Assembly (NCBI GenBank): GCA_024637035.1
Contig: JAGXFW010000016.1
Coordinates: 186,001 to 250,000, forward strand
Source of the DNA: Actinomycetes bacterium
GTDB lineage: Bacteria > Actinomycetota > Thermoleophilia > RBG-16-64-13
Length of the DNA stretch: 64,000 nt
Reading direction: 5' to 3'
Both the position numbers and the translations under genes were made by a program. Of the stretch, positions 1 to 64,000 are shown piece after piece. Below the pieces are notes generated by a model that saw only the letters and a list, made by a program, of their open reading frames with translations, was not told the origin of the DNA and ran no database searches. Position 1 is the stretch's first letter. Each line of letters begins with the position of its first letter.

Positions 1-513
1 GATGCGCTCCACGTGGGCGTCGGTGAGTTTCTGGACCTCGTCCTCGGCCCGTCGCTCATCGTCCTCGGGGAGTTCACCTTCCTTCTTCAGTTCCTTGAGA
101 TCCTGGATCACGTCGCGGCGCACGTTCCGCACCGCGATCCTGGCCTCTTCGGACATGCCTCGCACGAGGCGGACGAGATCTTTGCGACGCTCCTCAGTGA
201 GCGTGGGGATGTTGAGACGTACGATGTTGCCATCGACATTCGGGCTCAGCCCGAGGTCCGATTCTTGTATGGCCCGCACGACACCGTTCACGGCGGTCTT
301 ATCGAAGACCGTGATAGCGATCAGCCGGGCATCCGGCGTGGAGAGGTTGGCGATCTGCTTGAGAGGAGTACGCGCTCCGTAGTAGTCGACGTAGATGCGG
401 TCGAGCAGCGCGATCGAAGCCCTACCGGTGCGAACACCCCCGAACTCGGTCCTGAGTGCCTCGACGGCCCCGTCCATGCGCCGTGTGCCATCCTCAATGA
501 GCTCCTCGACCAT
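1..513 (-). CDS. frr: Ribosome recycling factor, 3' end cut by window edge
   Basis: Frr splits post-termination ribosomes together with EF-G. I translated the minus strand from an ATG at 513-511, preceded by a good GGAAGGAGG ribosome site. It gives MVEELIEDGTRRMDGAVEAL, then the family-typical GGVRTGRAS segment near residue 27 and the IPTLTEERRKDLVRLV stretch near residue 104. About 171 codons are visible and the last few residues lie outside the window. It follows pyrH by 39 bases in the standard rpsB-tsf-pyrH-frr order, so co-transcription with pyrH is likely. Identity is secure. Confidence 0.96.
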   Translation of the reverse strand, partial: MVEELIEDGTRRMDGAVEALRTEFGGVRTGRASIALLDRIYVDYYGARTPLKQIANLSTPDARLIAITVFDKTAVNGVVRAIQESDLGLSPNVDGNIVRLNIPTLTEERRKDLVRLVRGMSEEARIAVRNVRRDVIQDLKELKKEGELPEDDERRAEDEVQKLTDAHVERI

Positions 514-552
514 CCTCTCCCTCCTTCCTCATGAAGCCGTGGGACCCATCGA

Positions 553-1338
553 TCAGGGCCGTTCGCCCCTGCCGACGCTCGCCCCGTCATCGGGCTCACA
601 TGATACCACCGTCCCCACTCGCTCACCCCGGAGCACCCGGTTGATGTTCGACGACACGGCCATGTTGAACACCATGATGGGAAGGCAGTTGTCCATGCAC
701 AGGGAGAGCGCCGTCGAATCCATGACTTTCAGGCCCCGTTCGAGGGCCTCGCGATGCGTGAGGCGCGGGATCAAGACGGCCCCAGGATTAAGCTCGGGGT
801 CTGAGTCGTACACCCCGTCGTATTTCTTCTTCCCCATGAGGATCGCCTCGGCGCCGATCTCAAGGGCACGGAGTGCCGCCGCGGTATCCGTGGTGAAGTA
901 TGGGTTGCCAGTGCCCGCGGCGAAGATCACCACTCGCCCCTTCTCGAGGTGTCGGATCGCGCGCCGGCGGATGTACGGCTCGGCGATCTCCCGCATCTCG
1001 ATGGCCGAGAGCACACGAGTGTCGACGCCAAGCTTCTCCATAGCGTCTTGTAGCGCCATCGCGTTGATCACCGTGGCGATCATGCCCATGTAATCCGCCG
1101 CGGCGCGATCCATGCCCTTCGCACTGCCGGCTACTCCGCGGAAGATGTTCCCTGCACCGACAACGACCGCAGTCTCAACACCCAGGTCGACACAACCACG
1201 GATCTCTTCGGCCACGCCGATCATGCGCTCCGGGTCGATGCCGTACACCGAATCGCCCACGAGCGCTTCACCGCTCAGTTTGAGCAGCACCCGCTTGTAC
1301 GCCGCGCCACCGCCGGAACCTTCCGCGTGCTCGGACAC
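553..1338 (-). CDS. pyrH: Uridylate kinase (UMP kinase)
   Basis: This enzyme phosphorylates UMP to UDP, the first committed step from UMP to UTP and CTP, and is usually hexameric and GTP-activated. The 261-residue product has the amino-acid-kinase fold signatures: [11 protein letters not shown] near residues 18-28, VGAGNIFRG near 60-68, and [15 protein letters not shown] followed by the [13 protein letters not shown] loop near 148-180. The start is a GTG at 1338 with a purine-rich G-run upstream. It lies 76 bases after tsf, separated by a hairpin terminator, so pyrH may be partly uncoupled from rpsB-tsf. Length is slightly longer than E. coli PyrH because of a short Gly/Ser-rich N-terminus. 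Confidence 0.97.
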
Positions 1339-1380
1339 CCTCGACCCCCTTGCCAGTTCTTCGCTGACGTCTGCACCTAC

Positions 1381-1408
1381 GAAAAGGGCGGCGCCGAAGC
1401 GCCGCCCT
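1381..1408 (-). terminator. Rho-independent-type terminator after tsf
   Basis: On the minus strand a 10-bp GC stem (AGGGCGGCGC / GCGCCGCCCT) closes a UUCG tetraloop and is followed by TTTTC. It lies between the tsf stop and the pyrH start, so it probably sets the rpsB-tsf:pyrH-frr transcript ratio rather than ending the operon. Confidence 0.75.
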
Positions 1409-1414
1409 GGTGGC

Positions 1415-2017
1415 TCACACCGCGTCTTGTCCTAGGACATAGCGCGAGAAGCGTCGCACCTCGATGTTCTCTCCCACCTTCGCCACCAGCTCCCGCCGCA
1501 GCGCATCGATGGTCTTGTCGGGATCCTTGACGAACGGCTGCTCGAGAAGCACGATCTGGCTGTAGAACTTGTTGAGCTTGCCCTCGGCGATCTTCTCGAG
1601 GACATTCTCGGGTTTTCCAGTCTCGCGAGCTTGGGCCTTGTAGATCTCGATCTCGCCCGCGGTCACATCTTCGGGCACGTCTTCGCGCCGCACGTATTCC
1701 GGCGCGCTGGCCGCGATGTGCATGGCAACGTCATGCGCGAAGGCGCGGAACTCCTCATTGCGTGCGACGAAATCGGTCTCGCAGTTGATCTCCACGAGTA
1801 CGCCGAGATTGCCACTGCCATGGATGTATGCGTCGACCAGGCCCTCGTTGGCGGCCCGGGCGGACTTCTTGTCGGCCGAAGCCATGCCCTTGGTCCGCAG
1901 GATCTTGACGGCTTCTTCCATGTTGCCGTCGGTCTCGGCGAGGGCACGCTTGCAGTCCATCATGCCGGCTCCGCACTTGTCGCGAAGCTCCTTCACCATC
2001 TGCGCAGTCACGCTCAT
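1415..2017 (-). CDS. tsf: Elongation factor Ts, short form
   Basis: EF-Ts exchanges GDP for GTP on EF-Tu. The start is the ATG at 2017, preceded by GGTGGAGGATC; a longer reading frame exists upstream but lacks homology. The N-terminal UBA-like helix bundle carries [15 protein letters not shown] (residues 9-23) and the EF-Tu contact motif CETDFVAR is at 80-87. At 200 residues it is the short single-core form also seen in Thermus-like and some deep bacterial lineages, rather than the roughly 280-residue E. coli form. It is directly downstream of rpsB as usual. Confidence 0.97.
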
Positions 2018-2117
2018 TGCTGATCCTCCACCGACAGGTCCACCCTGTCGAACATAGTGATACAACGATTCAGTCCTCGAGGCGAGGCCCCCGAGAGGGC
2101 TCTCGCATATGCAGTGC

Positions 2118-3047
2118 TCAGGCTTCCGCCTCCGGAGCGGCCGGAGCTTCCGGTTCGGTCGCAGGGGCTTCGGACGCGGGTGCTTCCGCCTCTGGAGCCG
2201 GGGCTTTATCCGCCGCGGCAGGTGCGTCAGCCACCGGCGCCGACGTTTCCTCGACCGCAGGCGCGGTCGGCTCCGCAGGCTCCGTTGGTGCTGTCGGAGC
2301 GGTCGGCGCTACCTCAGTCGCCGGCGCCGCAGCCTTCGCCGTCGCCGCGAACTCCTTCGCGCTGACCTTCTGGCGGCCCTCTTCGACGGCGCGAGCAATG
2401 GTCTTGATGATCAGGCTGCACGAGCGGATAGCGTCATCGTTGCCCGGGATGAGATAGTCGGCCTCATCGGGGTCGCAGTTGGTATCGACCAACCCGATGA
2501 GCGGGATGCCGAGTTTGTTGACCTCACGCGTTGCAATAGCCTCACGCTTGGGATCGATCACGAACACGGCGTCGGGGAGACGCTGCATGTCGGCCACGCC
2601 ACCCAGGCTGATCTCGAGTTTCTCCAGCTCGCGCTCGAGGTTCATGCGTTCCTTGGTGGGAAGCAGCGCGAGCGAACCATCGGCCTTGCGGCGACGAAGC
2701 TCGTGAAGCCGGTTGATGCGCGCATGGATCGTGCTGAAGTTCGTGAGCAGGCCGCCGAGCCACCGGTGCGACACGAAGGGCATGCCGACGCGGCTGGCTT
2801 CCAGCCGGATCGAATCCTGGCACTGCTTCTTGGTGCCCACGAACAGCACCGACCCACCCCGCTCCGAGATGTTGCGCGTGACTTCGTAGGCACGGTCGAG
2901 GAGCTTCGTGGTCTTCTGGAGGTCGATGATGTGGATTCCACCGCGGTCGGCGAAGATGTATGGCTTCATCTTCGGGTTCCAACGGCGGGTCTGGTGTCCG
3001 AAGTGCACCCCGGACTCCAGCAACTGCTTCATAGTGGCAGCCGGCAT
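2118..3047 (-). CDS. rpsB: 30S ribosomal protein S2 with long Ala/Pro/Glu tail
   Basis: S2 sits on the 30S body and recruits S1-type proteins. I chose the ATG at 3047 ([19 protein letters not shown]) because the [15 protein letters not shown] signature begins at residue 13 and AAAGGAACC lies upstream. Residues 1 to about 230 are the conserved S2 core (WLGGLLTNF near 100, FVIDP near 160, GLVDTNCDP near 186). The last 75-80 residues are a low-complexity acidic tail rich in A, P, E and T, a type of extension known from actinobacterial S2. The roughly 260-base region upstream has short GC hairpins (for example CCCCTCGGGG near 3134) that could act in autoregulation, but no known leader motif was recognised. 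Confidence 0.97.
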
Positions 3048-3308
3048 GGTGTGGTTCCTTTCTGGTTTTGTGTCGATGCACCCGAGGCTCTCCGCGGAAC
3101 CGGCTGGCTGAGCCGGCACCCCCGCGACGACACCCCTCGGGGTAGTGTGAAGATAACCGCGGTAGTCTAACACACGGCCACAGGCGCTGCGACGAGGCGG
3201 CGCGAACCGATCTCCGCCCCGCATGCACGCGGTGCGCACCGATCGGAGGGCCTGGAGACGGCCGGTGAGCTGCGAACGGAGCTCAGCGCTTGCCCTGGAA
3301 GGATACCG

Positions 3309-4112
3309 CTAGTTGGAGAGAACTCCGGGCTCCAACTCCTCCTTGATGCGTCCCTTCATGCGGAGGATGGCCTTGGTGTGCAACTGCGAGATGCGCGATT
3401 CGGTGACTCCGAGTACCTCGCCGATCTCTTTCAGCGTCAGGCCCTCGTAGTAGTAGAGACCGATCACGATGCGTTCACGCTCGGGCAACCTGCGGATGGC
3501 GTCGGCCAGGATCTCCTTCACCGCGGTGATGTCATACGCGCGGGAGGGATCGGGCGAAGAGGTGTCTTCGATCGTGTCGATCAAGGCCACCTTGTCCCCG
3601 CCGGTACCGGCCAGAGTCCAGAACTCGTCGAGCGCGACGATCGAGGCGCTGCTGATCTGATTCAGGATGCTGTGGAACTCGTTCATCGTGACGCCGAGCT
3701 CAGCGGAGGTCTCTTCATCGGTGGGGGCGCGACGCAGCTCGTTCTCGAGCTTGGTGACCACGCGCTCGACCTGCCGCGCCCAGCTTCGCACCGACCGCGG
3801 CACCCAATCGAGCGCCCGCAACTCGTCGATGATCGAGCCCTTGATGCGGGAGATCGCGTAGGTCTCGAACTTGATGTTCCGCGAGGGCTCGAAGCGCTCA
3901 AGAGCGCCGATCAAGCCCAGGAGACCGTACGAGATGAGGTCGGCTTCCTCGACGTGCGCCGGCAAGCCTGTGCCCATGCGCCCGGCGACGTACTTCACCA
4001 ACGGCGAGTAGGCGAGGATGAGTTCGTCGCGCGCCCGGGGGTCGCCGAGTTCCTTGTAGCGTTGCCACAAGGAGTGCACATCGGCCCCGGAGTCGGTCTT
4101 GCGAGACGTCAC
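3309..4112 (-). CDS. whiG: RNA polymerase sigma factor, FliA/WhiG (sigma-28) family
   Basis: A group-3 sigma factor. Visible regions are: region 2 (SPLVKYVAGRM near 30-40, ADLISYGLLGLIGALERFEP, FETYAISRIKGSIIDELR), region 3 (RAPTDEETSAELGV) and region 4 (LPERERIVIGLYYYEGLTLKEIGEVLGVTESRISQLH), which is the FliA/WhiG arrangement. The GTG at 4112 gives 267 residues; upstream codons overlap xerC. In Streptomyces whiG lies near dprA, comM and rpsB exactly as here, so the symbol is used by synteny. Whether it controls motility or differentiation is unknown because no flagellar or sporulation genes are in the window. It follows xerC by 10 bases. Confidence 0.88.
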   Translation of the reverse strand: MTSRKTDSGADVHSLWQRYKELGDPRARDELILAYSPLVKYVAGRMGTGLPAHVEEADLISYGLLGLIGALERFEPSRNIKFETYAISRIKGSIIDELRALDWVPRSVRSWARQVERVVTKLENELRRAPTDEETSAELGVTMNEFHSILNQISSASIVALDEFWTLAGTGGDKVALIDTIEDTSSPDPSRAYDITAVKEILADAIRRLPERERIVIGLYYYEGLTLKEIGEVLGVTESRISQLHTKAILRMKGRIKEELEPGVLSN

Positions 4113-4122
4113 GAGCGGATCC

Positions 4123-5106
4123 TCACGCCCTCGGATGGGCCAGGCGGTAGGCCCGGCGGAGATGAGCCGGCGACACGTGCGTGTAGACCTGGGTGGTGGC
4201 CAGCGACGCATGGCCTAGGAGTTCCTGGATCGCCCTCAAGTCGGCGCCGCCCTCGAGAAGATGCGTGGCGAAGGAATGCCGCAGGGTGTGCGGTGACGTA
4301 CCCGCCGGCGCATCGCACGCAAGCAGGTACTTCTCGAGACGCCGTCTCACGTCGGACGGTCGAAGCGGACGGCCTCGCCCGCTCAGGAACAGGGCTTCCT
4401 GCCTCGGTTCCGCGGAGGACGCGTCCACTGCGGACGTGCCGGCGGCGACCGACTCGGGCCTGCCTCGTTCCAGGTACGACCGGACAGCCCTTAAGGCGTC
4501 GTCTCCGATGGGTATGATGCGCTGTTTGCGCCCCTTGCCCGTCACCCGCGCCTCACGTCTGTCGGGATCGATGTCCTGGACCCGCAGATCTAAGACTTCC
4601 TGGGCCCTCAAGCCGCACGAGTATATCAACTCGAACAGCGCGCGGTCCCTCAGCGTGAGCGGGTCATCACCTCGGATGCCCTCGAGTAGCTCGAAAACCT
4701 GCTGCGGGCTCAGGACCTGCGGAAGCCGCCTTCTCGATTTGGGTGCACGCACACCCTGTGCGGCGTTCGATCCGACGATGCCCTCGGAGACGCAGAAGCT
4801 CAGGAACCTGCGAACAGTGGAGAGTTTCCGGGCGATCGTTGCGCGGGCGTACGGACGACATGCCGGGCCCACCGTTCCCTCTGAGAGCCCGGCGACAAAG
4901 GCGCGGACCTGTGGGAGGGTGAGTTCACGGAGGTCCGCGATCTCGCGATCGGCGCAGTAACGTGCGAACTGAGAAAGATCGGAGTCCGCCGCGGCAATGC
5001 TCCGCGGGCTGTAGTCGGCCGCCTTCAGGCTGCGAAGGTAGGAGGCAACGAGGGGCGTGAGCCGCGCTCCCCCCTGCTCTACCTCGACCCCGCCGGATAC
5101 CGCCAT
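4123..5106 (-). CDS. xerC: Tyrosine recombinase XerC
   Basis: Site-specific recombinase that resolves chromosome dimers at dif. The N-terminal SAM-like DNA-binding domain (residues 15-115) is followed by the catalytic domain with all expected residues: Arg167 (SCGLRAQE), Lys191 (TGKGRKQR), His273 and Arg276 (HTLRHSFATHLL), His299 (LLGHASLATTQ) and nucleophile Tyr308 (QVYTHVS). At 327 residues it is slightly longer than usual because of a loop of about 20 residues (near 217-237) in the catalytic domain. It is embedded in the housekeeping operon rather than near an integration site, so a chromosomal Xer role is favoured over a phage integrase. Confidence 0.93.
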   Translation of the reverse strand: MAVSGGVEVEQGGARLTPLVASYLRSLKAADYSPRSIAAADSDLSQFARYCADREIADLRELTLPQVRAFVAGLSEGTVGPACRPYARATIARKLSTVRRFLSFCVSEGIVGSNAAQGVRAPKSRRRLPQVLSPQQVFELLEGIRGDDPLTLRDRALFELIYSCGLRAQEVLDLRVQDIDPDRREARVTGKGRKQRIIPIGDDALRAVRSYLERGRPESVAAGTSAVDASSAEPRQEALFLSGRGRPLRPSDVRRRLEKYLLACDAPAGTSPHTLRHSFATHLLEGGADLRAIQELLGHASLATTQVYTHVSPAHLRRAYRLAHPRA

Positions 5107-5150
5107 CTGCCCCCCGTCCGCCTCGACCTATCATGATGCGGCTCATCGCG

Positions 5151-6347
5151 TCATCGCTCCGAGAGCCCGTACGTGCCCGGTGACACGCGCACGACCTGGC
5201 CCCGCAACTCCAGGAGTCCCAATGCCGCCGACGCCTCTCGCGAAGTGATGCCGGCGACGCCCGCCACGGCGTCTACCGAACACGGACCGGCCGAGAGCGC
5301 CATGACCGCCAGCCTGCCCGCTTGTTCGAGCCCGCTCTCACCCGAGTCCGCAGATCCATGATCGCGGACGCCGGACAAGAACGGGCTCGTTTCCTTTCTA
5401 GTAAACCGGAGGAAATCCTCCACCAAGGAGGCTGGATCCAGACACATGGTCGCTCCGTCGTAGAGCAGACGATTCGACCCTTCGTTGACGCTTTCCTGGA
5501 CGCGGCCGGGAACCGCGAATACTTCCCTGCCCAGGTCGAGCGCACGGTGAGCCGTGATCAACGCTCCGCTCCTTCGAGGGGCCTCGACGACCACCACCGC
5601 ATGGGAGATCGCGGCCAGTAGCCGGTTGCGTTCGGGGAACGACCAGGGAGCCGGCCGGACCCCGGGGGGCAGTTCGCTGAGGATCACTCCTTCGGAGCTC
5701 ACTCTCTCGTAGAGTTCGCGATGGCGCCGCGGGTAGATGACGTCCGCCCCACAGCCGAGGACGGCGGCGCTCCTCCCTCCCGCCTCCAGGCAGCCCCGGT
5801 GAGCCCGTCCATCGATCCCCAAGGCCAGGCCGCTGACGACCCAGACACCGCGCTCCGCGAATGCGCGGCCGATCGCCCGTGCGACGCGCAAACCATAGTC
5901 GGAGGCCTTCCTGGTGCCCACAACAGCGACCCGCGCCCCGACCGAGAACTGGTCGAAGGCGTCGGGAGTCGCCTTCACGAACAGGCCGGCGGGAGGGAGG
6001 TCGAGCGCGAGTAGGTCGGCCTCGTACCCGGCGCTGCCCCAGGGGATGAACACCAAGCCGGCCGCGGCGACGGCGGAGGAGGCTTCTCGGGGGAACGTGC
6101 GGCTGCGAAGGTCGATGAACCGATCCACCCACGGTCGGCCTTCGGTCCACTCCAGGAGATCGCGCCGCCCCGCGGCCCAAACCTCTTCGGGCGAGTGTCG
6201 TCTGAGAAGTCCCAGGACCCCTCGCGTGCCCTCTGCCGCGACGAGTGCCAGACCCAGAGCCGCCTCAAGCGAGCCAGGGGACGTTGGACGATCAGCCTGG
6301 CGACCCATCGCGTACGTGCGAGTCGTGGCGGAGCCGGGCGCGTTCAC
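5151..6347 (-). CDS. dprA: DNA processing protein DprA (Smf)
   Basis: DprA loads RecA onto incoming single-stranded DNA in natural transformation and is widely kept even in organisms not known to be competent. The central Rossmann-like domain is clear: VAVVGTRKASDYGLRVA, VVSGLALGIDGRAHRG, AVLGCGADVIYPRRH, ILSELPPGVRP, FPERNRLLAAISHAVVVVEA and RSGALITAHRALDLGREVFAVPG. A C-terminal winged-helix (TSREASAALGLLELRGQVVRVSPGTY) is also present. The GTG at 6347 overlaps the comM stop by four bases (GTGA), which decides the start; 398 residues. Confidence 0.94.
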   Translation of the reverse strand: MNAPGSATTRTYAMGRQADRPTSPGSLEAALGLALVAAEGTRGVLGLLRRHSPEEVWAAGRRDLLEWTEGRPWVDRFIDLRSRTFPREASSAVAAAGLVFIPWGSAGYEADLLALDLPPAGLFVKATPDAFDQFSVGARVAVVGTRKASDYGLRVARAIGRAFAERGVWVVSGLALGIDGRAHRGCLEAGGRSAAVLGCGADVIYPRRHRELYERVSSEGVILSELPPGVRPAPWSFPERNRLLAAISHAVVVVEAPRRSGALITAHRALDLGREVFAVPGRVQESVNEGSNRLLYDGATMCLDPASLVEDFLRFTRKETSPFLSGVRDHGSADSGESGLEQAGRLAVMALSAGPCSVDAVAGVAGITSREASAALGLLELRGQVVRVSPGTYGLSER

Positions 6348-7945
6348 CACGAGACCGCCGCGGAACTGGCGCCACGGTACTCGTATCCTGGGTCCCGCAA
6401 GGAGAGGGCTTCGGCAACGTGCTCCGCCGAGATCCCGGCTACGCAATCAAGATCGGCCAGCGTGCGAGCCACGGTAAGGGCACGAACGTATCCCCGCCCT
6501 CCCACGACGTGCCTGCTTATGGCTTCGCGCAGAAGAGAACGGGCGCTCTCACTCAAGCCAAGGCGTGCTTCCAATCGTGCCGGGTGCGACTGTCCGACCG
6601 TGCTTCCGCTCTCGGAGCCCGGCGGTGGTGTGCCGAGGAACGCCTCACGTTCCAGACGGTAGGAGCGAGCCGACTCAACGCGCGCGCGCACGACGGCCGA
6701 ATCATCATCCAGCCCGCCCGAGGATTCGAAGGCCGACAGTTCCAGGGGCGGCACGTCGATGAACAGGTCGATACGGTCACCCACCGCTCCGCTCAGACGC
6801 CCTCGGTATCTGTCGAGCATATCGGCGGTGCAACGGCACACGCGCTCCGGGTGCATGAGATTGCCGCACGGGCACGGATTCATCGCGCCCACGAGGGTGA
6901 AGGCTGCGGGCAGGGTCAGACTGCCAGCCTTCCTGCTGATCACCACAAGGCCTTCCTCCAAGGGCTGCCGGAGCGACTCGATCACATCCCGTCCGAACTC
7001 AGGGAACTCATCCATGAAGAGGACCCCCCTGTGCGCGAGGCTTGCCTCCCCGGGACGCGGCGGGGACCCCCCGCCGATGATCGCGGCTCGTGAAGCCGAG
7101 TTGTGGGGCGCCCTGAACGGGCGTTGCGTCGCGAGTCCGGCCTCGGCTCGATGCAAGCCGGCTACGCTCCACACCCGCGTGACCTCCAACGCCTCCCCGG
7201 CGTCGAGGAGCGGAAGCACCGAAGGTAGGCGCCGGGCAAGCATCGTCTTGCCTGCGCCGGGAGGACCGACCATCATCAGGTGATGGCCTCCAGCCGCGGC
7301 CACCTCAAGCGCCCGCTTCGCATGGCGCTGACCAGCGATGTCGGCTAGGTCGGGGCCGCGGTCTATGGTGACCACGTTCTTTCGAGCGCGAAGCCAACGC
7401 CTTCCCCTCTCTAGGAACCGGTCGCACTTCTCGGCATCCCGAAGCAGCATGACCGCTTCGCGGAGATCCCTCACCCCGACCGCGTGAACGCCATCGACGG
7501 CGCATGCCTCCGCGAGTCCCACAAGAGGTACGACAAGCAATCTGAGACCTTCGTCCCGCGCGGCTTCCGCCATCGAGAGCATCCCGTGGATGGGACGAAC
7601 CCGACCGTCGAGAGCCAGCTCGCCCATCGCACCCACGCCCTGCAGTGCCCCCGTTCCCATGTAGCCTGACGCCGCAAGCACGGCTAAGGCGACCGGTAGA
7701 TCGAAGCCGGGGCCCTCCTTCTTCACATCGGCCGGCGAAAGATTGACGGTGATCCTCTGAGTCGGGAGGGGGAGGCCCGTGCTGGCCGCCCCCGAACGGA
7801 CCCGCTCGCGAGCCTCACGCACCGCCACACCCGGCAGGCCGACCACGCTGACTCCTGGAAGACCAGGTCGCACGTGCGCCTCCACCTGCACCCCCACCGC
7901 CCCAGTGCCGATCAGCGCGTACGCCCGGACAGCCGCCATGCCCAC
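6344..7945 (-). CDS. comM: YifB/ComM family Mg-chelatase-like AAA+ ATPase
   Basis: ComM is a hexameric branch-migration helicase that extends heteroduplex during natural transformation. The 533-residue protein has an N-terminal S5-like domain (PGLPGVSVVGLPGVAVREARERVRS, ITVNLSPADVKKEG), Walker A GPPGAGKT near residue 218, Walker B GVLFMDEFPEF near 300, and the cysteine-rich NPCPCGNLMHPERVCRC segment near 346. The C-terminal lid is present (YVRALTVARTLADLD). Adjacent dprA and yraN reproduce the conserved actinobacterial cluster. No truncation is visible. Confidence 0.94.
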   Translation of the reverse strand: MGMAAVRAYALIGTGAVGVQVEAHVRPGLPGVSVVGLPGVAVREARERVRSGAASTGLPLPTQRITVNLSPADVKKEGPGFDLPVALAVLAASGYMGTGALQGVGAMGELALDGRVRPIHGMLSMAEAARDEGLRLLVVPLVGLAEACAVDGVHAVGVRDLREAVMLLRDAEKCDRFLERGRRWLRARKNVVTIDRGPDLADIAGQRHAKRALEVAAAGGHHLMMVGPPGAGKTMLARRLPSVLPLLDAGEALEVTRVWSVAGLHRAEAGLATQRPFRAPHNSASRAAIIGGGSPPRPGEASLAHRGVLFMDEFPEFGRDVIESLRQPLEEGLVVISRKAGSLTLPAAFTLVGAMNPCPCGNLMHPERVCRCTADMLDRYRGRLSGAVGDRIDLFIDVPPLELSAFESSGGLDDDSAVVRARVESARSYRLEREAFLGTPPPGSESGSTVGQSHPARLEARLGLSESARSLLREAISRHVVGGRGYVRALTVARTLADLDCVAGISAEHVAEALSLRDPGYEYRGASSAAVSW

Positions 7946-7954
7946 CCGTGGCCC

Positions 7955-8332
7955 TTAGCGGCCGGAGCCGAGGACATCGGGTAGGTGGCAGAGCGACAGA
8001 AGAGAACCCCCCTCGCCGAGACTCACCGTGATCACGTCGAACCTGATCTGGTGAGTGACCTCTCCCTTCTCGGCCATCCACCACGCCGCGGCGGCTCTCA
8101 AGCGCCGCTCCTTGCGCGGGCCCACGGCCTCAAGTGCGTCACCGAACATGGCGTTCGAACGAGCCTTCACCTCGACCATGACCAGCGTCCCCCCATCCCG
8201 GGCGACCAGATCGATCTCACCCACCGGGGTCGTGTAGTTCTCGGCCACCACCTTCCACCCCCTCGACCGCAGATAGTCGGCCGCTGCCCTTTCGGCCTGC
8301 CGGCCCTTCAACCGCGTAGCAACGACCATCAT
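7955..8332 (-). CDS. yraN: YraN/UPF0102 family nuclease-fold protein
   Basis: A small restriction-endonuclease-fold protein of unsettled role, usually linked with comM and rnhB. Key features are GEIDLVARDGGTLVMVEVKAR (residues 43-63, the D-x(n)-EVK nuclease motif) and an N-terminal GRQAERAAADYLRSRGW helix. Length (125 residues) is normal for the family. It precedes comM by nine bases, so the two are probably translated from one transcript. Confidence 0.9.
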   Translation of the reverse strand: MMVVATRLKGRQAERAAADYLRSRGWKVVAENYTTPVGEIDLVARDGGTLVMVEVKARSNAMFGDALEAVGPRKERRLRAAAAWWMAEKGEVTHQIRFDVITVSLGEGGSLLSLCHLPDVLGSGR

Positions 8333-8439
8333 CCGACCTCCTCTGACCAGTGCTGTCGACGTGAGCCGCCGGAAGGAGGAACGGTGTCCGCCGCCGGTCC
8401 AGGAAGGCTACCGGCAGGGCGGCGAGAGGAGTATAGGAC

Positions 8440-8458
8440 CTTGGTCCTAGGAGGGCGA
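8440..8458. repeat. Short inverted repeat in the yraN upstream region
   Basis: The 146-base space between rnhB and yraN contains TAGGACC-TT-GGTCCTA. On the minus strand it runs straight into TATACT, a good -10 hexamer for yraN-comM-dprA, although no convincing -35 precedes it. It may be an operator next to a promoter or only a transcript hairpin. Confidence 0.35.
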
Positions 8459-8478
8459 TCTCGAACGACGAAGACTAC

Positions 8479-9168
8479 TCAGTCGGTGGTGAAGAGTTCC
8501 ATCTGCGGTTCGCCGACGCCGGCGAAGCAGCGGCGGTGCAATGCGCACGGGCCCCACTTCTGCAGCGCCGCGCGATGCAGTGCGGTGCCGTAGCCCACGT
8601 GAGCGGCGAAACCGTACTCGGGATAGCGCTCGTCGAGGGACACCATGAGGCGGTCGCGTGTGACCTTGGCCACCACCGAGGCGGCGGCCACGCAGGCGCT
8701 CTTCGAGTCGCCCCTCACCAGCTGACTGGCCCCCAGATCGTCGTCGTGCACTCGGAAGCCGTCGACGAACGCCAGGTCGTAGGAGCCGCGGAGACGACGA
8801 AGCGCCTCCTGGAGTGCCCAAAGGTTGGCCTTGTGCAGGCCGATCTTGTCGATGGTATGGGGAGAGACCGCCACCACCGAAATAGCGGCGGCGGAAGTGA
8901 GGAGTCGCAGGTACAGATCTTCGCGCACCGGACGGCTGAGCACTTTCGAGTCGGTGAGACCGCGAAGTTCGCGGCCGAGCGGCCGGGCGTAGTCCAGGCT
9001 CACCGCCGCCGCCACCAGCGGCCCGGCAAGGCAACCCCGCCCTGCCTCATCCGCCCCCGCGGCCACTCGTCCGGTCGGGCTCGTCGCGGCCAGTCTGCGG
9101 CGATCGAAGCGAAAGGGGTCCCACCGAGGTGTGCTCCGGCCGTCGGCCATGGTGCGGTGCGACCCCAC
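8479..9168 (-). CDS. rnhB: Ribonuclease HII
   Basis: Removes ribonucleotides and RNA primers from DNA:RNA hybrids. The active-site residues are visible: Asp40-Glu41 in GADEAGRGCLAGPL, Asp136 in AFVDGF and Asp154 in VRGDSKSACVAAAS, followed by the family motifs AKVTRDRLM and YPEYGFAAHVGYGT. The start is GTG at 9168, with an in-frame ATG at 9150 as an alternative; either leaves the catalytic core intact. It lies 10 bases from lepB and is in the usual rplS-lepB-rnhB order. Confidence 0.95.
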   Translation of the reverse strand: MGSHRTMADGRSTPRWDPFRFDRRRLAATSPTGRVAAGADEAGRGCLAGPLVAAAVSLDYARPLGRELRGLTDSKVLSRPVREDLYLRLLTSAAAISVVAVSPHTIDKIGLHKANLWALQEALRRLRGSYDLAFVDGFRVHDDDLGASQLVRGDSKSACVAAASVVAKVTRDRLMVSLDERYPEYGFAAHVGYGTALHRAALQKWGPCALHRRCFAGVGEPQMELFTTD

Positions 9169-9178
9169 CGGCAGCGGG

Positions 9179-9733
9179 CTAGAGGCCGCCGATCTTGCCA
9201 GGGGGCCAATAGACCAGGAAGCCGTCGCCGATGATGCTATCCAGCTTCACGGGTCCGAAGACCCTGCTGTCGCCGCTTCGATTCCGGTTGTCGCCCATGG
9301 CGAACACGAAACCGTCGGGAATCACCTCTTCGGGAAACGCGCCCTCGATGAGGTCTTCCTTGAGATACGGCTCGACCTGCGCCTCACCGTTGACGTAGAG
9401 ATCGCCGTCCTTCACCTCGACATGATCGCCACCCACAGCGACCACACGCTTGATGTAGTCCTCTTCGGGGGCGATCGGCGGGTGGAACACGATGACGTCG
9501 CCACGCTGCGGTTCCCTGAACCAATAGACGAACCGACTCACCAAGACACGATCGCCGCGCTCGAGAGTTGGCTCCATCGACTCGGAGGGTATGTAGAAAG
9601 GCTTCACCACGAACTGCTGGATGAGCAGCGCGAGGATGAAGGCCGCGCCGACGATGAACACGACCTCGAGGAGGCTGCCGAGCAGAGATGACCCGGACTC
9701 CTGCGTGAGGGAGTGTCGCTTGAACGCAGTCAC
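9179..9733 (-). CDS. lepB: Signal peptidase I
   Basis: Membrane-bound peptidase that cleaves Sec and Tat signal peptides outside the cytoplasm. One N-terminal membrane helix (about residues 20-42) is followed by the catalytic Ser52 in PSESMEPTL, the general base Lys95 in DYIKRVVAVGGD, and the box E motif GDNRNRSGDSR near 148. The protein has 184 residues and ends with a typical WPPGKIGGL. The start is GTG at 9733. It is cotranscribed with rplS upstream and rnhB downstream. Confidence 0.96.
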   Translation of the reverse strand: MTAFKRHSLTQESGSSLLGSLLEVVFIVGAAFILALLIQQFVVKPFYIPSESMEPTLERGDRVLVSRFVYWFREPQRGDVIVFHPPIAPEEDYIKRVVAVGGDHVEVKDGDLYVNGEAQVEPYLKEDLIEGAFPEEVIPDGFVFAMGDNRNRSGDSRVFGPVKLDSIIGDGFLVYWPPGKIGGL

Positions 9734-9752
9734 GATAGACGCAGCCTTGGAG

Positions 9753-10097
9753 CTATACCCGCTTCTCCTTGACGCGCGCCTTCTTGCCGATCTTGTCGCG
9801 CAGGTAGTAGAGCTTCGCCCGCCGGACGTCGCCTATCGCCAGCACATCGAGCTTGTCGATCTTGGGCGAGTGCACGGGGAACGTACGCTCCACGCCCACA
9901 CCGAACGACTGCTTGCGCACGGTGAAGGTCTCGCGCACGCCCTCACCTTGGCGCTTGATGCAGATGCCCTGGAACATCTGGATGCGCTCACGGGTGCCCT
10001 CGATCACCTTGAAATGCACCTTGACGGTGTCGCCGGCTTTGAACCGCGGCACATCGCTCTTCAACTGCTTCTGCTCCAACACATCAATGACGTTCAT
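9753..10097 (-). CDS. rplS: 50S ribosomal protein L19
   Basis: L19 sits at the 30S-50S interface. The ATG at 10097 opens [19 protein letters not shown]; the conserved [27 protein letters not shown] and the basic end [16 protein letters not shown] follow. Its 114 residues match the family. The longer frame upstream has no homology. It lies 64 bases downstream of trmD, matching the conserved rpsP-rimM-trmD-rplS order. Confidence 0.97.
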
Positions 10098-10161
10098 CTT
10101 TATTCCCTCTGCCGCTTTGCCTGGGTATCCCAACGGAGTCCTACGAAGAAGACAGCGAAAC

Positions 10162-10908
10162 TTACTCCATCGGCGGGCCGAAATCAACCTCTCCGGCGCT
10201 TCCGGGAGGAGCTTCGCCCCGCGGAGCCGACCAACCAGAGCGGGAAGCCTGGGCTCCCCGCCACCGCGCGATGGCGGCATGATCACCGCTCAGAAGCACC
10301 TCGGGCACGCCCGCGCCCGCGAAATCACGTGGCCGCGTGTACTGCGGATACTCCACCGAGCCGTCCAGGCCTTCACTGAACGACTCCTCCACCAAGCTCT
10401 CCTGGTTGCCGAGCACCCCGGGCATCTTCCTTACCACCGCCTCCACCACCGCCAGCGCGGCGATCTCCCCCCCTGCCAGCACGTAGGGCCCGATCGACAG
10501 CTGCCCCGTGGCGAACAACGTCGCGATACGAGCGTCGAACCCCTCGTACCGCCCGCAGAGGAGGACGAAGTCACGCGACCCTCCCGCCAGGACGGCCGCC
10601 CGGCGATCGTCGAACGGTTCGCCCCCCGGTGCCAACAGATACACGTCTCTCTCGTCGCGCACCCGCTCCGCCGCAACTCCGAAGACCCCGGCGAGGGCCG
10701 CCGCGACCACGTCGACGCGGATCACCATGCCGGGGCCGCCGCCGTAGGGGCTGTCGTCGACCTGCCGGTGATTGAGCGTGCTGTAGTCGCGGATGTTGTG
10801 CACGGTGAGCGCCAAAGACTCGGACGCTTCCGCCTCGGCCACCGGATGCTGCCGCTTGAACCAGGTGAATGCGTCCGGCACCAGCGTGAATATGTCCACC
10901 CGTTTCAT
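10162..10908 (-). CDS. trmD: tRNA (guanine-N1)-methyltransferase
   Basis: Methylates G37 next to the anticodon of several tRNAs, preventing +1 frameshifts. The trefoil-knot SPOUT domain shows [12 protein letters not shown] (about 51-62), [13 protein letters not shown] (about 114-126) and [16 protein letters not shown]. The C-terminal domain starts around [19 protein letters not shown]. At 248 residues it is of normal length. An Ala/Gly/Pro-rich tail is the only unusual part. Confidence 0.96.
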
Positions 10909-10958
10909 CGAGACGCTCCGCCCACCATGAATCCCCGGACTTGTCCGAGGGTCAAGGA

Positions 10959-11522
10959 TCAGGGGTCCAGGGTCATCCGTTCGACATCGGCGACGAGATA
11001 TCCCGCCTCCATGTCGACGGTCGGGACGATCTCGTGGATGAAGGGCACCAGCACCTCTCCCCCGGAGTCGCGCACAACAGAGAGCAGGTCGTGTGCCGGG
11101 GTCTCGAGCACTTCCCCCACCACACCCACCTTCGCGCCGTCGAAGTCGCGCACCTCGAGGCCCTCCAGGTCGAACGAATAGAACTCGCCGTCTTCCAGAT
11201 CTGGGAGCTCGGAGGCGGGCACGCGCAGTACGTAGCCGCGAATGGCTTCGGCCTGGTCGCGCGTGTCGACGCCCACGAAAGCGACGATCGGGCTGTCCCA
11301 GGTGCCGCGCACCGATTCCATCTCGAGGATCATCGAGGCAGGCTCACCCGCGCCGGGCACTTTGGCGGCGCGCGCAAGAGCGCCGCGACCCGGTACGGCA
11401 TGCACGGTGCCCCCCTCGACGAACCGGTCGGGGTTGTCGCTGCTCGAACTGACACGCACTTCGCCGTGAAGGCCGTGCGCACGCGCGATCCGGCCGACTT
11501 CTATCCATTCGGGTCGAGGCAT
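10959..11522 (-). CDS. rimM: 16S rRNA processing protein RimM
   Basis: Assists maturation of the 30S head by binding S19. The N-terminal barrel begins EWIEVGRIARAHGLHGEVRV, and the PRC-barrel half contains DGEFYSFDLEGLEV, VGEVLETPAHDLLSV and VLVPFIHEIVPTVD. Its 187 residues include a slightly longer insert after residue 45. It lies between khpA and trmD as expected. Confidence 0.94.
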   Translation of the reverse strand: MPRPEWIEVGRIARAHGLHGEVRVSSSSDNPDRFVEGGTVHAVPGRGALARAAKVPGAGEPASMILEMESVRGTWDSPIVAFVGVDTRDQAEAIRGYVLRVPASELPDLEDGEFYSFDLEGLEVRDFDGAKVGVVGEVLETPAHDLLSVVRDSGGEVLVPFIHEIVPTVDMEAGYLVADVERMTLDP

Positions 11523-11549
11523 AGGGGGAAAGGGAGGTCGGGAGACCGC

Positions 11550-11792
11550 CTAGTCGACGATCTCCACGATGGCCCGCTTGCCGTTCTTGACGGCACTGGC
11601 CTTGACCACGGTACGCAGGGCTCGCGCGATGCGGCCCTGTTTCCCGATGACCTTGCCTATGTCTTCTTTCGCCACGTTCAACTCCAACACGACGGTGGTA
11701 TCCGTCTCGGTGGAGTCCACCCTGACTTCGTCGGGGCTATCCACCAACGCCTTGGCGAGATACTCCAGCAGCTCCTTCAGCTCCGTCTCCAT
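11550..11792 (-). CDS. khpA: KH-domain RNA-binding protein KhpA
   Basis: A single-KH RNA-binding protein that acts with KhpB in post-transcriptional control. METELKELLEYLAKALVDSP is followed by the KH GxxG loop within DIGKVIGKQGRIARALRTVV (about 47-66). I chose the ATG at 11792 because the GGGGGGAAGG run lies just upstream, giving an 80-residue protein as in the family. It sits between rpsP and rimM, its conserved position in Gram-positive bacteria. Confidence 0.93.
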   Translation of the reverse strand: METELKELLEYLAKALVDSPDEVRVDSTETDTTVVLELNVAKEDIGKVIGKQGRIARALRTVVKASAVKNGKRAIVEIVD

Positions 11793-11862
11793 GACCTTCC
11801 CCCCTGTCATGCCGCTTTCAACGTCCGCTGCCACCCACGTACGATCTTGCCACTATCGTGTC

Positions 11863-12105
11863 CTAGAGGATGCCCTTGATCTGCAGAAGCTTCCGTACCG
11901 CTCCGGAAGGTTGAGCGCCCTTCGAGATCCAATCCTTCGCCCGCTCATCGTTGACCTCGATCGTCGAGGGTTCCGTGTTCGGGTCGTACGTGCCGATATT
12001 CTCGATAAAACGACCGTCGCGCGGTGCGCGCGAATCGGCCACTACGATCCTGTACATCGGATGCTTCTTGCTCCCCTTGCGGGTCAATCTGATCGCCGTC
12101 GCCAT
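11863..12105 (-). CDS. rpsP: 30S ribosomal protein S16
   Basis: Eighty residues, starting [20 protein letters not shown] and containing the family motif [20 protein letters not shown]. The AGGAGGTGAGAA ribosome site is strong. It is the first gene after ffh in the rpsP-khpA-rimM-trmD-rplS group. Confidence 0.98.
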
Positions 12106-12160
12106 TTCTCACCTCCTCCTACGTGTGCTCGTGTCTTCGGGGAAGCGAGGCGCCCCCACC

Positions 12161-13489
12161 TCACATACCCATCATCTGGAACGGGTTCTTGGGCATCTTG
12201 CCCGAACCCAACTGCTTCATCATCTTCTGCATCTGCTTGAACTGGTTCAACAGCTGGTTCACGGCCTGGATGTCGCTGCCGCTTCCCGCCGCGATGCGTC
12301 GGCGCCTGCTGCCGTTGATCACTTCGGGATGCCTCCGCTCTTCGGAGGTCATGGAGTGAATAATAGCCTGAATCCGGTCGAAGGCTCGGTCGTCCACCTG
12401 CAGGTTCTTCAGTTTCCCCGCCGAGAGGCCGGGGATCATGCCCAGGATGCTCTGCAGCGAGCCCATCTTGCGCACCTGCTCGAGCTGATCGAGGAAGTCC
12501 TCGAAGGTGAACTGACTCTTCCGCAGCTTCTTCTCAAGCTCGAGGGCCTTCTTCTCGTCGACGGCTCCCTGGGCTCGTTCCACCAGCGACAGCATGTCGC
12601 CCATGCCGAGTATGCGTGACGCCATGCGGTCGGGGTGGAAGTAGTCGAAGCTGTCGAGCTTCTCCCCGGTGCTGGCGAACTTGATGGGCCGCCCGGTGAC
12701 AGCCTTCACGGAGAGGGCCGCTCCCCCGCGCGCGTCACCATCGAGCTTGGTGAGCACCACGCCGTCGAACTGCACCTTCTCCTGGAACTGCTGGGCGACG
12801 TTGACCGCATCCTGACCGGTCATCGCGTCCACCACCAGAAGGATGTTGTGCGGCTTCACCTGACTCCGGATGCGGACGAGCTCGTCCATGAGGCGTTCGT
12901 CGATGTGGAGGCGACCGGCGGTGTCGATGATAGCCACGTCGCGCCCCGTCTCGCGCGCCCATGCCACGCCGTTGCGGGCGATGTCGACCGGATCGACCTG
13001 GTCGCCTTCGTCGTACACGGGCACGTCGAGCTGGCGGCCGAGCGTCTTCAGCTGCTCGATGGCCGCGGGCCGGTACACGTCGCCCGCGATCAGCGCCGGG
13101 CTCTTGCCCTGCTTCTGGAGGAACGACGCCAATTTGCCGCAAGTAGTGGTCTTGCCCGATCCCTGCAGGCCCACCATCATGATCACCGTGGGCGGCCGGG
13201 GCGAGAAGGAGAGCTTCGTGGACGTAGCACCCATGAGCGCCGTGAGCTCGTCGCTCACGATCTTCACGAACTGGTGTGCCGGGGTGAGGCTCTCGAGGAC
13301 CTCGGCGCCCAGCGCCCGCTCCTTGACCTTGGAGACGAACTCCTTGACCACCTTGAAGTTCACGTCGGCTTCGAGCAGGGCGAGGCGGATCTCCCTGGCC
13401 GCGCGCTCGACGTCGGCCTCGGTGAGCTTGCCCTGCCCCTTCAGACCCTCGAGGGCCCCCTGGAGCTTATCGGAGAGTGAATCGAACAT
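12161..13489 (-). CDS. ffh: Signal recognition particle GTPase Ffh
   Basis: Ffh binds signal sequences and 4.5S RNA and targets ribosomes to FtsY at the membrane. The start is ATG at 13489; the longer upstream frame is unsupported. The N domain (1-90) leads to the G domain with GLQGSGKTTTCGKL (107-120), DTAGRLHIDE and TKLDGDARGG. The methionine-rich M domain at the C-terminus carries RRRIAAGSG and ends NPFQMMGM. It is 442 residues, normal length. The SRP RNA gene was not found in the window. Confidence 0.97.
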   Translation of the reverse strand: MFDSLSDKLQGALEGLKGQGKLTEADVERAAREIRLALLEADVNFKVVKEFVSKVKERALGAEVLESLTPAHQFVKIVSDELTALMGATSTKLSFSPRPPTVIMMVGLQGSGKTTTCGKLASFLQKQGKSPALIAGDVYRPAAIEQLKTLGRQLDVPVYDEGDQVDPVDIARNGVAWARETGRDVAIIDTAGRLHIDERLMDELVRIRSQVKPHNILLVVDAMTGQDAVNVAQQFQEKVQFDGVVLTKLDGDARGGAALSVKAVTGRPIKFASTGEKLDSFDYFHPDRMASRILGMGDMLSLVERAQGAVDEKKALELEKKLRKSQFTFEDFLDQLEQVRKMGSLQSILGMIPGLSAGKLKNLQVDDRAFDRIQAIIHSMTSEERRHPEVINGSRRRRIAAGSGSDIQAVNQLLNQFKQMQKMMKQLGSGKMPKNPFQMMGM

Positions 13490-13687
13490 GTCTTCCTTGG
13501 TCGGGAGGCTCGTCGCACGGTGCCTCAACACACACATCTTGATGGCGACGCGCGCGCAGGGGGGAGTCATCCAGCCGGCGCGGCGCGAGAGCGGGAGTTT
13601 ACAGCCCGTGTGCGGCACAGTCAAACGCGGGGGTCCCCTCGAACCACCCAGGTCCTCGCGCGCCAGCGGTGTATCCTAGGCGACCGC

Positions 13688-14953
13688 ATGAGCGGCTCTT
13701 CTCAAATACCACGCACCAAACCCACCGATTCCAACCGGGTGCAACTGGTGGTCATATGCGTGGCCAGCTTCGTGGTGTGGGCCGGGTTCGGCGCGATCCT
13801 CCCCTACCTCCCGGTGTTCCTTCAAGAGGAGGCGGACGCCTCCATCCGCTATATCGGTGTCATCGCGGCAGCCTACTACTTGGGCACCTTCGTGTTCTCG
13901 GGGTTCCTTGGCGGACTGAGCGACCGCATCGGCCGCAAGCCCATCATGGTGGCTGGGGTGTGGATATACGCCATCGCCACCTTCCTCTTCATCACCACGA
14001 CCCACCCCGTGTGGTTCATCCTGTTCCGCTTCCTCGAGGGCATGGGAGCTGCCGCCGTCTTTCCGGCCGGGCAGGCCTTCATCGCGGACATCACGCCCGA
14101 ACGCAATCGTAGCCAAGCCTTCGGCTGGTTGAGCACGGCTCAATTCGGAGGGCTGGTGGCCGGGCCCGCTCTCGCCTGGCCTCTCTACCAGCTGGGCGGA
14201 GGAGAGGGCCGGTGGGCTTTCTACAGCATCTTCCTGTTCGGAAGTGCTCTGGCCGTGGTCACCGCCGTCGCCCTCATGCTCCTGCTGCGCGAGCCCGTGA
14301 AGCACCGCACGCCGGAGGAGCCGGCGAACGCCCGACCACCCTACCGCAGACTCCTGACGCGACCGGTCATGGCGTTCATGCTGATCTCAGGGACGATGCA
14401 CTTCGCCTTCGGGTCGTGGGAGGTGATCTGGAGCATCTGGCTGCGGGAGCTCGGCGCGTCAATGTCGTTCGTGGGACTCACCTGGATCCTGTTCAGCGTC
14501 CCGATGCTGCTCTCGTTCGTGGGTGGCTATTTCGCCGACAAGCACAACCGGTTCCGGCTCATGTTCGTAGGCTACGCGATCTCAGCGGGGTGCTGGATCG
14601 TGTACGGATCCACCCGCAACCTCACGCTCTTCCTGGTCTTTGCCGTGGTGGAGGGCCTGGCCGTCGCGGTGGCGAATCCCGCGAAGCAGGCGTTCCTCGT
14701 GCAGGTGAGCCCGCGTCGGTGGATCGGGGCGATCCAGGGCATGGACGCGACGGCCACGCACAGCGCCGCCCTCGTCGGCACCTTGGTCGCCCCCTTTCTC
14801 TTCGAGATCATCTCCGGGCGGGTCATTGCCGTGACCGGCGTGCTGGCGCTGCTCGGTCTGCTCATCGCCGCTCCCACTCTCGCCGGGGAATGGCGACGGC
14901 TGACGGCGAGCTCTGCCATCACGCTCGAACCTGGCGGCGACGGGTCTGCCTAG
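13688..14953 (+). CDS. Major facilitator superfamily transporter
   Basis: A 12-helix-type MFS permease of 421 residues, probably a drug or metabolite exporter. Motif A is present as GGLSDRIGRKPIMV (about 75-88) between the second and third helices, and a second copy-like GGYFADKHNRFRLM follows the central loop. The start ATG at 13688 lies 13 bases after a TATCCT -10-like hexamer, so the leader would be very short. It is transcribed divergently from ffh. The substrate cannot be deduced. Confidence 0.85.
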   Translation: MSGSSQIPRTKPTDSNRVQLVVICVASFVVWAGFGAILPYLPVFLQEEADASIRYIGVIAAAYYLGTFVFSGFLGGLSDRIGRKPIMVAGVWIYAIATFLFITTTHPVWFILFRFLEGMGAAAVFPAGQAFIADITPERNRSQAFGWLSTAQFGGLVAGPALAWPLYQLGGGEGRWAFYSIFLFGSALAVVTAVALMLLLREPVKHRTPEEPANARPPYRRLLTRPVMAFMLISGTMHFAFGSWEVIWSIWLRELGASMSFVGLTWILFSVPMLLSFVGGYFADKHNRFRLMFVGYAISAGCWIVYGSTRNLTLFLVFAVVEGLAVAVANPAKQAFLVQVSPRRWIGAIQGMDATATHSAALVGTLVAPFLFEIISGRVIAVTGVLALLGLLIAAPTLAGEWRRLTASSAITLEPGGDGSA

Positions 14954-15081
14954 CGCTTGTGCGGACTGCGGGCTCTCCCCCCTGCGGCATGCGCGCGCGA
15001 CGGGCACAACGGCCATCTACGCCCGCCTCCCGGCGCAAGGAGGACGCCAGTGCAACCGGCAACCGGCCGGCCCGGCCTATC

Positions 15082-16086
15082 TCACCCCTGAAGCAGACTC
15101 TCGTCGAACAGGAGCTCCGTGAACCCCGCGGCGTCGAACGGCTGGAGCGCATCCAAGGTCTCACCGGTGCCGATGAGCTTGATGGGCACATCGAGTTCGT
15201 GGGAGATCGCGAGCGCGATGCCGCCCTTGGCGGTGCCATCCATCTTGGTGAGCACGACGCCGCTCACGTTGACCGCTTCCTTGAACAGCCGCGCTTGGAT
15301 GAGGCCGTTCTGACCCGTGGTGGCGTCGATGGTGAGTAGGGTCTCGTGCGGCGCCTCCGGAATCTGCTTCTTCACCACACGCTCGATCTTCTCGAGCTCG
15401 CGCATGAGGTTCACTTGGGTGTGCAGGCGACCTGCGGTGTCGATGATCACCACGTCGGCGCCGCGGGCTCGGGCCGCGGCGATGCCGTCGTAGGCCACGG
15501 CCCCCGGGTCGCTGCCGTGATCGTGGCGCACGACTTCGCAACCCACGCGGCGGCCCCATTCCGTGAGTTGCTCCACCGCCGCTGCGCGGAAGGTGTCGCC
15601 GGCCACCAGTAGAGGCTCCTTGCCCAACTCCTTCAGATGCCAGGCGATCTTACCGATCGTCGTGGTCTTGCCGGTGCCGTTGACGCCGGCCATGAGGATC
15701 ACCGCAGGCTGTGCGGTGACATCGATGCGGGTGTCGGCGGCGCAGAAGTGCTCGGCCGAGATGGCGCGGAGCACGCTGAGGAACTGCGTGGCGTCAGCGA
15801 TTCCGCCTGCGTTCGCGGCTTGCTCGAGCCGCTGGACGATGGAGATCGTCGTGTCCACGCCCACATCGGCGTAGATGAGGGCTTCCTCCACGCGCTCCCA
15901 GAGGTCTTCGTCGAACTTGTCGAGGAGTATCGAGGAGAATTGGTCCTGAAGGGCCTTGCGGCTCTTCGTCAGACCCTCTCTGAGCTGACGGAACCACCCC
16001 CTCTTGCGTTCTTCGCGAGTCGCGAGGGGGCCTACGGCTGCCGCCGCGTCCACACCCCGGAACACTTCCGCCCAGTTATACGACAA
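15082..16086 (-). CDS. ftsY: Signal recognition particle receptor FtsY
   Basis: Membrane-associated GTPase partner of Ffh. The G domain shows GVNGTGKTTTIGKIAWHL (about 133-150), VAGDTFRAAAVEQL, IIDTAGRLHTQ and TKMDGTAKGG. The protein ends GFTELLFDESLLQG. It is 334 residues and lacks the long acidic A-domain of E. coli FtsY, having only a short N-terminal lead. The start is probably TTG at 16086, because GGAGG in the overlapping end of smc lies six bases upstream. ffh and ftsY flank a divergent MFS gene. Confidence 0.95.
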   Translation of the reverse strand: MSYNWAEVFRGVDAAAAVGPLATREERKRGWFRQLREGLTKSRKALQDQFSSILLDKFDEDLWERVEEALIYADVGVDTTISIVQRLEQAANAGGIADATQFLSVLRAISAEHFCAADTRIDVTAQPAVILMAGVNGTGKTTTIGKIAWHLKELGKEPLLVAGDTFRAAAVEQLTEWGRRVGCEVVRHDHGSDPGAVAYDGIAAARARGADVVIIDTAGRLHTQVNLMRELEKIERVVKKQIPEAPHETLLTIDATTGQNGLIQARLFKEAVNVSGVVLTKMDGTAKGGIALAISHELDVPIKLIGTGETLDALQPFDAAGFTELLFDESLLQG

Positions 16087-16098
16087 CGAAGACCTCCA

Positions 16099-19000
16099 TC
16101 ATTCGGCTTCCTGAAGCGACGTCAACCTGCGGGACAGCACGCGTGACGTACCGTCGGCGTCCATGGCGACGCCGTACAGGCGATCTGCTATCTCCATGGT
16201 GCGTCGCTGGTGGGTGATCACGATGAACTGCGTGCGATCTTGGTAGCGTCGCACCAACGAGAGGAAGCGGCCAAGGTTCAGATCGTCGAGGGCCGCCTCG
16301 ACCTCGTCCAACACGTAGAAGGGGCACGGACGGGCCAGGAATAGTCCGAACAGGAAGGCGATGGCCGCAAGAGCTTTCTCCCCCCCGCTGAGCAGGCTCA
16401 TCGACCGCGGCGCCTTGCGCGGCGGCTTGATCTCGAGCACGATGCCGGCGCCGCCGCGGCTCCCAGGGCCGCGGGGCTCCTCGTCCGAGGGTTCCTCGTC
16501 GTCTGCTTCTGAGGCGACCCCCGCTTCGTCGGGATCAGGCTCCACGAGGCGCAGCACACCCTTTCCTCCAGGGAAGAGCACCTGCACCATATCTTCAAAA
16601 TGGCCGCGGGTGGCCTCGAACACTTCCGCGAACGTTGTCTCGATGTGCTCGTCCAGGTCGCGGATCACGGAGCGCAGCTCCCGCATGGACGACTCGAGGT
16701 CCGTGCGCTGTTCAGCGAGGAACCCTGCCCGCTCTTCTGTCTGCCGGTACTCCTGCTCGGCCAAGGGGTTCACCGGGCCGATGCGCTCCCTGCGTCGCTC
16801 CGCCCGTTCCAAGGCGGATGCCACGTCCTCCGCCGACATGTCGGCCACTGATGCGGGAGTTACGTCTCGCGGCGAGAGATGGCGCCGGCCGAGCTCCTCG
16901 AGTTCGCGCTCGCGTTCGCCGGCACGTTCCTCCAGGCGGGCGACCGCGACCTTGAGTCGCACCATCTCCTCGTTCAAGTCCGAACCCGAACGCTGCAGAT
17001 CGGACTCCCGTCGGCCCTGGTCCTTCAAGGCGTCGCCGAAATCCTCGGTGGCGGCGCGGGAGACGGCCACTCGCTCCGAGAGGACAGCGAGGTCGGCAGT
17101 GCAGGACTCGATCAGACCCGCCACCGCCGCCTCAAGTTCCGCGAGCACGGGGGCGTACCGTTGGAGTTGGTCCTCCCGGGCTTCCGCAGCCTCCAAAGCC
17201 AGGGTGGCCTGAGCCAGGGTCTGGACCGCCCTGTCTGCCTCTTCCTGCCGCGCCCGCTCCCGTTCGCGCAACCGCACCGTCAGGATGCCGGCTTGAGACC
17301 GCTTCCCTTCGAGCAGGGACACGCGGTCCCGCAACTCCTCGGTGGTGACGCGAGCCTCGCGCAGTTCCGCGCGAGCGCTCTCCAGCTTGCTCGCGATCGC
17401 GCTGGACCGGTCCCCCGTCTCACGCAGGCCCTCGGCGAGCGAGCCGGCCAGTTCTCCGTCGCGGCGCACCCGTTCCTCGGCTTCGGCAGCCTCGGCGCGG
17501 GCTTCTTCCTCCCGGCGGCCCCACAGGGTCATCTCGTCCAGCAGCGAGTCACGGCGTGCCCGAGCTTCACGGAGCTCCTCGGAAGCGCGATCACCGGCCG
17601 CCATCAGCGCGCGAAGCCCCTCGGCGGCCTCTGTGGCCAGGATACCGGTCCTTTCGTGCTCCGCCGCCAGGGAGAGCCGTTCAGCATGCAGACGCTCGAG
17701 TTCGCCGCGGGCGGCCATGAGGGCCTCGGCGGAGGTCTCTACACGGCGGGCGCCATGGCGGGAGCCGCGCCAGACGCACCCGCTCTTGGTCACGAGCACG
17801 CCCGGCCAAGCGGGCATAGGACCGTCCTCATCTGGCACCAGCCGCGTGGGCGGTACGAGCGATCGCAGCGCCCGTACCACGTCGGGCGGCCCGTCGAGCA
17901 CGTCCCAGAGGTCTTCTCCAGGCGCCTTGGACATGCCGGGCGGCAGGGTGGCGTCCTTGACGTCATCCGGGTCAGATTCGGCGGATCGCCCGCTCTCCGA
18001 AAGAGGCGCCCCCGTCCAAACGACCTCCAGGGGACCGTCTGCGTCGGTCACGAGAAACCCATGCAACACTCCGCCGAGTACGACCGCCGACGCGAGGGGT
18101 CCAAGGGCTACCGCCACCGCCCGCTCGTAGCCTCGTTTCACGGTCAGCACTTCGTGCACGAGTTGCGCACTCTCTCCCGAGGCCAGCAGGTCGAGCGCCG
18201 CCTGTGGCGCCCCTTCCCGGCGGGAGGCCATGTCTTCGAGCACGCGCGAGCGCGACTCGGCCGCCGCTAGCTGCCCGGCCAGTTCGCGAACCGCCGTCTC
18301 CGCCTCTTCCAGAACCCTCTTGTGCTCGACCGCCGCCTCTCGAGACGATCTCTCCGACGAGCCCGCATCGGCCAGTGCACTCTCTGCCTCGCCCACTTCG
18401 TCGGCACGTTCCACCTTGACGCGCAGTACTTCGGCGAGGCGGTCGGACGCGGTCCGCGCGCGGTCCGCGAGATCTTCGGCTCTTCGCGCGCGCTCGTCGG
18501 ACTCGCGCTCGAGGAATTCCCGTTCCTGCTGGGTCCTCGCCCGCTCCGACTCCAACTCGAACACCGCGTCTTTCAGTGCCTCGTGGCGCCCGTCCATCTC
18601 TGCCAGGGCCGGACGGGCTTCATCGATCATCGCGCCCAGGGTCTCGGCCGCGGCAAGCACTACCCGAAGCCGTTCGGCACCCCTCGCGGGACCCTCGGCG
18701 GCCGCTGCACACCGTTCTCCAGCCGAGCGCGCCTCCATCTGAGCCATGTCCCGCCGTCTGCGAGTGCGTGCTAGATCGCTCTCGAGTCGGGCGGACTTCT
18801 CCCGAAGGAGCGAAAGACGGGAGCGGAGCCGTTCGACGTCGGCGGACGCCTGGTGAAAGCCGGCGCTCAGGCTCTCACGTTCCAGAAGCGCCGCGGCGAA
18901 CCTCTCCTCCTCGGTGATCCGCTCTTCCCTGAGCCGGGCCAGAGCCAGCTCTGCTTCCGTGCGGCGCGATTGCTGTGCGTCGAGGCTCTTCTGCTGTTCA

Positions 19001-19728
19001 CCCATCTCAGCGCGTATGGCGAGGAGGTCGAGGAGCGCAATCTCCGCCCGCAAGCGGGCGACTTCTTCGGAGGCTTCGGCATACCGCTCCGCGGCCGACA
19101 CCTGCTGCTTGAGCGGCCGCAAAGCGCTCCGCACTTCACGCTCGACGTCTTTGACCCGCTCTAGGTTCGCCTGTGTCTTCTCGAGCTTTGCCAGCGACCG
19201 GTCGCGACGCTTCTTGTAGCGCCCGAGGCCGGCTGCATCTTCGACAAGGGCCCTGCGGGTGGCCGGCGTGGAGTTGACCAGTTCGTCGACCTTGCCCTGG
19301 GAGATCACGCTGTGCATCTCGCGGCCGAGCCCCACCGCCGCAGCCAGGTCTTGCACGTCGAGTAGGCGACTCGCCGCTCCATTTATGCGGTACTCGGATG
19401 CCCCGTCGCGCGCGACGCGTCTCGTGATCTCGATCTCGCCGTACTCCATGGGGAACACGCCGCTCGAGTTGTCGAACAGCAAGGTGACTTCCGCCACCGC
19501 CGCGGAGCGCTGGCCGTCCGACCCGGAGAAGATCACATCCTGCATCGTGCGACCTCGGATGCTGGTGGGGCTCTGCTCCCCCAGCGCCCACAGCACCGCG
19601 TCGGATATGTTGCTCTTGCCGCTGCCGTTCGGGCCGATGATCACCGACACACCCCGTTCGAACAGCAACTCGGTCGAGCGGGCGAACGTCTTGAAGCCCT
19701 TCATGCGTATGGCGCTCAGGAAGGCCAT
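16099..19728 (-). CDS. smc: Chromosome segregation protein SMC
   Basis: Condensin ATPase that organises and separates sister chromosomes with ScpA and ScpB. Walker A is GPNGSGKSN (residues 32-40). Long coiled-coil arms flank a hinge around residues 500-600 (VLTVKRGYERAVAVALGPL). The C-terminal head has the signature LLSGGEKALAAIAFLF, Walker B FYVLDEVEAALDD and the D/H loops to residue 1209. The length is typical. The arms have strong Glu/Arg/Ala bias. It is in the conserved order rnc-smc-ftsY with a two-base gap to rnc. Confidence 0.97.
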   Translation of the reverse strand: MAFLSAIRMKGFKTFARSTELLFERGVSVIIGPNGSGKSNISDAVLWALGEQSPTSIRGRTMQDVIFSGSDGQRSAAVAEVTLLFDNSSGVFPMEYGEIEITRRVARDGASEYRINGAASRLLDVQDLAAAVGLGREMHSVISQGKVDELVNSTPATRRALVEDAAGLGRYKKRRDRSLAKLEKTQANLERVKDVEREVRSALRPLKQQVSAAERYAEASEEVARLRAEIALLDLLAIRAEMGEQQKSLDAQQSRRTEAELALARLREERITEEERFAAALLERESLSAGFHQASADVERLRSRLSLLREKSARLESDLARTRRRRDMAQMEARSAGERCAAAAEGPARGAERLRVVLAAAETLGAMIDEARPALAEMDGRHEALKDAVFELESERARTQQEREFLERESDERARRAEDLADRARTASDRLAEVLRVKVERADEVGEAESALADAGSSERSSREAAVEHKRVLEEAETAVRELAGQLAAAESRSRVLEDMASRREGAPQAALDLLASGESAQLVHEVLTVKRGYERAVAVALGPLASAVVLGGVLHGFLVTDADGPLEVVWTGAPLSESGRSAESDPDDVKDATLPPGMSKAPGEDLWDVLDGPPDVVRALRSLVPPTRLVPDEDGPMPAWPGVLVTKSGCVWRGSRHGARRVETSAEALMAARGELERLHAERLSLAAEHERTGILATEAAEGLRALMAAGDRASEELREARARRDSLLDEMTLWGRREEEARAEAAEAEERVRRDGELAGSLAEGLRETGDRSSAIASKLESARAELREARVTTEELRDRVSLLEGKRSQAGILTVRLRERERARQEEADRAVQTLAQATLALEAAEAREDQLQRYAPVLAELEAAVAGLIESCTADLAVLSERVAVSRAATEDFGDALKDQGRRESDLQRSGSDLNEEMVRLKVAVARLEERAGERERELEELGRRHLSPRDVTPASVADMSAEDVASALERAERRRERIGPVNPLAEQEYRQTEERAGFLAEQRTDLESSMRELRSVIRDLDEHIETTFAEVFEATRGHFEDMVQVLFPGGKGVLRLVEPDPDEAGVASEADDEEPSDEEPRGPGSRGGAGIVLEIKPPRKAPRSMSLLSGGEKALAAIAFLFGLFLARPCPFYVLDEVEAALDDLNLGRFLSLVRRYQDRTQFIVITHQRRTMEIADRLYGVAMDADGTSRVLSRRLTSLQEAE

Positions 19729-19730
19729 CG

Positions 19731-20513
19731 TCAGTCGCCGTCACCCTCGACCCGACAGGCGGGCTCATCTTCTTCGAGGTCCTCTTCTTCGCCTGCGTCG
19801 TCGGGAATCACTCCCAGGCGTACCAGCGCCGCGCGGGCCGCGCGCTGCTCGCTCTTCTTGATACTCCGGCCCCGACCCGACCCAACGATGCCGTCCGAGA
19901 GGGTCACGAGGGACGTGAACAACCTGCGGTGCGGCGGCCCTTCCTCCTGAGCCAGAGTGTATTCGGCCGCCGGTCGCCCGGCGGCGGCCAAATGCTCTTG
20001 CAGAGTGCTCTTGAAGTCCACATACACGGTGACGGCGTACGTGATCTGTTCGTTGAACGCGTCCGCGATGGCCGCACGGGTACTCTCGAACCCATAGGTC
20101 AGAAAGCACGCGCCGATCAGCGACTCCAAGATGTTCCCAAGGGCTGTGGAGCTCTCCGACAGTTCGATCCGCGCTTCATCGACGCCGGGCGCCGCCGCCC
20201 TTACCAGGTCGTCCAAGCCCAGCCGGCACGCCACGACGTGACAGCTTCCCCTACTCACGACGAACGCCTTCCAGCGGGCCAGATCGCCCTCGTTCTCCTT
20301 GGGGTACCTATCGTAGAGCTCGGCCGCGATCGCCAAGCCCAGAACGCTGTCACCTAGGAACTCGAGGCGCTCGTAGGAATGCACGCGTTCCTCCACCCAG
20401 GAGGAATGGGTGAGCGCTTGCTCCAACACCGCGTGAGGAAGCCCCTGGATCAGTGCCACCAGCGTAGGGCTCGACACCCCAACTCCCTTCTCGCTCTCGG
20501 CCGGCCCGGTCAT
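19731..20513 (-). CDS. rnc: Ribonuclease III
   Basis: Double-strand-specific RNase acting on rRNA precursors and structured mRNAs. The catalytic signature ERLEFLGDSVLG (48-59) and the second acidic site ALGNILESLIGACFL are intact. A double-stranded-RNA-binding domain follows (about 160-235, with DFKSTLQEHLAA and KKSEQRAARAAL). The C-terminal 25 residues form an acidic tail. 260 residues; the ATG start is at 20513. Confidence 0.95.
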   Translation of the reverse strand: MTGPAESEKGVGVSSPTLVALIQGLPHAVLEQALTHSSWVEERVHSYERLEFLGDSVLGLAIAAELYDRYPKENEGDLARWKAFVVSRGSCHVVACRLGLDDLVRAAAPGVDEARIELSESSTALGNILESLIGACFLTYGFESTRAAIADAFNEQITYAVTVYVDFKSTLQEHLAAAGRPAAEYTLAQEEGPPHRRLFTSLVTLSDGIVGSGRGRSIKKSEQRAARAALVRLGVIPDDAGEEEDLEEDEPACRVEGDGD

Positions 20514-20534
20514 GGCCGGGTCACGACAGCAGAA

Positions 20535-20564
20535 GAGGGGCCCACCGCCGGCGGCAGACCCCTC
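20535..20564 (-). terminator. Possible terminator after acpP
   Basis: On the minus strand GAGGGG and CCCCTC enclose a second GC arm pair (CCGCCGGCGG), with TTCT after the stem. It lies in the 104-base gap between acpP and rnc and could attenuate read-through. The U-tract is poor, so this is tentative. Confidence 0.4.
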
Positions 20565-20617
20565 CGCAAACCGCGGCTCCGGCGCTCGGCGCCAGGCCTG
20601 CGAGGATCGTGCATACG

Positions 20618-20857
20618 CTACTGACGCGCCGCGATGAATTCCACCGCTTCGCCGACAGTGGTGATGCTCGCTGCCTCCTCGTCGGAGATCTTCACGCCGA
20701 ACTGATCTTCCAGTTCCATGATCAACTCGACGAGATCAAGGCTGTCGGCATCGAGGTCTTCCTGAAAGGAGGCCTCCATGGTCACGCTCTCCCCTTCGAC
20801 TCCTAGTTGGTCCACCAGGATGTCGCGGATCTTGCCGAGTATCTCTTCCTTACCCAT
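20618..20857 (-). CDS. acpP: Acyl carrier protein
   Basis: Carries growing fatty-acyl chains on a 4'-phosphopantetheine arm. The modification site Ser39 is in the standard [17 protein letters not shown] motif. The 79-residue acidic protein starts [19 protein letters not shown]. It lies between plsX and rnc, with its own probable promoter upstream in the plsX 3' end. Confidence 0.97.
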
Positions 20858-20916
20858 CGAATGACTCCTATGAATTCGAGGACTGCTGTCTCATCGCCCC
20901 ATTTTGGGATCACGCC

Positions 20917-20944
20917 ATTCTAGCAACGTGGGGCACATGGGCAA
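20917..20944 (-). promoter_or_regulatory. Probable acpP promoter
   Basis: On the minus strand TTGCCC is followed after 16 bases by TAGAAT (five of six matches to TATAAT), about 60 bases before the acpP start. It would give acpP a separate, stronger transcript. Confidence 0.45.
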
Positions 20945-20959
20945 AGCGACCCGGCCCAC

Positions 20960-21952
20960 TCATCGATCGGCGGTACGGCCGAGTTCACGCTCCACGGCCT
21001 CCACGATGCCCTGCCGCACGGCCCCGGCGCCGAAGCGCAACGCGTTGGCGATGGCTACGCGAGAGGAATTGCCGTGGCAGATCACCACCAAGCCGCGAAG
21101 GCCGAGGAGGTAGGTGCCGCCATACTCTTCTGGGTCGAGCGCCGCCCGTACTTCTCTCAGGGCCGGCCGGAGGAGGAGGCTCCCCACCTTCGAGCGTAGG
21201 TCGGCCGCGCCGGCCAACCGGATCCGCTGCAACAAGGCGCGCGCCGTGCCCTCCAACAGCTTCAGCGCCACGTTGCCGGTGAAGCCGTCGGTGACCACCA
21301 CGTCGGCCGCGTCGAACAGGAGGTCGCGCCCCTCCACGTTGCCCACGAAATGAAGATCCGAGGCGGCCAAGAGCGAGTAGGCTCCGAGCGCCAACTCGCT
21401 CCCCTTGGTCTCCTCCTCGCCGATGTTGAGTAGCCCCACCCGGGGTCGCTCAATGTCGAGGGCGTAGCGGGCGAAGACGGAGCCGAGCGCGCCGAACTCC
21501 AGAAGGTGCTCCGGGCGGCAGTCCGCGTTCGCTCCCGCGTCCAGGAAGACGACAGGACCACTCATGCCCGGCAGCACGGTGACGATGGCGGGGCGCTTCA
21601 CCCCGGGCACCCGCTTCACCACCAGCAGCCCCGCCGCGAGCATGGCCCCGGTGCTCCCCGCGCCGACGAACCCTTGGGCCTTCCCCTCGGCCACGAGGCG
21701 TGCGCCCACGACCGTCGCCGACATCGGGCGCGCCCGCACCGCCTTGGCGGACTCCTCGTGCGAGGAGATCGTGGCCTCGCTCGGCACCAGTTCGACGTAA
21801 CCGCTCGTGAGCCCTGCGAGATGTGGCTCGACGATCTCAGGACGACCCACGAGAAGCACCTTCAGTTCGGGCGAAGCCGCCGCGACCGCGCCCGCGATCA
21901 CCTCTTCGGGCGCATGGTCGCCCCCCTCGGCGTCGAGCGCCAGGGTCACCAT
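20960..21952 (-). CDS. plsX: Phosphate acyltransferase PlsX
   Basis: Makes acyl-phosphate from acyl-ACP for phosphatidic acid synthesis. The start MVTLALDAEGGDHAPEEVI fits the family's MRIAVDAMGGDHAP opening, so the GTG at 21952 is preferred over the GTG ten codons upstream. Conserved blocks include GAGSTGAMLAAGLLVVKRVPGVKRPAI, LDAGANADCRPEHLLEFG and FVGNVEGRDL. About 330 residues. No fabH or rpmF-type gene is adjacent. Confidence 0.94.
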   Translation of the reverse strand: MVTLALDAEGGDHAPEEVIAGAVAAASPELKVLLVGRPEIVEPHLAGLTSGYVELVPSEATISSHEESAKAVRARPMSATVVGARLVAEGKAQGFVGAGSTGAMLAAGLLVVKRVPGVKRPAIVTVLPGMSGPVVFLDAGANADCRPEHLLEFGALGSVFARYALDIERPRVGLLNIGEEETKGSELALGAYSLLAASDLHFVGNVEGRDLLFDAADVVVTDGFTGNVALKLLEGTARALLQRIRLAGAADLRSKVGSLLLRPALREVRAALDPEEYGGTYLLGLRGLVVICHGNSSRVAIANALRFGAGAVRQGIVEAVERELGRTADR

Positions 21953-22065
21953 GCCGGTCGGTCGTGACTCCACACACACCACCTCGTCCTCGTTCCCGCG
22001 TCGCCTCCCACACGCCTACGATAGCAGCAGGAGGGAGCAACGCGGGAGTGCCGTAGCGCGTGCGC

Positions 22066-22071
22066 TACAAT
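22066..22071 (+). promoter_or_regulatory. -10 hexamer, possible leaderless start of the ABC exporter
   Basis: TACAAT (five of six consensus) ends nine bases before the ATG at 22080, so the transcript would start at or within a base or two of the start codon. No ribosome site fits upstream. The -35 is weak. Confidence 0.4.
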
Positions 22072-22079
22072 CCAGGGCG

Positions 22080-23843
22080 ATGTCCACCTTCCGCCGCATG
22101 ACGAAGCTCTTCCTCTCCGGCCACTGGCCGGGGCTGACCCTCTCGCTCGTACTGGCGCTGAGTACCACCGCGATGGGGCTGGTGATCCCCTGGTTGGTGA
22201 AGATCACCATCGACCAGGCTCTCGAGCCTGGTCGCGGCAACCTCCTGCTGGCCTTGGTCGCAGGCATCGTGGGCGCCGGTCTGGTGCGCATGGTGGTGGC
22301 ATTCGCCCGCCGTGTCGTGTCCGGCAGGGTGGCCTTGAAGGTGGAGACCGAGGTGCGAGACCGAGTCTTCGCGCACCTCCAGACTCTCGGCCTCGACTTC
22401 TACCTCCGCTCGCAGACCGGCCAGTTGATCTCGCGTTCCATCGCCGACGTGCGCGCGGTGCGCATGTTCCTCGGATACGGACTCATCTTCATCGTCACCC
22501 ACCTCGCCACACTGACCGCGGTCACCGTGATCCTGCTCGTGCTCCAGCCGCGGCTCGCCCTCCTCAGCCTCCTCCCCATGCCCCTGATCCTCGTCGTGGC
22601 GCGAGTGTTCAGCCGCAAGCTCCACCCCACGCTTTGGGCGATCCAACAACGCGTCGCGGAACTCACTGCCGTCGCGGAAGAGCGCATCACGGGGATCAGA
22701 GTGATCAAAGCCTTCGCGGTGGAGGATATCCAGCAGGAGGCTTTCGCCGAGGCGTCAGATCGGATCTACCGCACGAACCTCGAAGCGGCCGCCATCCGGG
22801 GCCGTTATGTCCCCCTTCTCGGCTTCCTTCCCAGCCTGAGTCTGATCATCATCCTCTTCTATGGCGGGCGCCTGGTGGTGCTCGATCAGATGACTCTGGG
22901 TAGTCTGGTCGCCTTCAACGGCTACGTGCTGTTGCTGGTGTGGCCTCTTCGCATGCTCGGGATGCTGGTGAGCTGGGCCGAGCGCGCCATCGCTTCCGGG
23001 GAACGGGTACTCGAACTCCTCGACGAGACACCCACCGTGGCCGACAAGACCTCGGCGATCGCTCTTCCCCGCGTGAAGGGGGCGATCGAGTTCCACGACG
23101 TGACGTTCTCGTACGGTGATCGGCGTGTCCTCGACGGCATCTCGTTGCGCGTGGATCCAGGCGAAACAGTCGCGCTCGTTGGGCCGACCGGGTGCGGCAA
23201 GAGCACCCTGGCCCACCTGGTGCTTCGCTTCTACGACCCCCTCGAAGGCGCTGTCACCATCGACGGGCACGACCTGCGCGACGTGACGCTCACCTCGCTT
23301 CGTCGTTCGATCGGTCTCGTGGATCAGGAGCCGTTCCTGTTCAGCCTTTCGGTGCGCGAGAACATCCGCTACGGCGACCCCGACGCGTCCTCCGAGCGCG
23401 TGGAGGCGGCCGCCCGCGCCGCGGCCGCCCACGACTTCATCGAAGCACTCCCGCAGGGTTACGAGACCGTCATCGGCGAGCGAGGCATGACACTCAGTGG
23501 CGGCCAGCGCCAGCGGCTCGCCCTGGCGCGGGCACTGCTCATCGACCCGCCCATCCTGGTGCTGGACGACGCCACCTCCAGCGTGGACGCCGAGACCGAG
23601 ACCAGGATCATCGACGCGCTCGGTGGACTACGCGGCACCCGCACCTCGATCGTCGTGGCGCACCGTCCTTCGACCGTGCAACTCGCCGACCGTGTGATCC
23701 TGCTGGACGCCGGTCGCATCGTTCGCAGCGGCCCGCCCGATGAGGTTCCGTGGCAGGAGATCCTCGTGCGCGACGCGGAGCAGGCACTGGAGCGCGACAT
23801 CGCCGCCGCTCACCGCGCGGCGCTCCGGGAGCAGTCCTCATGA
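22080..23843 (+). CDS. ABC exporter half-transporter, subunit A (degenerate Walker B)
   Basis: An MDR-type half transporter: six membrane helices (about 1-320) fused to an ATPase domain. Walker A is GPTGCGKST (about 369-377), the signature is canonical LSGGQRQ, and the H-loop is VVAHRPS. Walker B reads ILVLDDATSSVD, so the catalytic glutamate after the Walker B aspartate is replaced by Asp. That substitution is the mark of the degenerate subunit in heterodimeric exporters such as TM287/288 or BmrCD. It overlaps the next half transporter by ATGA, so the pair is translationally coupled. The substrate is unknown (drugs or lipids are typical). Confidence 0.9.
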   Translation: MSTFRRMTKLFLSGHWPGLTLSLVLALSTTAMGLVIPWLVKITIDQALEPGRGNLLLALVAGIVGAGLVRMVVAFARRVVSGRVALKVETEVRDRVFAHLQTLGLDFYLRSQTGQLISRSIADVRAVRMFLGYGLIFIVTHLATLTAVTVILLVLQPRLALLSLLPMPLILVVARVFSRKLHPTLWAIQQRVAELTAVAEERITGIRVIKAFAVEDIQQEAFAEASDRIYRTNLEAAAIRGRYVPLLGFLPSLSLIIILFYGGRLVVLDQMTLGSLVAFNGYVLLLVWPLRMLGMLVSWAERAIASGERVLELLDETPTVADKTSAIALPRVKGAIEFHDVTFSYGDRRVLDGISLRVDPGETVALVGPTGCGKSTLAHLVLRFYDPLEGAVTIDGHDLRDVTLTSLRRSIGLVDQEPFLFSLSVRENIRYGDPDASSERVEAAARAAAAHDFIEALPQGYETVIGERGMTLSGGQRQRLALARALLIDPPILVLDDATSSVDAETETRIIDALGGLRGTRTSIVVAHRPSTVQLADRVILLDAGRIVRSGPPDEVPWQEILVRDAEQALERDIAAAHRAALREQSS

Positions 23844-25651
23844 CGCCCCGCGGCGAACCGCGCGGGGGCGTCCCCGAGGATCCGAAGGCCGGGCTCCGCG
23901 TGTGGCTGAACCGCCGCCACGTGCTCCGTCTGGCCTCGTTCGGCTGGGCGTACCGCTGGCAGGCGGCGGGATCGTTGGTCGCGATGCTGGCAGTGACCGC
24001 GACCGGCCTCACCGGCCCGTACCTGCTGCGTCTGGCGATCGACAAGGGTATCGCCGGCAAGGACCTCAACTACCTCGGCTGGGTGGCCGCCGTGTACCTG
24101 GCCGCGGGCATGCTCGGAGCGGTGTTCCACGGCATCCAGACCTATGCCGTGAACTGGGTGGGAGAACGAGTGATCCGCGATCTGCGCGACCGGCTGTTCC
24201 GCCACCTCACTTCGCTGGACATCGACTACTACTCACGCCAGCGGGCAGGCTGGATCATCTCCCGCCTCACCAACGACATCGAGGCCCTAGAGAACCTCCT
24301 CGTCGACGGCATGACCCAGTTGGTGGTCAACACACTCACGCTCACGGGTGCCGTGATCATCCTGTTCGGCATGGACTGGCGCCTCGCCGGAGTGACCATG
24401 GCGGTGATGCCCGTGCTGCTGCTGGGCACAGCCGTGTTCCGGGCCAAAGCGCAGAAGGCGTACCGGCTCGTGCGTTCGGCCGTCGCCGAGGTGACGGTGG
24501 CTCTGCAGGAGTCCCTCAGCGGCATCCGTGTCATCCAAGCGTTCCGCCGCGAGGATCGGAACTTGAGCGCATTCGCCGCCGTGAACGACACGAATCGCAA
24601 GGCCAACCTGGACACCGTCTACCTCTCGGGTCTGTACTTTCCCGCGGTCGAGTTCCTCAGTGCCATCTCGACCGGCCTCATCCTCCTCTACGGCGGGTCA
24701 CGGGTGGCCGCCGGGGATCTCACCGTGGGCATCCTTGCGGCCTTCATCGGCTACCTATCGAGCTTCTTCGACCCGGTGGAATCGCTCTCCGAGCTCTACA
24801 ACACCCTTCAGTCCTCGGGAGCCGCGTTGGAGAAGATCATGTCGGTTCTCGACACTGAGCCGGGCGACGCCGAGCTCCTCGGTGCATTCACCGTAGGAAG
24901 CATGGCCGGCGCGCTCACCTGTGAAGATGTCTCCTTCTCGTACGGCACCGACAGCGCCGAGGTGCTCGACGGGGTGACGCTCTCGATCCCCGCGGGGCAG
25001 CGAGTGTCGCTCGTGGGGCCGACCGGGGCGGGCAAGAGCACCCTCGCCAAGCTCTTCCTCCGCTTCTACCAGCCCACCTCCGGGAGGATAACCGTCGACG
25101 GCACCGACCTGCGCGACTACGACATCCGCGAGTATCGCAGGCATGTGGGATACGTCCCCCAGGAACCGTACCTGTTCACCGGATCGGTGCTGGACAACAT
25201 CCGTCTCACCGATCCTCGGGCCAACCGAGCCGACGCGGAGCGCCCCGCGCACGAGCTCGGAGTGCACGACCTCTTCCAGGCTCTGCCGGCGGGCTACGAC
25301 ACCGAAGTGCGGGAACGCGGATCGGCGCTCTCCGCGGGAGAGCGCCAACTGGTGTCGTTCGCTCGTGCGTTCTTCGCGGAACCCGCGGTGCTGATCCTCG
25401 ACGAAGCGACCTCGAGCGTCGACCCCGGCACCGAACACCGCATCGAAACGGCCCTCGCGCGTCTGCTCAAGGGCAGGACGTCACTGGTCATAGCCCATCG
25501 TCTCTCCACCGTGGAGAACTCAGACCGGATCCTCGTGATGGAGGAGGGTCGCATCGTCGAAGACGGTGACCACAAGTCGCTTCTCGCGGCGGGCGGACCC
25601 TACGCGCGGCTGTACCGCTCGCAGCTGCGCTCGGTCGGAGATCACGCGTAA
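23840..25651 (+). CDS. ABC exporter half-transporter, subunit B (deviant signature motif)
   Basis: Partner half transporter of 603 residues with six membrane helices and an ATPase domain. Walker A is GPTGAGKST and Walker B VLILDEATSSVD retains the catalytic glutamate, with IAHRLST following. The signature motif is LSAGERQ instead of LSGGQ. In a heterodimer this deviant signature faces the degenerate Walker B of the upstream subunit, so both changes fall on the same, presumably non-hydrolytic, ATP site. Start ATG at 23840 within the upstream stop. Confidence 0.9.
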   Translation: MTPRGEPRGGVPEDPKAGLRVWLNRRHVLRLASFGWAYRWQAAGSLVAMLAVTATGLTGPYLLRLAIDKGIAGKDLNYLGWVAAVYLAAGMLGAVFHGIQTYAVNWVGERVIRDLRDRLFRHLTSLDIDYYSRQRAGWIISRLTNDIEALENLLVDGMTQLVVNTLTLTGAVIILFGMDWRLAGVTMAVMPVLLLGTAVFRAKAQKAYRLVRSAVAEVTVALQESLSGIRVIQAFRREDRNLSAFAAVNDTNRKANLDTVYLSGLYFPAVEFLSAISTGLILLYGGSRVAAGDLTVGILAAFIGYLSSFFDPVESLSELYNTLQSSGAALEKIMSVLDTEPGDAELLGAFTVGSMAGALTCEDVSFSYGTDSAEVLDGVTLSIPAGQRVSLVGPTGAGKSTLAKLFLRFYQPTSGRITVDGTDLRDYDIREYRRHVGYVPQEPYLFTGSVLDNIRLTDPRANRADAERPAHELGVHDLFQALPAGYDTEVRERGSALSAGERQLVSFARAFFAEPAVLILDEATSSVDPGTEHRIETALARLLKGRTSLVIAHRLSTVENSDRILVMEEGRIVEDGDHKSLLAAGGPYARLYRSQLRSVGDHA

Positions 25652-25701
25652 CAGCAGCACCCATCCCCCGTTTGTGGTGGTATGACGGCCGGCGAATGCC
25701 A

Positions 25702-25730
25702 TTGCGCTGCGAACGTTTGTTCGTTATAGT
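25702..25730 (+). promoter_or_regulatory. Upstream sigma-factor promoter P1
   Basis: TTGCGC, a 17-base spacer and TATAGT. The spacer is almost filled by a LexA-like palindrome. Transcription would begin about 150 bases upstream of the sigma-factor start codon. Confidence 0.5.
25710..25723. promoter_or_regulatory. LexA-type SOS box between -35 and -10
   Basis: CGAACGTTTGTTCG is a perfect match to the Gram-positive LexA operator pattern CGAAC-N4-GTTCG. It lies in the spacer of P1, where a repressor would block polymerase directly. No lexA gene is in the window. Confidence 0.55.
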
Positions 25731-25771
25731 GACCATACACAGAACTTCCTGAGGTTTCGAACAACTCGGTA

Positions 25772-25800
25772 TGGACAAGGATACCCCCTAGAGGTACAAT
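25772..25800 (+). promoter_or_regulatory. Downstream sigma-factor promoter P2
   Basis: TGGACA, exactly 17 bases, then TACAAT: five of six matches at each hexamer and ideal spacing. Transcription would begin near 25807, about 80 bases before the preferred start codon. It is independent of the LexA-like box in P1. Confidence 0.6.
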
Positions 25801-25885
25801 GCGCGGGTTTGCTTGACGAGGCTTCCGCAAAGTACAGTTTGGGAAGAACACCCACGCAGAATGCGTAGACGTGAGAGTGAAGGCG

Positions 25886-26971
<1,086 letters not shown>

Positions 26972-27016
26972 AGAGCGTAGGGTGAGGAACCCACTTCGAT
27001 CATAACCGGCTTGACA

Positions 27017-27045
27017 GAAAGCGCCCCGCGGGGCGCTTTCTTCTT
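27017..27045 (+). terminator. Strong terminator between the sigma factor and coaBC
   Basis: A 24-base perfect palindrome (arms GAAAGCGCCCCG and CGGGGCGCTTTC) followed by TTCTT. Because coaBC converges from the other side and the stem begins with GAAA, it could work in both directions. Confidence 0.8.
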
Positions 27046-27080
27046 GCTCATCCTATCGAAGCCCCTTCGGGGACCTTCGG

Positions 27081-28310
27081 TCACGTCACCGGCAAGAACT
27101 CACCTCGGCGGGCACGCACCTCGCGTGCAGTGTGGTCCAGGATGATCTCGGCCACAGTCTCCTTCGGTGCCCGGCCCACCTTGGACTCCCCGCTCGCGGT
27201 GAGGATGATCACCTCGTTGTAGTCCGAGTTGAACCCGATGTCGCTGCGAGAGATGTCGTTGAACACGATCATGTCCAGGTTCTTGCGCTTCAGCTTCTCG
27301 CGGGAGCGGCTCAGGCCCTCCGGCCCGAACTCGGCAGCGAATCCCACGATGAACTGCCCCTCGCGACGCTGCGTGGCGACCTCGCACAGGATGTCGGCAG
27401 TGGGTTCCAAGCGAACACTGAGGTGGTCCTGACTCTTGCCCATCTTGCCCGCCGTCGTGTCCACGGCCTGATAGTCAGCCACGGCCGCCGCCATGAACAG
27501 GATGTCGATCTCGGGAAGCAGATCCATCACCTTCCGGTACATCACCCGCGCCGTCGGTGTCTCGTGCTCACGCACGCCCGGCGCTCTCGGAAGTGTGATG
27601 TTCGCCTTGATCAGGTCTACGGACGCGCCCCGGTCGAAGGCCGCCCGGGCAAGCGCTACGCCCATCTTGCCGGAACTCCGGTTGCCCATGTAGCGAACCG
27701 CATCGATGGGCTCCCTCGTGCCGCCGGCGGTGATCGCTACGCGCATGCCTCGCAGGTCGGTTTTTCGCACGACCTGTAGTCTGTGCTTCACCTCGGCCAC
27801 GATGCTGTCGGGGTCGGCCATGCGCCCCGAACCGTACACTCCGCACGCCAATTCACCCGCCCCCGGCTCCACCACGAAGACCCCGTGATCGCGAAGCGTC
27901 GCCACGTTGCGTTGAGTGGTGGGGTGGTTCCACATGTTCGTGTTCATGGAGGGCGCGGCCACGACGGTGCCCGAATAGGCCAGGTACGTGGCGGTGAGGA
28001 GATTGTCGGCCAAGCCGGAGGCCATCTTGGCCAGAGTGTTCGCGGTGAGGGGCGCGAGAACGAACAGATCGGCCGCGTTACCCTCCTCGATGTGGGCTAT
28101 GGTCGAGTCGGCCCGCAGCAAGTCTCCGGTGTGCACCATGTGTCCCGAGAGGGTCTCGAAGGTGAGTGGCGCGACGAACCGGGTGGCCGCCTCGGTCATG
28201 ATGACCCGCACGTCCATGCCCGCCTTCTGAAGGCCGCGCAGCAGCTCCGCCGATTTGTATGCGGCGATACCGCCGGTGACTCCGAGGAGCACGGTGGGCT
28301 GACCGGTCAT
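27081..28310 (-). CDS. coaBC: Bifunctional phosphopantothenoylcysteine decarboxylase/synthase
   Basis: Two consecutive coenzyme A steps. The flavin-dependent CoaC half (1 to about 185) has GVTGGIAAYKSAELLRGL, the active-site His in STIAHIE, PSMNTNMW and the Cys in GELACGVYGSGRM. The CoaB half begins ITAGGTREPIDAVRYMGNRSSGKMG and contains FMAAAVADYQ. 409 residues, full length. It follows rpoZ by 39 bases, completing the actinobacterial mihF-gmk-rpoZ-coaBC group. metK and priA, which often follow, are absent here. Confidence 0.96.
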   Translation of the reverse strand: MTGQPTVLLGVTGGIAAYKSAELLRGLQKAGMDVRVIMTEAATRFVAPLTFETLSGHMVHTGDLLRADSTIAHIEEGNAADLFVLAPLTANTLAKMASGLADNLLTATYLAYSGTVVAAPSMNTNMWNHPTTQRNVATLRDHGVFVVEPGAGELACGVYGSGRMADPDSIVAEVKHRLQVVRKTDLRGMRVAITAGGTREPIDAVRYMGNRSSGKMGVALARAAFDRGASVDLIKANITLPRAPGVREHETPTARVMYRKVMDLLPEIDILFMAAAVADYQAVDTTAGKMGKSQDHLSVRLEPTADILCEVATQRREGQFIVGFAAEFGPEGLSRSREKLKRKNLDMIVFNDISRSDIGFNSDYNEVIILTASGESKVGRAPKETVAEIILDHTAREVRARRGEFLPVT

Positions 28311-28349
28311 CTTGAGGTGCCCGACACGGGGATGCTCGGGGCGCGTGCC

Positions 28350-28625
28350 CTAGTTGTCGACGCGGATCGTGTAGCCCACCTCGCTCCGGGCTACCTCTTC
28401 CATCGCGGTGCTCAGGTGGTTGCGGGAAACGGTCGCCACCAGAGGTGGAGCAAGGTCCTCGTAGCCGACACCTTCGCCGAGGCTACGATAGTAGCTGTTG
28501 ATCTGCCGGGCACGTTTCGCGGCCACCATGACGGCGGTGTATCGCGTGAGAGCCTGGTCGTTCGGGTCCTTGGTCTCACGAAGCCCGGCCAACAGCTCGT
28601 CGACCGTGGGGTTCTCCATTCCCAT
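28350..28625 (-). CDS. rpoZ: RNA polymerase omega subunit
   Basis: Small subunit that helps beta-prime fold and assemble. The core is NDQALTRYTAVMVAAKRARQINSYY (conserved ..YxLVxxAAKRARQI.. region) with a downstream LSTAMEEVARSEVGY. 91 residues; the start could be the ATG at 28625 or two codons later. It begins three bases after gmk. Confidence 0.92.
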   Translation of the reverse strand: MGMENPTVDELLAGLRETKDPNDQALTRYTAVMVAAKRARQINSYYRSLGEGVGYEDLAPPLVATVSRNHLSTAMEEVARSEVGYTIRVDN

Positions 28626-28628
28626 GCA

Positions 28629-29213
28629 TCACCTCGTTGGATCGTTCTCTCGGATTCTCTCGATCACGGAGCGGAGTCGCTCCGTCGCCTCATCGACATC
28701 ATCGTTCACTATAACATAGTGGAATTCCCTGGATTCTCGCAGGGCGTCGTGTTCCAACTCCTCCATCTCGTCGCGGGCGTGATCCATGCGCGACTCGATC
28801 GCTTCTTCGGATTCGGTGTTGCGACGACGCAGCCGATCCTCGAGCTCCCCCAAAGACGGCGGAGCGATGAAGACCATCATGGCGTCCGACTTCCGTGCCA
28901 TCACCTGACGCGCCCCCTGCAACTCGATCTCCAGGATGACGTCGCGACCGGCCTCGAGATGCGCCAGCACCGGCAGGGCCGGCGTGCCGTAGAGGTTGTC
29001 TCCATACACGGCCCACTCCAACAACTCGCCGGCCTCCGCGCGCCGCACGAACTCCTCTCGGGACAGGAAGAAATACTCGATGCCATCGCGCTCGCCCGCC
29101 CTGCGGTTGCGAGTCGTGGCGGATACGGAGACCGCTAGGTCGTCGAAGTGAGGGATCACGCGGGAGATGAGGGTCCCCTTGCCCGCACCAGAGGGCCCGG
29201 AGATGACGATCAA
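28629..29213 (-). CDS. gmk: Guanylate kinase
   Basis: Converts GMP to GDP. The P-loop GPSGAGKGT is at residues 6-14; the GMP-binding segment includes VSATTRNRRAGERDGIEYFFLSREEF, and the lid region RLRRRNTESEEAIESRM. About 194 residues. The start is assigned to TTG at 29213 because no ATG or GTG fits upstream before the mihF stop. It lies in the conserved actinobacterial mihF-gmk-rpoZ order. Confidence 0.95.
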   Translation of the reverse strand: MIVISGPSGAGKGTLISRVIPHFDDLAVSVSATTRNRRAGERDGIEYFFLSREEFVRRAEAGELLEWAVYGDNLYGTPALPVLAHLEAGRDVILEIELQGARQVMARKSDAMMVFIAPPSLGELEDRLRRRNTESEEAIESRMDHARDEMEELEHDALRESREFHYVIVNDDVDEATERLRSVIERIRENDPTR

Positions 29214-29236
29214 CGTGGCGATGGCGGGGCCCCGGC

Positions 29237-29569
29237 CTATCCCTTCAGATGATCTACGAGTTCGCGGCGCTGCCGCGGCGTCAGACCGATCACGGTCTTA
29301 GACGGGCTCACCCGGCATCTCTCGAGTATGCGCGAAGTCTTCACTCGACCGAATTTGGGGACGGCCATGATGAGATCGAAGACCTTGGCCGTGTGCACGA
29401 AATCCGGAGGATCCACGAGGATCTCCTCGATGCGGGCCTCCCCCTTCTTCAAGAGATCCTTCAAACGAGCCCGTTCGGTCCTGATGCCGTTCGCCCGGTT
29501 CAGGGCATCCATACGCTGTTGGTGCGTGCGGCCCGGCGTCTGCGCCGATGTGGTGGGGGGGTTACTCAT
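29237..29569 (-). CDS. mihF: Actinobacterial integration host factor
   Basis: mIHF is a nucleoid-associated DNA-bending protein confined to Actinomycetota. The sequence shows RTERARLKDLLKKGEARIEEIL, then the helix-two-turn-helix core KVFDLIMAVPKFGRVKTSRILERCRVS and GLTPRQRRELVDHL. I used the ATG at 29569 (MSNPPTT), giving 110 residues. Its position directly before gmk is the canonical one and is the best single taxonomic marker in the window. Confidence 0.92.
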   Translation of the reverse strand: MSNPPTTSAQTPGRTHQQRMDALNRANGIRTERARLKDLLKKGEARIEEILVDPPDFVHTAKVFDLIMAVPKFGRVKTSRILERCRVSPSKTVIGLTPRQRRELVDHLKG

Positions 29570-29611
29570 AGCCGTGATTATTGCGCATGGTGCCGGGCGA
29601 CGCAACAGCAT

Positions 29612-30664
29612 TCACCGATGTGCCATGCCGATGACCTCTGCCAATGTCATCGACCGTGCCTCGAGCGCGGCCTCCAACTCGACCGCCAGCGTGTGCGGCT
29701 TCCACGGATCACGGAACCCCGAAGCCCCCACCGCCACCACTGACGCGCCGCAGGCGAGGAAGTCGAGAACGTCTTGCACCGAGTCCACGCCGCCCATGCC
29801 CACCAAGGGGACGTCGACGGCCGCGCTCACCTCGTAGACGAAGCGCAGGGCCAACGGCTTGATCGCCGGACCAGAGAGACCCCCGGTCACCGCGCCGAGG
29901 AAGGGCTTCAGGCTGAGTCGATCCAGGGCGAGGCCCTTGAAGGTGTTCACCAAGGACAATCCGTCGGCTCCGGCATCGGCCGCGGCGCGCGCGATCGGCA
30001 CGATGTCGGTGACGTTGGGCGTCAACTTAGCCAACAGAAGACCGGGCCACACCTCTCGCACCGCGGAGACGACAGCGGCGGTCTCGTCGGGGTCGGAACC
30101 GATGGAGATACAGCCGGAATGCACGTTGGGGCACGAGATGTTCAACTCGAGCCCCACTCGGCTGAGCCACGACACCTCACCGGCCGTTTCGTCTGGGCCT
30201 CCGCCCCGTGTCCCGTCGAGCGCCACCCGCAGGGCGGCCGCGACCTCGACGTAGTCTTGGCGGCTGAAACCCCCGATGTTCAGGATGATCGGGCGTGGCA
30301 GTGAGAGCAGCCGGGGTAGCTCGCGAGCGACGAACGTCTCGATCCCGCCGTTGGGCAGACCGATCGAGTTCAACATGCCGCCCGCGGTCTCAAGGATGCG
30401 CGGCGGCGGGTTCCCCGTTCTGGGAAGTGGAGTCACCGTCTTCGGCACGTATGCCGCCACCGGAGGATCGGCGAGGAAGGCCGTCGCGGCCGCCTCGTCG
30501 ACGCCGGCGAGACTCGCAGCGACTTCGAAGAGGTCGAACGTACCCGAGGCATTGATGATGGGGTGCGCGAGCGCGATCGGACCCAGGCGGGTCGCGAGCC
30601 CCCGCGGCGCCCGACCCGAAGTGCCCTCTCCGCCGCCGACCCTCGCTTCGCGCTCCTCGTTCAC
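29612..30664 (-). CDS. pyrD: Dihydroorotate dehydrogenase, NAD-linked catalytic subunit
   Basis: Class 1B enzyme oxidising dihydroorotate to orotate with NAD through PyrK. Features include PIINASGTFD (FMN site), PKTVTPLPRTGNPPPRI, GLPNGGIETF, the catalytic-cysteine motif ELNISCPNVHSG, LLAKLTPNVTD and MGGVDSVQDVLDFLACGASVVAVG. The GTG at 30664 overlaps the pyrK stop by four bases, which fixes the start and gives 350 residues. Class 1B enzymes are typical of Gram-positive and anaerobic bacteria. Confidence 0.95.
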   Translation of the reverse strand: MNEEREARVGGGEGTSGRAPRGLATRLGPIALAHPIINASGTFDLFEVAASLAGVDEAAATAFLADPPVAAYVPKTVTPLPRTGNPPPRILETAGGMLNSIGLPNGGIETFVARELPRLLSLPRPIILNIGGFSRQDYVEVAAALRVALDGTRGGGPDETAGEVSWLSRVGLELNISCPNVHSGCISIGSDPDETAAVVSAVREVWPGLLLAKLTPNVTDIVPIARAAADAGADGLSLVNTFKGLALDRLSLKPFLGAVTGGLSGPAIKPLALRFVYEVSAAVDVPLVGMGGVDSVQDVLDFLACGASVVAVGASGFRDPWKPHTLAVELEAALEARSMTLAEVIGMAHR

Positions 30665-31563
30665 GATCCGCCCCCGTGCGGGCCGGGTGCCGCGCAGGGG
30701 TGCCGCGATTCGCCGAACACATCCCGACCGGCGAAGACAGGGCCTTCCCTGCAGACCCGGGCCATACTCCCATCGGCCATGGTCATCACGCACCCGAGAC
30801 AGGAGCCGATCCCACACGCCATGCCTGCTTCCAGGCTGAACCAGACGTCCACATCGTCCCCCGCCTGCCGGCACACCCGCCACACCGCCTCGCACATCGC
30901 GTGTGCCCCACAGGCAAGAACGGTGTCTCCCACCCGCACGCTCTCCGTCAGGAGTTCGGTGACCAACCCAGGTCTGCCCAGACTGCCGTCCTCGCATATG
31001 GCCTCCAGTCCAGCCGGAACACCAGCCGCGCACAGCGCGTCGACGGCCGGCACGAACAAGGCGAGCGACTCCGCCTGCGCCGCGTCTCGGAAGCCGAACA
31101 GCACGCTCACTTGCGTGGGCGCGTCTTCAGGACGAGCGATCGCCCGCTGCAGCAGGCTCTCGAGCACAAGAAGAAAAGGCGCGACGCCCACGCCGCCCCC
31201 CACCAACAGCAGTCTGCCCGAGCCGGCCCGTCCACCAGACCTACGCATGTCATCGACCGCTCCGAAACCACGACCGAGCGGTCCGAGAGTCCACACTCGA
31301 TCCCCCGGCGAGAGGGTGGCGAGATCGTGCGTGGCGGCACCTATGGGCGCGATGAGGAACGACACCTCCGCACCATCCGGGGTCGCCTCACCCTGAGAAT
31401 GAACGCTGAACGCCCGCGGGAGGAAGCAGCTCGAACCTTCCGCCTGCAGCATGGCGAACTGGCCGGGGCGCGCGGGCCGCCAACCCGACACCCTCACACG
31501 GACGAGTACCATCGAACCCACCTGGGTGCTGCACAGCACGGTAGCGAGCGAGCGGTCCTTCAT
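30661..31563 (-). CDS. pyrK: Dihydroorotate dehydrogenase electron-transfer subunit
   Basis: Carries FAD and a [2Fe-2S] cluster and passes electrons from PyrD to NAD. The FAD motif LPRAFSVHS is near residue 48, the NAD-binding glycine loop LLLVGGGVGVAPF near 118, and the cluster cysteines are in ACGIGSCLGCVM plus ARVCREGPVF near the C-terminus. 300 residues. It lies between carB and pyrD and overlaps pyrD. Confidence 0.95.
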   Translation of the reverse strand: MKDRSLATVLCSTQVGSMVLVRVRVSGWRPARPGQFAMLQAEGSSCFLPRAFSVHSQGEATPDGAEVSFLIAPIGAATHDLATLSPGDRVWTLGPLGRGFGAVDDMRRSGGRAGSGRLLLVGGGVGVAPFLLVLESLLQRAIARPEDAPTQVSVLFGFRDAAQAESLALFVPAVDALCAAGVPAGLEAICEDGSLGRPGLVTELLTESVRVGDTVLACGAHAMCEAVWRVCRQAGDDVDVWFSLEAGMACGIGSCLGCVMTMADGSMARVCREGPVFAGRDVFGESRHPCAAPGPHGGGS

Positions 31564-31581
31564 CGCCAGGTCTCGGGCACG

Positions 31582-35106
<3,525 letters not shown>

Positions 35107-35459
35107 CTAGCGGCTCTCGATACGGGTTAGGGTCGCGGACGGGCGGCCGTTCGGACGCGGGTGGCGGTACATCGGGTCTCCATTCCGTTCGGCCTCACGG
35201 GGCGCGATTAACGGTCGACGCGCATGATACAGGAGGGGGCCGCAGGTGGGGAAGGCGACTTCCCCGATCCTCTGGTGGCCCGATAGGCGCCGCACCGTGT
35301 CGAGCATTTCTGCCACCTGTTCGCTCATCTATTCCGGTGGTAGACTGTGTGTTCTTGTGAATCTCATCACAACGGAGGTGAACTACCGCAGACGCTTGTT
35401 CGCGCCCCCCACTCCCACCCACGCTCGGCTGGCTGGTCAGCCACGAAAGGACCTCCCCA
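35107..35459. other. 353-base gene-free region between carB and satP
   Basis: No convincing gene was found here. A 73-codon minus-strand frame ending at 35107 has no recognisable features. The region must hold the divergent start regions of carB (minus) and satP (plus). TAGACT at 35341-35346 is a candidate satP -10, and an operator-like palindrome lies at 35430-35443. No PyrR-type attenuator was recognised. Confidence 0.6.
35430..35443. promoter_or_regulatory. Operator-like palindrome A upstream of satP
   Basis: TGGCTGGTCAGCCA, with perfect six-base arms TGGCTG/CAGCCA. It ends 16 bases before the satP ATG, beside the GAAAGGACC ribosome site. Close copies stand upstream of bamA and the thiolase. 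Confidence 0.6.
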
Positions 35460-36089
35460 ATGACAATGACGGTGCGGCAGCAATTGGCCAATCCTGCGCC
35501 TCTCGGCCTCCTCGGGTTCGGGATGACCACGATCCTACTCAACATCCACAACGCCGGCTTCTTCCCGCTCGATTCTATGATCCTCGCCATGGGGCTCTTC
35601 TACGGGGGCATCGCTCAGATCATCGCGGGCATCATGGAGTTCAAGAAGGGGAACACGTTCGGCCTCACGGCATTCGCCTCGTACGGTCACTTCTGGCTTA
35701 CCCTCGTCGCTCTGATCCTGATGCCCCGTTTCGGCTGGATCGAGGCTCCGTCGGCGACGTTCATGGGCTTCTATCTGGCCCTGTGGGGTGCGTTCACCTT
35801 CTTCATGTGGATCGGCACGTTCGGCAAGAATCGCGCCATCCAGAGCGTCTTCCTCACTCTCACCGTCCTCTTCTTCCTGCTCGCCTTGAGAGATTGGACC
35901 GGCAGCGCCCTGATCGGCACCATCGCGGGATATGAGGGCATCTTCTGCGGCGCTCTCGCCATGTACCTCGCGGCCGCCGAGGTCATCAACGAGACCCGGG
36001 GCTACGAGGTCCTGCCCATCGGCGTCGTGACCCTTGCCCGGTCGTCGCACCCGTACGTAGTCACTCCCGAGGTGAAGACCGCAGGTTGA
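35460..36089 (+). CDS. satP: Acetate/succinate permease, GPR1/FUN34/YaaH family
   Basis: Six-helix transporter for acetate, succinate or related small organic acids. The signature [17 protein letters not shown] is at residues 11-27, followed by helices near 36-55, 66-85, 98-118, 126-143 and 155-175; the family motif [21 protein letters not shown] is at 60-80 (quoted in two parts: [10 protein letters not shown] and [11 protein letters not shown]). 209 residues. It is the first gene of the block that separates carB from carA, and shares an upstream motif with bamA and the thiolase, suggesting that it serves the same acyl-CoA catabolism. Confidence 0.92.
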
Positions 36090-36140
36090 CGTGCGGCAGG
36101 CCGAGGCCCGACCCGGCCGCGCCCTGGCCGCGACTTGGCC

Positions 36141-36205
36141 GCGACACGCGCGATCCCCTGTATGGCCACGCGTGTCGCCGGGGCATCGCCGGGGCGTCGA
36201 TGCCC
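36141..36205. terminator. Two stem-loops between convergent satP and tautomerase genes
   Basis: GCGACACGCG pairs with CGCGTGTCGC across 18 bases, and GGGCATCG pairs with CGATGCCC across nine. Neither has a T-run, so factor-dependent or bidirectional termination is inferred only from the convergent setting. Confidence 0.4.
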
Positions 36206-36215
36206 GGAGTCGGGC

Positions 36216-36401
36216 CTACCTGTCGCAGATAAGCCGGCCGCCGGAGCCGACACATTCCGCCTCGTTCTCGTGGAGGATCACCACCATGGCGCTCTCCGGC
36301 AGGTCATAGGCGCCCACGAGCGCCTCGGTAACGGCCTTGACGAGGTCTCGTCGCTTGTCCAGATCGGGTAGCGGCGGACCCTCGACGGTAACGACCGGCA
36401 T
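36216..36401 (-). CDS. 4-oxalocrotonate tautomerase-family protein
   Basis: A 61-residue tautomerase. After methionine removal Pro1 would be the catalytic base (MPVVTVEGPPLPDLDKRRDL), and the rest fits the DmpI-like small-tautomerase pattern, including VILHENEAECVGSGGRLICD. Such enzymes isomerise unsaturated oxo-acids in aromatic degradation, but many have other roles. It lies beside satP and 5 kb from bamA, so a link to ring catabolism is possible but not shown. AGGAGG ribosome site. Confidence 0.8.
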   Translation of the reverse strand: MPVVTVEGPPLPDLDKRRDLVKAVTEALVGAYDLPESAMVVILHENEAECVGSGGRLICDR

Positions 36402-36515
36402 GCCGTGCCTCCTTCACTCGATACTCCTCCCTCCCACCGGAGGGTCGGGCGCGTGACGCTCGATCCCCGGGTGGCTCGGCTTCCATCTTCCCACACCATC
36501 ATCGACAGGTTCCGC

Positions 36516-36521
36516 TATCAT
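36516..36521 (+). promoter_or_regulatory. -10-like hexamer before the ABC permease
   Basis: TATCAT about 35 bases before the permease start, with no clear -35. The position suits a short leader with the AAAGGAG ribosome site. Confidence 0.3.
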
Positions 36522-36555
36522 CGACCCCTCGGAGATCCGTCGGGAAAGGAGCTTG

Positions 36556-37737
36556 GTGCTCGCCGTCAAGGAACTGTTGGGCAGCAAACTCAAGTTCGGC
36601 CTCATAGCGCTGGCCATCGGGCTGGTGGTCTCGCTCACCATGCTCATGTCGGCGATGTCCGAAGGCTTGGTGACCGGCATGACGGGAGCCAAACGCTCCT
36701 TGGACGCAGACGTACTCGTGTTCCAGGGCGATACAGCTCTGAGCCTCGAGCGGAGCATGCTCACCGACGACGACCTGACTCTGATCTCGTCCTCCGCCGG
36801 CGTCGACGCCGCGTACGCCGTCGGTCATCTCATCGTGACCATCCGAGGTCCGCATGGTTCGTTCGACGCGCACGTCTTCGGGCTGGCTGATGCCTTCGAT
36901 CAGTTGCCGATCGTCGAAGGAGAGCACCGGGCTCCGGCCGCGGGCGAGGCGATCGTCGACTTCACGGCAACCACCGAAGGCATCGGGGTCGGAGATACGC
37001 TGAACCTCAACCCCCTGCCAGGTGAGCTTCGCGTGACGGCCTTCACCGAGGGGCGCCGATACATCATGGCGCCCGCACTCTACGTGAGCCTCGACACCTG
37101 GCGCTCACTGCGAGCGGCATCGCTCCTGAAGCTGGATAGCGCGCAGGGAGGCGAGACGGCTACCCCGCCAGACGGCGAGGTCGCGGACGGAATGCCGCCT
37201 GAGGCGGCCCCCACCCTCGCGGGCGCCGCATCCATCATGGCCGTGCGGTTGGCTCCAGGAGTGACGCCGAGCGACCTCTCGGCCGCGCTCGCCCCCGCCT
37301 TCGAGGTCGCCACGCCGGAGGATGCATCCCTGGCCGGGAACGGCATGAACGTCATGGTCCTCGCCGTGAACGGCATCCAGCTGGTGTCGCTACTCATCGG
37401 CGCGATGGTCATCGGAGTCTTCTTCTACATCACCACCCTGCACAAGTCGGGCCAGATCGCGGCGGTGAAGGCATTGGGCGCCTCCAACTACTACGTGTAC
37501 CGCCAACTCCTCGTACAGATCAGCATCCTGGTGACGCTCGCCGCGGTCATCGGCGTCGGGCTGGCGTTGGGAGCCGGCAGCGGAATGCCGCCGGCCATGG
37601 CGTTCGATCCTGACCCGGCCAGGTGGGCAGTCAGCCTGCTCGCCGTGTACGCCACGGCCTACCTGGGCAGCCTCTTCTCATTGCGGAGCATCCTCCTCAT
37701 CGACCCGGCCACCGCCCTCGACAGGGCCGAGCACTAG
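36556..37737 (+). CDS. FtsX/MacB-type ABC transporter permease
   Basis: Permease of the type-VII ABC group that drives mechanical or lipid/peptide export processes. An N-terminal membrane helix (about 12-34) is followed by a large extracytoplasmic domain (about 40-275), then three membrane helices at the C-terminus (about 280-300, 325-348 and 360-380) with the HKSGQIAAVKALGASNYYVY cytoplasmic coupling loop. I prefer GTG 36556 over TTG 36553 because of spacing from GGAG. The ATPase gene follows 10 bases later. The substrate is unknown. Confidence 0.85.
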   Translation: MLAVKELLGSKLKFGLIALAIGLVVSLTMLMSAMSEGLVTGMTGAKRSLDADVLVFQGDTALSLERSMLTDDDLTLISSSAGVDAAYAVGHLIVTIRGPHGSFDAHVFGLADAFDQLPIVEGEHRAPAAGEAIVDFTATTEGIGVGDTLNLNPLPGELRVTAFTEGRRYIMAPALYVSLDTWRSLRAASLLKLDSAQGGETATPPDGEVADGMPPEAAPTLAGAASIMAVRLAPGVTPSDLSAALAPAFEVATPEDASLAGNGMNVMVLAVNGIQLVSLLIGAMVIGVFFYITTLHKSGQIAAVKALGASNYYVYRQLLVQISILVTLAAVIGVGLALGAGSGMPPAMAFDPDPARWAVSLLAVYATAYLGSLFSLRSILLIDPATALDRAEH

Positions 37738-37747
37738 GGGGTCGGGG

Positions 37748-38434
37748 ATGCCGTTACTCGAAGTCACCCAGTTGACAAAGCACTACCAGGGGGGCTCTGG
37801 CCGGGTGACCGCCCTCGAGGATGTCTCGTTCGCCCTCGAAGGCGGGCGACTCCTCGGCGTCCTGGGCCCTTCGGGCTCGGGGAAGACCACACTTCTCTCG
37901 CTCATCGCGGGGCTCTTGCGTCCCTCGTCTGGAGAGGTGAGACTCGGGGGTTCCGCCATACACCTGCGCTCCGCTCGCGAGGCGGCCGCGTTCAGGCGGG
38001 AGCACGTGGGGCTCGTCTTCCAGGATCATCACCTTGTGCCGTACCTCTCGGCCCTCGAGAATCTCCTGCTCGTGCCGCATCTGAGCGGGCACGTGCGCGA
38101 CGCCGACAGGCGGCATGCCTCCCACCTCTTGGCGGAGTTCGGGTTGGAGCACCGCGCGCGGCACACCCCTGCCGAGCTCTCGGGGGGTGAGCGTCAACGG
38201 GTGGCAATCGCCCGTGCCCTCATGAACTCCCCGGAGATCATGTTGGTGGACGAACCGACCTCGAACCTCGACACGGAACGCGGCCAACAGGTGCTCGAGT
38301 TACTGCGCGACCAAGTGCACCGCGGAGCGATGACCTGCGTGATGGTGACCCACGATCCCCGCATGGCGGCCCAAGCCGACCAGACTCTGCAGCTGATGGA
38401 CGGTCGAGTGGCGGCGGGAGACGCCGGGGCCTGA
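37748..38434 (+). CDS. LolD/MacB-type ABC transporter ATPase
   Basis: ATPase subunit for the preceding permease. Walker A is GPSGSGKTT (about 40-48), the Q-loop is LVFQDHHLVPYLSALEN, the signature is LSGGERQR, Walker B is IMLVDEPTSNLD, and the H-loop is VTHDPRM. 228 residues, normal length, with all catalytic residues intact. The permease and ATPase form a two-gene operon. Confidence 0.93.
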   Translation: MPLLEVTQLTKHYQGGSGRVTALEDVSFALEGGRLLGVLGPSGSGKTTLLSLIAGLLRPSSGEVRLGGSAIHLRSAREAAAFRREHVGLVFQDHHLVPYLSALENLLLVPHLSGHVRDADRRHASHLLAEFGLEHRARHTPAELSGGERQRVAIARALMNSPEIMLVDEPTSNLDTERGQQVLELLRDQVHRGAMTCVMVTHDPRMAAQADQTLQLMDGRVAAGDAGA

Positions 38435-38460
38435 TCAGACCGGACGGTCTTCGGGCGCGC

Positions 38461-38676
38461 TTAGCGACCGACGGGCGCGTCACGCTCGGACCAAGCCTCC
38501 ACCGCGGTGATGACGACCGCTATGACAAGCCCCAGAACCAAGGCCAGCGTCCAGTCGGTTGCGCACGCCCCCACCACGTACCGGTACCAGAGCCGTATGA
38601 CCACGGAACTCACCGCCACCCCCAGGCCGAAGGTGATAGCGAAGCCAAATAGCCTCTCGTAAGCGCGCACAGACAT
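38461..38676 (-). CDS. Small two-helix membrane protein, function unknown
   Basis: A 71-residue frame from the ATG at 38676 (MSVRAYERLF). Two hydrophobic stretches, about residues 9-27 (FGFAITFGLGVAVSSVVIRL region) and 39-58 (LALVLGLVIAVVITAVEAW), would span the membrane, with a short charged end. It lies between two plus-strand operons on the other strand. No family was recognised; the regular hydrophobic pattern supports coding but not function. Confidence 0.5.
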   Translation of the reverse strand: MSVRAYERLFGFAITFGLGVAVSSVVIRLWYRYVVGACATDWTLALVLGLVIAVVITAVEAWSERDAPVGR

Positions 38677-38809
38677 ACCGTCATGTTCCCACAAACGCCT
38701 CCGCCCTGCGCACGTGCTACCATTCCCGGTCGGTTCTATTCGCGTAGCGATACATCAGCGCGGTCGGGCCGCCCGACCAGCCTCCACCTCGAGTAACCAG
38801 GAAAGCCGC

Positions 38810-40822
38810 ATGCCTACCACTCTTCCCGCTCGCATCCGCAACGTCGCGATCATCGCGCACATCGATCACGGCAAGACCACGCTCATCGACGCCATCTTCC
38901 GTGCCGCCCACGTGTTCCGAGAGAACGCCCGGATAGAAGAGCGCGTGATGGATTCTCATGACCTCGAGCGCGAACGCGGGATCACGATTCGATCGAAGCA
39001 CTGCACCGTCGAGTGGGCCGACCACCGCATCAACATCATCGACACCCCTGGGCACGCCGACTTCTCCGGCGAAGTCGAGCGAGTGCTCAGCATGGTCGAC
39101 TCCGTCCTGCTGCTCGTGGACGCCAATGAGGGCCCTATGCCTCAGACTCGCTACGTGCTCATGCGCGCCCTACGACTCGGGATGCGGCCCCTGGTGATCA
39201 TCAACAAGGCCGATCGCCCCAATGCCGACCCGCAACGCGCGCTGGACCTCACGTTCGACCTGTTCCTGGAACTCGGCGCCACCGACCACCAGGCCGACTT
39301 CCCCGTGCTCTACGGTTCGGGACTCGAAGGGTGGTTGGTTCGCGATCTCGATGCCGACGAACCACGGGGGATGGACGCGCTCTTCGAGGCGATCATCGCC
39401 GAGGTGCCCGCCCCGCACGTGGACCCCGAAGCGCCGTTCAGCATGCAGGTGTCGACCCTCGCGTGGAGCGACTATATCGGCCGCATCGGCTGCGGTCGCG
39501 TCCTCGGAGGCAGGCACCGCTTGGGAACGCCGCTCACCCGCATGGTCACGCGGTATTCGACGGCGGCGGCCGCTACCGATACGACCGGCGGCCCGGCGAT
39601 CTATCAGACTCTGGGAGCGAACGGCTCCGCGCAGACGCAGCTCCTCCAGCACGTCGCCCTCGACACCATAGGCAGTCCTTCCACGGCCCCCTTCGAGGTG
39701 ACCTTCACCGAGACCGTGCGTTCCACTCACCTGTGGGTGACGGACGGACTGGGACGAGCTGAGACCGAGGAGATCGGGGCCGGTGACATCGTGTGGCTCT
39801 CGGGGCCCGCGGATCTATCGATCGGCGACACCCTCTGCACTCCTCCCGTGGACGAGGCCCATGCACGCGCCGTCGCACTCCCCCCCTTGGAGATCGAAGA
39901 ACCCACCGTCTCGATGTTCTTCCTGGTCAATACCGGGCCCTTCGCCGGGAATGAGGGGCGCGCGGTGACCCTGCGCCAGATCCGGGATCGTCTCGAGCGC
40001 GAAGCTCGCGTCAACGTGGCGTTGCGTGTGGAAGACCTCGGTCGCTCCGACGGGCTGAAGGTATCGGGTCGAGGTGAGCTCCACCTGGCCATCCTCATCG
40101 AAGAGATGCGGCGCGAAGGCATGGAGTTGAACGTCTCGCGTCCAGAAGTGATCACGCACCGCGACGCTAAGGGCAAACTGCTCGAGCCGTACGAGGAGCT
40201 CACTATCGAGGTGCCGGAGGAATACCAGGGAATCGTCATCGAGAAGCTCTCCAGGCGCAAGGGTGACCTCACGGGAATGCAGAACCACGGTTCGGGCACC
40301 GCGAGGTTGGAGTTCCGCATACCGACTCGAGGGCTGCTCGGCTACCGTACCGAGTTCCTCACCGACACACGGGGCCTCGGCATCATGACGGCCCGCGTCA
40401 CCGGGTACGGGAAATGGGCGGGCGAAGTGGCCCATCGAGACCGCGGCTCGCTGGTCAGCATGGACACCGGTGTGGCCACAGGCTACCAACTCGAGAGCCT
40501 GCAATCGCGCGGCACGATGTTCGTCTCGCCGATGGACCGCGTATACGTAGGCATGGTGATAGGTGAGCACACCCGTCCCGACGACCTGGTATGCAACCCC
40601 ACCAAGACCAAGAAGCTCGGCAACTACCGCTCCGAGAACAAGGAGATCGACACCGGCCTCAAGGCGGTGCGCATCCTGAACCTCGACCAAGCGCTCGAAT
40701 GGATAGCTGACGACGAGTTGGTGGAGGTCACCCCCACTTCCGTCCGCATCCGGAAGACCCTACTCGACTTCGAAGACCGTCGTCGCGCCGAGAAGCGGTC
40801 GGCGGCCCTCGAACCCGCATGA
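38810..40822 (+). CDS. typA: Ribosome-associated GTPase TypA/BipA
   Basis: Translational GTPase that binds the ribosome under stress and cold and aids 50S assembly. The G domain shows [14 protein letters not shown] (about 14-27), [14 protein letters not shown] (switch I), [20 protein letters not shown] and NKADRPNA. Domains II, III, V and the TypA-specific C-terminal domain follow ([39 protein letters not shown]). 670 residues; the ATG at 38810 is chosen over an upstream frame lacking homology. The insert near residues 230-300 ([13 protein letters not shown] region) is longer than in E. coli. The selenoprotein gene starts 24 bases downstream. Confidence 0.94.
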
Positions 40823-40846
40823 CCCGTCCCACTGAGGGGAAGCAGC

Positions 40847-41506
40847 ATGACCACGCAGATCACGATCTACTCTGACTACATCTGACCCTTCTGCTACGTC
40901 GGCGCGGGCATCGTCGACAGGCTCAAGGAGGAGTTCGACATCGTTGATGAGTGGGTCAGCTACCAGATCCACCCGGAGACTCCACCGACCGGGCGTGACC
41001 TCGCAGACTACTTCCGAGGGAGGGATCTTGCGCCCATGCATGAGATGCTCCGCTCGCGCGCAGGGGAATTCGGCCTTCCGTTCTCGGCTCCTCAGCTCCT
41101 ATCGAACTCGCGACTCGCGATCCTGGCAGCCGAACACGCGCGCGACCTGGGCAGCCATGAGGCGCTCAACCGCCGATTGTTCACCGCGTACTTCGCGGAA
41201 GGCCTCGACATCGGCGACGTCGAAGTATTGGCCGCGTTGGGAGCGGAGATAGGCCTCGACCCAGCGGCTCTGCGTGGCTCTCTGGCCACCGACGCCCATG
41301 CCGACCGACTCAAGCGGGCCGAGCGCGAGGCACGGAGCTTGGGTATCACCGGGGTCCCCACGTTCTTCATCGCTTCCTCGGCGCACGAAGCGCAGTCGGA
41401 CACCGACGCGCTTCTCGGGGCTGGCATTCCATCCGACCCGACGCCGATCCAGATCGTCGGTGCTCAGCCGATCGAGGTGTTCCGGAACGCTCTCAGAGCA
41501 GGCTGA
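40847..41506 (+). CDS. FrnE/DsbA-family oxidoreductase with in-frame TGA: probable selenoprotein (U-P-F-C)
   Basis: Thioredoxin-fold DsbA-like thiol oxidoreductase of 219 residues if TGA at 40883-40885 is read as selenocysteine. From the ATG at 40847 (GAGGGGA upstream) it reads MTTQITIYSDYI-U-PFCYVG; FrnE-like proteins have SDYxCPxCYxG there, so the TGA falls exactly on the first active-site cysteine and gives U13-P-F-C16. After it the frame continues without break: SYQIHPETPPTGRDLADYF, the helical insertion domain, and the cis-proline loop GITGVPTFFI near the end. A hairpin with SECIS geometry follows the TGA. It is 24 bases after typA, probably co-transcribed. Without recoding, only a truncated frame from 41036 would be called. 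The alternative is a nonsense mutation or sequencing error. Selenium-insertion genes are not in the window. Confidence 0.8.
40886..40928 (+). promoter_or_regulatory. Candidate bacterial SECIS element
   Basis: Immediately 3' of the TGA, GUCGGCG (40898-40904) pairs with CGUCGAC (40912-40918) in a seven-pair stem with one G-U. It closes the seven-base loop CGGGCAU, whose second base is G at 40906, 20 bases after the TGA. A lower helix CCUU/AAGG (40887-40890 with 40925-40928) can extend it. Stem, loop size, apical G and distance fit the known bacterial SECIS pattern. Confidence 0.65.
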
Positions 41507-41600
41507 ACCGGAGCGTTCTTCCTTCGGCGTCGGCTCGGACGGCGGCGTAGGCATACCCGTGGAGCCGGCGCGCGACCAGCCCCACGAGCAACCCAGGTAC

Positions 41601-42734
41601 TCAGCTCTGCGGCGTGCCCATCACTTCTTCGAACGCCGCCTCGTCCATGAGCGCCCCTTCGGCCAGGAGCTGACGGAAGCGCAGGAAGTCGATGACGTCC
41701 TCGCCTGTCTGCTTGCGCGTGGAGAAAGCGTTGAAGCCCAGGTGCGCCTCGACCATCATGTTGGTGGCCAGCCAGTGGCGGTTCGGGCCCTTGGCCAGAT
41801 CCCAGAAGAACTTCTTCTTCATGCGGATCGCATCGATGGACATCTGCAGTGACTCGGGGAACAGGTTGGCAAAGCGCCACACGATGGTGTCCACTTCTTG
41901 ATCGAGGCGTGTGAAGTCGACCGAACAGCCGGCGACGACTTCCTTCGCCGCCACGGCCGCTTCGCCCTTCTTCATCTCGCCGTAGACGATCTCGCCGTCC
42001 TCGACATAGCTGTCGGTGTGCACGAGAGGGTTGCGCACCCACTCGCCGGCAGCGTTCCGCAGCACCGGGACAGCTTTCGAGATCAAGTTCTTGGCCTTCA
42101 TCTTGTAGGCGGACCACAGCTCACACGAGATGCAGTTCCACATCGCGTCTTCCATCGAGAGGAACCAGGGCAGGAAGTCGGTGGAACCGCCCACGGGCGC
42201 CGAGCCGTGCTTCGGGCCGGCTTGCCCGTAGATGGCCATATCGGAGGAGATGGCTAGGTCGCACGCCATGCCGATCTCCTGGCCGCCGCCGACACGCATC
42301 CCATTGACTCGACAGATCACCGGCTTCTTGCAGTTGAGGATCGAGTCGACCATCAGGTTGAACAGGTCCATGTACTCGCCGTACTCCTGGGGGCGCTTCG
42401 AGTAGTACTCGGCGTACTCGACGGTGTTGCCGCCGGTGCAGAAGGACTTGTCGCCGACCGAGGTGAACACCACGGCCACCACGCTGCGGTCGAGCGACGC
42501 GTTGGTGAAGGCGCCGATGACGCCCTTGACCATGCTCGTGGTGTAGCTGTTGTACTGCTTGGGGTTGTTGAGGGTGATCCTCGCCACGAACAGGCCCGGC
42601 ACCACCTCACCTTCGGGGCTGGTGAGCGGGGCTTTCTCGAACATGGTGCAGGGAGCCTCCGTGCCCCAGTACTGGGGACCGTGCAGGCTGTGGTCCTTCA
42701 AGTCGTTAGTCCTCGGCATCCAATCAAGACTCAT
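41601..42734 (-). CDS. bamA: 6-oxocyclohex-1-ene-1-carbonyl-CoA hydrolase (BamA/Oah)
   Basis: Crotonase-fold enzyme that hydrates and opens the ring of 6-oxocyclohex-1-ene-1-carbonyl-CoA to 3-hydroxypimeloyl-CoA in anaerobic benzoyl-CoA degradation. Recalled BamA blocks are reproduced closely: YWGTEAPCTMFEK, LNNPKQYNSYTTSMVKGVI, FCTGGNTVEYAEYYSKRP, CKKPVICRVNGMRVGGGQEIG, GQAGPKHGSAPVGGSTDFLP, SCELWSAYKMKAKNLISK and ANLFPESL. Its 377 residues equal the proteobacterial enzyme. The start ATG is eight bases after GGAGG. An operator-like motif overlaps the -35 of its probable promoter. No benzoyl-CoA reductase is in the window. Confidence 0.9.
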   Translation of the reverse strand: MSLDWMPRTNDLKDHSLHGPQYWGTEAPCTMFEKAPLTSPEGEVVPGLFVARITLNNPKQYNSYTTSMVKGVIGAFTNASLDRSVVAVVFTSVGDKSFCTGGNTVEYAEYYSKRPQEYGEYMDLFNLMVDSILNCKKPVICRVNGMRVGGGQEIGMACDLAISSDMAIYGQAGPKHGSAPVGGSTDFLPWFLSMEDAMWNCISCELWSAYKMKAKNLISKAVPVLRNAAGEWVRNPLVHTDSYVEDGEIVYGEMKKGEAAVAAKEVVAGCSVDFTRLDQEVDTIVWRFANLFPESLQMSIDAIRMKKKFFWDLAKGPNRHWLATNMMVEAHLGFNAFSTRKQTGEDVIDFLRFRQLLAEGALMDEAAFEEVMGTPQS

Positions 42735-42765
42735 GTGCTCTCCCTCCGATCGACGCGAACCCGCG

Positions 42766-42795
42766 TTTATAGACTCTTCCTTGTTGGCCGGTCAG
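42766..42795 (-). promoter_or_regulatory. Probable bamA promoter
   Basis: On the minus strand CTGACC (42795-42790), an 18-base spacer and TATAAA (42771-42766), about 30 bases before the start codon. The -35 is inside the operator-like motif, as expected for a repressed promoter. Confidence 0.5.
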
Positions 42796-42798
42796 CCA
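42785..42798. promoter_or_regulatory. Operator-like motif B upstream of bamA
   Basis: TGGCCGGTCAGCCA, differing from the satP copy at one base. It covers the -35 of the bamA promoter. Confidence 0.6.
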
Positions 42799-42866
42799 GC
42801 GCTGAGAGCCGGCACTTCCTCACACGCCAACAGACCCTCTGAGCGATAGTCGGGTGTCCCGGAAGC

Positions 42867-44069
42867 CTAGGTCTCTCTGCGGATGATGGTAGCCATCGTC
42901 GAACCGCCGCCGCCGCAGATCGCGGCTACGCCATACTCCCCATCCGTGCGCTTGAGAGCATGGTACAAGCTGACGATGATGCGAGCGCCGGAGCAGCCGG
43001 TGGGATGGCCGAGGGCGATCGCGCCCCCGTGTACGTTGAGCTTGCTTCGATCCCACCCGAGTTGACGCTCGTTCGCGAGCACTTGAGCGGCGAAGGCCTC
43101 GTTCACCTCGATGAGGTCCATATCGGAGAGTGCCATACCCGCGCGTGCAAGCGCCTTGGGGATAGCGACCCCGGGCCCCTCCCCCATGAAGCGACCGTCG
43201 ACGGCGGTCTGCGTGTAGTCGACCACGGAGAACAAGGGCTTGACTCCGCGGCGGGAGGCTTCTTCGCGACTCATGGCGACCAAGAAAGCGGCGCCGTCGG
43301 TAAGGCCGCACGAGTTGCCGGCCGTGACCTGGCCGTCTCGCGTGAAGGCCGGCTTGAGTTTGGCCATCGCGGCGACATCGGCATCCGCGCGGATCGACTC
43401 GTCTTTGTCGAACACCACTTCGGGCTGCTTGCCTTTGGCGGGGATGATAACCGGTGTGATCTCCTCGTCGAACCACCCGTTAGCCCGCGCAGCCGCCGCC
43501 TTGACGTGACTGGACACGGCGAACTCGTCGAGTTCCTCACGGGTGAGACCGTACTTCTCGACCAGGTTCTCGGCGGTCTCGCCCATCGCCATGTCTGCGA
43601 CCGGGTCGTGTGAATCGCTCCAGCCGTCTTCCAACTGGATGTTGCCCATGCGGAACCCCTGCCAGCGGTAGCCACGGATGAGGTGAGGGATCGTGGACAT
43701 GCTCTCCATGCCGCCGGCAAGCACGACCTCAGCCTGACCGACTTGGATCAGCTGCGTGGCGAGACTCACCGCCTTCATGCCCGCCGGGCAGGCCTTGTTG
43801 ATGGTGACGCCGGGCACGTGTTGGCCGCAGCCGCCCTTGAGCGCCGCCGTTCGCCCGGGGTTCACGTAGTTGCCCGCCTGACGGCAGGAAGCCACGATGG
43901 CATCGTCTACGTCATCGCCCGAGACTCCTGCACGCGAGAGTGCCTCACGGATCGCGAATGAGGCGATGTCATACACCTTCACGTCCTTCAGGGTGCCGCC
44001 GAACCGACCCATAGGGGTGCGGACACCACTCACGAACACTACGTCGCTCAGTTCACGTATCACGGCCAC
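42867..44069 (-). CDS. Thiolase (acetyl-CoA C-acyltransferase)
   Basis: Cleaves 3-oxoacyl-CoA with CoA, or condenses acetyl-CoA in reverse. The 400-residue protein starts at a GTG preceded by GGGAGGATGA. The nucleophilic cysteine is in TINKACPAGMKAVSLA (near residue 90; most thiolases have C-[GAS]-S-G here), the catalytic His is in HGGAIALGHPTGCSGAR, and the second Cys is in AICGGGGSTMA. It lies directly upstream of bamA on the same strand. It could cleave 3-oxopimeloyl-CoA in the pathway after ring opening, or be a general acetoacetyl-CoA thiolase. Motif copies lie upstream of it as well as between it and bamA. Confidence 0.92.
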   Translation of the reverse strand: MAVIRELSDVVFVSGVRTPMGRFGGTLKDVKVYDIASFAIREALSRAGVSGDDVDDAIVASCRQAGNYVNPGRTAALKGGCGQHVPGVTINKACPAGMKAVSLATQLIQVGQAEVVLAGGMESMSTIPHLIRGYRWQGFRMGNIQLEDGWSDSHDPVADMAMGETAENLVEKYGLTREELDEFAVSSHVKAAAARANGWFDEEITPVIIPAKGKQPEVVFDKDESIRADADVAAMAKLKPAFTRDGQVTAGNSCGLTDGAAFLVAMSREEASRRGVKPLFSVVDYTQTAVDGRFMGEGPGVAIPKALARAGMALSDMDLIEVNEAFAAQVLANERQLGWDRSKLNVHGGAIALGHPTGCSGARIIVSLYHALKRTDGEYGVAAICGGGGSTMATIIRRET

Positions 44070-44098
44070 TCATCCTCCCAGATGCTCTACTGTCCGAC

Positions 44099-44112
44099 CG
44101 GCTGGTCAAACA
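44099..44112. promoter_or_regulatory. Operator-like motif D next to the thiolase start
   Basis: CGGCTGGTCAAACA shares 11 of 14 bases with the satP copy, with the core GGCTGGTCA and the CACG flank identical. It is about 30 bases upstream of the thiolase GTG. Confidence 0.45.
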
Positions 44113-44121
44113 CGATTGACG

Positions 44122-44175
44122 CGCTCTTCGCCGAGTCCCGCTCGGCACGCCTCACCAATATCTCAACGAAGAGCG
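44122..44175 (-). other. Nested stem-loop in the thiolase leader
   Basis: CGCTCTTCG (44122-44130) and CGAAGAGCG (44167-44175) are perfect nine-base complements. Inside lies a second hairpin, GCCGAG-TCCCG-CTCGGC (44130-44146). The minus-strand transcript toward the thiolase could fold into this two-stem structure. It matches no riboswitch I recognise. Confidence 0.4.
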
Positions 44176-44186
44176 GCTATTGGAAG

Positions 44187-44211
44187 GGCTTACGACGAAT
44201 CGTCGTAAGCC
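44187..44211. repeat. Perfect 25-base palindrome downstream of ferritin
   Basis: GGCTTACGACGA, one central A, then TCGTCGTAAGCC. It lies between the ferritin stop and the thiolase start region. It is either the ferritin terminator stem (no T-run follows) or a dimeric-protein operator. Confidence 0.55.
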
Positions 44212-44222
44212 ACGGTGCATGT

Positions 44223-44236
44223 TGGCTGACCGACCA
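44223..44236. promoter_or_regulatory. Operator-like motif C upstream of the thiolase
   Basis: TGGCTGACCGACCA; its reverse complement TGGTCGGTCAGCCA differs from the bamA copy at one base and from the satP copy at two. It lies about 155-167 bases upstream of the thiolase start. Confidence 0.55.
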
Positions 44237-44271
44237 GCTTGTCGAGGAGGGGCTTTGTAGCTGCTCAGCGG

Positions 44272-44784
44272 CTAGGTTGTCGCAGTGGGCGGCACGAACA
44301 CCCGCGTGGCCATCTCGTTGTCGAGTTGGAACAGACCGCCGGGGGCGCCATCTGCAAGACGGAGCTTCTGGATCATATCGTCCGCCGAGGCCTCCTCTTC
44401 CACCTGCTCGGCGATGAACCATTGCAGCATGTTATGCGACGCGTGATCTTTCAGTTCAAGCGCGAGGTCGGCGAGCGCATCGATCATCCCTGTGACCTTG
44501 CGTTCATGTTCGAGAGCGCCCTCGAACATGGCTAGGGCGGTAGGCCAATCGGCGGGCGGTTCTTCGATCGCGGTGAGCTTCACCTCGCCGCTGCGCTCGA
44601 TCAGGTGGTCGTAGAACCTGGCGGCGTGGCTCATCTCTTCCTGCGCCTGAACCCGCATCCAGTTAGCGCCGCCCGGCAGACCCAGAACCGAGAATCTGGA
44701 CGACATCGAGAGGTACAAATACGCTGAATAGATCTCAGCGTTGATCTGGCGATTGACGGCATCGAGCATCTGCTGTGGCAACAT
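44272..44784 (-). CDS. ftnA: Ferritin
   Basis: Iron-storage protein with a di-iron ferroxidase centre. The ATG at 44784 (MLPQQMLDAVNRQINAEIYS) follows GAGGACC. Ligand motifs are NAEIYSAYLYLSMSSRF (near residue 15), QAQEEMSHAARFYDHL (Glu and His near 47-50), EHERKVTG (near 92) and WFIAEQVEEEAS (near 120). 170 residues, the usual size. It is divergent from the ketopantoate reductase gene. TATAGA about 30 bases upstream (on the minus strand) is a possible -10. No Fur box was recognised. Confidence 0.92.
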   Translation of the reverse strand: MLPQQMLDAVNRQINAEIYSAYLYLSMSSRFSVLGLPGGANWMRVQAQEEMSHAARFYDHLIERSGEVKLTAIEEPPADWPTALAMFEGALEHERKVTGMIDALADLALELKDHASHNMLQWFIAEQVEEEASADDMIQKLRLADGAPGGLFQLDNEMATRVFVPPTATT

Positions 44785-44823
44785 ATCGGTCCTCACTTCA
44801 TCTATATTCGAGAGACAGGAACG

Positions 44824-44849
44824 AACGATCGCCCGGTCCTGCGATCGTT
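44824..44849. promoter_or_regulatory. Inverted repeat between ferritin and the reductase gene
   Basis: AACGATCGC, eight bases, GCGATCGTT: perfect nine-base arms in the 74-base divergent spacer. A dimeric regulator could act on both genes. It does not look like a Fur or IdeR box. Confidence 0.5.
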
Positions 44850-44858
44850 GGACTGAAA

Positions 44859-45887
44859 ATGCCCGTCGCGACCGTGGCCGAAACAATTCGCGACGGCCGC
44901 CCGAGGAGGACTCCGATCAAGCGGACACTCGACATCGTGATCGTGGGTGCGGGATCATTGGGCTGCGTGTTCGCCGGCATGCTCGCCCGTAGTGGAGCCA
45001 GTGTGTCCCTGATCGCCCGCGGCGAGCGGGCGCGCCTTCTGCGCGAACGGGGAGTTGTCATCCACGGGTTGGAGGAGGTCGCGGTGGCCGTGCCGGTCAT
45101 CGACGATCCAGCCGCCGTCGAATACGCCGACGTTCTGCTTCTCTGCACCAAGGCCATGGGCACCCGCGAAGCCCTTGCCGCCCTGCGCCACATCGACGCG
45201 CGAGCGGTCGCCAGCCTTCAGAACGGAGTACTCAGCGCTTCACTGCTTGCCGAAGCCTTCGCCGCGGAACGGGTCATGGGCGCCGGCACCATGGTCGGGG
45301 CGGAGAGACACGACGACGGTTCCGTCGAGTTCACGGCGCGTGGGACCACCTACCTGGGCGAGTTCGATGGAGAGCTCAGCGACCGGGTGGGCGGATTGGT
45401 AGCCGCACTCGACGACGCGGGACTCCCCGCACAGGTGCCGACGGACATCACGTCGCTGATCTGGTCCAAGGCCTGTCTGGCGACGGCCGCCTTTGCCGTT
45501 TCGGCCTTCTCGCGCAAGCCGGTGGCGGACGTGATGGCGCACTCGCATCTGGCGGGCGCGATGCTCGACATCATGACCGAAGTGGCTCTCATCGCGCAGG
45601 CCGCACACGTGAGGATCGGCGACTACCCGGGTCTCACACCGCACACCTGGATCACCCACTCCCGCGAACATGCACTCGAAGCCATGGCGGCCGAGGCGGC
45701 ACACATCCACGACGGCGAGCGCATCGTGCGGGTATCCATGCTCCAGGACATCGAAGCCGGCCGATCCATCGAGGTCGATGAGGTGTTCGGGCATCTCGTC
45801 GACGAGGCGACGCGCCTCGGCGTGTCCTGCCCGAGGCTGTCGTTCGCATGCGAGGTGCTGCGCGGCTTCGGCCGCCCATCGGCCTAA
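44859..45887 (+). CDS. 2-dehydropantoate 2-reductase-family protein (ApbA/PanE)
   Basis: NADPH-dependent reductase of the ketopantoate reductase fold. The Rossmann motif IVIVGAGSLGCVFAGMLARSG is near residue 28 (glycines GAGSLG), followed by LLLCTKAMGTREAL, SLQNGV, the catalytic-lysine segment TSLIWSKACLATAAFAVSAF and the C-terminal helical domain with SMLQDIEAGRSIEVD. 342 residues from ATG 44859; the start has no good ribosome site and may lie further in. Pantothenate synthesis is the default guess, but the family also contains other 2-oxoacid reductases. Confidence 0.85.
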   Translation: MPVATVAETIRDGRPRRTPIKRTLDIVIVGAGSLGCVFAGMLARSGASVSLIARGERARLLRERGVVIHGLEEVAVAVPVIDDPAAVEYADVLLLCTKAMGTREALAALRHIDARAVASLQNGVLSASLLAEAFAAERVMGAGTMVGAERHDDGSVEFTARGTTYLGEFDGELSDRVGGLVAALDDAGLPAQVPTDITSLIWSKACLATAAFAVSAFSRKPVADVMAHSHLAGAMLDIMTEVALIAQAAHVRIGDYPGLTPHTWITHSREHALEAMAAEAAHIHDGERIVRVSMLQDIEAGRSIEVDEVFGHLVDEATRLGVSCPRLSFACEVLRGFGRPSA

Positions 45888-46073
45888 GGTTGCTGGAGAA
45901 TGACGCCGCGCCGTCAGGGCGTGATGGGCACGCGCGAAAGAAGGACGCAGGGAACGCTCGTAGCAGCGCTACGCGCGCGACTGAGGACGCCCTATCGCGC
46001 CGCTCAATGCGCTCTGGCGGCCGAGGCTTCGTTCTTCAGCAACCGCCTAGAAGCAGCCGGTCGTTACGGGCTC

Positions 46074-46766
46074 CTACGTCGGAAGCTGCTCTAACCAGCC
46101 GAGTAGCGGCGAGAGAGCCGCGAACCTGTCGAAGCAGTACTTCACGAATGTCGACCTGTGCAACTGTTTCGGAGGGCGCTCCGACGTGCCGGCGTACAAT
46201 CCGCTGTGCAGGAGCAGGCTCTTGTTCTCATGGTCTTCGTCGTATCCCCGGGGAACGCGTTTGTACGTCTCCCCCCATATCTGGTAGGGGCCGGCCGCAG
46301 CGACCGCATCGAGAGCCTCCCGCAGCAGAGGACCGCGCACGGGGTCGACGACCGCGTCCCGGTAGGCGGCGAGCGTGTCTTTCGAGAACGCGTGCATGCC
46401 GCCGCCCACCATCACGCTCCCTGGCTGCAGATGGAAGTAGTACCCCAGCCCCTCACCCTTCGCACGGCCCTCCTCGCCCCAGGAGACCGCCAGGTGGGTC
46501 TTGTAGGGGGTCTTGTCCTTGCTGAACCGGGTATCGCGGAAGATACGGAACACGGATGCCGTCATGGGAGCGTCGAATGTCGAAGGGCGGAGTCCCTTGT
46601 CGAGCTTCTGGGCCATGACATCAGCGAACTCCCTACCAGGCTCAAGGTAGAGGCTCTCGTAGTCAGCTCGATGCGCGTCGAACCAGGTCTTGTCGTTATT
46701 GGCGGCCAGATCCTCGAGGAAGCCGATCAGACCTTCGGGGAATCCCGCGAAACCACTCCTGCCCAT
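46074..46766 (-). CDS. DUF2461/TIGR02453 family protein
   Basis: Conserved bacterial protein of unknown function, 230 residues from the ATG at 46766 (MGRSGFAGFPEGLIGFLEDL). Family hallmarks are NNDKTWFDAHRADYESLYLEP, FRIFRDTRFSKDKTPYKTHLAV, GYYFHLQPGSVMVGGGMH and ETYKRVPRGYDEDHEN. It starts ten bases after the PEBP-family gene, so they are probably one transcript. No catalytic role can be assigned. Confidence 0.88.
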   Translation of the reverse strand: MGRSGFAGFPEGLIGFLEDLAANNDKTWFDAHRADYESLYLEPGREFADVMAQKLDKGLRPSTFDAPMTASVFRIFRDTRFSKDKTPYKTHLAVSWGEEGRAKGEGLGYYFHLQPGSVMVGGGMHAFSKDTLAAYRDAVVDPVRGPLLREALDAVAAAGPYQIWGETYKRVPRGYDEDHENKSLLLHSGLYAGTSERPPKQLHRSTFVKYCFDRFAALSPLLGWLEQLPT

Positions 46767-46776
46767 GTAGTCCCTC

Positions 46777-47451
46777 TCATCTCTCGTAGGTGCCCACGAA
46801 CTCAGCCGTGGCCAGCACGTGTCCTTCGATCGCCTCAAGCAGCTGCGACTTACCGAGGCCGACAGGGAGGTCCAAATCGGCATCGAGCGCGTACAGTCGG
46901 AAGTGGTAGTGGTGCACACCGTGCCCCACCGGTGGCGCGGGGCCACCGTATTCTTCTTCGCCGAAATCGTTCGGACCTTGCACCGTTCCCACCGGCGGTG
47001 CCGCTCCGCCTGAGGGCGCTACTCCTTCCGGAAGACCGGCGACACTCGCGGGCATCTTGTAGATCACCCAATGGACCCAGGGTTCGGCCCGAGGCGCGTC
47101 CGGGTCGTCGACGATGAGGGCGAGTTCACGCGCACCCGCAGGGATGCCGGTGAACGATAGTCCCGGCGAGATGTCGTCCCCATCACCCGTGTACCGCACG
47201 GGGATGAGAGAGCCGTCCGAGAAGGCGTCGCTTTCGATGTTCATGTGCACCTCAGCGTTCGTGGTGACGGCACCGACCATGGTGGTCGGACCCTCCTTCG
47301 TCGTCCCAGGGCCGAGGAGGGCGCCGGTCTCCGGCGTCTGACCACCCCCGCATCCGCCGATGAGTATAAGGGCTGCGACCGCACACCACTCGAGCGATCG
47401 ACGCCGACGGGCCCGCGAAGACATCAAGGTCTCTGTTGGCGTCGTGTTCAC
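46777..47451 (-). CDS. PEBP-like lipoprotein (YbhB/YbcL family)
   Basis: Phosphatidylethanolamine-binding-protein fold, exported as a lipoprotein: the N-terminus has RRRR, a hydrophobic stretch and the lipobox LIGGCGGG (lipid-modified Cys near residue 34). The folded domain shows IPVRYTGDGDDISPGLSF, LALIVDDPDAPRAEPWVHWVIY and the HHYHFRLYALD motif. 224 residues. The role of bacterial members is poorly known. It sits between an AcuI-like reductase and the DUF2461 gene on the same strand. Confidence 0.88.
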   Translation of the reverse strand: MNTTPTETLMSSRARRRRSLEWCAVAALILIGGCGGGQTPETGALLGPGTTKEGPTTMVGAVTTNAEVHMNIESDAFSDGSLIPVRYTGDGDDISPGLSFTGIPAGARELALIVDDPDAPRAEPWVHWVIYKMPASVAGLPEGVAPSGGAAPPVGTVQGPNDFGEEEYGGPAPPVGHGVHHYHFRLYALDADLDLPVGLGKSQLLEAIEGHVLATAEFVGTYER

Positions 47452-47461
47452 GTAGCGGCGT

Positions 47462-48538
47462 CTACCCTCGGGCCGCGAGATCGACCACCGTGCGGCCTCT
47501 TCCCCGCCCCGCGACCATCTGGCGGGCCATCCCGTGGACTTCTTCGAGGGAGATGACCCTGGTTAGGGGTTGAAGCATATCGGACGGCAGTTCGTATGCC
47601 AGCCGACTCCACGCCTTGAGCCGCAGGTCCCGGGGGGTGAAGACGGAGTTCACCCCGAGAAGCTTGACCGCCCGCAAGATGAAGGGCATGACCGTCGTAT
47701 GGAGAGCGCCGCCCCCCACCAGGCCACAGGAAGCCACCGCGCCCCCGTACCGAGTCTCGGCAAGCACCCGGGCAAGGGTACTTCCCCCCACAGAATCGAT
47801 TGCGCCGGCCCAACGCTGCTGCTCGAGAGGGCGGGCGGACTGCTCTAGTTCCACCCGCTCGATGACCTCGGACGCGCCGATAGAGCGAAGGAAGGGCCCG
47901 CTGTCCTGCCGACCGCTGGACGCCACGACATAGTGGCCTGCCCCGGCCAGCAGAGAGACGGCGATGCTGCCCACGCCTCCGCTTGCGGCCGTGACCAACA
48001 CGGGCAGACGCTCGACGCGCACTTCTGAGGAATCCGCGGGCGTGTCGTCGGAGGGGCCCCGAGTGGCCGATGGCTGAGCGGGCCAGATCCCCGCCTCCTC
48101 CAACGCCATGACTGCGAGCATCGCGGTGAGGCCGGCCGTACCCACCGACATCGCCCAGAACGCATCCCGACCCTCTGGTATCGGGATCAGGTGTTCCGAG
48201 CGGACCCGCGCGTACTCAGCCATGCCGCCCCAGACGGTCTCACCGATCCCCCACCCCGTCAGGAGCACTGCGTCTCCCAGCCGGTAGTCCGGGGACGAGC
48301 TATCTACGACGGCGCCGGCCAGATCGATGCCGGGCACCATGGGGTACTCGCGGACCACGGGGCCCGCACCGGTGATCGCCAAGGCATCCTTGTAGTTCAA
48401 AGAAGAGTGGGCCACGCGCACCAAGACGTCCCCCTCGGGGAGATCCCGCCACGTGAGCCTAGTGATCTCCGCCGTCGGCTCGTCGCCGCCCTGGCGCAGC
48501 ATCAGGGCTCGGAACGGCTCTCCACTCGGGTCGGGCAT
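47462..48538 (-). CDS. AcuI/YhdH-type NADPH-dependent medium-chain reductase
   Basis: Zinc-independent medium-chain dehydrogenase related to acrylyl-CoA reductase AcuI and YhdH. Family features are HSSLNYKDALAITG (45-58), YPMVPGIDLAGAVVDS (65-80), GWGIGETVWGGMAEYARV (95-112), VTAASGGVGSIAVSLL (near 182) and VNSVFTPRDLRLKAWSRLA. The ATG at 48538 gives 358 residues, some 30 longer than usual because of a Pro/Ser/Asp-rich insert at about 151-175. Acrylyl-CoA reduction is the best guess; substrate range in the family is broad. Confidence 0.85.
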   Translation of the reverse strand: MPDPSGEPFRALMLRQGGDEPTAEITRLTWRDLPEGDVLVRVAHSSLNYKDALAITGAGPVVREYPMVPGIDLAGAVVDSSSPDYRLGDAVLLTGWGIGETVWGGMAEYARVRSEHLIPIPEGRDAFWAMSVGTAGLTAMLAVMALEEAGIWPAQPSATRGPSDDTPADSSEVRVERLPVLVTAASGGVGSIAVSLLAGAGHYVVASSGRQDSGPFLRSIGASEVIERVELEQSARPLEQQRWAGAIDSVGGSTLARVLAETRYGGAVASCGLVGGGALHTTVMPFILRAVKLLGVNSVFTPRDLRLKAWSRLAYELPSDMLQPLTRVISLEEVHGMARQMVAGRGRGRTVVDLAARG

Positions 48539-48747
48539 CGACCACTCCCTTCCATCAACGACCAGGGCGTCCAGACGGCCACGCGGCCCACATGGATCAC
48601 CGGCACCAGCGAGAAGCCTGCGCCCTATCCACTCGGTACCCGAAAAGACCCGCGACCTATCCCTTTGATACCCAGGGGGTTCCACCTCCCTTATCTCCCC
48701 GGTATCCTATTCGGCTAGGTGCTAACGGCCAGACCCATGGAGGAAAC

Positions 48748-49521
48748 GTGTTCGCACTCACCCACCTCTACTTCGCCGAGCGCCTTCTGGGTGAACTTGA
48801 GCCCGCCCAAGCGCTTGGCGCGGTATTCCCCGATACCGGGCTAGCCGGCGGACTCAGCTGGGAAGAGACGCACACCGTGGGCGAACGCCTCTACGACCGA
48901 TCGGTGTCGCTCCTCCCTCGGGATGAGCCCGGGATTCCTGCTCGATTCGCCCGTGCCGTGATCACGCACGGCGCGATTCCCGAGGGACTCGACCACTACT
49001 CAGACCGCGCGTACCGCGGGGGGGATCACGGCTACTGTTTCGAGCTTTCCCGCGACATCGCCGACGAGGCGGCCGACATCTGTGGCCTTCCCCGCTCTGC
49101 AGGTTGGTGGAAGGCCCACAACTTCATCGAGATGGCCGCGGACCTCATCGTCCACGAACGTCGACCCGACCTAGGGCCCATGCTTCAACTCGCGCTCACA
49201 GACCGCGCACTCCTCGGCACGCTGGCATCTTTCCTCTCCGACTCGCTCGCGGCGACGATCGAGGCCGATCGGCTCGAAAACGCGTTCATGGAGTTCCCCG
49301 ACTACGTGCAGCTGGACCAGGTGACGCCGGGCACCCTGGCGCAGAAATACGAGGTGCAGGTGGAAGCTAAGCATGGGGTGCAGAGCATAGACGTCGATGC
49401 CGCCGAGTCGCTCATCGAGCGATGCGTCCCTCGGGTGGCTTCCACTCTCGACGAGTTCATCGCCCTCTCCCTCGAGCTGGTCGGGCCTTTGCTGGTCGGG
49501 CGATATACGAGCACGGGATAG
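48748..49521 (+). CDS. Uncharacterised His/Asp-rich protein, possible zinc hydrolase
   Basis: A 257-residue protein from a GTG with GGAGGAAAC directly upstream. I do not recognise the family with certainty. THLYFAERLLGE near the N-terminus, GAVFPDTG, THGAIPEGLDHYSD and KAHNFIEMAADLIVHERRPD place His and Asp residues at spacings reminiscent of the phospholipase C/P1-nuclease zinc-hydrolase fold (THxYxAE...PD...H...HxxxE..D). There is no signal peptide or membrane helix, so it is probably cytoplasmic. It is divergent from the AcuI-like gene. The assignment is tentative. Confidence 0.7.
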   Translation: MFALTHLYFAERLLGELEPAQALGAVFPDTGLAGGLSWEETHTVGERLYDRSVSLLPRDEPGIPARFARAVITHGAIPEGLDHYSDRAYRGGDHGYCFELSRDIADEAADICGLPRSAGWWKAHNFIEMAADLIVHERRPDLGPMLQLALTDRALLGTLASFLSDSLAATIEADRLENAFMEFPDYVQLDQVTPGTLAQKYEVQVEAKHGVQSIDVDAAESLIERCVPRVASTLDEFIALSLELVGPLLVGRYTSTG

Positions 49522-49574
49522 ACCAAGCGATGTGCCGTGGGCGATCTCTTCGTCTCCGCCCAGGCGACCCGTGC

Positions 49575-49605
49575 GGGTAGTACCCGCCGAGTAGGGGTAA
49601 TACCC
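49575..49605. promoter_or_regulatory. Two tandem perfect palindromes before the ThDP enzyme
   Basis: GGGTAGTACCC (49575-49585) and GGGTAATACCC (49595-49605), with centres exactly 20 bases apart, so both lie on the same DNA face. They sit 37-67 bases before the start codon of the acetolactate synthase-like gene. Confidence 0.6.
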
Positions 49606-49641
49606 TCCAGACCGCCGAGCCGCACCGTCTCAGGGGGACCG

Positions 49642-51282
49642 ATGAGGACCAAAGCTGCTGAGTTTTTCGTACGTTGCCTGGAGAACGAGGGCGTCACCAC
49701 CATATACGGCATCCCCGGCGAGGAGAACCTCGACGTGATGGACGCCATCTTCGATAGTGGTATCGAGTTCGTCACCACCCGACACGAGCAGGGCGCCGCC
49801 TTCATGGCCGACGTGCGCGGGCGACTCACCGGCCAGGCGGGCGTGTGCCTCTCGACGCTTGGGCCGGGGGCCACGAACCTCCTCACCGGAGTCGCGGACG
49901 CCAACATGGACGGAGCCCCTCTCGTGGCCATCGCGGGACAGGCCGCCACCACGCGCATGCACAAGGAGAGCCACCAGGTTCTTGATCTGCAGGCGCTGTT
50001 CGCCCCGGTGACCAAGTACTCGGCACAGATCCGGTCGCCCCAGATCGTGGGAGAGGTGGTTCGAAAAGCCTTCAAGGTGGCGCAGATCGAGAAGCCGGGC
50101 GCGAGCTTCATCGAGTTCCCGGAAGACATCGCGGCTGCGACTGTCGAAGGCAAACATCCGCTGCGCGTGCAGTCTCCCACGCCTCCCCTCCCCTCCGAGG
50201 TGAAGGTCGCCCAAGTCGTGCGGGTGATCGATGCCGCTACGACGCCCATCATCCTGGCGGGGAACGGAGTGGCCCGCGCCGGTGCGTCGGATGAACTGGT
50301 AGCCTTCGCGGAGCGACTCAACATCCCCGTGGCCACGACGTTCATGGCAAAGGGAGTGATCCCGTCTTCGCATCCCCTGGCTCTCGGGACCGTAGGCTTG
50401 CAGGCGAGGGACTACGTCGCATGCGGCTTCGCCCGGGCCGACCTGGTGATCTGCGTGGGCTACGACATCGTCGAGTACCAGCCGCATCACTGGAACAAGG
50501 AAGGCCATCTCAAGATCGTGCATCTGCACGCGGCGCCCGCAGAGGTGGACGAGTCATACATCCTGGAGGCGGGTGTCGTGGGGCACATCGCGGCGACGCT
50601 CGAAGCCATCGCCCAAGCGGGCCGTCCCCACGAGACCTCGCTCGCCGCCGACCTTCATCAAGCGGTGCTCGACGACGTGGCAGGTCATGCCGAAGACCGT
50701 GACTTCCCGCTCAAGCCCCAGAAGATCATCTGGGATCTACGCAAAGCTCTCGGCCCCGAAGACATCGTGGTGAGCGACGTGGGTGCCCACAAACTCTGGA
50801 TGGCCCGCATGTATCAGGCGGAGCGTCCCAATACCTGCCTCATCTCGAACGGACTCGCAGCCATGGGCATCGCCGTTCCCGGAGCCGTCGCGGCCAAACA
50901 CGTGATGCCGCATCGCAACGTGGTGGCCGTCACCGGAGACGCCGGGTTCCTCATGAACTCCCAAGAGATCGAGACGGCGAAACGCATGCGCACGCCCATC
51001 GTCATCCTCGTGTGGAACGACTCAGCGTACGGCTTGATCCGGTGGAAGCAGATGGAGCACTTCAATCGCGAGATCGGCGTCGACTTCACGAACCCTGACT
51101 TCGTCGGCTACGCCCAGTCCTTCGGCGTGCGCGGCGTGCGCATCGAGCGCTCTGAAGATCTGGCTCACGCCCTTGCTCAGGCGCTCACTGTGGACACCGT
51201 CACTCTGATCGACTGCCCAGTGGACTACAGCGAGAACCTACAACTGCCCACCATCGCCGGTGACCTCGTCTGCCGCGATTGA
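49642..51282 (+). CDS. Acetolactate synthase-like ThDP-dependent enzyme
   Basis: Thiamine-diphosphate enzyme of the acetolactate synthase/pyruvate oxidase group, 546 residues. The N-terminal domain has the catalytic glutamate in TRHEQGAAFMADV (near residue 49) and LGPGATNLLTGVADA. The central domain carries NGVARAGASDELV, and the C-terminal ThDP-Mg motif is VTGDAGFLMNSQEIETA with WNDSAYGLI. Start ATG at 49642. No small regulatory subunit gene is adjacent, which favours a catabolic AlsS-like or other lyase role over branched-chain amino-acid synthesis. Two tandem palindromes upstream suggest specific control. Confidence 0.87.
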   Translation: MRTKAAEFFVRCLENEGVTTIYGIPGEENLDVMDAIFDSGIEFVTTRHEQGAAFMADVRGRLTGQAGVCLSTLGPGATNLLTGVADANMDGAPLVAIAGQAATTRMHKESHQVLDLQALFAPVTKYSAQIRSPQIVGEVVRKAFKVAQIEKPGASFIEFPEDIAAATVEGKHPLRVQSPTPPLPSEVKVAQVVRVIDAATTPIILAGNGVARAGASDELVAFAERLNIPVATTFMAKGVIPSSHPLALGTVGLQARDYVACGFARADLVICVGYDIVEYQPHHWNKEGHLKIVHLHAAPAEVDESYILEAGVVGHIAATLEAIAQAGRPHETSLAADLHQAVLDDVAGHAEDRDFPLKPQKIIWDLRKALGPEDIVVSDVGAHKLWMARMYQAERPNTCLISNGLAAMGIAVPGAVAAKHVMPHRNVVAVTGDAGFLMNSQEIETAKRMRTPIVILVWNDSAYGLIRWKQMEHFNREIGVDFTNPDFVGYAQSFGVRGVRIERSEDLAHALAQALTVDTVTLIDCPVDYSENLQLPTIAGDLVCRD

Positions 51283-51284
51283 CT

Positions 51285-51704
51285 TCAAGCCCGCCCGATA
51301 CCGGCCGCGCGATCTCCGAACACGGCCGGACCCACCTCGCTCATCGGCAGGGCTTTGCCGGTAGCCCCGTTGACGACGACGAACACGACTTCCGCGTCGG
51401 CCACCACGTCTCCGGTCCCTTTGAGGGTGATCACCTGGCGCAACCTGCCGCTGCGCTCCCCCAGGCCCTCGAGTTCGGTGCGCACACTCAGCACCTGGAA
51501 GGCCTCGGCACCCAGCCGGTAGTTGATCTCGATCCTCACCACCATGAAGGTCCAGCCGCGATCCGCCAGCGCGGAGAAGCCGCTGAAACTCTCCCAGAAC
51601 GACCAGCGCGCCTCTTCTAGGAACTCGAGATACCGAGCGTTGTTCACGTGTCGGAATAGATCGACGTGGTAGGGGCGCACCTGGATCTCGATGGTATCCT
51701 TCAC
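51285..51704 (-). CDS. Hot-dog acyl-CoA thioesterase (4-hydroxybenzoyl-CoA thioesterase-like)
   Basis: Hot-dog-fold thioesterase of 139 residues. The signature VRPYHVDLFRHVNNARYLEFLEEARW spans about residues 8-33 (VDLFRHVNNARYL is diagnostic), followed by RIEINYRLGAEAF and VADAEVVFVVVN. Substrates may be aromatic or short acyl-CoAs. The GTG at 51704 overlaps the stop of the upstream flavin-reductase gene (GTGA), so the two are translationally coupled. Its 3' end is only two bases from the convergent ThDP enzyme. Confidence 0.88.
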   Translation of the reverse strand: MKDTIEIQVRPYHVDLFRHVNNARYLEFLEEARWSFWESFSGFSALADRGWTFMVVRIEINYRLGAEAFQVLSVRTELEGLGERSGRLRQVITLKGTGDVVADAEVVFVVVNGATGKALPMSEVGPAVFGDRAAGIGRA

Positions 51705-52276
51705 TGCGGTCTCATCTCATGGCCGATCGAGTGAGCCTTGGCGATTCGCGTGGCGCCTCCATAGTAGTGACCATCAACGGGTGCGTAGAAGAGGGGGGCG
51801 ATCCTTCCCGCGTCGATCGTGCCCGTCTCATCGATGCACCCCTCCTCCACCTTCACATCGACGATCTCCCCGATGAACTGCGTGTGCAAGCCGAGTTCAT
51901 GGACCTGCACGACCCGGCACTCGAGCACCAAGGGGAACTCATCCACGTACGGCGCATCCACAGAGGTGCTGCGCACCGGGGTGAGACGTGCCACCTCGAA
52001 CTTGTCGGCATCACGTCCCGATACCACACCGAAGTAGTCGGCCTCGCGCACATGCCGGTCCGCGGGGACGTTCACAGTGAAGGCCTTCCTCAGTGTGATG
52101 TTGGCGTGCGCCAAGGTGGCTGCCCGAAATGAGACGGTCACGCACGGCGGTCTCGAGCAACAGATGCCCCCCCAAGCGGCCGTGGAGGCGTTCGGGCGCT
52201 CGTCGGCGCCGTACGTTCCCACCACGAGCACCGGGGTCGGATACAGCACGGTCTTCGGTCCCAGAGAACGTTTCAC
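51701..52276 (-). CDS. Flavin-reductase-like FMN-binding split-barrel protein
   Basis: FMN-binding protein of the flavin reductase/FlaRed family, 191 residues from GTG 52276 with AAGGAG upstream. It shows LYPTPVLVVGTYGADERPNAST, CVTVSFRAATLAHANI, FTVNVPADRHVREADYFG and the C-terminal YYGGATRIAKAHSIG. Members reduce flavins or act as flavoenzymes without a partner. It is paired with the hot-dog thioesterase. The upstream extension of the frame is unsupported. Confidence 0.87.
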   Translation of the reverse strand: MKRSLGPKTVLYPTPVLVVGTYGADERPNASTAAWGGICCSRPPCVTVSFRAATLAHANITLRKAFTVNVPADRHVREADYFGVVSGRDADKFEVARLTPVRSTSVDAPYVDEFPLVLECRVVQVHELGLHTQFIGEIVDVKVEEGCIDETGTIDAGRIAPLFYAPVDGHYYGGATRIAKAHSIGHEMRPQ

Positions 52277-52483
52277 AAGGGAACTCCTTCTTCTTGCCTG
52301 TGAGCACGGTACGGAGTACAGCCCACCACTCGACTGTGGCGCCTGACTCCCGAGGACACCCGCCGCCTTCTGTATACCATTCACGGCGCGATGCGAACAG
52401 GCGACGCTCCGAGCATCTCACTCGAGTGCGACGCATCGTGTGCACAGATCTCTGCCGCTCTGCCGAGGTCGACCCGCGGATGA

Positions 52484-52515
52484 CACGGTCCCCTTCTGGG
52501 AAGAGTGTCATGAAG
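52484..52515. repeat. Inverted repeat upstream of the decayed VOC gene
   Basis: ATGACAC and GTGTCAT enclose a shorter CCCC/GGG pairing. It lies 25-60 bases before the VOC start and could be a hairpin or an operator; no T-run follows. Confidence 0.35.
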
Positions 52516-52541
52516 TGATCCCGAGCATGGAGGTGATCGCC

Positions 52542-52749
52542 ATGGCGCGTGTCGTGCACTTCGAGGTCAACGCCGACGACCCACAACGCGCTCAAGCATT
52601 CTACAAAGACGCCCTCGGTTGGGAAGCCCAGAGGATGGAGGGTCATGGTGCCGAAGACGCCTGTTCCGGGCGTCGGTTGGCTCGCATACTTCGCAGACAC
52701 CGAGGGCAACGTCCTCGGGATGATGGAGACCGACGAGTCCGCCGCTTGA
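52542..52749 (+). pseudogene. Decayed VOC/glyoxalase-family gene with internal deletion
   Basis: From the ATG at 52542 it reads MARVVHFEVNADDPQRAQAF YKDALGW in one frame (shown split), the usual start of a glyoxalase-like VOC protein. The typical VOC C-terminus, VPKTPVPGVGWLAYFADTEG NVLGMMETDES, follows in a different frame, ending at 52749. The two are joined near 52645 with roughly 70-75 middle residues missing compared with the ~120-residue family. So a deletion not divisible by three removed the centre, and the gene should be inactive. Confidence 0.75.
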
Positions 52750-52826
52750 CCAGGACGTGAGAAGGCCCGGCTCCCTATCGGGCCGGGGACCGTCCAGTGC
52801 AAGCGATCATCCGAGAGCCTGTGCCC

Positions 52827-52857
52827 TTGACAGCACCTCCGCCAGCAATGGTAAAGT
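52827..52857 (+). promoter_or_regulatory. Possible GntR-gene promoter
   Basis: A perfect TTGACA -35 and TAAAGT -10 are separated by 19 bases, longer than ideal. The -10 ends 10 bases before the preferred TTG start, so the leader would be very short. Confidence 0.4.
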
Positions 52858-52867
52858 ATCTTGTCCT

Positions 52868-53629
52868 TTGGGCGTACCAACACTACGGCCGGCCATCACA
52901 AGAGGTGTAGACCACATCGTCGCCGAGATAGTCACGGAATTACCCACACGTACTCTCTCCGAGGGGCTGGCGGCACGATTGCGCTCCCGTATCCAGGGTG
53001 GCGAACTCGCCGCCGGCGACCGCCTACCAGCACAGCGCGAACTCGCCCGGGAACTCGGGGTGGCCCGACCCACCCTTCAGCACGCGCTCCGGGTTTTGCA
53101 GGATCAAGGCTACGTCGAGACCCGACGCGGCGCCTCCGGCGGCACGTTCGTGAGGGCGCTCGACCGCCCCGCCGAAGTCTGGTTCGAGACGGTGCGGAAC
53201 GACGTCGCGGAACTCGAGGACATCCTCGCCTTCCGTTCAGCGATCGAGTGTGAGGTCGCCATGCGCGCGGCGTACCGACGGAGCGAAGACGACCTGACGC
53301 AGCTGCGTGCCGCGCAGGCCCACATCGCCGCCGCGACCAGCTCCGCTGAGTTCCGCCGTGCCGACGCCGTGTTCCACGGGGTGCTGGCCGCGGCGTCGGG
53401 CAGCCCTCGCTTGGAAGAAGCGGCCCGCCGCGCTCGAGGCGAGCTCTTCTCCCCAATCGATCGGGCACTCCGCCCTCAGTTGGTGCGGGCCACCCTCATC
53501 GACCACGGCCTCATCCTCGACGCAGTGACGGAGGCCGACCCGGAACGGGCGGCCGCCGCAGTCAGAGCCCACATCGAAACCACCCGCAGGGAGTTGCGGA
53601 TAGCAGTAGAAAGGACCACCGACATATGA
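52868..53629 (+). CDS. GntR-family regulator, FadR/FCD subgroup
   Basis: Winged-helix repressor with an all-helical ligand domain. The HTH is LSEGLAARLRSRIQGGEL, LPAQRELARELGVARPTLQHALRVLQDQGYVETR (residues about 28-85). The FCD domain includes ILAFRSAIECEVAMRAA, FHGVLAAASGSPRLEEAA and the ligand/metal histidines in DHGLILDAVTEADPERAAAAVRAHIE. The start is uncertain: TTG at 52868 is preferred because the frame upstream overlaps a likely promoter. ATGA overlap with the next gene suggests that it regulates the amidotransferase. Confidence 0.85.
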   Translation: MGVPTLRPAITRGVDHIVAEIVTELPTRTLSEGLAARLRSRIQGGELAAGDRLPAQRELARELGVARPTLQHALRVLQDQGYVETRRGASGGTFVRALDRPAEVWFETVRNDVAELEDILAFRSAIECEVAMRAAYRRSEDDLTQLRAAQAHIAAATSSAEFRRADAVFHGVLAAASGSPRLEEAARRARGELFSPIDRALRPQLVRATLIDHGLILDAVTEADPERAAAAVRAHIETTRRELRIAVERTTDI

Positions 53630-54378
53630 GTCTGCCTCTGATCGGGATCACCCAACGCCGCCTCTCGGTCGCCCAGATCGCCGGGACTCCACCCAGCGCC
53701 TACGACCACTGGATGAACGCACAGTTCATGACGTACGCGCGAGCGGTCGCCGTGGCCGGCGGTCTGCCGGTCTACGTGTCGCGCGAGGCGGACGCCGCGG
53801 AGTTGGCGTGGCGTTTGGACGGAGTCGTCGTGGCGGGCGGCCTCGACATCGACCCCCGCCTCTACGGCGGCGTCCCGGGCCCGAGTTCCACCGTCATCGA
53901 CCCCGAGTCCGATAGGTTCGAGATCCAGCTGCTGCATGCGGCCTTCCGTGCCGACATCCCGGTCTTGGGTATCTGCAGAGGGCTACACGTACTGAACGTG
54001 GCGCTGGGAGGCACGCTGGTGCCCGACCTGCCGGTGGGCGAAGGCACATCACACTCGTTCCTCCTCTATCCCCCGCACGAGCGAGTGCACCACGTGAACC
54101 TTGTTCCAGGCAGCACGCTCTTCGACCTCTACGGGTCCGACCTGCACGTGAACAGCCTGCACCATCAAGCCGTGGCTGAATTGGGGCGCATAGTCGTCGC
54201 GGTAGGCCACGCCGACGACGGGGTGGTCGAGGCCATCGAAGTGAAGGGGCAGCGTGCACTTGGCGTGCAGTGGCACCCCGAGTTCTTCCGCGACTCCGAC
54301 CCCATCTTCGAGTGGTTGGTGTCGGAGGCTTCGGCCGCGCGGGCGCAGGAGTCGTCCGCGGAAGGTCGAGCTGGTTGA
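53626..54378 (+). CDS. Class-I amidotransferase, gamma-glutamyl-GABA hydrolase-like (peptidase C26)
   Basis: Glutamine-amidotransferase-fold hydrolase related to PuuD, which releases GABA or similar amines from gamma-glutamyl conjugates in polyamine breakdown. LIGITQRRL starts the protein; the nucleophile elbow is PVLGICRGLHVLNVALGG (Cys near residue 107), with NSLHHQAV and the His-Glu pair in VQWHPEFF. 250 residues. It overlaps its presumed regulator by four bases. Other puu genes are not nearby, so the amine substrate is open. Confidence 0.88.
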   Translation: MSLPLIGITQRRLSVAQIAGTPPSAYDHWMNAQFMTYARAVAVAGGLPVYVSREADAAELAWRLDGVVVAGGLDIDPRLYGGVPGPSSTVIDPESDRFEIQLLHAAFRADIPVLGICRGLHVLNVALGGTLVPDLPVGEGTSHSFLLYPPHERVHHVNLVPGSTLFDLYGSDLHVNSLHHQAVAELGRIVVAVGHADDGVVEAIEVKGQRALGVQWHPEFFRDSDPIFEWLVSEASAARAQESSAEGRAG

Positions 54379-54416
54379 CGCCGATCTCGACCAACGGCTC
54401 GGCTGTGGTTGGCGCA

Positions 54417-54470
54417 ACTACCGAGATGGGCACCACTACCGGGATGGGCACCACTACCGATATCGGTGCC
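54417..54470 (+). repeat. Three 18-base tandem repeats after the amidotransferase gene
   Basis: Units starting ACTACCG and containing GGGCACC (ACTACCGAGATGGGCACC, ACTACCGGGATGGGCACC, then a diverged third copy). They lie in the 185-base convergent spacer before the cyclophilin gene and lie outside any supported gene. Confidence 0.7.
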
Positions 54471-54563
54471 GCGGGCAGGATCATCGCCCAGATCGGGATC
54501 GGCGGCGCGGCCCGGGTCGACGCTTCCGCCGACCTCCGAGCCGCGGTCGCCTGGGAAGACGCC

Positions 54564-55334
54564 CTACTCCTGGACGATCACCTTCGCGCTCTCGATCACG
54601 ATGGGCGTGACCGGGATGTCCTGCATCTGGCCCATGCTGGTGGTGGGCACGGCCACCATGGCATCGATGACCTCCATGCCGGTGACGACCTTGCCGAAAA
54701 CGGCGTAGCCGTAGCCCTGCATGGTCTTCGTCTTGTGATCGAGGAATGCGTTGTCGGCCACGTTCACGAAGAATTGAGCGGTGGCGCTATCGACGACGTT
54801 GGTCCGCGCCATGGCAACAGTGCCGCGCAAGTTCTTCAACCCGTTGTCCGCCTCGTTCTTGATGGGCGCATTCACGGGCTTCTGCTTCATGTCGGGGGTG
54901 AAGCCTCCACCCTGGGCCATGAATCCGGGGATCACACGATGGAATATGGTGCCATCGAAGAATCCGGCTTCCACGTATGCGAGGAAGTTCTCAACGGTCA
55001 CGGGTGCGGCGGCGGCGTCGAGTTCGATCACGATCGTGCCCATGGTGGTGACGAACTCCACGCTCTTCTGACTATCGGTCATCTGACTGTCTCCTATGGT
55101 GGGACCGGTGTCCGGTCCGTTTGCTGTGTCGGAACCAGCAGCAAGGCTGGTGCCCGTGGTGGGACTGCTGCCGGCGGTACCTGTGGTGGGGCTGCCTACT
55201 CCGTATGCCACGGAAGTCTCGGAGCCACAACCCGCCGTGAAGAGCCCAAGTGCGAGCAAGAGGACGATCGTTGCCCCCATGAGGCCACGCCCACCCGAAC
55301 ACGATGCGAGTCTCGCCCTCACCTTCTGCGTCAT
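54564..55334 (-). CDS. Cyclophilin-type peptidyl-prolyl isomerase, lipoprotein
   Basis: Extracytoplasmic prolyl isomerase. The N-terminus has a hydrophobic stretch and lipobox FTAGCGSE (Cys near residue 36), followed by a Ser/Thr/Gly-rich linker (about 40-90) likely to span the wall. The cyclophilin domain has [59 protein letters not shown] and [17 protein letters not shown]. 256 residues. The [13 protein letters not shown] catalytic stretch is intact. It is divergent from the uracil-DNA glycosylase gene. Confidence 0.93.
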
Positions 55335-55480
55335 GAACCACCTCTTCCGAACGATAGATCGGCCCGCTACGACCGAGATAGGTTCTCACAAAGTCCGCCA
55401 CACAACGACATCGAACAAGGACGTCCGTCATAGACCACGCGCCCGACACCACTTCGGCCCGAGAAACATCCGATGCGCTC

Positions 55481-56230
55481 TTGGCCATAGCCCGGCGTCT
55501 CTCCGGCGAGGTCGACTCGCTGTGCTTCGCACCACCGGTGAGCCACGTGTACAACCCACTCGAGTATGCCTGGCGACCCCATTCCGAATACCTTCGTCGT
55601 TACGGGACCTCGACCGGCGGGATCGTGTTGCTGGGCATGAATCCCGGGCCCTGGGGCATGGCCCAGACCGGCGTGCCGTTCGGCGAGGTGGAGATGGTGC
55701 GCCGGTGGCTGGCCATCCGCGAGCCGGTCGGACGACCCGTGCCCGAGCACCCGAAGAGACCGGTCAGCGGGTTCGACTGTGCGCGGCACGAGGTGAGCGG
55801 CCGCAGACTCTGGGGCTGGGCTCGCGACCGTTTCGAGACCCCGGACGCCTTCTTTCGCCGGTTCTTCGTAGCTAACTACTGCCCCCTGGCGTTCCTGGAA
55901 GAAACGGGCCGCAACCGCACGCCCGACAAGCTACCCGCCCAAGAGCGAGCCTCGTTGTTCGAAGCCTGCGACCGCGCCCTTCAGGCGACCGTCGAAACGT
56001 TGGAGCCGAGCCTCGTCATCGGGGTGGGGGCGTTCGCCCACGCTCGAGCGGTCGCGGCGCTTGCGGGATCTGAGGTGGCGGTGGCCCGCATCGCTCACCC
56101 CAGCCCGGCGAACCCCGCCGCGAACGCGGGTTGGGAGGCGCTCGTCGATCGACAGTTGGTGGAGCTCGGGGTAGAAGTGCCGCCGCCCGTCGGATCGGCC
56201 GCAGCCGCGCTAGAGTCGGGCGACTCCTAG
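55481..56230 (+). CDS. SMUG1-like uracil-DNA glycosylase
   Basis: Single-strand-selective uracil-DNA glycosylase family member for base-excision repair. Motif 1 is LLGMNPGPWGMAQTGVPFGEV (GMNPGPxGMAQTGVPFG is the SMUG1 signature) and motif 2 is IAHPSPANPAANAGW. Also FFVANYCPLAF and VIGVGAFA. About 249 residues from TTG 55481, though the frame stays open upstream and the true start may be earlier. The gene end overlaps the convergent ferredoxin gene by about 20 bases. Confidence 0.9.
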   Translation: MAIARRLSGEVDSLCFAPPVSHVYNPLEYAWRPHSEYLRRYGTSTGGIVLLGMNPGPWGMAQTGVPFGEVEMVRRWLAIREPVGRPVPEHPKRPVSGFDCARHEVSGRRLWGWARDRFETPDAFFRRFFVANYCPLAFLEETGRNRTPDKLPAQERASLFEACDRALQATVETLEPSLVIGVGAFAHARAVAALAGSEVAVARIAHPSPANPAANAGWEALVDRQLVELGVEVPPPVGSAAAALESGDS

Positions 56231-57586
56231 GAATCCGGCATGCAGGGCGACGATCAACGCGATGAACACAGCGCGCGCCCTCCAGGGTTCTAGATCGCCC
56301 AGTCGATAGCCAAGACTGCCGCTGCGGCACCGCGTGACGCAGTCACCGCAGAGAGTGCACGCGGCGCCCGGGCGACGGGTGGCGATGTGCTCGGGCCGAA
56401 GCGCATCGTACCGGCAGGCCGCGGCGCAGGCACCGCAACCGTCGCACTCGTCCGACATGCCAACTCGGAACGGGTTGAGACGGCCCACGGTGGTGGCTAG
56501 GACTCCGATGGGGCAGTAGCTGGTGCAATGGGTCATGACCCCGACTCTGCGCGACCACAGGATCATGAGCAGCACTCCGCCGACTCCGAAGCTCGCGGCG
56601 ACCGCCACGGCGATCGCGCTCGGCGCCCCGGCCAGCCGAAGGCCGAGGGCGGTGACGACGGTTAGTCCAAGGATCAGGAACTGAAGCGGTCGATGCCAGG
56701 TCGGCATCGGCTTCGGGCGACGACTCGACCCACGCACACTCCGTGCGGCCGCATCGTCCCAGGCCCCGATGTAGCAGAGGTGGCTGCACCATGCCGGGCC
56801 CACGAAGACCAAGGTTGCCGCGAAAAGGATCGGCATGAAGAACCCCGCCCCACGGAACAGCGGGCCCGCGACGATGAGCGCCGGCACAGGTAGGTGCAGT
56901 TTTCCGGTCATCAGGAACGTGTCGACGCCGAGGAGGCCGACGGCCAGTTGACCGAAGAAGACCACCGAGAAGAGACGCCAGACGCGCACCCGCCAACGCG
57001 GGCTGAGAGCGGGGTCGATCATCACCTCGGCCAACCACCCCGCGTAGAGGGCCAGCAAAGCGATTTCGAACCACCCAGCCGTCGGCACGAACCGCTCAAG
57101 AAGAAGTCCGGGGGGATCGACCACCGTTTGCACCGGCACGACCACCAGAAGAGTGAGCGCGACCGCCGCCACACTCACGCCGGTCGAACCACGGCGCGGA
57201 CCGAACCGCTCAAGCGGCCCGCGCGAGCCAAGGAGCGCAGCGCCGATGACCGTCAGCACGGCGACGGAGCCGAGGATAGCCACCAGGCGCAGTGCCGGTT
57301 CGCCGAGCGCCTGCCGTTCGTCGACCAGGATCGCGGTGGTGTACATCCATTCTACGGCCCCCGCCAGCAGGACACCCTGAGCCACCCGCAAGGCCCAACG
57401 GCGCCGGAGGGACAGCAGGATGGGCACCGCCGCCACCGCTACGAGTGCCGGTCCCAACTCGAAGGCTCGCAGGAAATGAGCGCCAAGGACTATGCCCGCC
57501 AGGATCGCGGGGACGACGCGCAGAACGATCACGTGTCCAGCCCCGGATGGGTCACTCGTCGGAATCCTGACTAGGGGGAGCCTCAT
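56210..57586 (-). CDS. NapH/NosR-like membrane protein with two [4Fe-4S] clusters
   Basis: Polytopic membrane protein (about 10 hydrophobic segments) ending in a cytoplasmic ferredoxin domain with CDGCGACAAACRYDAL and CTLCGDCVTRCRSGSL, each able to hold a [4Fe-4S] cluster. NapH-type cysteine pairs CSHLCYIGAWD and HCTSYCPIGVLA lie between helices. Such proteins pass quinol electrons to periplasmic reductases. No nap, nos or molybdoenzyme gene is nearby, so the electron partner is unknown. The ATG at 57586 overlaps the end of the upstream small gene; about 458 residues. Confidence 0.82.
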   Translation of the reverse strand: MRLPLVRIPTSDPSGAGHVIVLRVVPAILAGIVLGAHFLRAFELGPALVAVAAVPILLSLRRRWALRVAQGVLLAGAVEWMYTTAILVDERQALGEPALRLVAILGSVAVLTVIGAALLGSRGPLERFGPRRGSTGVSVAAVALTLLVVVPVQTVVDPPGLLLERFVPTAGWFEIALLALYAGWLAEVMIDPALSPRWRVRVWRLFSVVFFGQLAVGLLGVDTFLMTGKLHLPVPALIVAGPLFRGAGFFMPILFAATLVFVGPAWCSHLCYIGAWDDAAARSVRGSSRRPKPMPTWHRPLQFLILGLTVVTALGLRLAGAPSAIAVAVAASFGVGGVLLMILWSRRVGVMTHCTSYCPIGVLATTVGRLNPFRVGMSDECDGCGACAAACRYDALRPEHIATRRPGAACTLCGDCVTRCRSGSLGYRLGDLEPWRARAVFIALIVALHAGFLGVARL

Positions 57587-57884
57587 CGAGGATACGCTCC
57601 GCCGCTCGTTCGACGACGCGCGCCACATCTTCAGGATCGGCGGGTCGGCCGAAGATCTCCCACTCGCGGACGCTTCCGCCTCGCGATAGTGGTACTGAGG
57701 GGAGTTCGACCCATCGCGTCACCACGAAGACGACACCCTGATGATCGACGAGAGCGCCCACAGCGTTGTCCGGGTCCTGGAACTCGGCCCGGTGGGTGCG
57801 AAACAAGGCGGTCTCCCCGCCAACGCGTCTACGGAACCTGTCGAAGAACCATTCCAAGCTTCGTCCTCCGCTCGCACGCCTCAC
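57552..57884 (-). CDS. Small protein of unknown function upstream of the ferredoxin gene
   Basis: A 110-residue frame beginning MRRASGGRSLEWFFDRFRRR with a mixed alpha/beta composition (VGALVDHQGVVFVVTRWVEL) and an acidic end. It overlaps the start of the membrane ferredoxin gene by 35 bases, so they are likely coupled. No domain was recognised. It lies 14 bases after the M20 peptidase gene stop region on the same strand order M20 <- gap; coding is supported mainly by tight packing. Confidence 0.55.
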   Translation of the reverse strand: MRRASGGRSLEWFFDRFRRRVGGETALFRTHRAEFQDPDNAVGALVDHQGVVFVVTRWVELPSVPLSRGGSVREWEIFGRPADPEDVARVVERAAERILDEAPPSQDSDE

Positions 57885-57898
57885 CGCGGATGCGGCGG

Positions 57899-59146
57899 CT
57901 ACAGCCCGCGCGCGAACACGCGGCCGAAGACCTTCGCGTCGGCCACGAGGTTGTCGATGCGGCAGTATTCGTTCGGAGAGTGCGCGGTCTCCTCCAACGT
58001 CGCCCAGACCACCGCCGGCAGGCCCCGGCGACGGAAGACGGCGGCAACGGTGCCTCCTCCGATGCCTATCGCAACCGGACTGATACCACGCAACTCCCGG
58101 ATAGCGTCGGAGAGCACTTCGACCACCGGCGAGTCGATCGCGGTGGGTGGAGCGGCCGGCAGCTCGGCGGGGTAGCCGATCTCGATAGTCACACCCAAGC
58201 CCGACTCCACTTCACGAATCACCTCCGCGATCACGCTCTTGACCTCGTCGATGGAGTGCGTCGGAAGAAGACGGCAGTCGAAGTAGAAGGTGTCTTCCCC
58301 CGGTACCGTGTTGACATTGGGTACGTTCGCCTCACGCTTGGTAGGTTCGAAGGTGGACACAGGCGGCTCGAACAGTGGGTCTTCGTCGCAGAAGGCGGCG
58401 TGTAGGCGGGCGTCGAGTCGCACGGCCAGAGTGGCTGATCCTCTGTGCGCGTTGATACCGGCGGCAGGGATAGAGGCGTGCACCTGCCGACCGCGCACGA
58501 CGAAACGCACCCACAGGGTCGACTTCTCGGCGACCTCCAGCAGGGCCCCTTCCGGGGCGCCGGCATCGGGCACGATGATGAGGTCTTCCGCATGGAACAA
58601 CTCGGGGGCGGCTCCGAGTACGTGCTCTACGCCGAACGCGTTGCCTGTCTCCTCGTCGGATACCAGGAGGAGGCAGACGTCCGTTGCGGGCACGACGGCT
58701 TCCTCCACTAGGGCCCGAAGCGCGAAAAGGCCGGAGGTGAGGCCTTGCTGGTTGTCCTCCACCCCGCGACCGACGATGATGTCGCCTTCGACGACAGCCA
58801 CATACGGGTCGCCGCGCCACAAGAAAAGCTCGCCGGGCGGCACCGTATCCATGTGGGCCATCACCCAGACGGTCGGGCGCTCGGCGCGCCCCCGCACTCT
58901 GAAGAGCAGATTCGGCCTGAATCCTGCCGTTACGCGAGCGTCGGCAGCGTGTAGTTCCATGACGTCGTCCAGGCCGAACGAGCGGGCCCGCTCCTTGATG
59001 AACTCGGCCCGGAGCCACTCGCCGTCGCCGCCGTTGTCAGGGCCGAGAGCGACGACCGCGGTCAGGTCGCGTTGGAACGCGACCATCTCGTCCCGGTATC
59101 CTTCGATCCGCGCGAGAAGACGTGTGGTGTCGTCAGAATGCGTCAT
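57899..59146 (-). CDS. M20-family metallopeptidase
   Basis: Di-zinc amidohydrolase/peptidase related to succinyl-diaminopimelate desuccinylases and carboxypeptidase G2. Metal motifs are VMAHMDTVPPGE (His-x-Asp), GRGVEDNQQGLTSG (bridging Asp), LVSDEETGN (catalytic Glu pair) and a final VWATLEETAHSPNEYC (His). The dimerisation lid is in the middle (RFVVRGRQVHASIPAAGINAH). 415 residues from the ATG at 59146. Upstream of the small protein and ferredoxin genes on the same strand. The peptide or N-acyl substrate is not evident. Confidence 0.9.
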   Translation of the reverse strand: MTHSDDTTRLLARIEGYRDEMVAFQRDLTAVVALGPDNGGDGEWLRAEFIKERARSFGLDDVMELHAADARVTAGFRPNLLFRVRGRAERPTVWVMAHMDTVPPGELFLWRGDPYVAVVEGDIIVGRGVEDNQQGLTSGLFALRALVEEAVVPATDVCLLLVSDEETGNAFGVEHVLGAAPELFHAEDLIIVPDAGAPEGALLEVAEKSTLWVRFVVRGRQVHASIPAAGINAHRGSATLAVRLDARLHAAFCDEDPLFEPPVSTFEPTKREANVPNVNTVPGEDTFYFDCRLLPTHSIDEVKSVIAEVIREVESGLGVTIEIGYPAELPAAPPTAIDSPVVEVLSDAIRELRGISPVAIGIGGGTVAAVFRRRGLPAVVWATLEETAHSPNEYCRIDNLVADAKVFGRVFARGL

Positions 59147-59294
59147 GCGCTAGATGTGAGCGGCCCGTTCCCGTCGCCACGTCAAGAAGCAGGGACGTTC
59201 CGAGCCATTCTACCAGCCGCACGGGCCCTTGAGGCCGGATGTCGGATTCGGCCGAGCATTGAAGCGCGGCGGGCGAACGGTGCCTTCCGTGCGC

Positions 59295-59300
59295 TATCCT
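59295..59300 (+). promoter_or_regulatory. -10-like hexamer, possible leaderless beta-propeller mRNA
   Basis: TATCCT ends six bases before the ATG at 59307, so transcription would start at the start codon. No ribosome site precedes the ATG, which supports a leaderless message. Confidence 0.35.
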
Positions 59301-59306
59301 GTTCGA

Positions 59307-60782
59307 ATGGACGACGACGTCTCGTTGCCTCAAGCAGCCCGCACCCATACGTACCAGACCAAGGGCGCCAGACGCCGCAGGCAGGCGTTGGTGGCGATTT
59401 TGGGCGCTGCGCTCACCGTTGTGGCCGTCGCACTCGTGTGGGGGGCGGCGCCCGGAGCCAAGACAGCCGAACCTCTCCGGAGCTTGGTCAACTCGTCTTC
59501 CGGCGCTCCGGGCGGAGATGCAGCCGGGGCGCAGGGACTTCCGGCGGGTCCGGACCGCCTCTTGGTCTACGAGCCTCATGGGCTGAAGCTCGACACCTCG
59601 CCCACCGGGGCCACGGTCCGTCTTCGACTCCTCGACGGCACCCTGGCCTGGGAAGGGCCCACTCCGGTCTCCATCGAGGCTCCCGGTGGACCGGTCGTGT
59701 TGGAGGTGACTCACGACGCCTGCAACCCGCTCACCACCAGACTGACCCTCGACCGAGAGCGCGATCTGAAGCTGTACCTCGACCCCGCAGGCCTGCTTCA
59801 TCGCTCGATCGGCCGCTTCACCACCGGCAGCAACCCCAAGCAAGTGGCATTCACACCCGACAACCGAGAGATCTGGACCTCACTGCTCGGCGGCTCCGGA
59901 GTACAGGTGTTCGACGCGGTGACCCTCGAGAAGCTCGCCGACATCGACCTCGGAGACCATGGGTCGGTGGAAGTGATCTTCACCCGTGACGGCGCCACCG
60001 CCTTCGCCAGTCAGATGGAGAGCGCTTCCGTCTTCGAGATCGACGCGACTACCCGAACTGTGCGCCGCCAACTCAAGACCGAGGGCGTCTGGACCAAGAT
60101 CATCGCGCTGTCTCCAGACGAGCGCACCTTGTACGCCGCGAACTGGTCGAGCGACGACGTCTCCGAGATCGACCTGCTGACCGGCACGGTTCGGCGACGG
60201 CTGCCCACCGTGCGCACGCCGCGCGGCCTCTACGTGACTGCCGACGGGTCGAGCCTGTATGTAGCCGGGTTCGAGAACGGGGATATCGCGCACATCGACC
60301 TGACCACCGGTGAGAGTACGACCCTCATATCCACGGGGGGCGCTATGCGTCATCTCGTCAGCGACGGCCACCTGCTATACGCCGACGACATGGCGCTCGA
60401 CAAGGTCTATGTCGTGGACCTCTCCACAGACGAGGTGCGAGAGCTCGCGAACACCGACGAGAAGCCGAACACGATCGACCTTTCCCCCGACGGCAGAGTG
60501 CTCTACGTGTCGAACCGCGGGGAGAACGGCGCCTCCTACTACCAGCCGGGGCCGGAGTGGGGCTCAGTGCTGGTGATCGACACCGCCACCGGCAAGGTGC
60601 TCGACGCCATCATCGGCGGCAACCAGTGCACGGGCCTCGACGTGTCTCCCGACGGGCGCACCCTCGCCTTCAGCGACTTCCTCGACAACCGGGTGCGGCT
60701 CTACGCCATCCCCGACTACGAGACGCTGGCTGCCGGCGGCGGCGGAAGGGCTGTCGCCCATCTCGCCGACATCCCCAAGTAG
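59307..60782 (+). CDS. Membrane-anchored YVTN/beta-propeller protein with PEGA-like domain
   Basis: 491 residues. A short cytoplasmic basic segment is followed by one membrane helix (about 30-52), a Ser/Gly linker, a small beta domain (LKLDTSPTGATVRLRLLDGT, PEGA-like, about 88-150), then a seven-bladed YVTN-type propeller with repeats such as VAFTPDNREIWTSLLGG, IALSPDERTLYAANWSS, LYVTADGSSLYVAGFENG, IDLSPDGRVLYVSNRGEN and LDVSPDGRTLAFSDFLDN. It probably displays a ligand- or protein-binding propeller outside the cell. Divergent from the M20 gene. No enzyme residues were identified. Confidence 0.85.
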   Translation: MDDDVSLPQAARTHTYQTKGARRRRQALVAILGAALTVVAVALVWGAAPGAKTAEPLRSLVNSSSGAPGGDAAGAQGLPAGPDRLLVYEPHGLKLDTSPTGATVRLRLLDGTLAWEGPTPVSIEAPGGPVVLEVTHDACNPLTTRLTLDRERDLKLYLDPAGLLHRSIGRFTTGSNPKQVAFTPDNREIWTSLLGGSGVQVFDAVTLEKLADIDLGDHGSVEVIFTRDGATAFASQMESASVFEIDATTRTVRRQLKTEGVWTKIIALSPDERTLYAANWSSDDVSEIDLLTGTVRRRLPTVRTPRGLYVTADGSSLYVAGFENGDIAHIDLTTGESTTLISTGGAMRHLVSDGHLLYADDMALDKVYVVDLSTDEVRELANTDEKPNTIDLSPDGRVLYVSNRGENGASYYQPGPEWGSVLVIDTATGKVLDAIIGGNQCTGLDVSPDGRTLAFSDFLDNRVRLYAIPDYETLAAGGGGRAVAHLADIPK

Positions 60783-60942
60783 CAGGCCGACCGTCGACCC
60801 GGCCGCGCGATACGCGGTTTCCGCGGAGCGACGTCTGGGGCACCCCCTCGTGGCCGCCATCCGGGACGCCGCGCAGAAGAACCTCCTCTGGTCCCAGTCC
60901 CACACACGGGCCGACTTCGGTTACCCTAGACGCATGAAGGCG

Positions 60943-60980
60943 CCGCACCCCACTCCCCCGACCGCACCCCACTCCCCCGA
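60943..60980 (+). repeat. 19-base tandem duplication
   Basis: CCGCACCCCACTCCCCCGA occurs twice in direct succession in the 264-base gap before nhaA. There is nothing else recognisable in the gap. Confidence 0.8.
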
Positions 60981-61046
60981 CCGCGATCGATCCGAGCCCT
61001 CTCCGGCCGTCGATCCCCGCCTCCACCACCCGCCTAGAACGACATC

Positions 61047-62384
61047 ATGAGTCCACGTCTCAGACCCCCTCTCGCCCTCGTCGTCCGACCCTTCCAGCAG
61101 TTCGCGAAGGTACAGGCCTCTCAGGGGATCCTGCTTCTCATCTGCACCGCCATCGCGCTCACCCTTGCCAACTCGCCTTGGGCGCACGCGTATGACGAGC
61201 TATGGCACACCGAGATCGGCATGGAGATCGGCCGGTGGTCCGTCTCGGATACGTTGGTGCACTGGATCAACGACGGCCTCATGGTGCTGTTCTTCTTCGT
61301 GGTCGGTCTCGAGATCAAACGCGAATTGCTGGCGGGAGAACTCGCGTCGCGTCGCAAAGCCGCGCTGCCCATCGGCGCCGCGATCGGCGGGATGCTGGTG
61401 CCCGCACTCATCTACACTCTCTTCAACTACGGGGGTGAGGGCGCGGCGGGCTGGGCCATCCCGATGGCCACGGATATCGCGTTCGCGCTCGGGGTGCTCA
61501 CTCTCGCCGGAGACCGCATCCCGGTGGCGCTGAAGGTGTTCCTCGTCGCCCTGGCGATCGTCGACGACATCGGTGCTGTGCTGGTGATCGCGATCTTCTA
61601 CACTGACGGAGTCTCACTCACGGCTCTGACGGCCGCGGGGATCGTGTTCGTATTCCTGCTGCTGCTCAACTGGGGCGGAGCCCGCAGCACCCTCGTCTAC
61701 GGAGGACTCGGTATCGTGCTCTGGTTGTGCGTCCTCTTCTCGGGCGTGCACGCCACCGTGGCCGGCGTTCTCTTGGCGATGACAGTGCCTTCACGCAGCG
61801 ACATCGGCGGCCGGCACTTCGTCGAGAAGGTACGCACGCTGCTGGCCGACTTCGAACGGGGCGGTGACAAGGGACACAGCCATCTGCAAGACGAACGGCG
61901 CCAGGCCGCAGCCCTGGGCATCGAGCATGCGGTAGAGGAGGTGGGCGCTCCGCTGATCCGCCTCGAGCACTCCCTGCAACCTTGGGTGGCGTTCTTCATC
62001 ATGCCTTTGTTCGCCTTGGCGAACGCGGGGGTCGCCCTGGGCGGAGACCTGACCGCCCGGCTCCTCCACCCGGTAGGCCTCGGGATCATCCTGGGACTCG
62101 TGGTCGGCAAACAGATCGGCATCTTCGCGTTCGCGACCGCGGCCTCCGGAAGCGGGATCGCCCAGATCCCGCCCTCGGTCACCCGTGCCCAGATCTACGG
62201 CTCGGGTTGGCTCGGCGGCATCGGGTTCACGATGGCCCTCTTCATAGCCGGTCTCGCGTTCGACGGAACCGACCTCCTCGACACGGCCAAGATCGCCATA
62301 CTGTTCGCTTCCGCGGTGTCGGGACTCGGTGGCTGGCTCATCTTGCGCGTCATCATCCCGGCCTTCAGCCGACCCCGGCTCTAG
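61047..62384 (+). CDS. nhaA: Na+/H+ antiporter NhaA
   Basis: Exchanges protons for sodium for pH and salt homeostasis. About 11-12 membrane helices. The ion-binding aspartates are in VALAIVDDIGAVLVIAIFY (DD pair near residues 171-172, equivalent to Asp163/164 of E. coli), and MATDIAFALGVLTLAGDR precedes it. Also FFVVGLEIKRELLAGELASRR, and the C-terminal GSGWLGGIGFTMALFIAGLAF. 445 residues, longer than E. coli NhaA because of a loop near 270-300 (ERGGDKGHSHLQDERRQ). It converges on carA. Confidence 0.95.
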   Translation: MSPRLRPPLALVVRPFQQFAKVQASQGILLLICTAIALTLANSPWAHAYDELWHTEIGMEIGRWSVSDTLVHWINDGLMVLFFFVVGLEIKRELLAGELASRRKAALPIGAAIGGMLVPALIYTLFNYGGEGAAGWAIPMATDIAFALGVLTLAGDRIPVALKVFLVALAIVDDIGAVLVIAIFYTDGVSLTALTAAGIVFVFLLLLNWGGARSTLVYGGLGIVLWLCVLFSGVHATVAGVLLAMTVPSRSDIGGRHFVEKVRTLLADFERGGDKGHSHLQDERRQAAALGIEHAVEEVGAPLIRLEHSLQPWVAFFIMPLFALANAGVALGGDLTARLLHPVGLGIILGLVVGKQIGIFAFATAASGSGIAQIPPSVTRAQIYGSGWLGGIGFTMALFIAGLAFDGTDLLDTAKIAILFASAVSGLGGWLILRVIIPAFSRPRL

Positions 62385-62437
62385 GAGACACCCGCGGAGC
62401 AAGGAGCGCGCCGATCCGCGACCGGCCCAGCGGGCTG

Positions 62438-63601
62438 CTAGGCCTCCATGAGCTCGACGAACTGACGGAACAGGTACAGGCTGTCGTGCGGGCCGGGCCC
62501 CGCCTCCGGGTGATACTGCACGCAGAACGCGGGCAGGTCGAGCAGACGAAGCCCCTCCACCGTACCGTCGTTCAGGTTGAGGTGGCTTACCTGGACAGGA
62601 CCGAACTCCGTATCGACCACCATCGCTCCCGGGTCGAGTGAAGACAGGTCCCGCTCCTCGGCGCGGGCCTCCTCCACCGTCGTGGGCGCGCCGACAGCGA
62701 AGCCGTGGTTCTGGCTGGTGATCTCGATGGCGTCGCGCAGGTAGTTCTTGACGGGGTGGTTTATGCCCCTATGCCCGAACTTCAGCTTGTAGGTCTTGAG
62801 TCCGAGGGCCAGCGCCATGAGCTGGTGCCCCAAACAGATGCCGAATATCGGGACTTCTCCGAGAAGCCCCCGGATGGTCTCGACGGCATACGTGACCGGC
62901 TCCGGGTCTCCGGGGCCGTTCGAGAGGAACACCCCGTCCGGCTGCAACTCGAGCACCTGGGCCGCGGTCCAGCTGGCCGGCACGACGGTGACTCGACACC
63001 CCACCGCGAGAAGGTTCCTCACGATCGACCGCTTCATGCCGAAGTCGAAGGCGACCACGTGTAGCCGGGAGCCGGGGGCGTCTGTCACGTAGGGCTCGTC
63101 ACAGGTGACGGCTTTGACCAGATCGCGACCCGAGAGGCCGGGGAAGGCGCGCACTTCGGCAAGGACGTCGTCCACGCTCAGCTCTTCGCCGGCGGCGATG
63201 CAGGCCGTCATCGCCCCGCGGTCGCGGATGCGACGAGTGAGCGCACGCGTATCCACGCCACCCACGCCCACGACCCCCCTCTGTTCCAACCACTCGACCC
63301 ACGCCTCGGGACATGTGCGATTGTAGTTCGTGTTCTTCACCTCACGCACCACCAATGCGCGAGACCGCACCTCAGCCGACTCGAGGAGGCGGTCGGCCGC
63401 ACCGTAGTTGCCGATCATCGGGTAGGTGAAGGTGACCATCTGACCGTGGTACGACGGGTCGGTGAGCACTTCTTGGTATCCCGTCATACCGGTGTTGAAA
63501 ACGATCTCTCCGAACACCCGGCCCGGCGCGGCGAAGCCGAAGCCTTCATACACGGTGCCATCCTCGAGCACCAGATATCCGGGCACCTCACTCCTATACA
63601 C
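62438..63601 (-). CDS. carA: Carbamoyl-phosphate synthase small chain
   Basis: Glutaminase subunit feeding ammonia to CarB. The N-terminal half has [41 protein letters not shown] and [16 protein letters not shown]. The amidotransferase half has [10 protein letters not shown], the nucleophile in [16 protein letters not shown], and SQNHGFAV and [12 protein letters not shown]. 387 residues. GTG at 63601 with AGAGGAGAA upstream; a second GTG five codons later is possible. pyrC is 35 bases upstream, but carB, its normal downstream partner, is 27 kb away. Confidence 0.96.
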
Positions 63602-63636
63602 TCTCGATTCTCCTCTCGTGGATCATCACTCGGTCC

Positions 63637-64000
63637 TCAGACGCCCGCATGCGCGTCGTTCCCTGCTTCCGCGGCGCGCTCGAATCGACGAGCGCCTTTC
63701 ACCATGGTCATGACCACTCTCCCACGCACCCGCCGGCCCAGGAAGGCCGAGTTCCGACTCTTCCCATGCAGGTCGGCGGTGGTCACCTCCCACTCCTCCG
63801 CGAGGTCCACCGCGCAGAGGTCGGCGGCACTCCCCACTTCCAGGCTGGGGGCTGCAACACCCAACACTCGGCATGGAGCCGCGCTCAACGCATCGACGAG
63901 CCGGGACAGCGAGAGCGATCCCATCTCGACCAGGCCTCCGTAGAGTGCGGGAAACGCCGTCTCGAGCCCTATCGACCCGAAAGGCGCGTCCTCGAAGGGC
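63637..64000 (-). CDS. pyrC: Dihydroorotase, C-terminal part (5' end beyond window)
   Basis: Only the last 120 or so codons are in the window. The frame read from the edge gives APFGSIGLETAFPALYGGLVEM, which contains the PyrC/allantoinase signature APFGxxGLETAFPxLY, then ADLCAVDLAEEWEV and SRNSAFLGRRVRGRVV, the conserved C-terminal composite-domain segment (K/R-N-[TS]-x-FxGxxLxGxV). It is the first gene upstream of carA, as in classical Gram-positive pyr operons. Confidence 0.93.
   Translation of the reverse strand, partial: PFEDAPFGSIGLETAFPALYGGLVEMGSLSLSRLVDALSAAPCRVLGVAAPSLEVGSAADLCAVDLAEEWEVTTADLHGKSRNSAFLGRRVRGRVVMTMVKGARRFERAAEAGNDAHAGV

Follow-up and report, generated by a model that had tools for sequence, protein, structure and literature searches.

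A gene that a stop codon seems to interrupt is very probably that of a full-length FrnE/DsbA-type redox protein with selenocysteine in its active site

INTRODUCTION

The selenoprotein literature speaks of "DsbA-like" proteins rather than of FrnE, and COG2761, under which such proteins have been filed, is the COG of FrnE. A DsbA-like selenoprotein family with a UxxC motif was reported under this COG in the Sargasso Sea survey and has thus been known since 2005 (PMC1088965). DsbA-like selenoproteins were counted in 41 organisms in 2016 (PMC5029168), and UxxC selenoproteins of the Pfam family PF01323 were listed in 2026 (PMC13188914). The FrnE of Deinococcus radiodurans is described as a cytoplasmic disulfide reductase/isomerase tied to cadmium and diamide tolerance; its regeneration is aided by a C-terminal CXXXXC motif, which is found in many FrnE proteins but is missing in those of S. 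roseofulvus and D. maricopensis (PMC8945050). In bacterial selenoprotein genes, the UGA codon for selenocysteine (Sec, U) is followed by a hairpin, modeled as a bacterial SECIS element (bSECIS) with a small apical loop, a G within the first two loop positions and a distance of 16-37 nt from the UGA (PMC13188914).

Here, a seemingly stop-broken gene in a stretch of 64,000 nt of actinomycetotal DNA (the window) is compared with these systems. It is almost certainly the gene of a cytosolic FrnE/DsbA-type thiol-disulfide oxidoreductase, in which Sec is predicted to replace the nucleophilic active-site Cys (U13-P-F-C16). The first-pass annotation of the window had proposed a Sec-containing thiol oxidoreductase; the Sec machinery, the conservation of the codon, the covariation of the hairpin and the fold, all computed in this analysis along with the gene itself, support that reading. 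Since UxxC DsbA-like selenoproteins are already established, the gene is a further member of a known family and introduces no new principle.

THE GENE AND ITS READING FRAME

The features of the gene are as follows.

40834 to 40839, + strand: likely Shine-Dalgarno sequence GAGGGG, read directly from the sequence, 7 nt upstream of the ATG at 40847
40847 to 41506, + strand: predicted selenoprotein gene, FrnE/DsbA-type oxidoreductase; 219 residues, Sec at residue 13, TGA stop (from translation with TGA as Sec, Pfam DSBA, PDB 5cnw and the codon reading in the family)
40883 to 40885, + strand: predicted Sec-UGA codon for residue 13, the nucleophile that opens the UPFC motif (from the family codons)
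40892 to 40894, + strand: TGC codon for Cys16, the presumed resolving residue of UPFC and the sole Cys of the protein (invariant column C16 in alignment A1)
40898 to 40904 and 40912 to 40918, + strand: stem of the predicted bacterial SECIS apical hairpin, with the loop CGGGCAU at 40905 to 40911 (from fold, covariation and a synonymous-codon test)
41036 to 41506, + strand: ATG open reading frame of 156 aa, the fragment expected from a standard gene caller

Re-reading of the sequence returned the frame that had been described at the outset, including its good ribosome site: from the ATG at 40847, codon 13 is TGA, 206 sense codons follow, and a terminal TGA stands at 41504-41506, making 219 codons with one internal TGA. 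With TGA read as Sec, the product starts MTTQITIYSDYIUPFCYVG; both SDYI-U-PFCYVG around the active site and the cis-Pro in GVPTF (P171) are as first noted, and the TGA falls exactly where relatives have the leading Cys of CP[F/W/Y]C. Frame length is not counted as evidence because in the GC-rich window an equally long open run (at least 206 codons) follows 37 of 756 TGAs (5%). Consequently, the case is built on homology and on conservation among relatives.

The 156-residue fragment starting at 41036 exists as had been expected. Ordinary gene calling would leave this fragment, which is devoid of the active site, in place of the full-length selenoprotein gene; database entries for the gene are likely truncated, and NCBIfam release 20.0 contains no model covering the protein.

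CODON CONSERVATION AND SEC/CYS HISTORY

Homologues were gathered from GTDB-based genome collections. In the 79 family genes read, the window's included, the codon aligned with codon 13 is TGA in 60, TGC in 15 and TGT in four, and never TAA, TAG or any other codon; the sample is biased toward query-like sequences, and the Sec share does not estimate a frequency. Two of the loci (L018 and L009) apparently represent one genome, whose TGA is counted twice. The claim that the TGA replaces precisely the first Cys of the CxxC pair is borne out in 79 of 79 genes, which have Cys or predicted Sec at this position and not the variety of stops that would accompany decay. Forms with TGA are found in Actinomycetota, Thermodesulfobacteriota and Chloroflexota. 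Invariant columns of the alignment include D10, U/C13, P14, C16 and the cis-Pro, P171.

Against a congener with 78% identity, dN is 0.05 and dS 0.38 over the first 50 codons past the TGA, which are thus under purifying selection; the 12 codons ahead of the TGA differ by one synonymous and one nonsynonymous change, too few for a test. Near the hairpin, dS is 0.38 versus 0.83 further on, which fits an additional constraint on the RNA. Sequencing error was considered as a source of the TGA and rejected, as the codon is common to the congener and 57 further relatives and the region is under purifying selection.

On a family tree built without the active-site residue, at least five changes between Sec and Cys are found, all forced by starred branches. 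Among 61 relatives, selB scores above the cut-off in 18 of the 19 genomes that encode a Sec form versus four of the 12 that have a Cys form only (p=0.0005), and does so in all six genomes behind loci L009-L014; the Sec-form genome G034 (86% complete) gave no selB match above the cut-off. One Cys (TGC) homologue, L022 in genome G008, has the Sec form L025 as its sister and keeps an 8-bp SECIS-like hairpin at the same place; it looks like a recent change from Sec to Cys. Two genomes of another family encode the protein twice, as a UPYC (Sec) and a CPFC (Cys) paralogue: L053/L058 in G277 and L054/L057 in G385.

THE SECIS HAIRPIN

A seven-pair hairpin of SECIS geometry with a seven-base loop and an apical G had been placed 20 bases downstream of the TGA. 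The stem, the 7-nt loop and its G stand, and the distance needs correction: the stem GUCGGCG/CGUCGAC starts 12 nt past the UGA, and the loop CGGGCAU follows at 19 nt. The position of the loop and the G at its second position agree with the bSECIS model (PMC13188914).

Taken by itself, the window hairpin is not significant: 20 of 200 dinucleotide shuffles fold equally well, and single-sequence folding energy was set aside as evidence; the synonymous-codon test gives p=0.08. Significance is reached only across the family. In an ungapped alignment of 29 Sec genes, picked for a hairpin in the window's register (other Sec subfamilies use neighboring registers), 89% of cells pair, and none of 500 shuffles matches the covariation score. 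Pair 22-30 is seen as CG, AU and GC, pair 21-31 as CG, GC and UG, and the covariation vanishes once the partner is shifted by 1-3 columns. When synonymous codons are randomized, the mean z is 1.24 for Sec genes (n=56) versus -0.09 for Cys genes (n=19; p=3e-5), i.e., SECIS-like hairpins stronger than those of randomized sequences characterize the Sec genes as a group and not the Cys genes. Two relatives (L023, L024) have lost part of the stem in the window's register and seemingly use a neighboring one. An Rfam scan of the region returned no match; divergent bSECIS elements need not be covered by Rfam.

THE SELENOCYSTEINE MACHINERY OF THE GENOME

The genome around the window (3.57 Mb in 34 contigs, rated 100% complete) has a complete selenocysteine system. 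The first-pass annotation had made its reading hinge on selA, selB, selC and selD, and all four are present: selA (549 bits) adjoins selB on contig C26, which also carries the tRNA-Sec gene (72.6 bits, above the Rfam cut-off; ARAGORN agrees, calling tRNA-SeC(tca)), and selD itself contains a single in-frame TGA, which falls in its canonical Sec site, GSGUACK. The gene for the alpha subunit of formate dehydrogenase, fdhA (837 bits), likewise has one in-frame TGA.

G000:C7:14250-15176 (L051): selD with one in-frame TGA (GSGUACK)
G000:C17:101839-103884 (L106): formate dehydrogenase alpha with one in-frame TGA

The genome therefore holds at least two further predicted selenoproteins of classical type. 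With SelB and Sec-tRNA-Sec available, Sec is probably what is inserted at the UGA of the oxidoreductase gene.

PROTEIN FAMILY, FOLD AND PROPOSED MECHANISM

Assignment to the FrnE/DsbA type, made at first from motifs, holds by domain, by sequence match and by fold. Pfam DSBA (PF01323) covers residues 4-216 (E=1.3e-28; 100.5 bits against a gathering score of 25.6), with the predicted Sec in UxxC. A sequence search of the PDB puts D. radiodurans FrnE first (5cnw, E=9e-21). An AlphaFold2 model, for which 46 window and locus sequences were used, reaches a mean pLDDT of 93.8 and a pTM of 0.88, and D. radiodurans FrnE accounts for all of its top five structural matches. The N-terminal CP[W/F]C of FrnE appears as UPFC at residues 13-16, with Sec for the first Cys. 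The C-terminal CXXXXC of the D. radiodurans protein (DR_0659) has no counterpart, there being no Cys after residue 16, and the protein is therefore FrnE-like but not of the DR_0659 type. Since neither this protein nor any of the 57 Sec forms checked has CXXXXC (two of 19 Cys forms do), regeneration must differ from that of D. radiodurans FrnE. The fold opens with a strand at residues 3-9, leaving no N-terminal signal peptide.

The protein most likely reduces or isomerizes disulfides in the cytosol by selenol/thiol chemistry; the direction of catalysis is presumed to be that of a reductase/isomerase, and by analogy with D. radiodurans FrnE the protein may take part in the response to oxidative or metal stress. 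In the mechanism proposed from these findings and from known thioredoxin-fold chemistry, SelB and Sec-tRNA-Sec would recode the UGA, guided by the hairpin, which begins 12 nt further on. U13 sits beside cis-Pro171 where helix 1 begins, and its selenol would attack substrate disulfides; Cys16 would resolve the mixed selenenylsulfide to give a U13-C16 bond, and a cellular reductant, possibly the thioredoxin system or a low-molecular-weight thiol, would then reduce this bond again. A broader proposal, that the FrnE-like oxidoreductase of this actinomycetotal class is largely a selenoprotein lineage without CXXXXC, in which Sec may replace the accessory Cys pair and Sec and Cys have switched repeatedly, is tentative and, on balance, doubtful.

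GENE NEIGHBORHOOD

Two genes flank the predicted selenoprotein gene in the window.

38714 to 40822, + strand: typA/bipA (TIGR01394, 784 bits, above cut-off), 24 nt upstream of the selenoprotein gene
41601 to 42734, - strand: 6-oxocyclohex-1-ene-1-carbonyl-CoA hydratase (TIGR03200, 547 bits, above cut-off)

The gene had been thought to be co-transcribed with typA. The short gap, the common strand and the same typA-selenoprotein gene order in the congener (L100/L009) make this plausible for this genus only, as typA does not adjoin the family gene in the other relatives examined. The hydratase gene, which belongs to anaerobic benzoyl-CoA degradation, lies downstream and convergent, an order also seen in the congener (L100 10550-11698). 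Inspection of 13 loci showed no single partner gene to be common to the family.

Genes resembling ferritin, pirin, hemerythrin and thioredoxin reductase were noticed by eye near family members, the window's ferritin alone having been checked; these neighbors weakly suggest redox stress. In L094 (genome G012, contig C57), a Sec homologue at about 9700-10400 on the - strand is convergent with selB, whose frame ends some 1.4 kb away, and has a hemerythrin-like gene (by eye) directly upstream. Just downstream of a Chloroflexi Sec homologue, a thioredoxin-reductase-like gene (by eye; L013 5920-6841) is apparently split into two frames, possibly by a frameshift or an assembly error, and possibly encodes a redox partner.

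ALTERNATIVE EXPLANATIONS

The simplest alternative takes the TGA as a true stop, which would make the gene a pseudogene or the 156-aa product from 41036 a separate, shortened protein. That product does have its own ATG, and TGA ends ordinary genes of this genome, including typA and the oxidoreductase gene itself. Against these points stand the TGA at the same codon in 60 family genes of three phyla, with no TAA or TAG, and the strong purifying selection on the 50 codons that separate the TGA from the internal ATG; moreover, the fragment lacks the first beta-strand of the fold as well as the active site. A true stop is strongly disfavored, to the point of being hardly credible, and the conserved TGA together with purifying selection led to rejection of the pseudogene. 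Decoding of the UGA as a residue other than Sec, e.g., as Cys by an unusual tRNA or by near-cognate readthrough, would account for the Cys found in relatives that lack the TGA. Such decoding is exceedingly improbable given a full Sec system, further TGAs within selD, at its canonical Sec site, and within fdhA, a TGA form that tracks the presence of selB, and a SECIS-like hairpin that is selected in TGA forms only.

A third alternative concerns function and is compatible with Sec: the protein could be an isomerase or transferase like 2-hydroxychromene-2-carboxylate (HCCA) isomerase or GST kappa, acting in degradation of aromatic acids. Both are fold neighbors, and the adjoining gene encodes an enzyme of the benzoyl-CoA pathway (TIGR03200). 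HCCA isomerase and GST kappa are not known to have a CxxC pair. By contrast, the redox positions U/C13 and C16 are both invariant in the family, the FrnE structures are clearly nearest in sequence and fold, so that the closest relatives are not isomerases or transferases without CxxC, and the neighboring gene lies on the opposite strand and is seen only in the window and the congener. An isomerase or transferase is very unlikely; a FrnE-like selenol/thiol oxidoreductase is the preferred reading.

COMPARISON WITH KNOWN SYSTEMS

HCCA isomerase and GST kappa share with the window protein a DsbA-like fold with a helical insertion but are farther from it in sequence and fold than FrnE. The Rcas_1661-family/DsbG-like (seleno)lipoproteins (NF041057) are also thioredoxin-fold UxxC selenoproteins; the window protein scores 23.9 bits with that model, below its cut-off of 190, and is not a member. 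D. radiodurans FrnE (DR_0659; PDB 5cnw, 5co3, 5xwh) has the same fold (TM 0.81, 26% identity), the same position of the CP[W/F]C active site and the same cytosolic type without a signal peptide, whereas the window protein has predicted Sec in place of Cys22, no C-terminal CXXXXC and one Cys only.

Likened by domain and description, the DsbA-like selenoproteins of form 1 (PMC1088965, PMC13188914) agree with the window protein in the Pfam domain, the Sec position in UxxC, the existence of Cys homologues and a bacterial SECIS directly downstream. The family assembled around it, in which Sec and Cys have replaced each other repeatedly and one Cys relative keeps a SECIS-like hairpin, is useful for annotation and for studies of Sec gain and loss. 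Relative to the published DsbA-like selenoproteins, the window adds a member from an actinomycetotal genus otherwise known here only through a metagenome-assembled congener.
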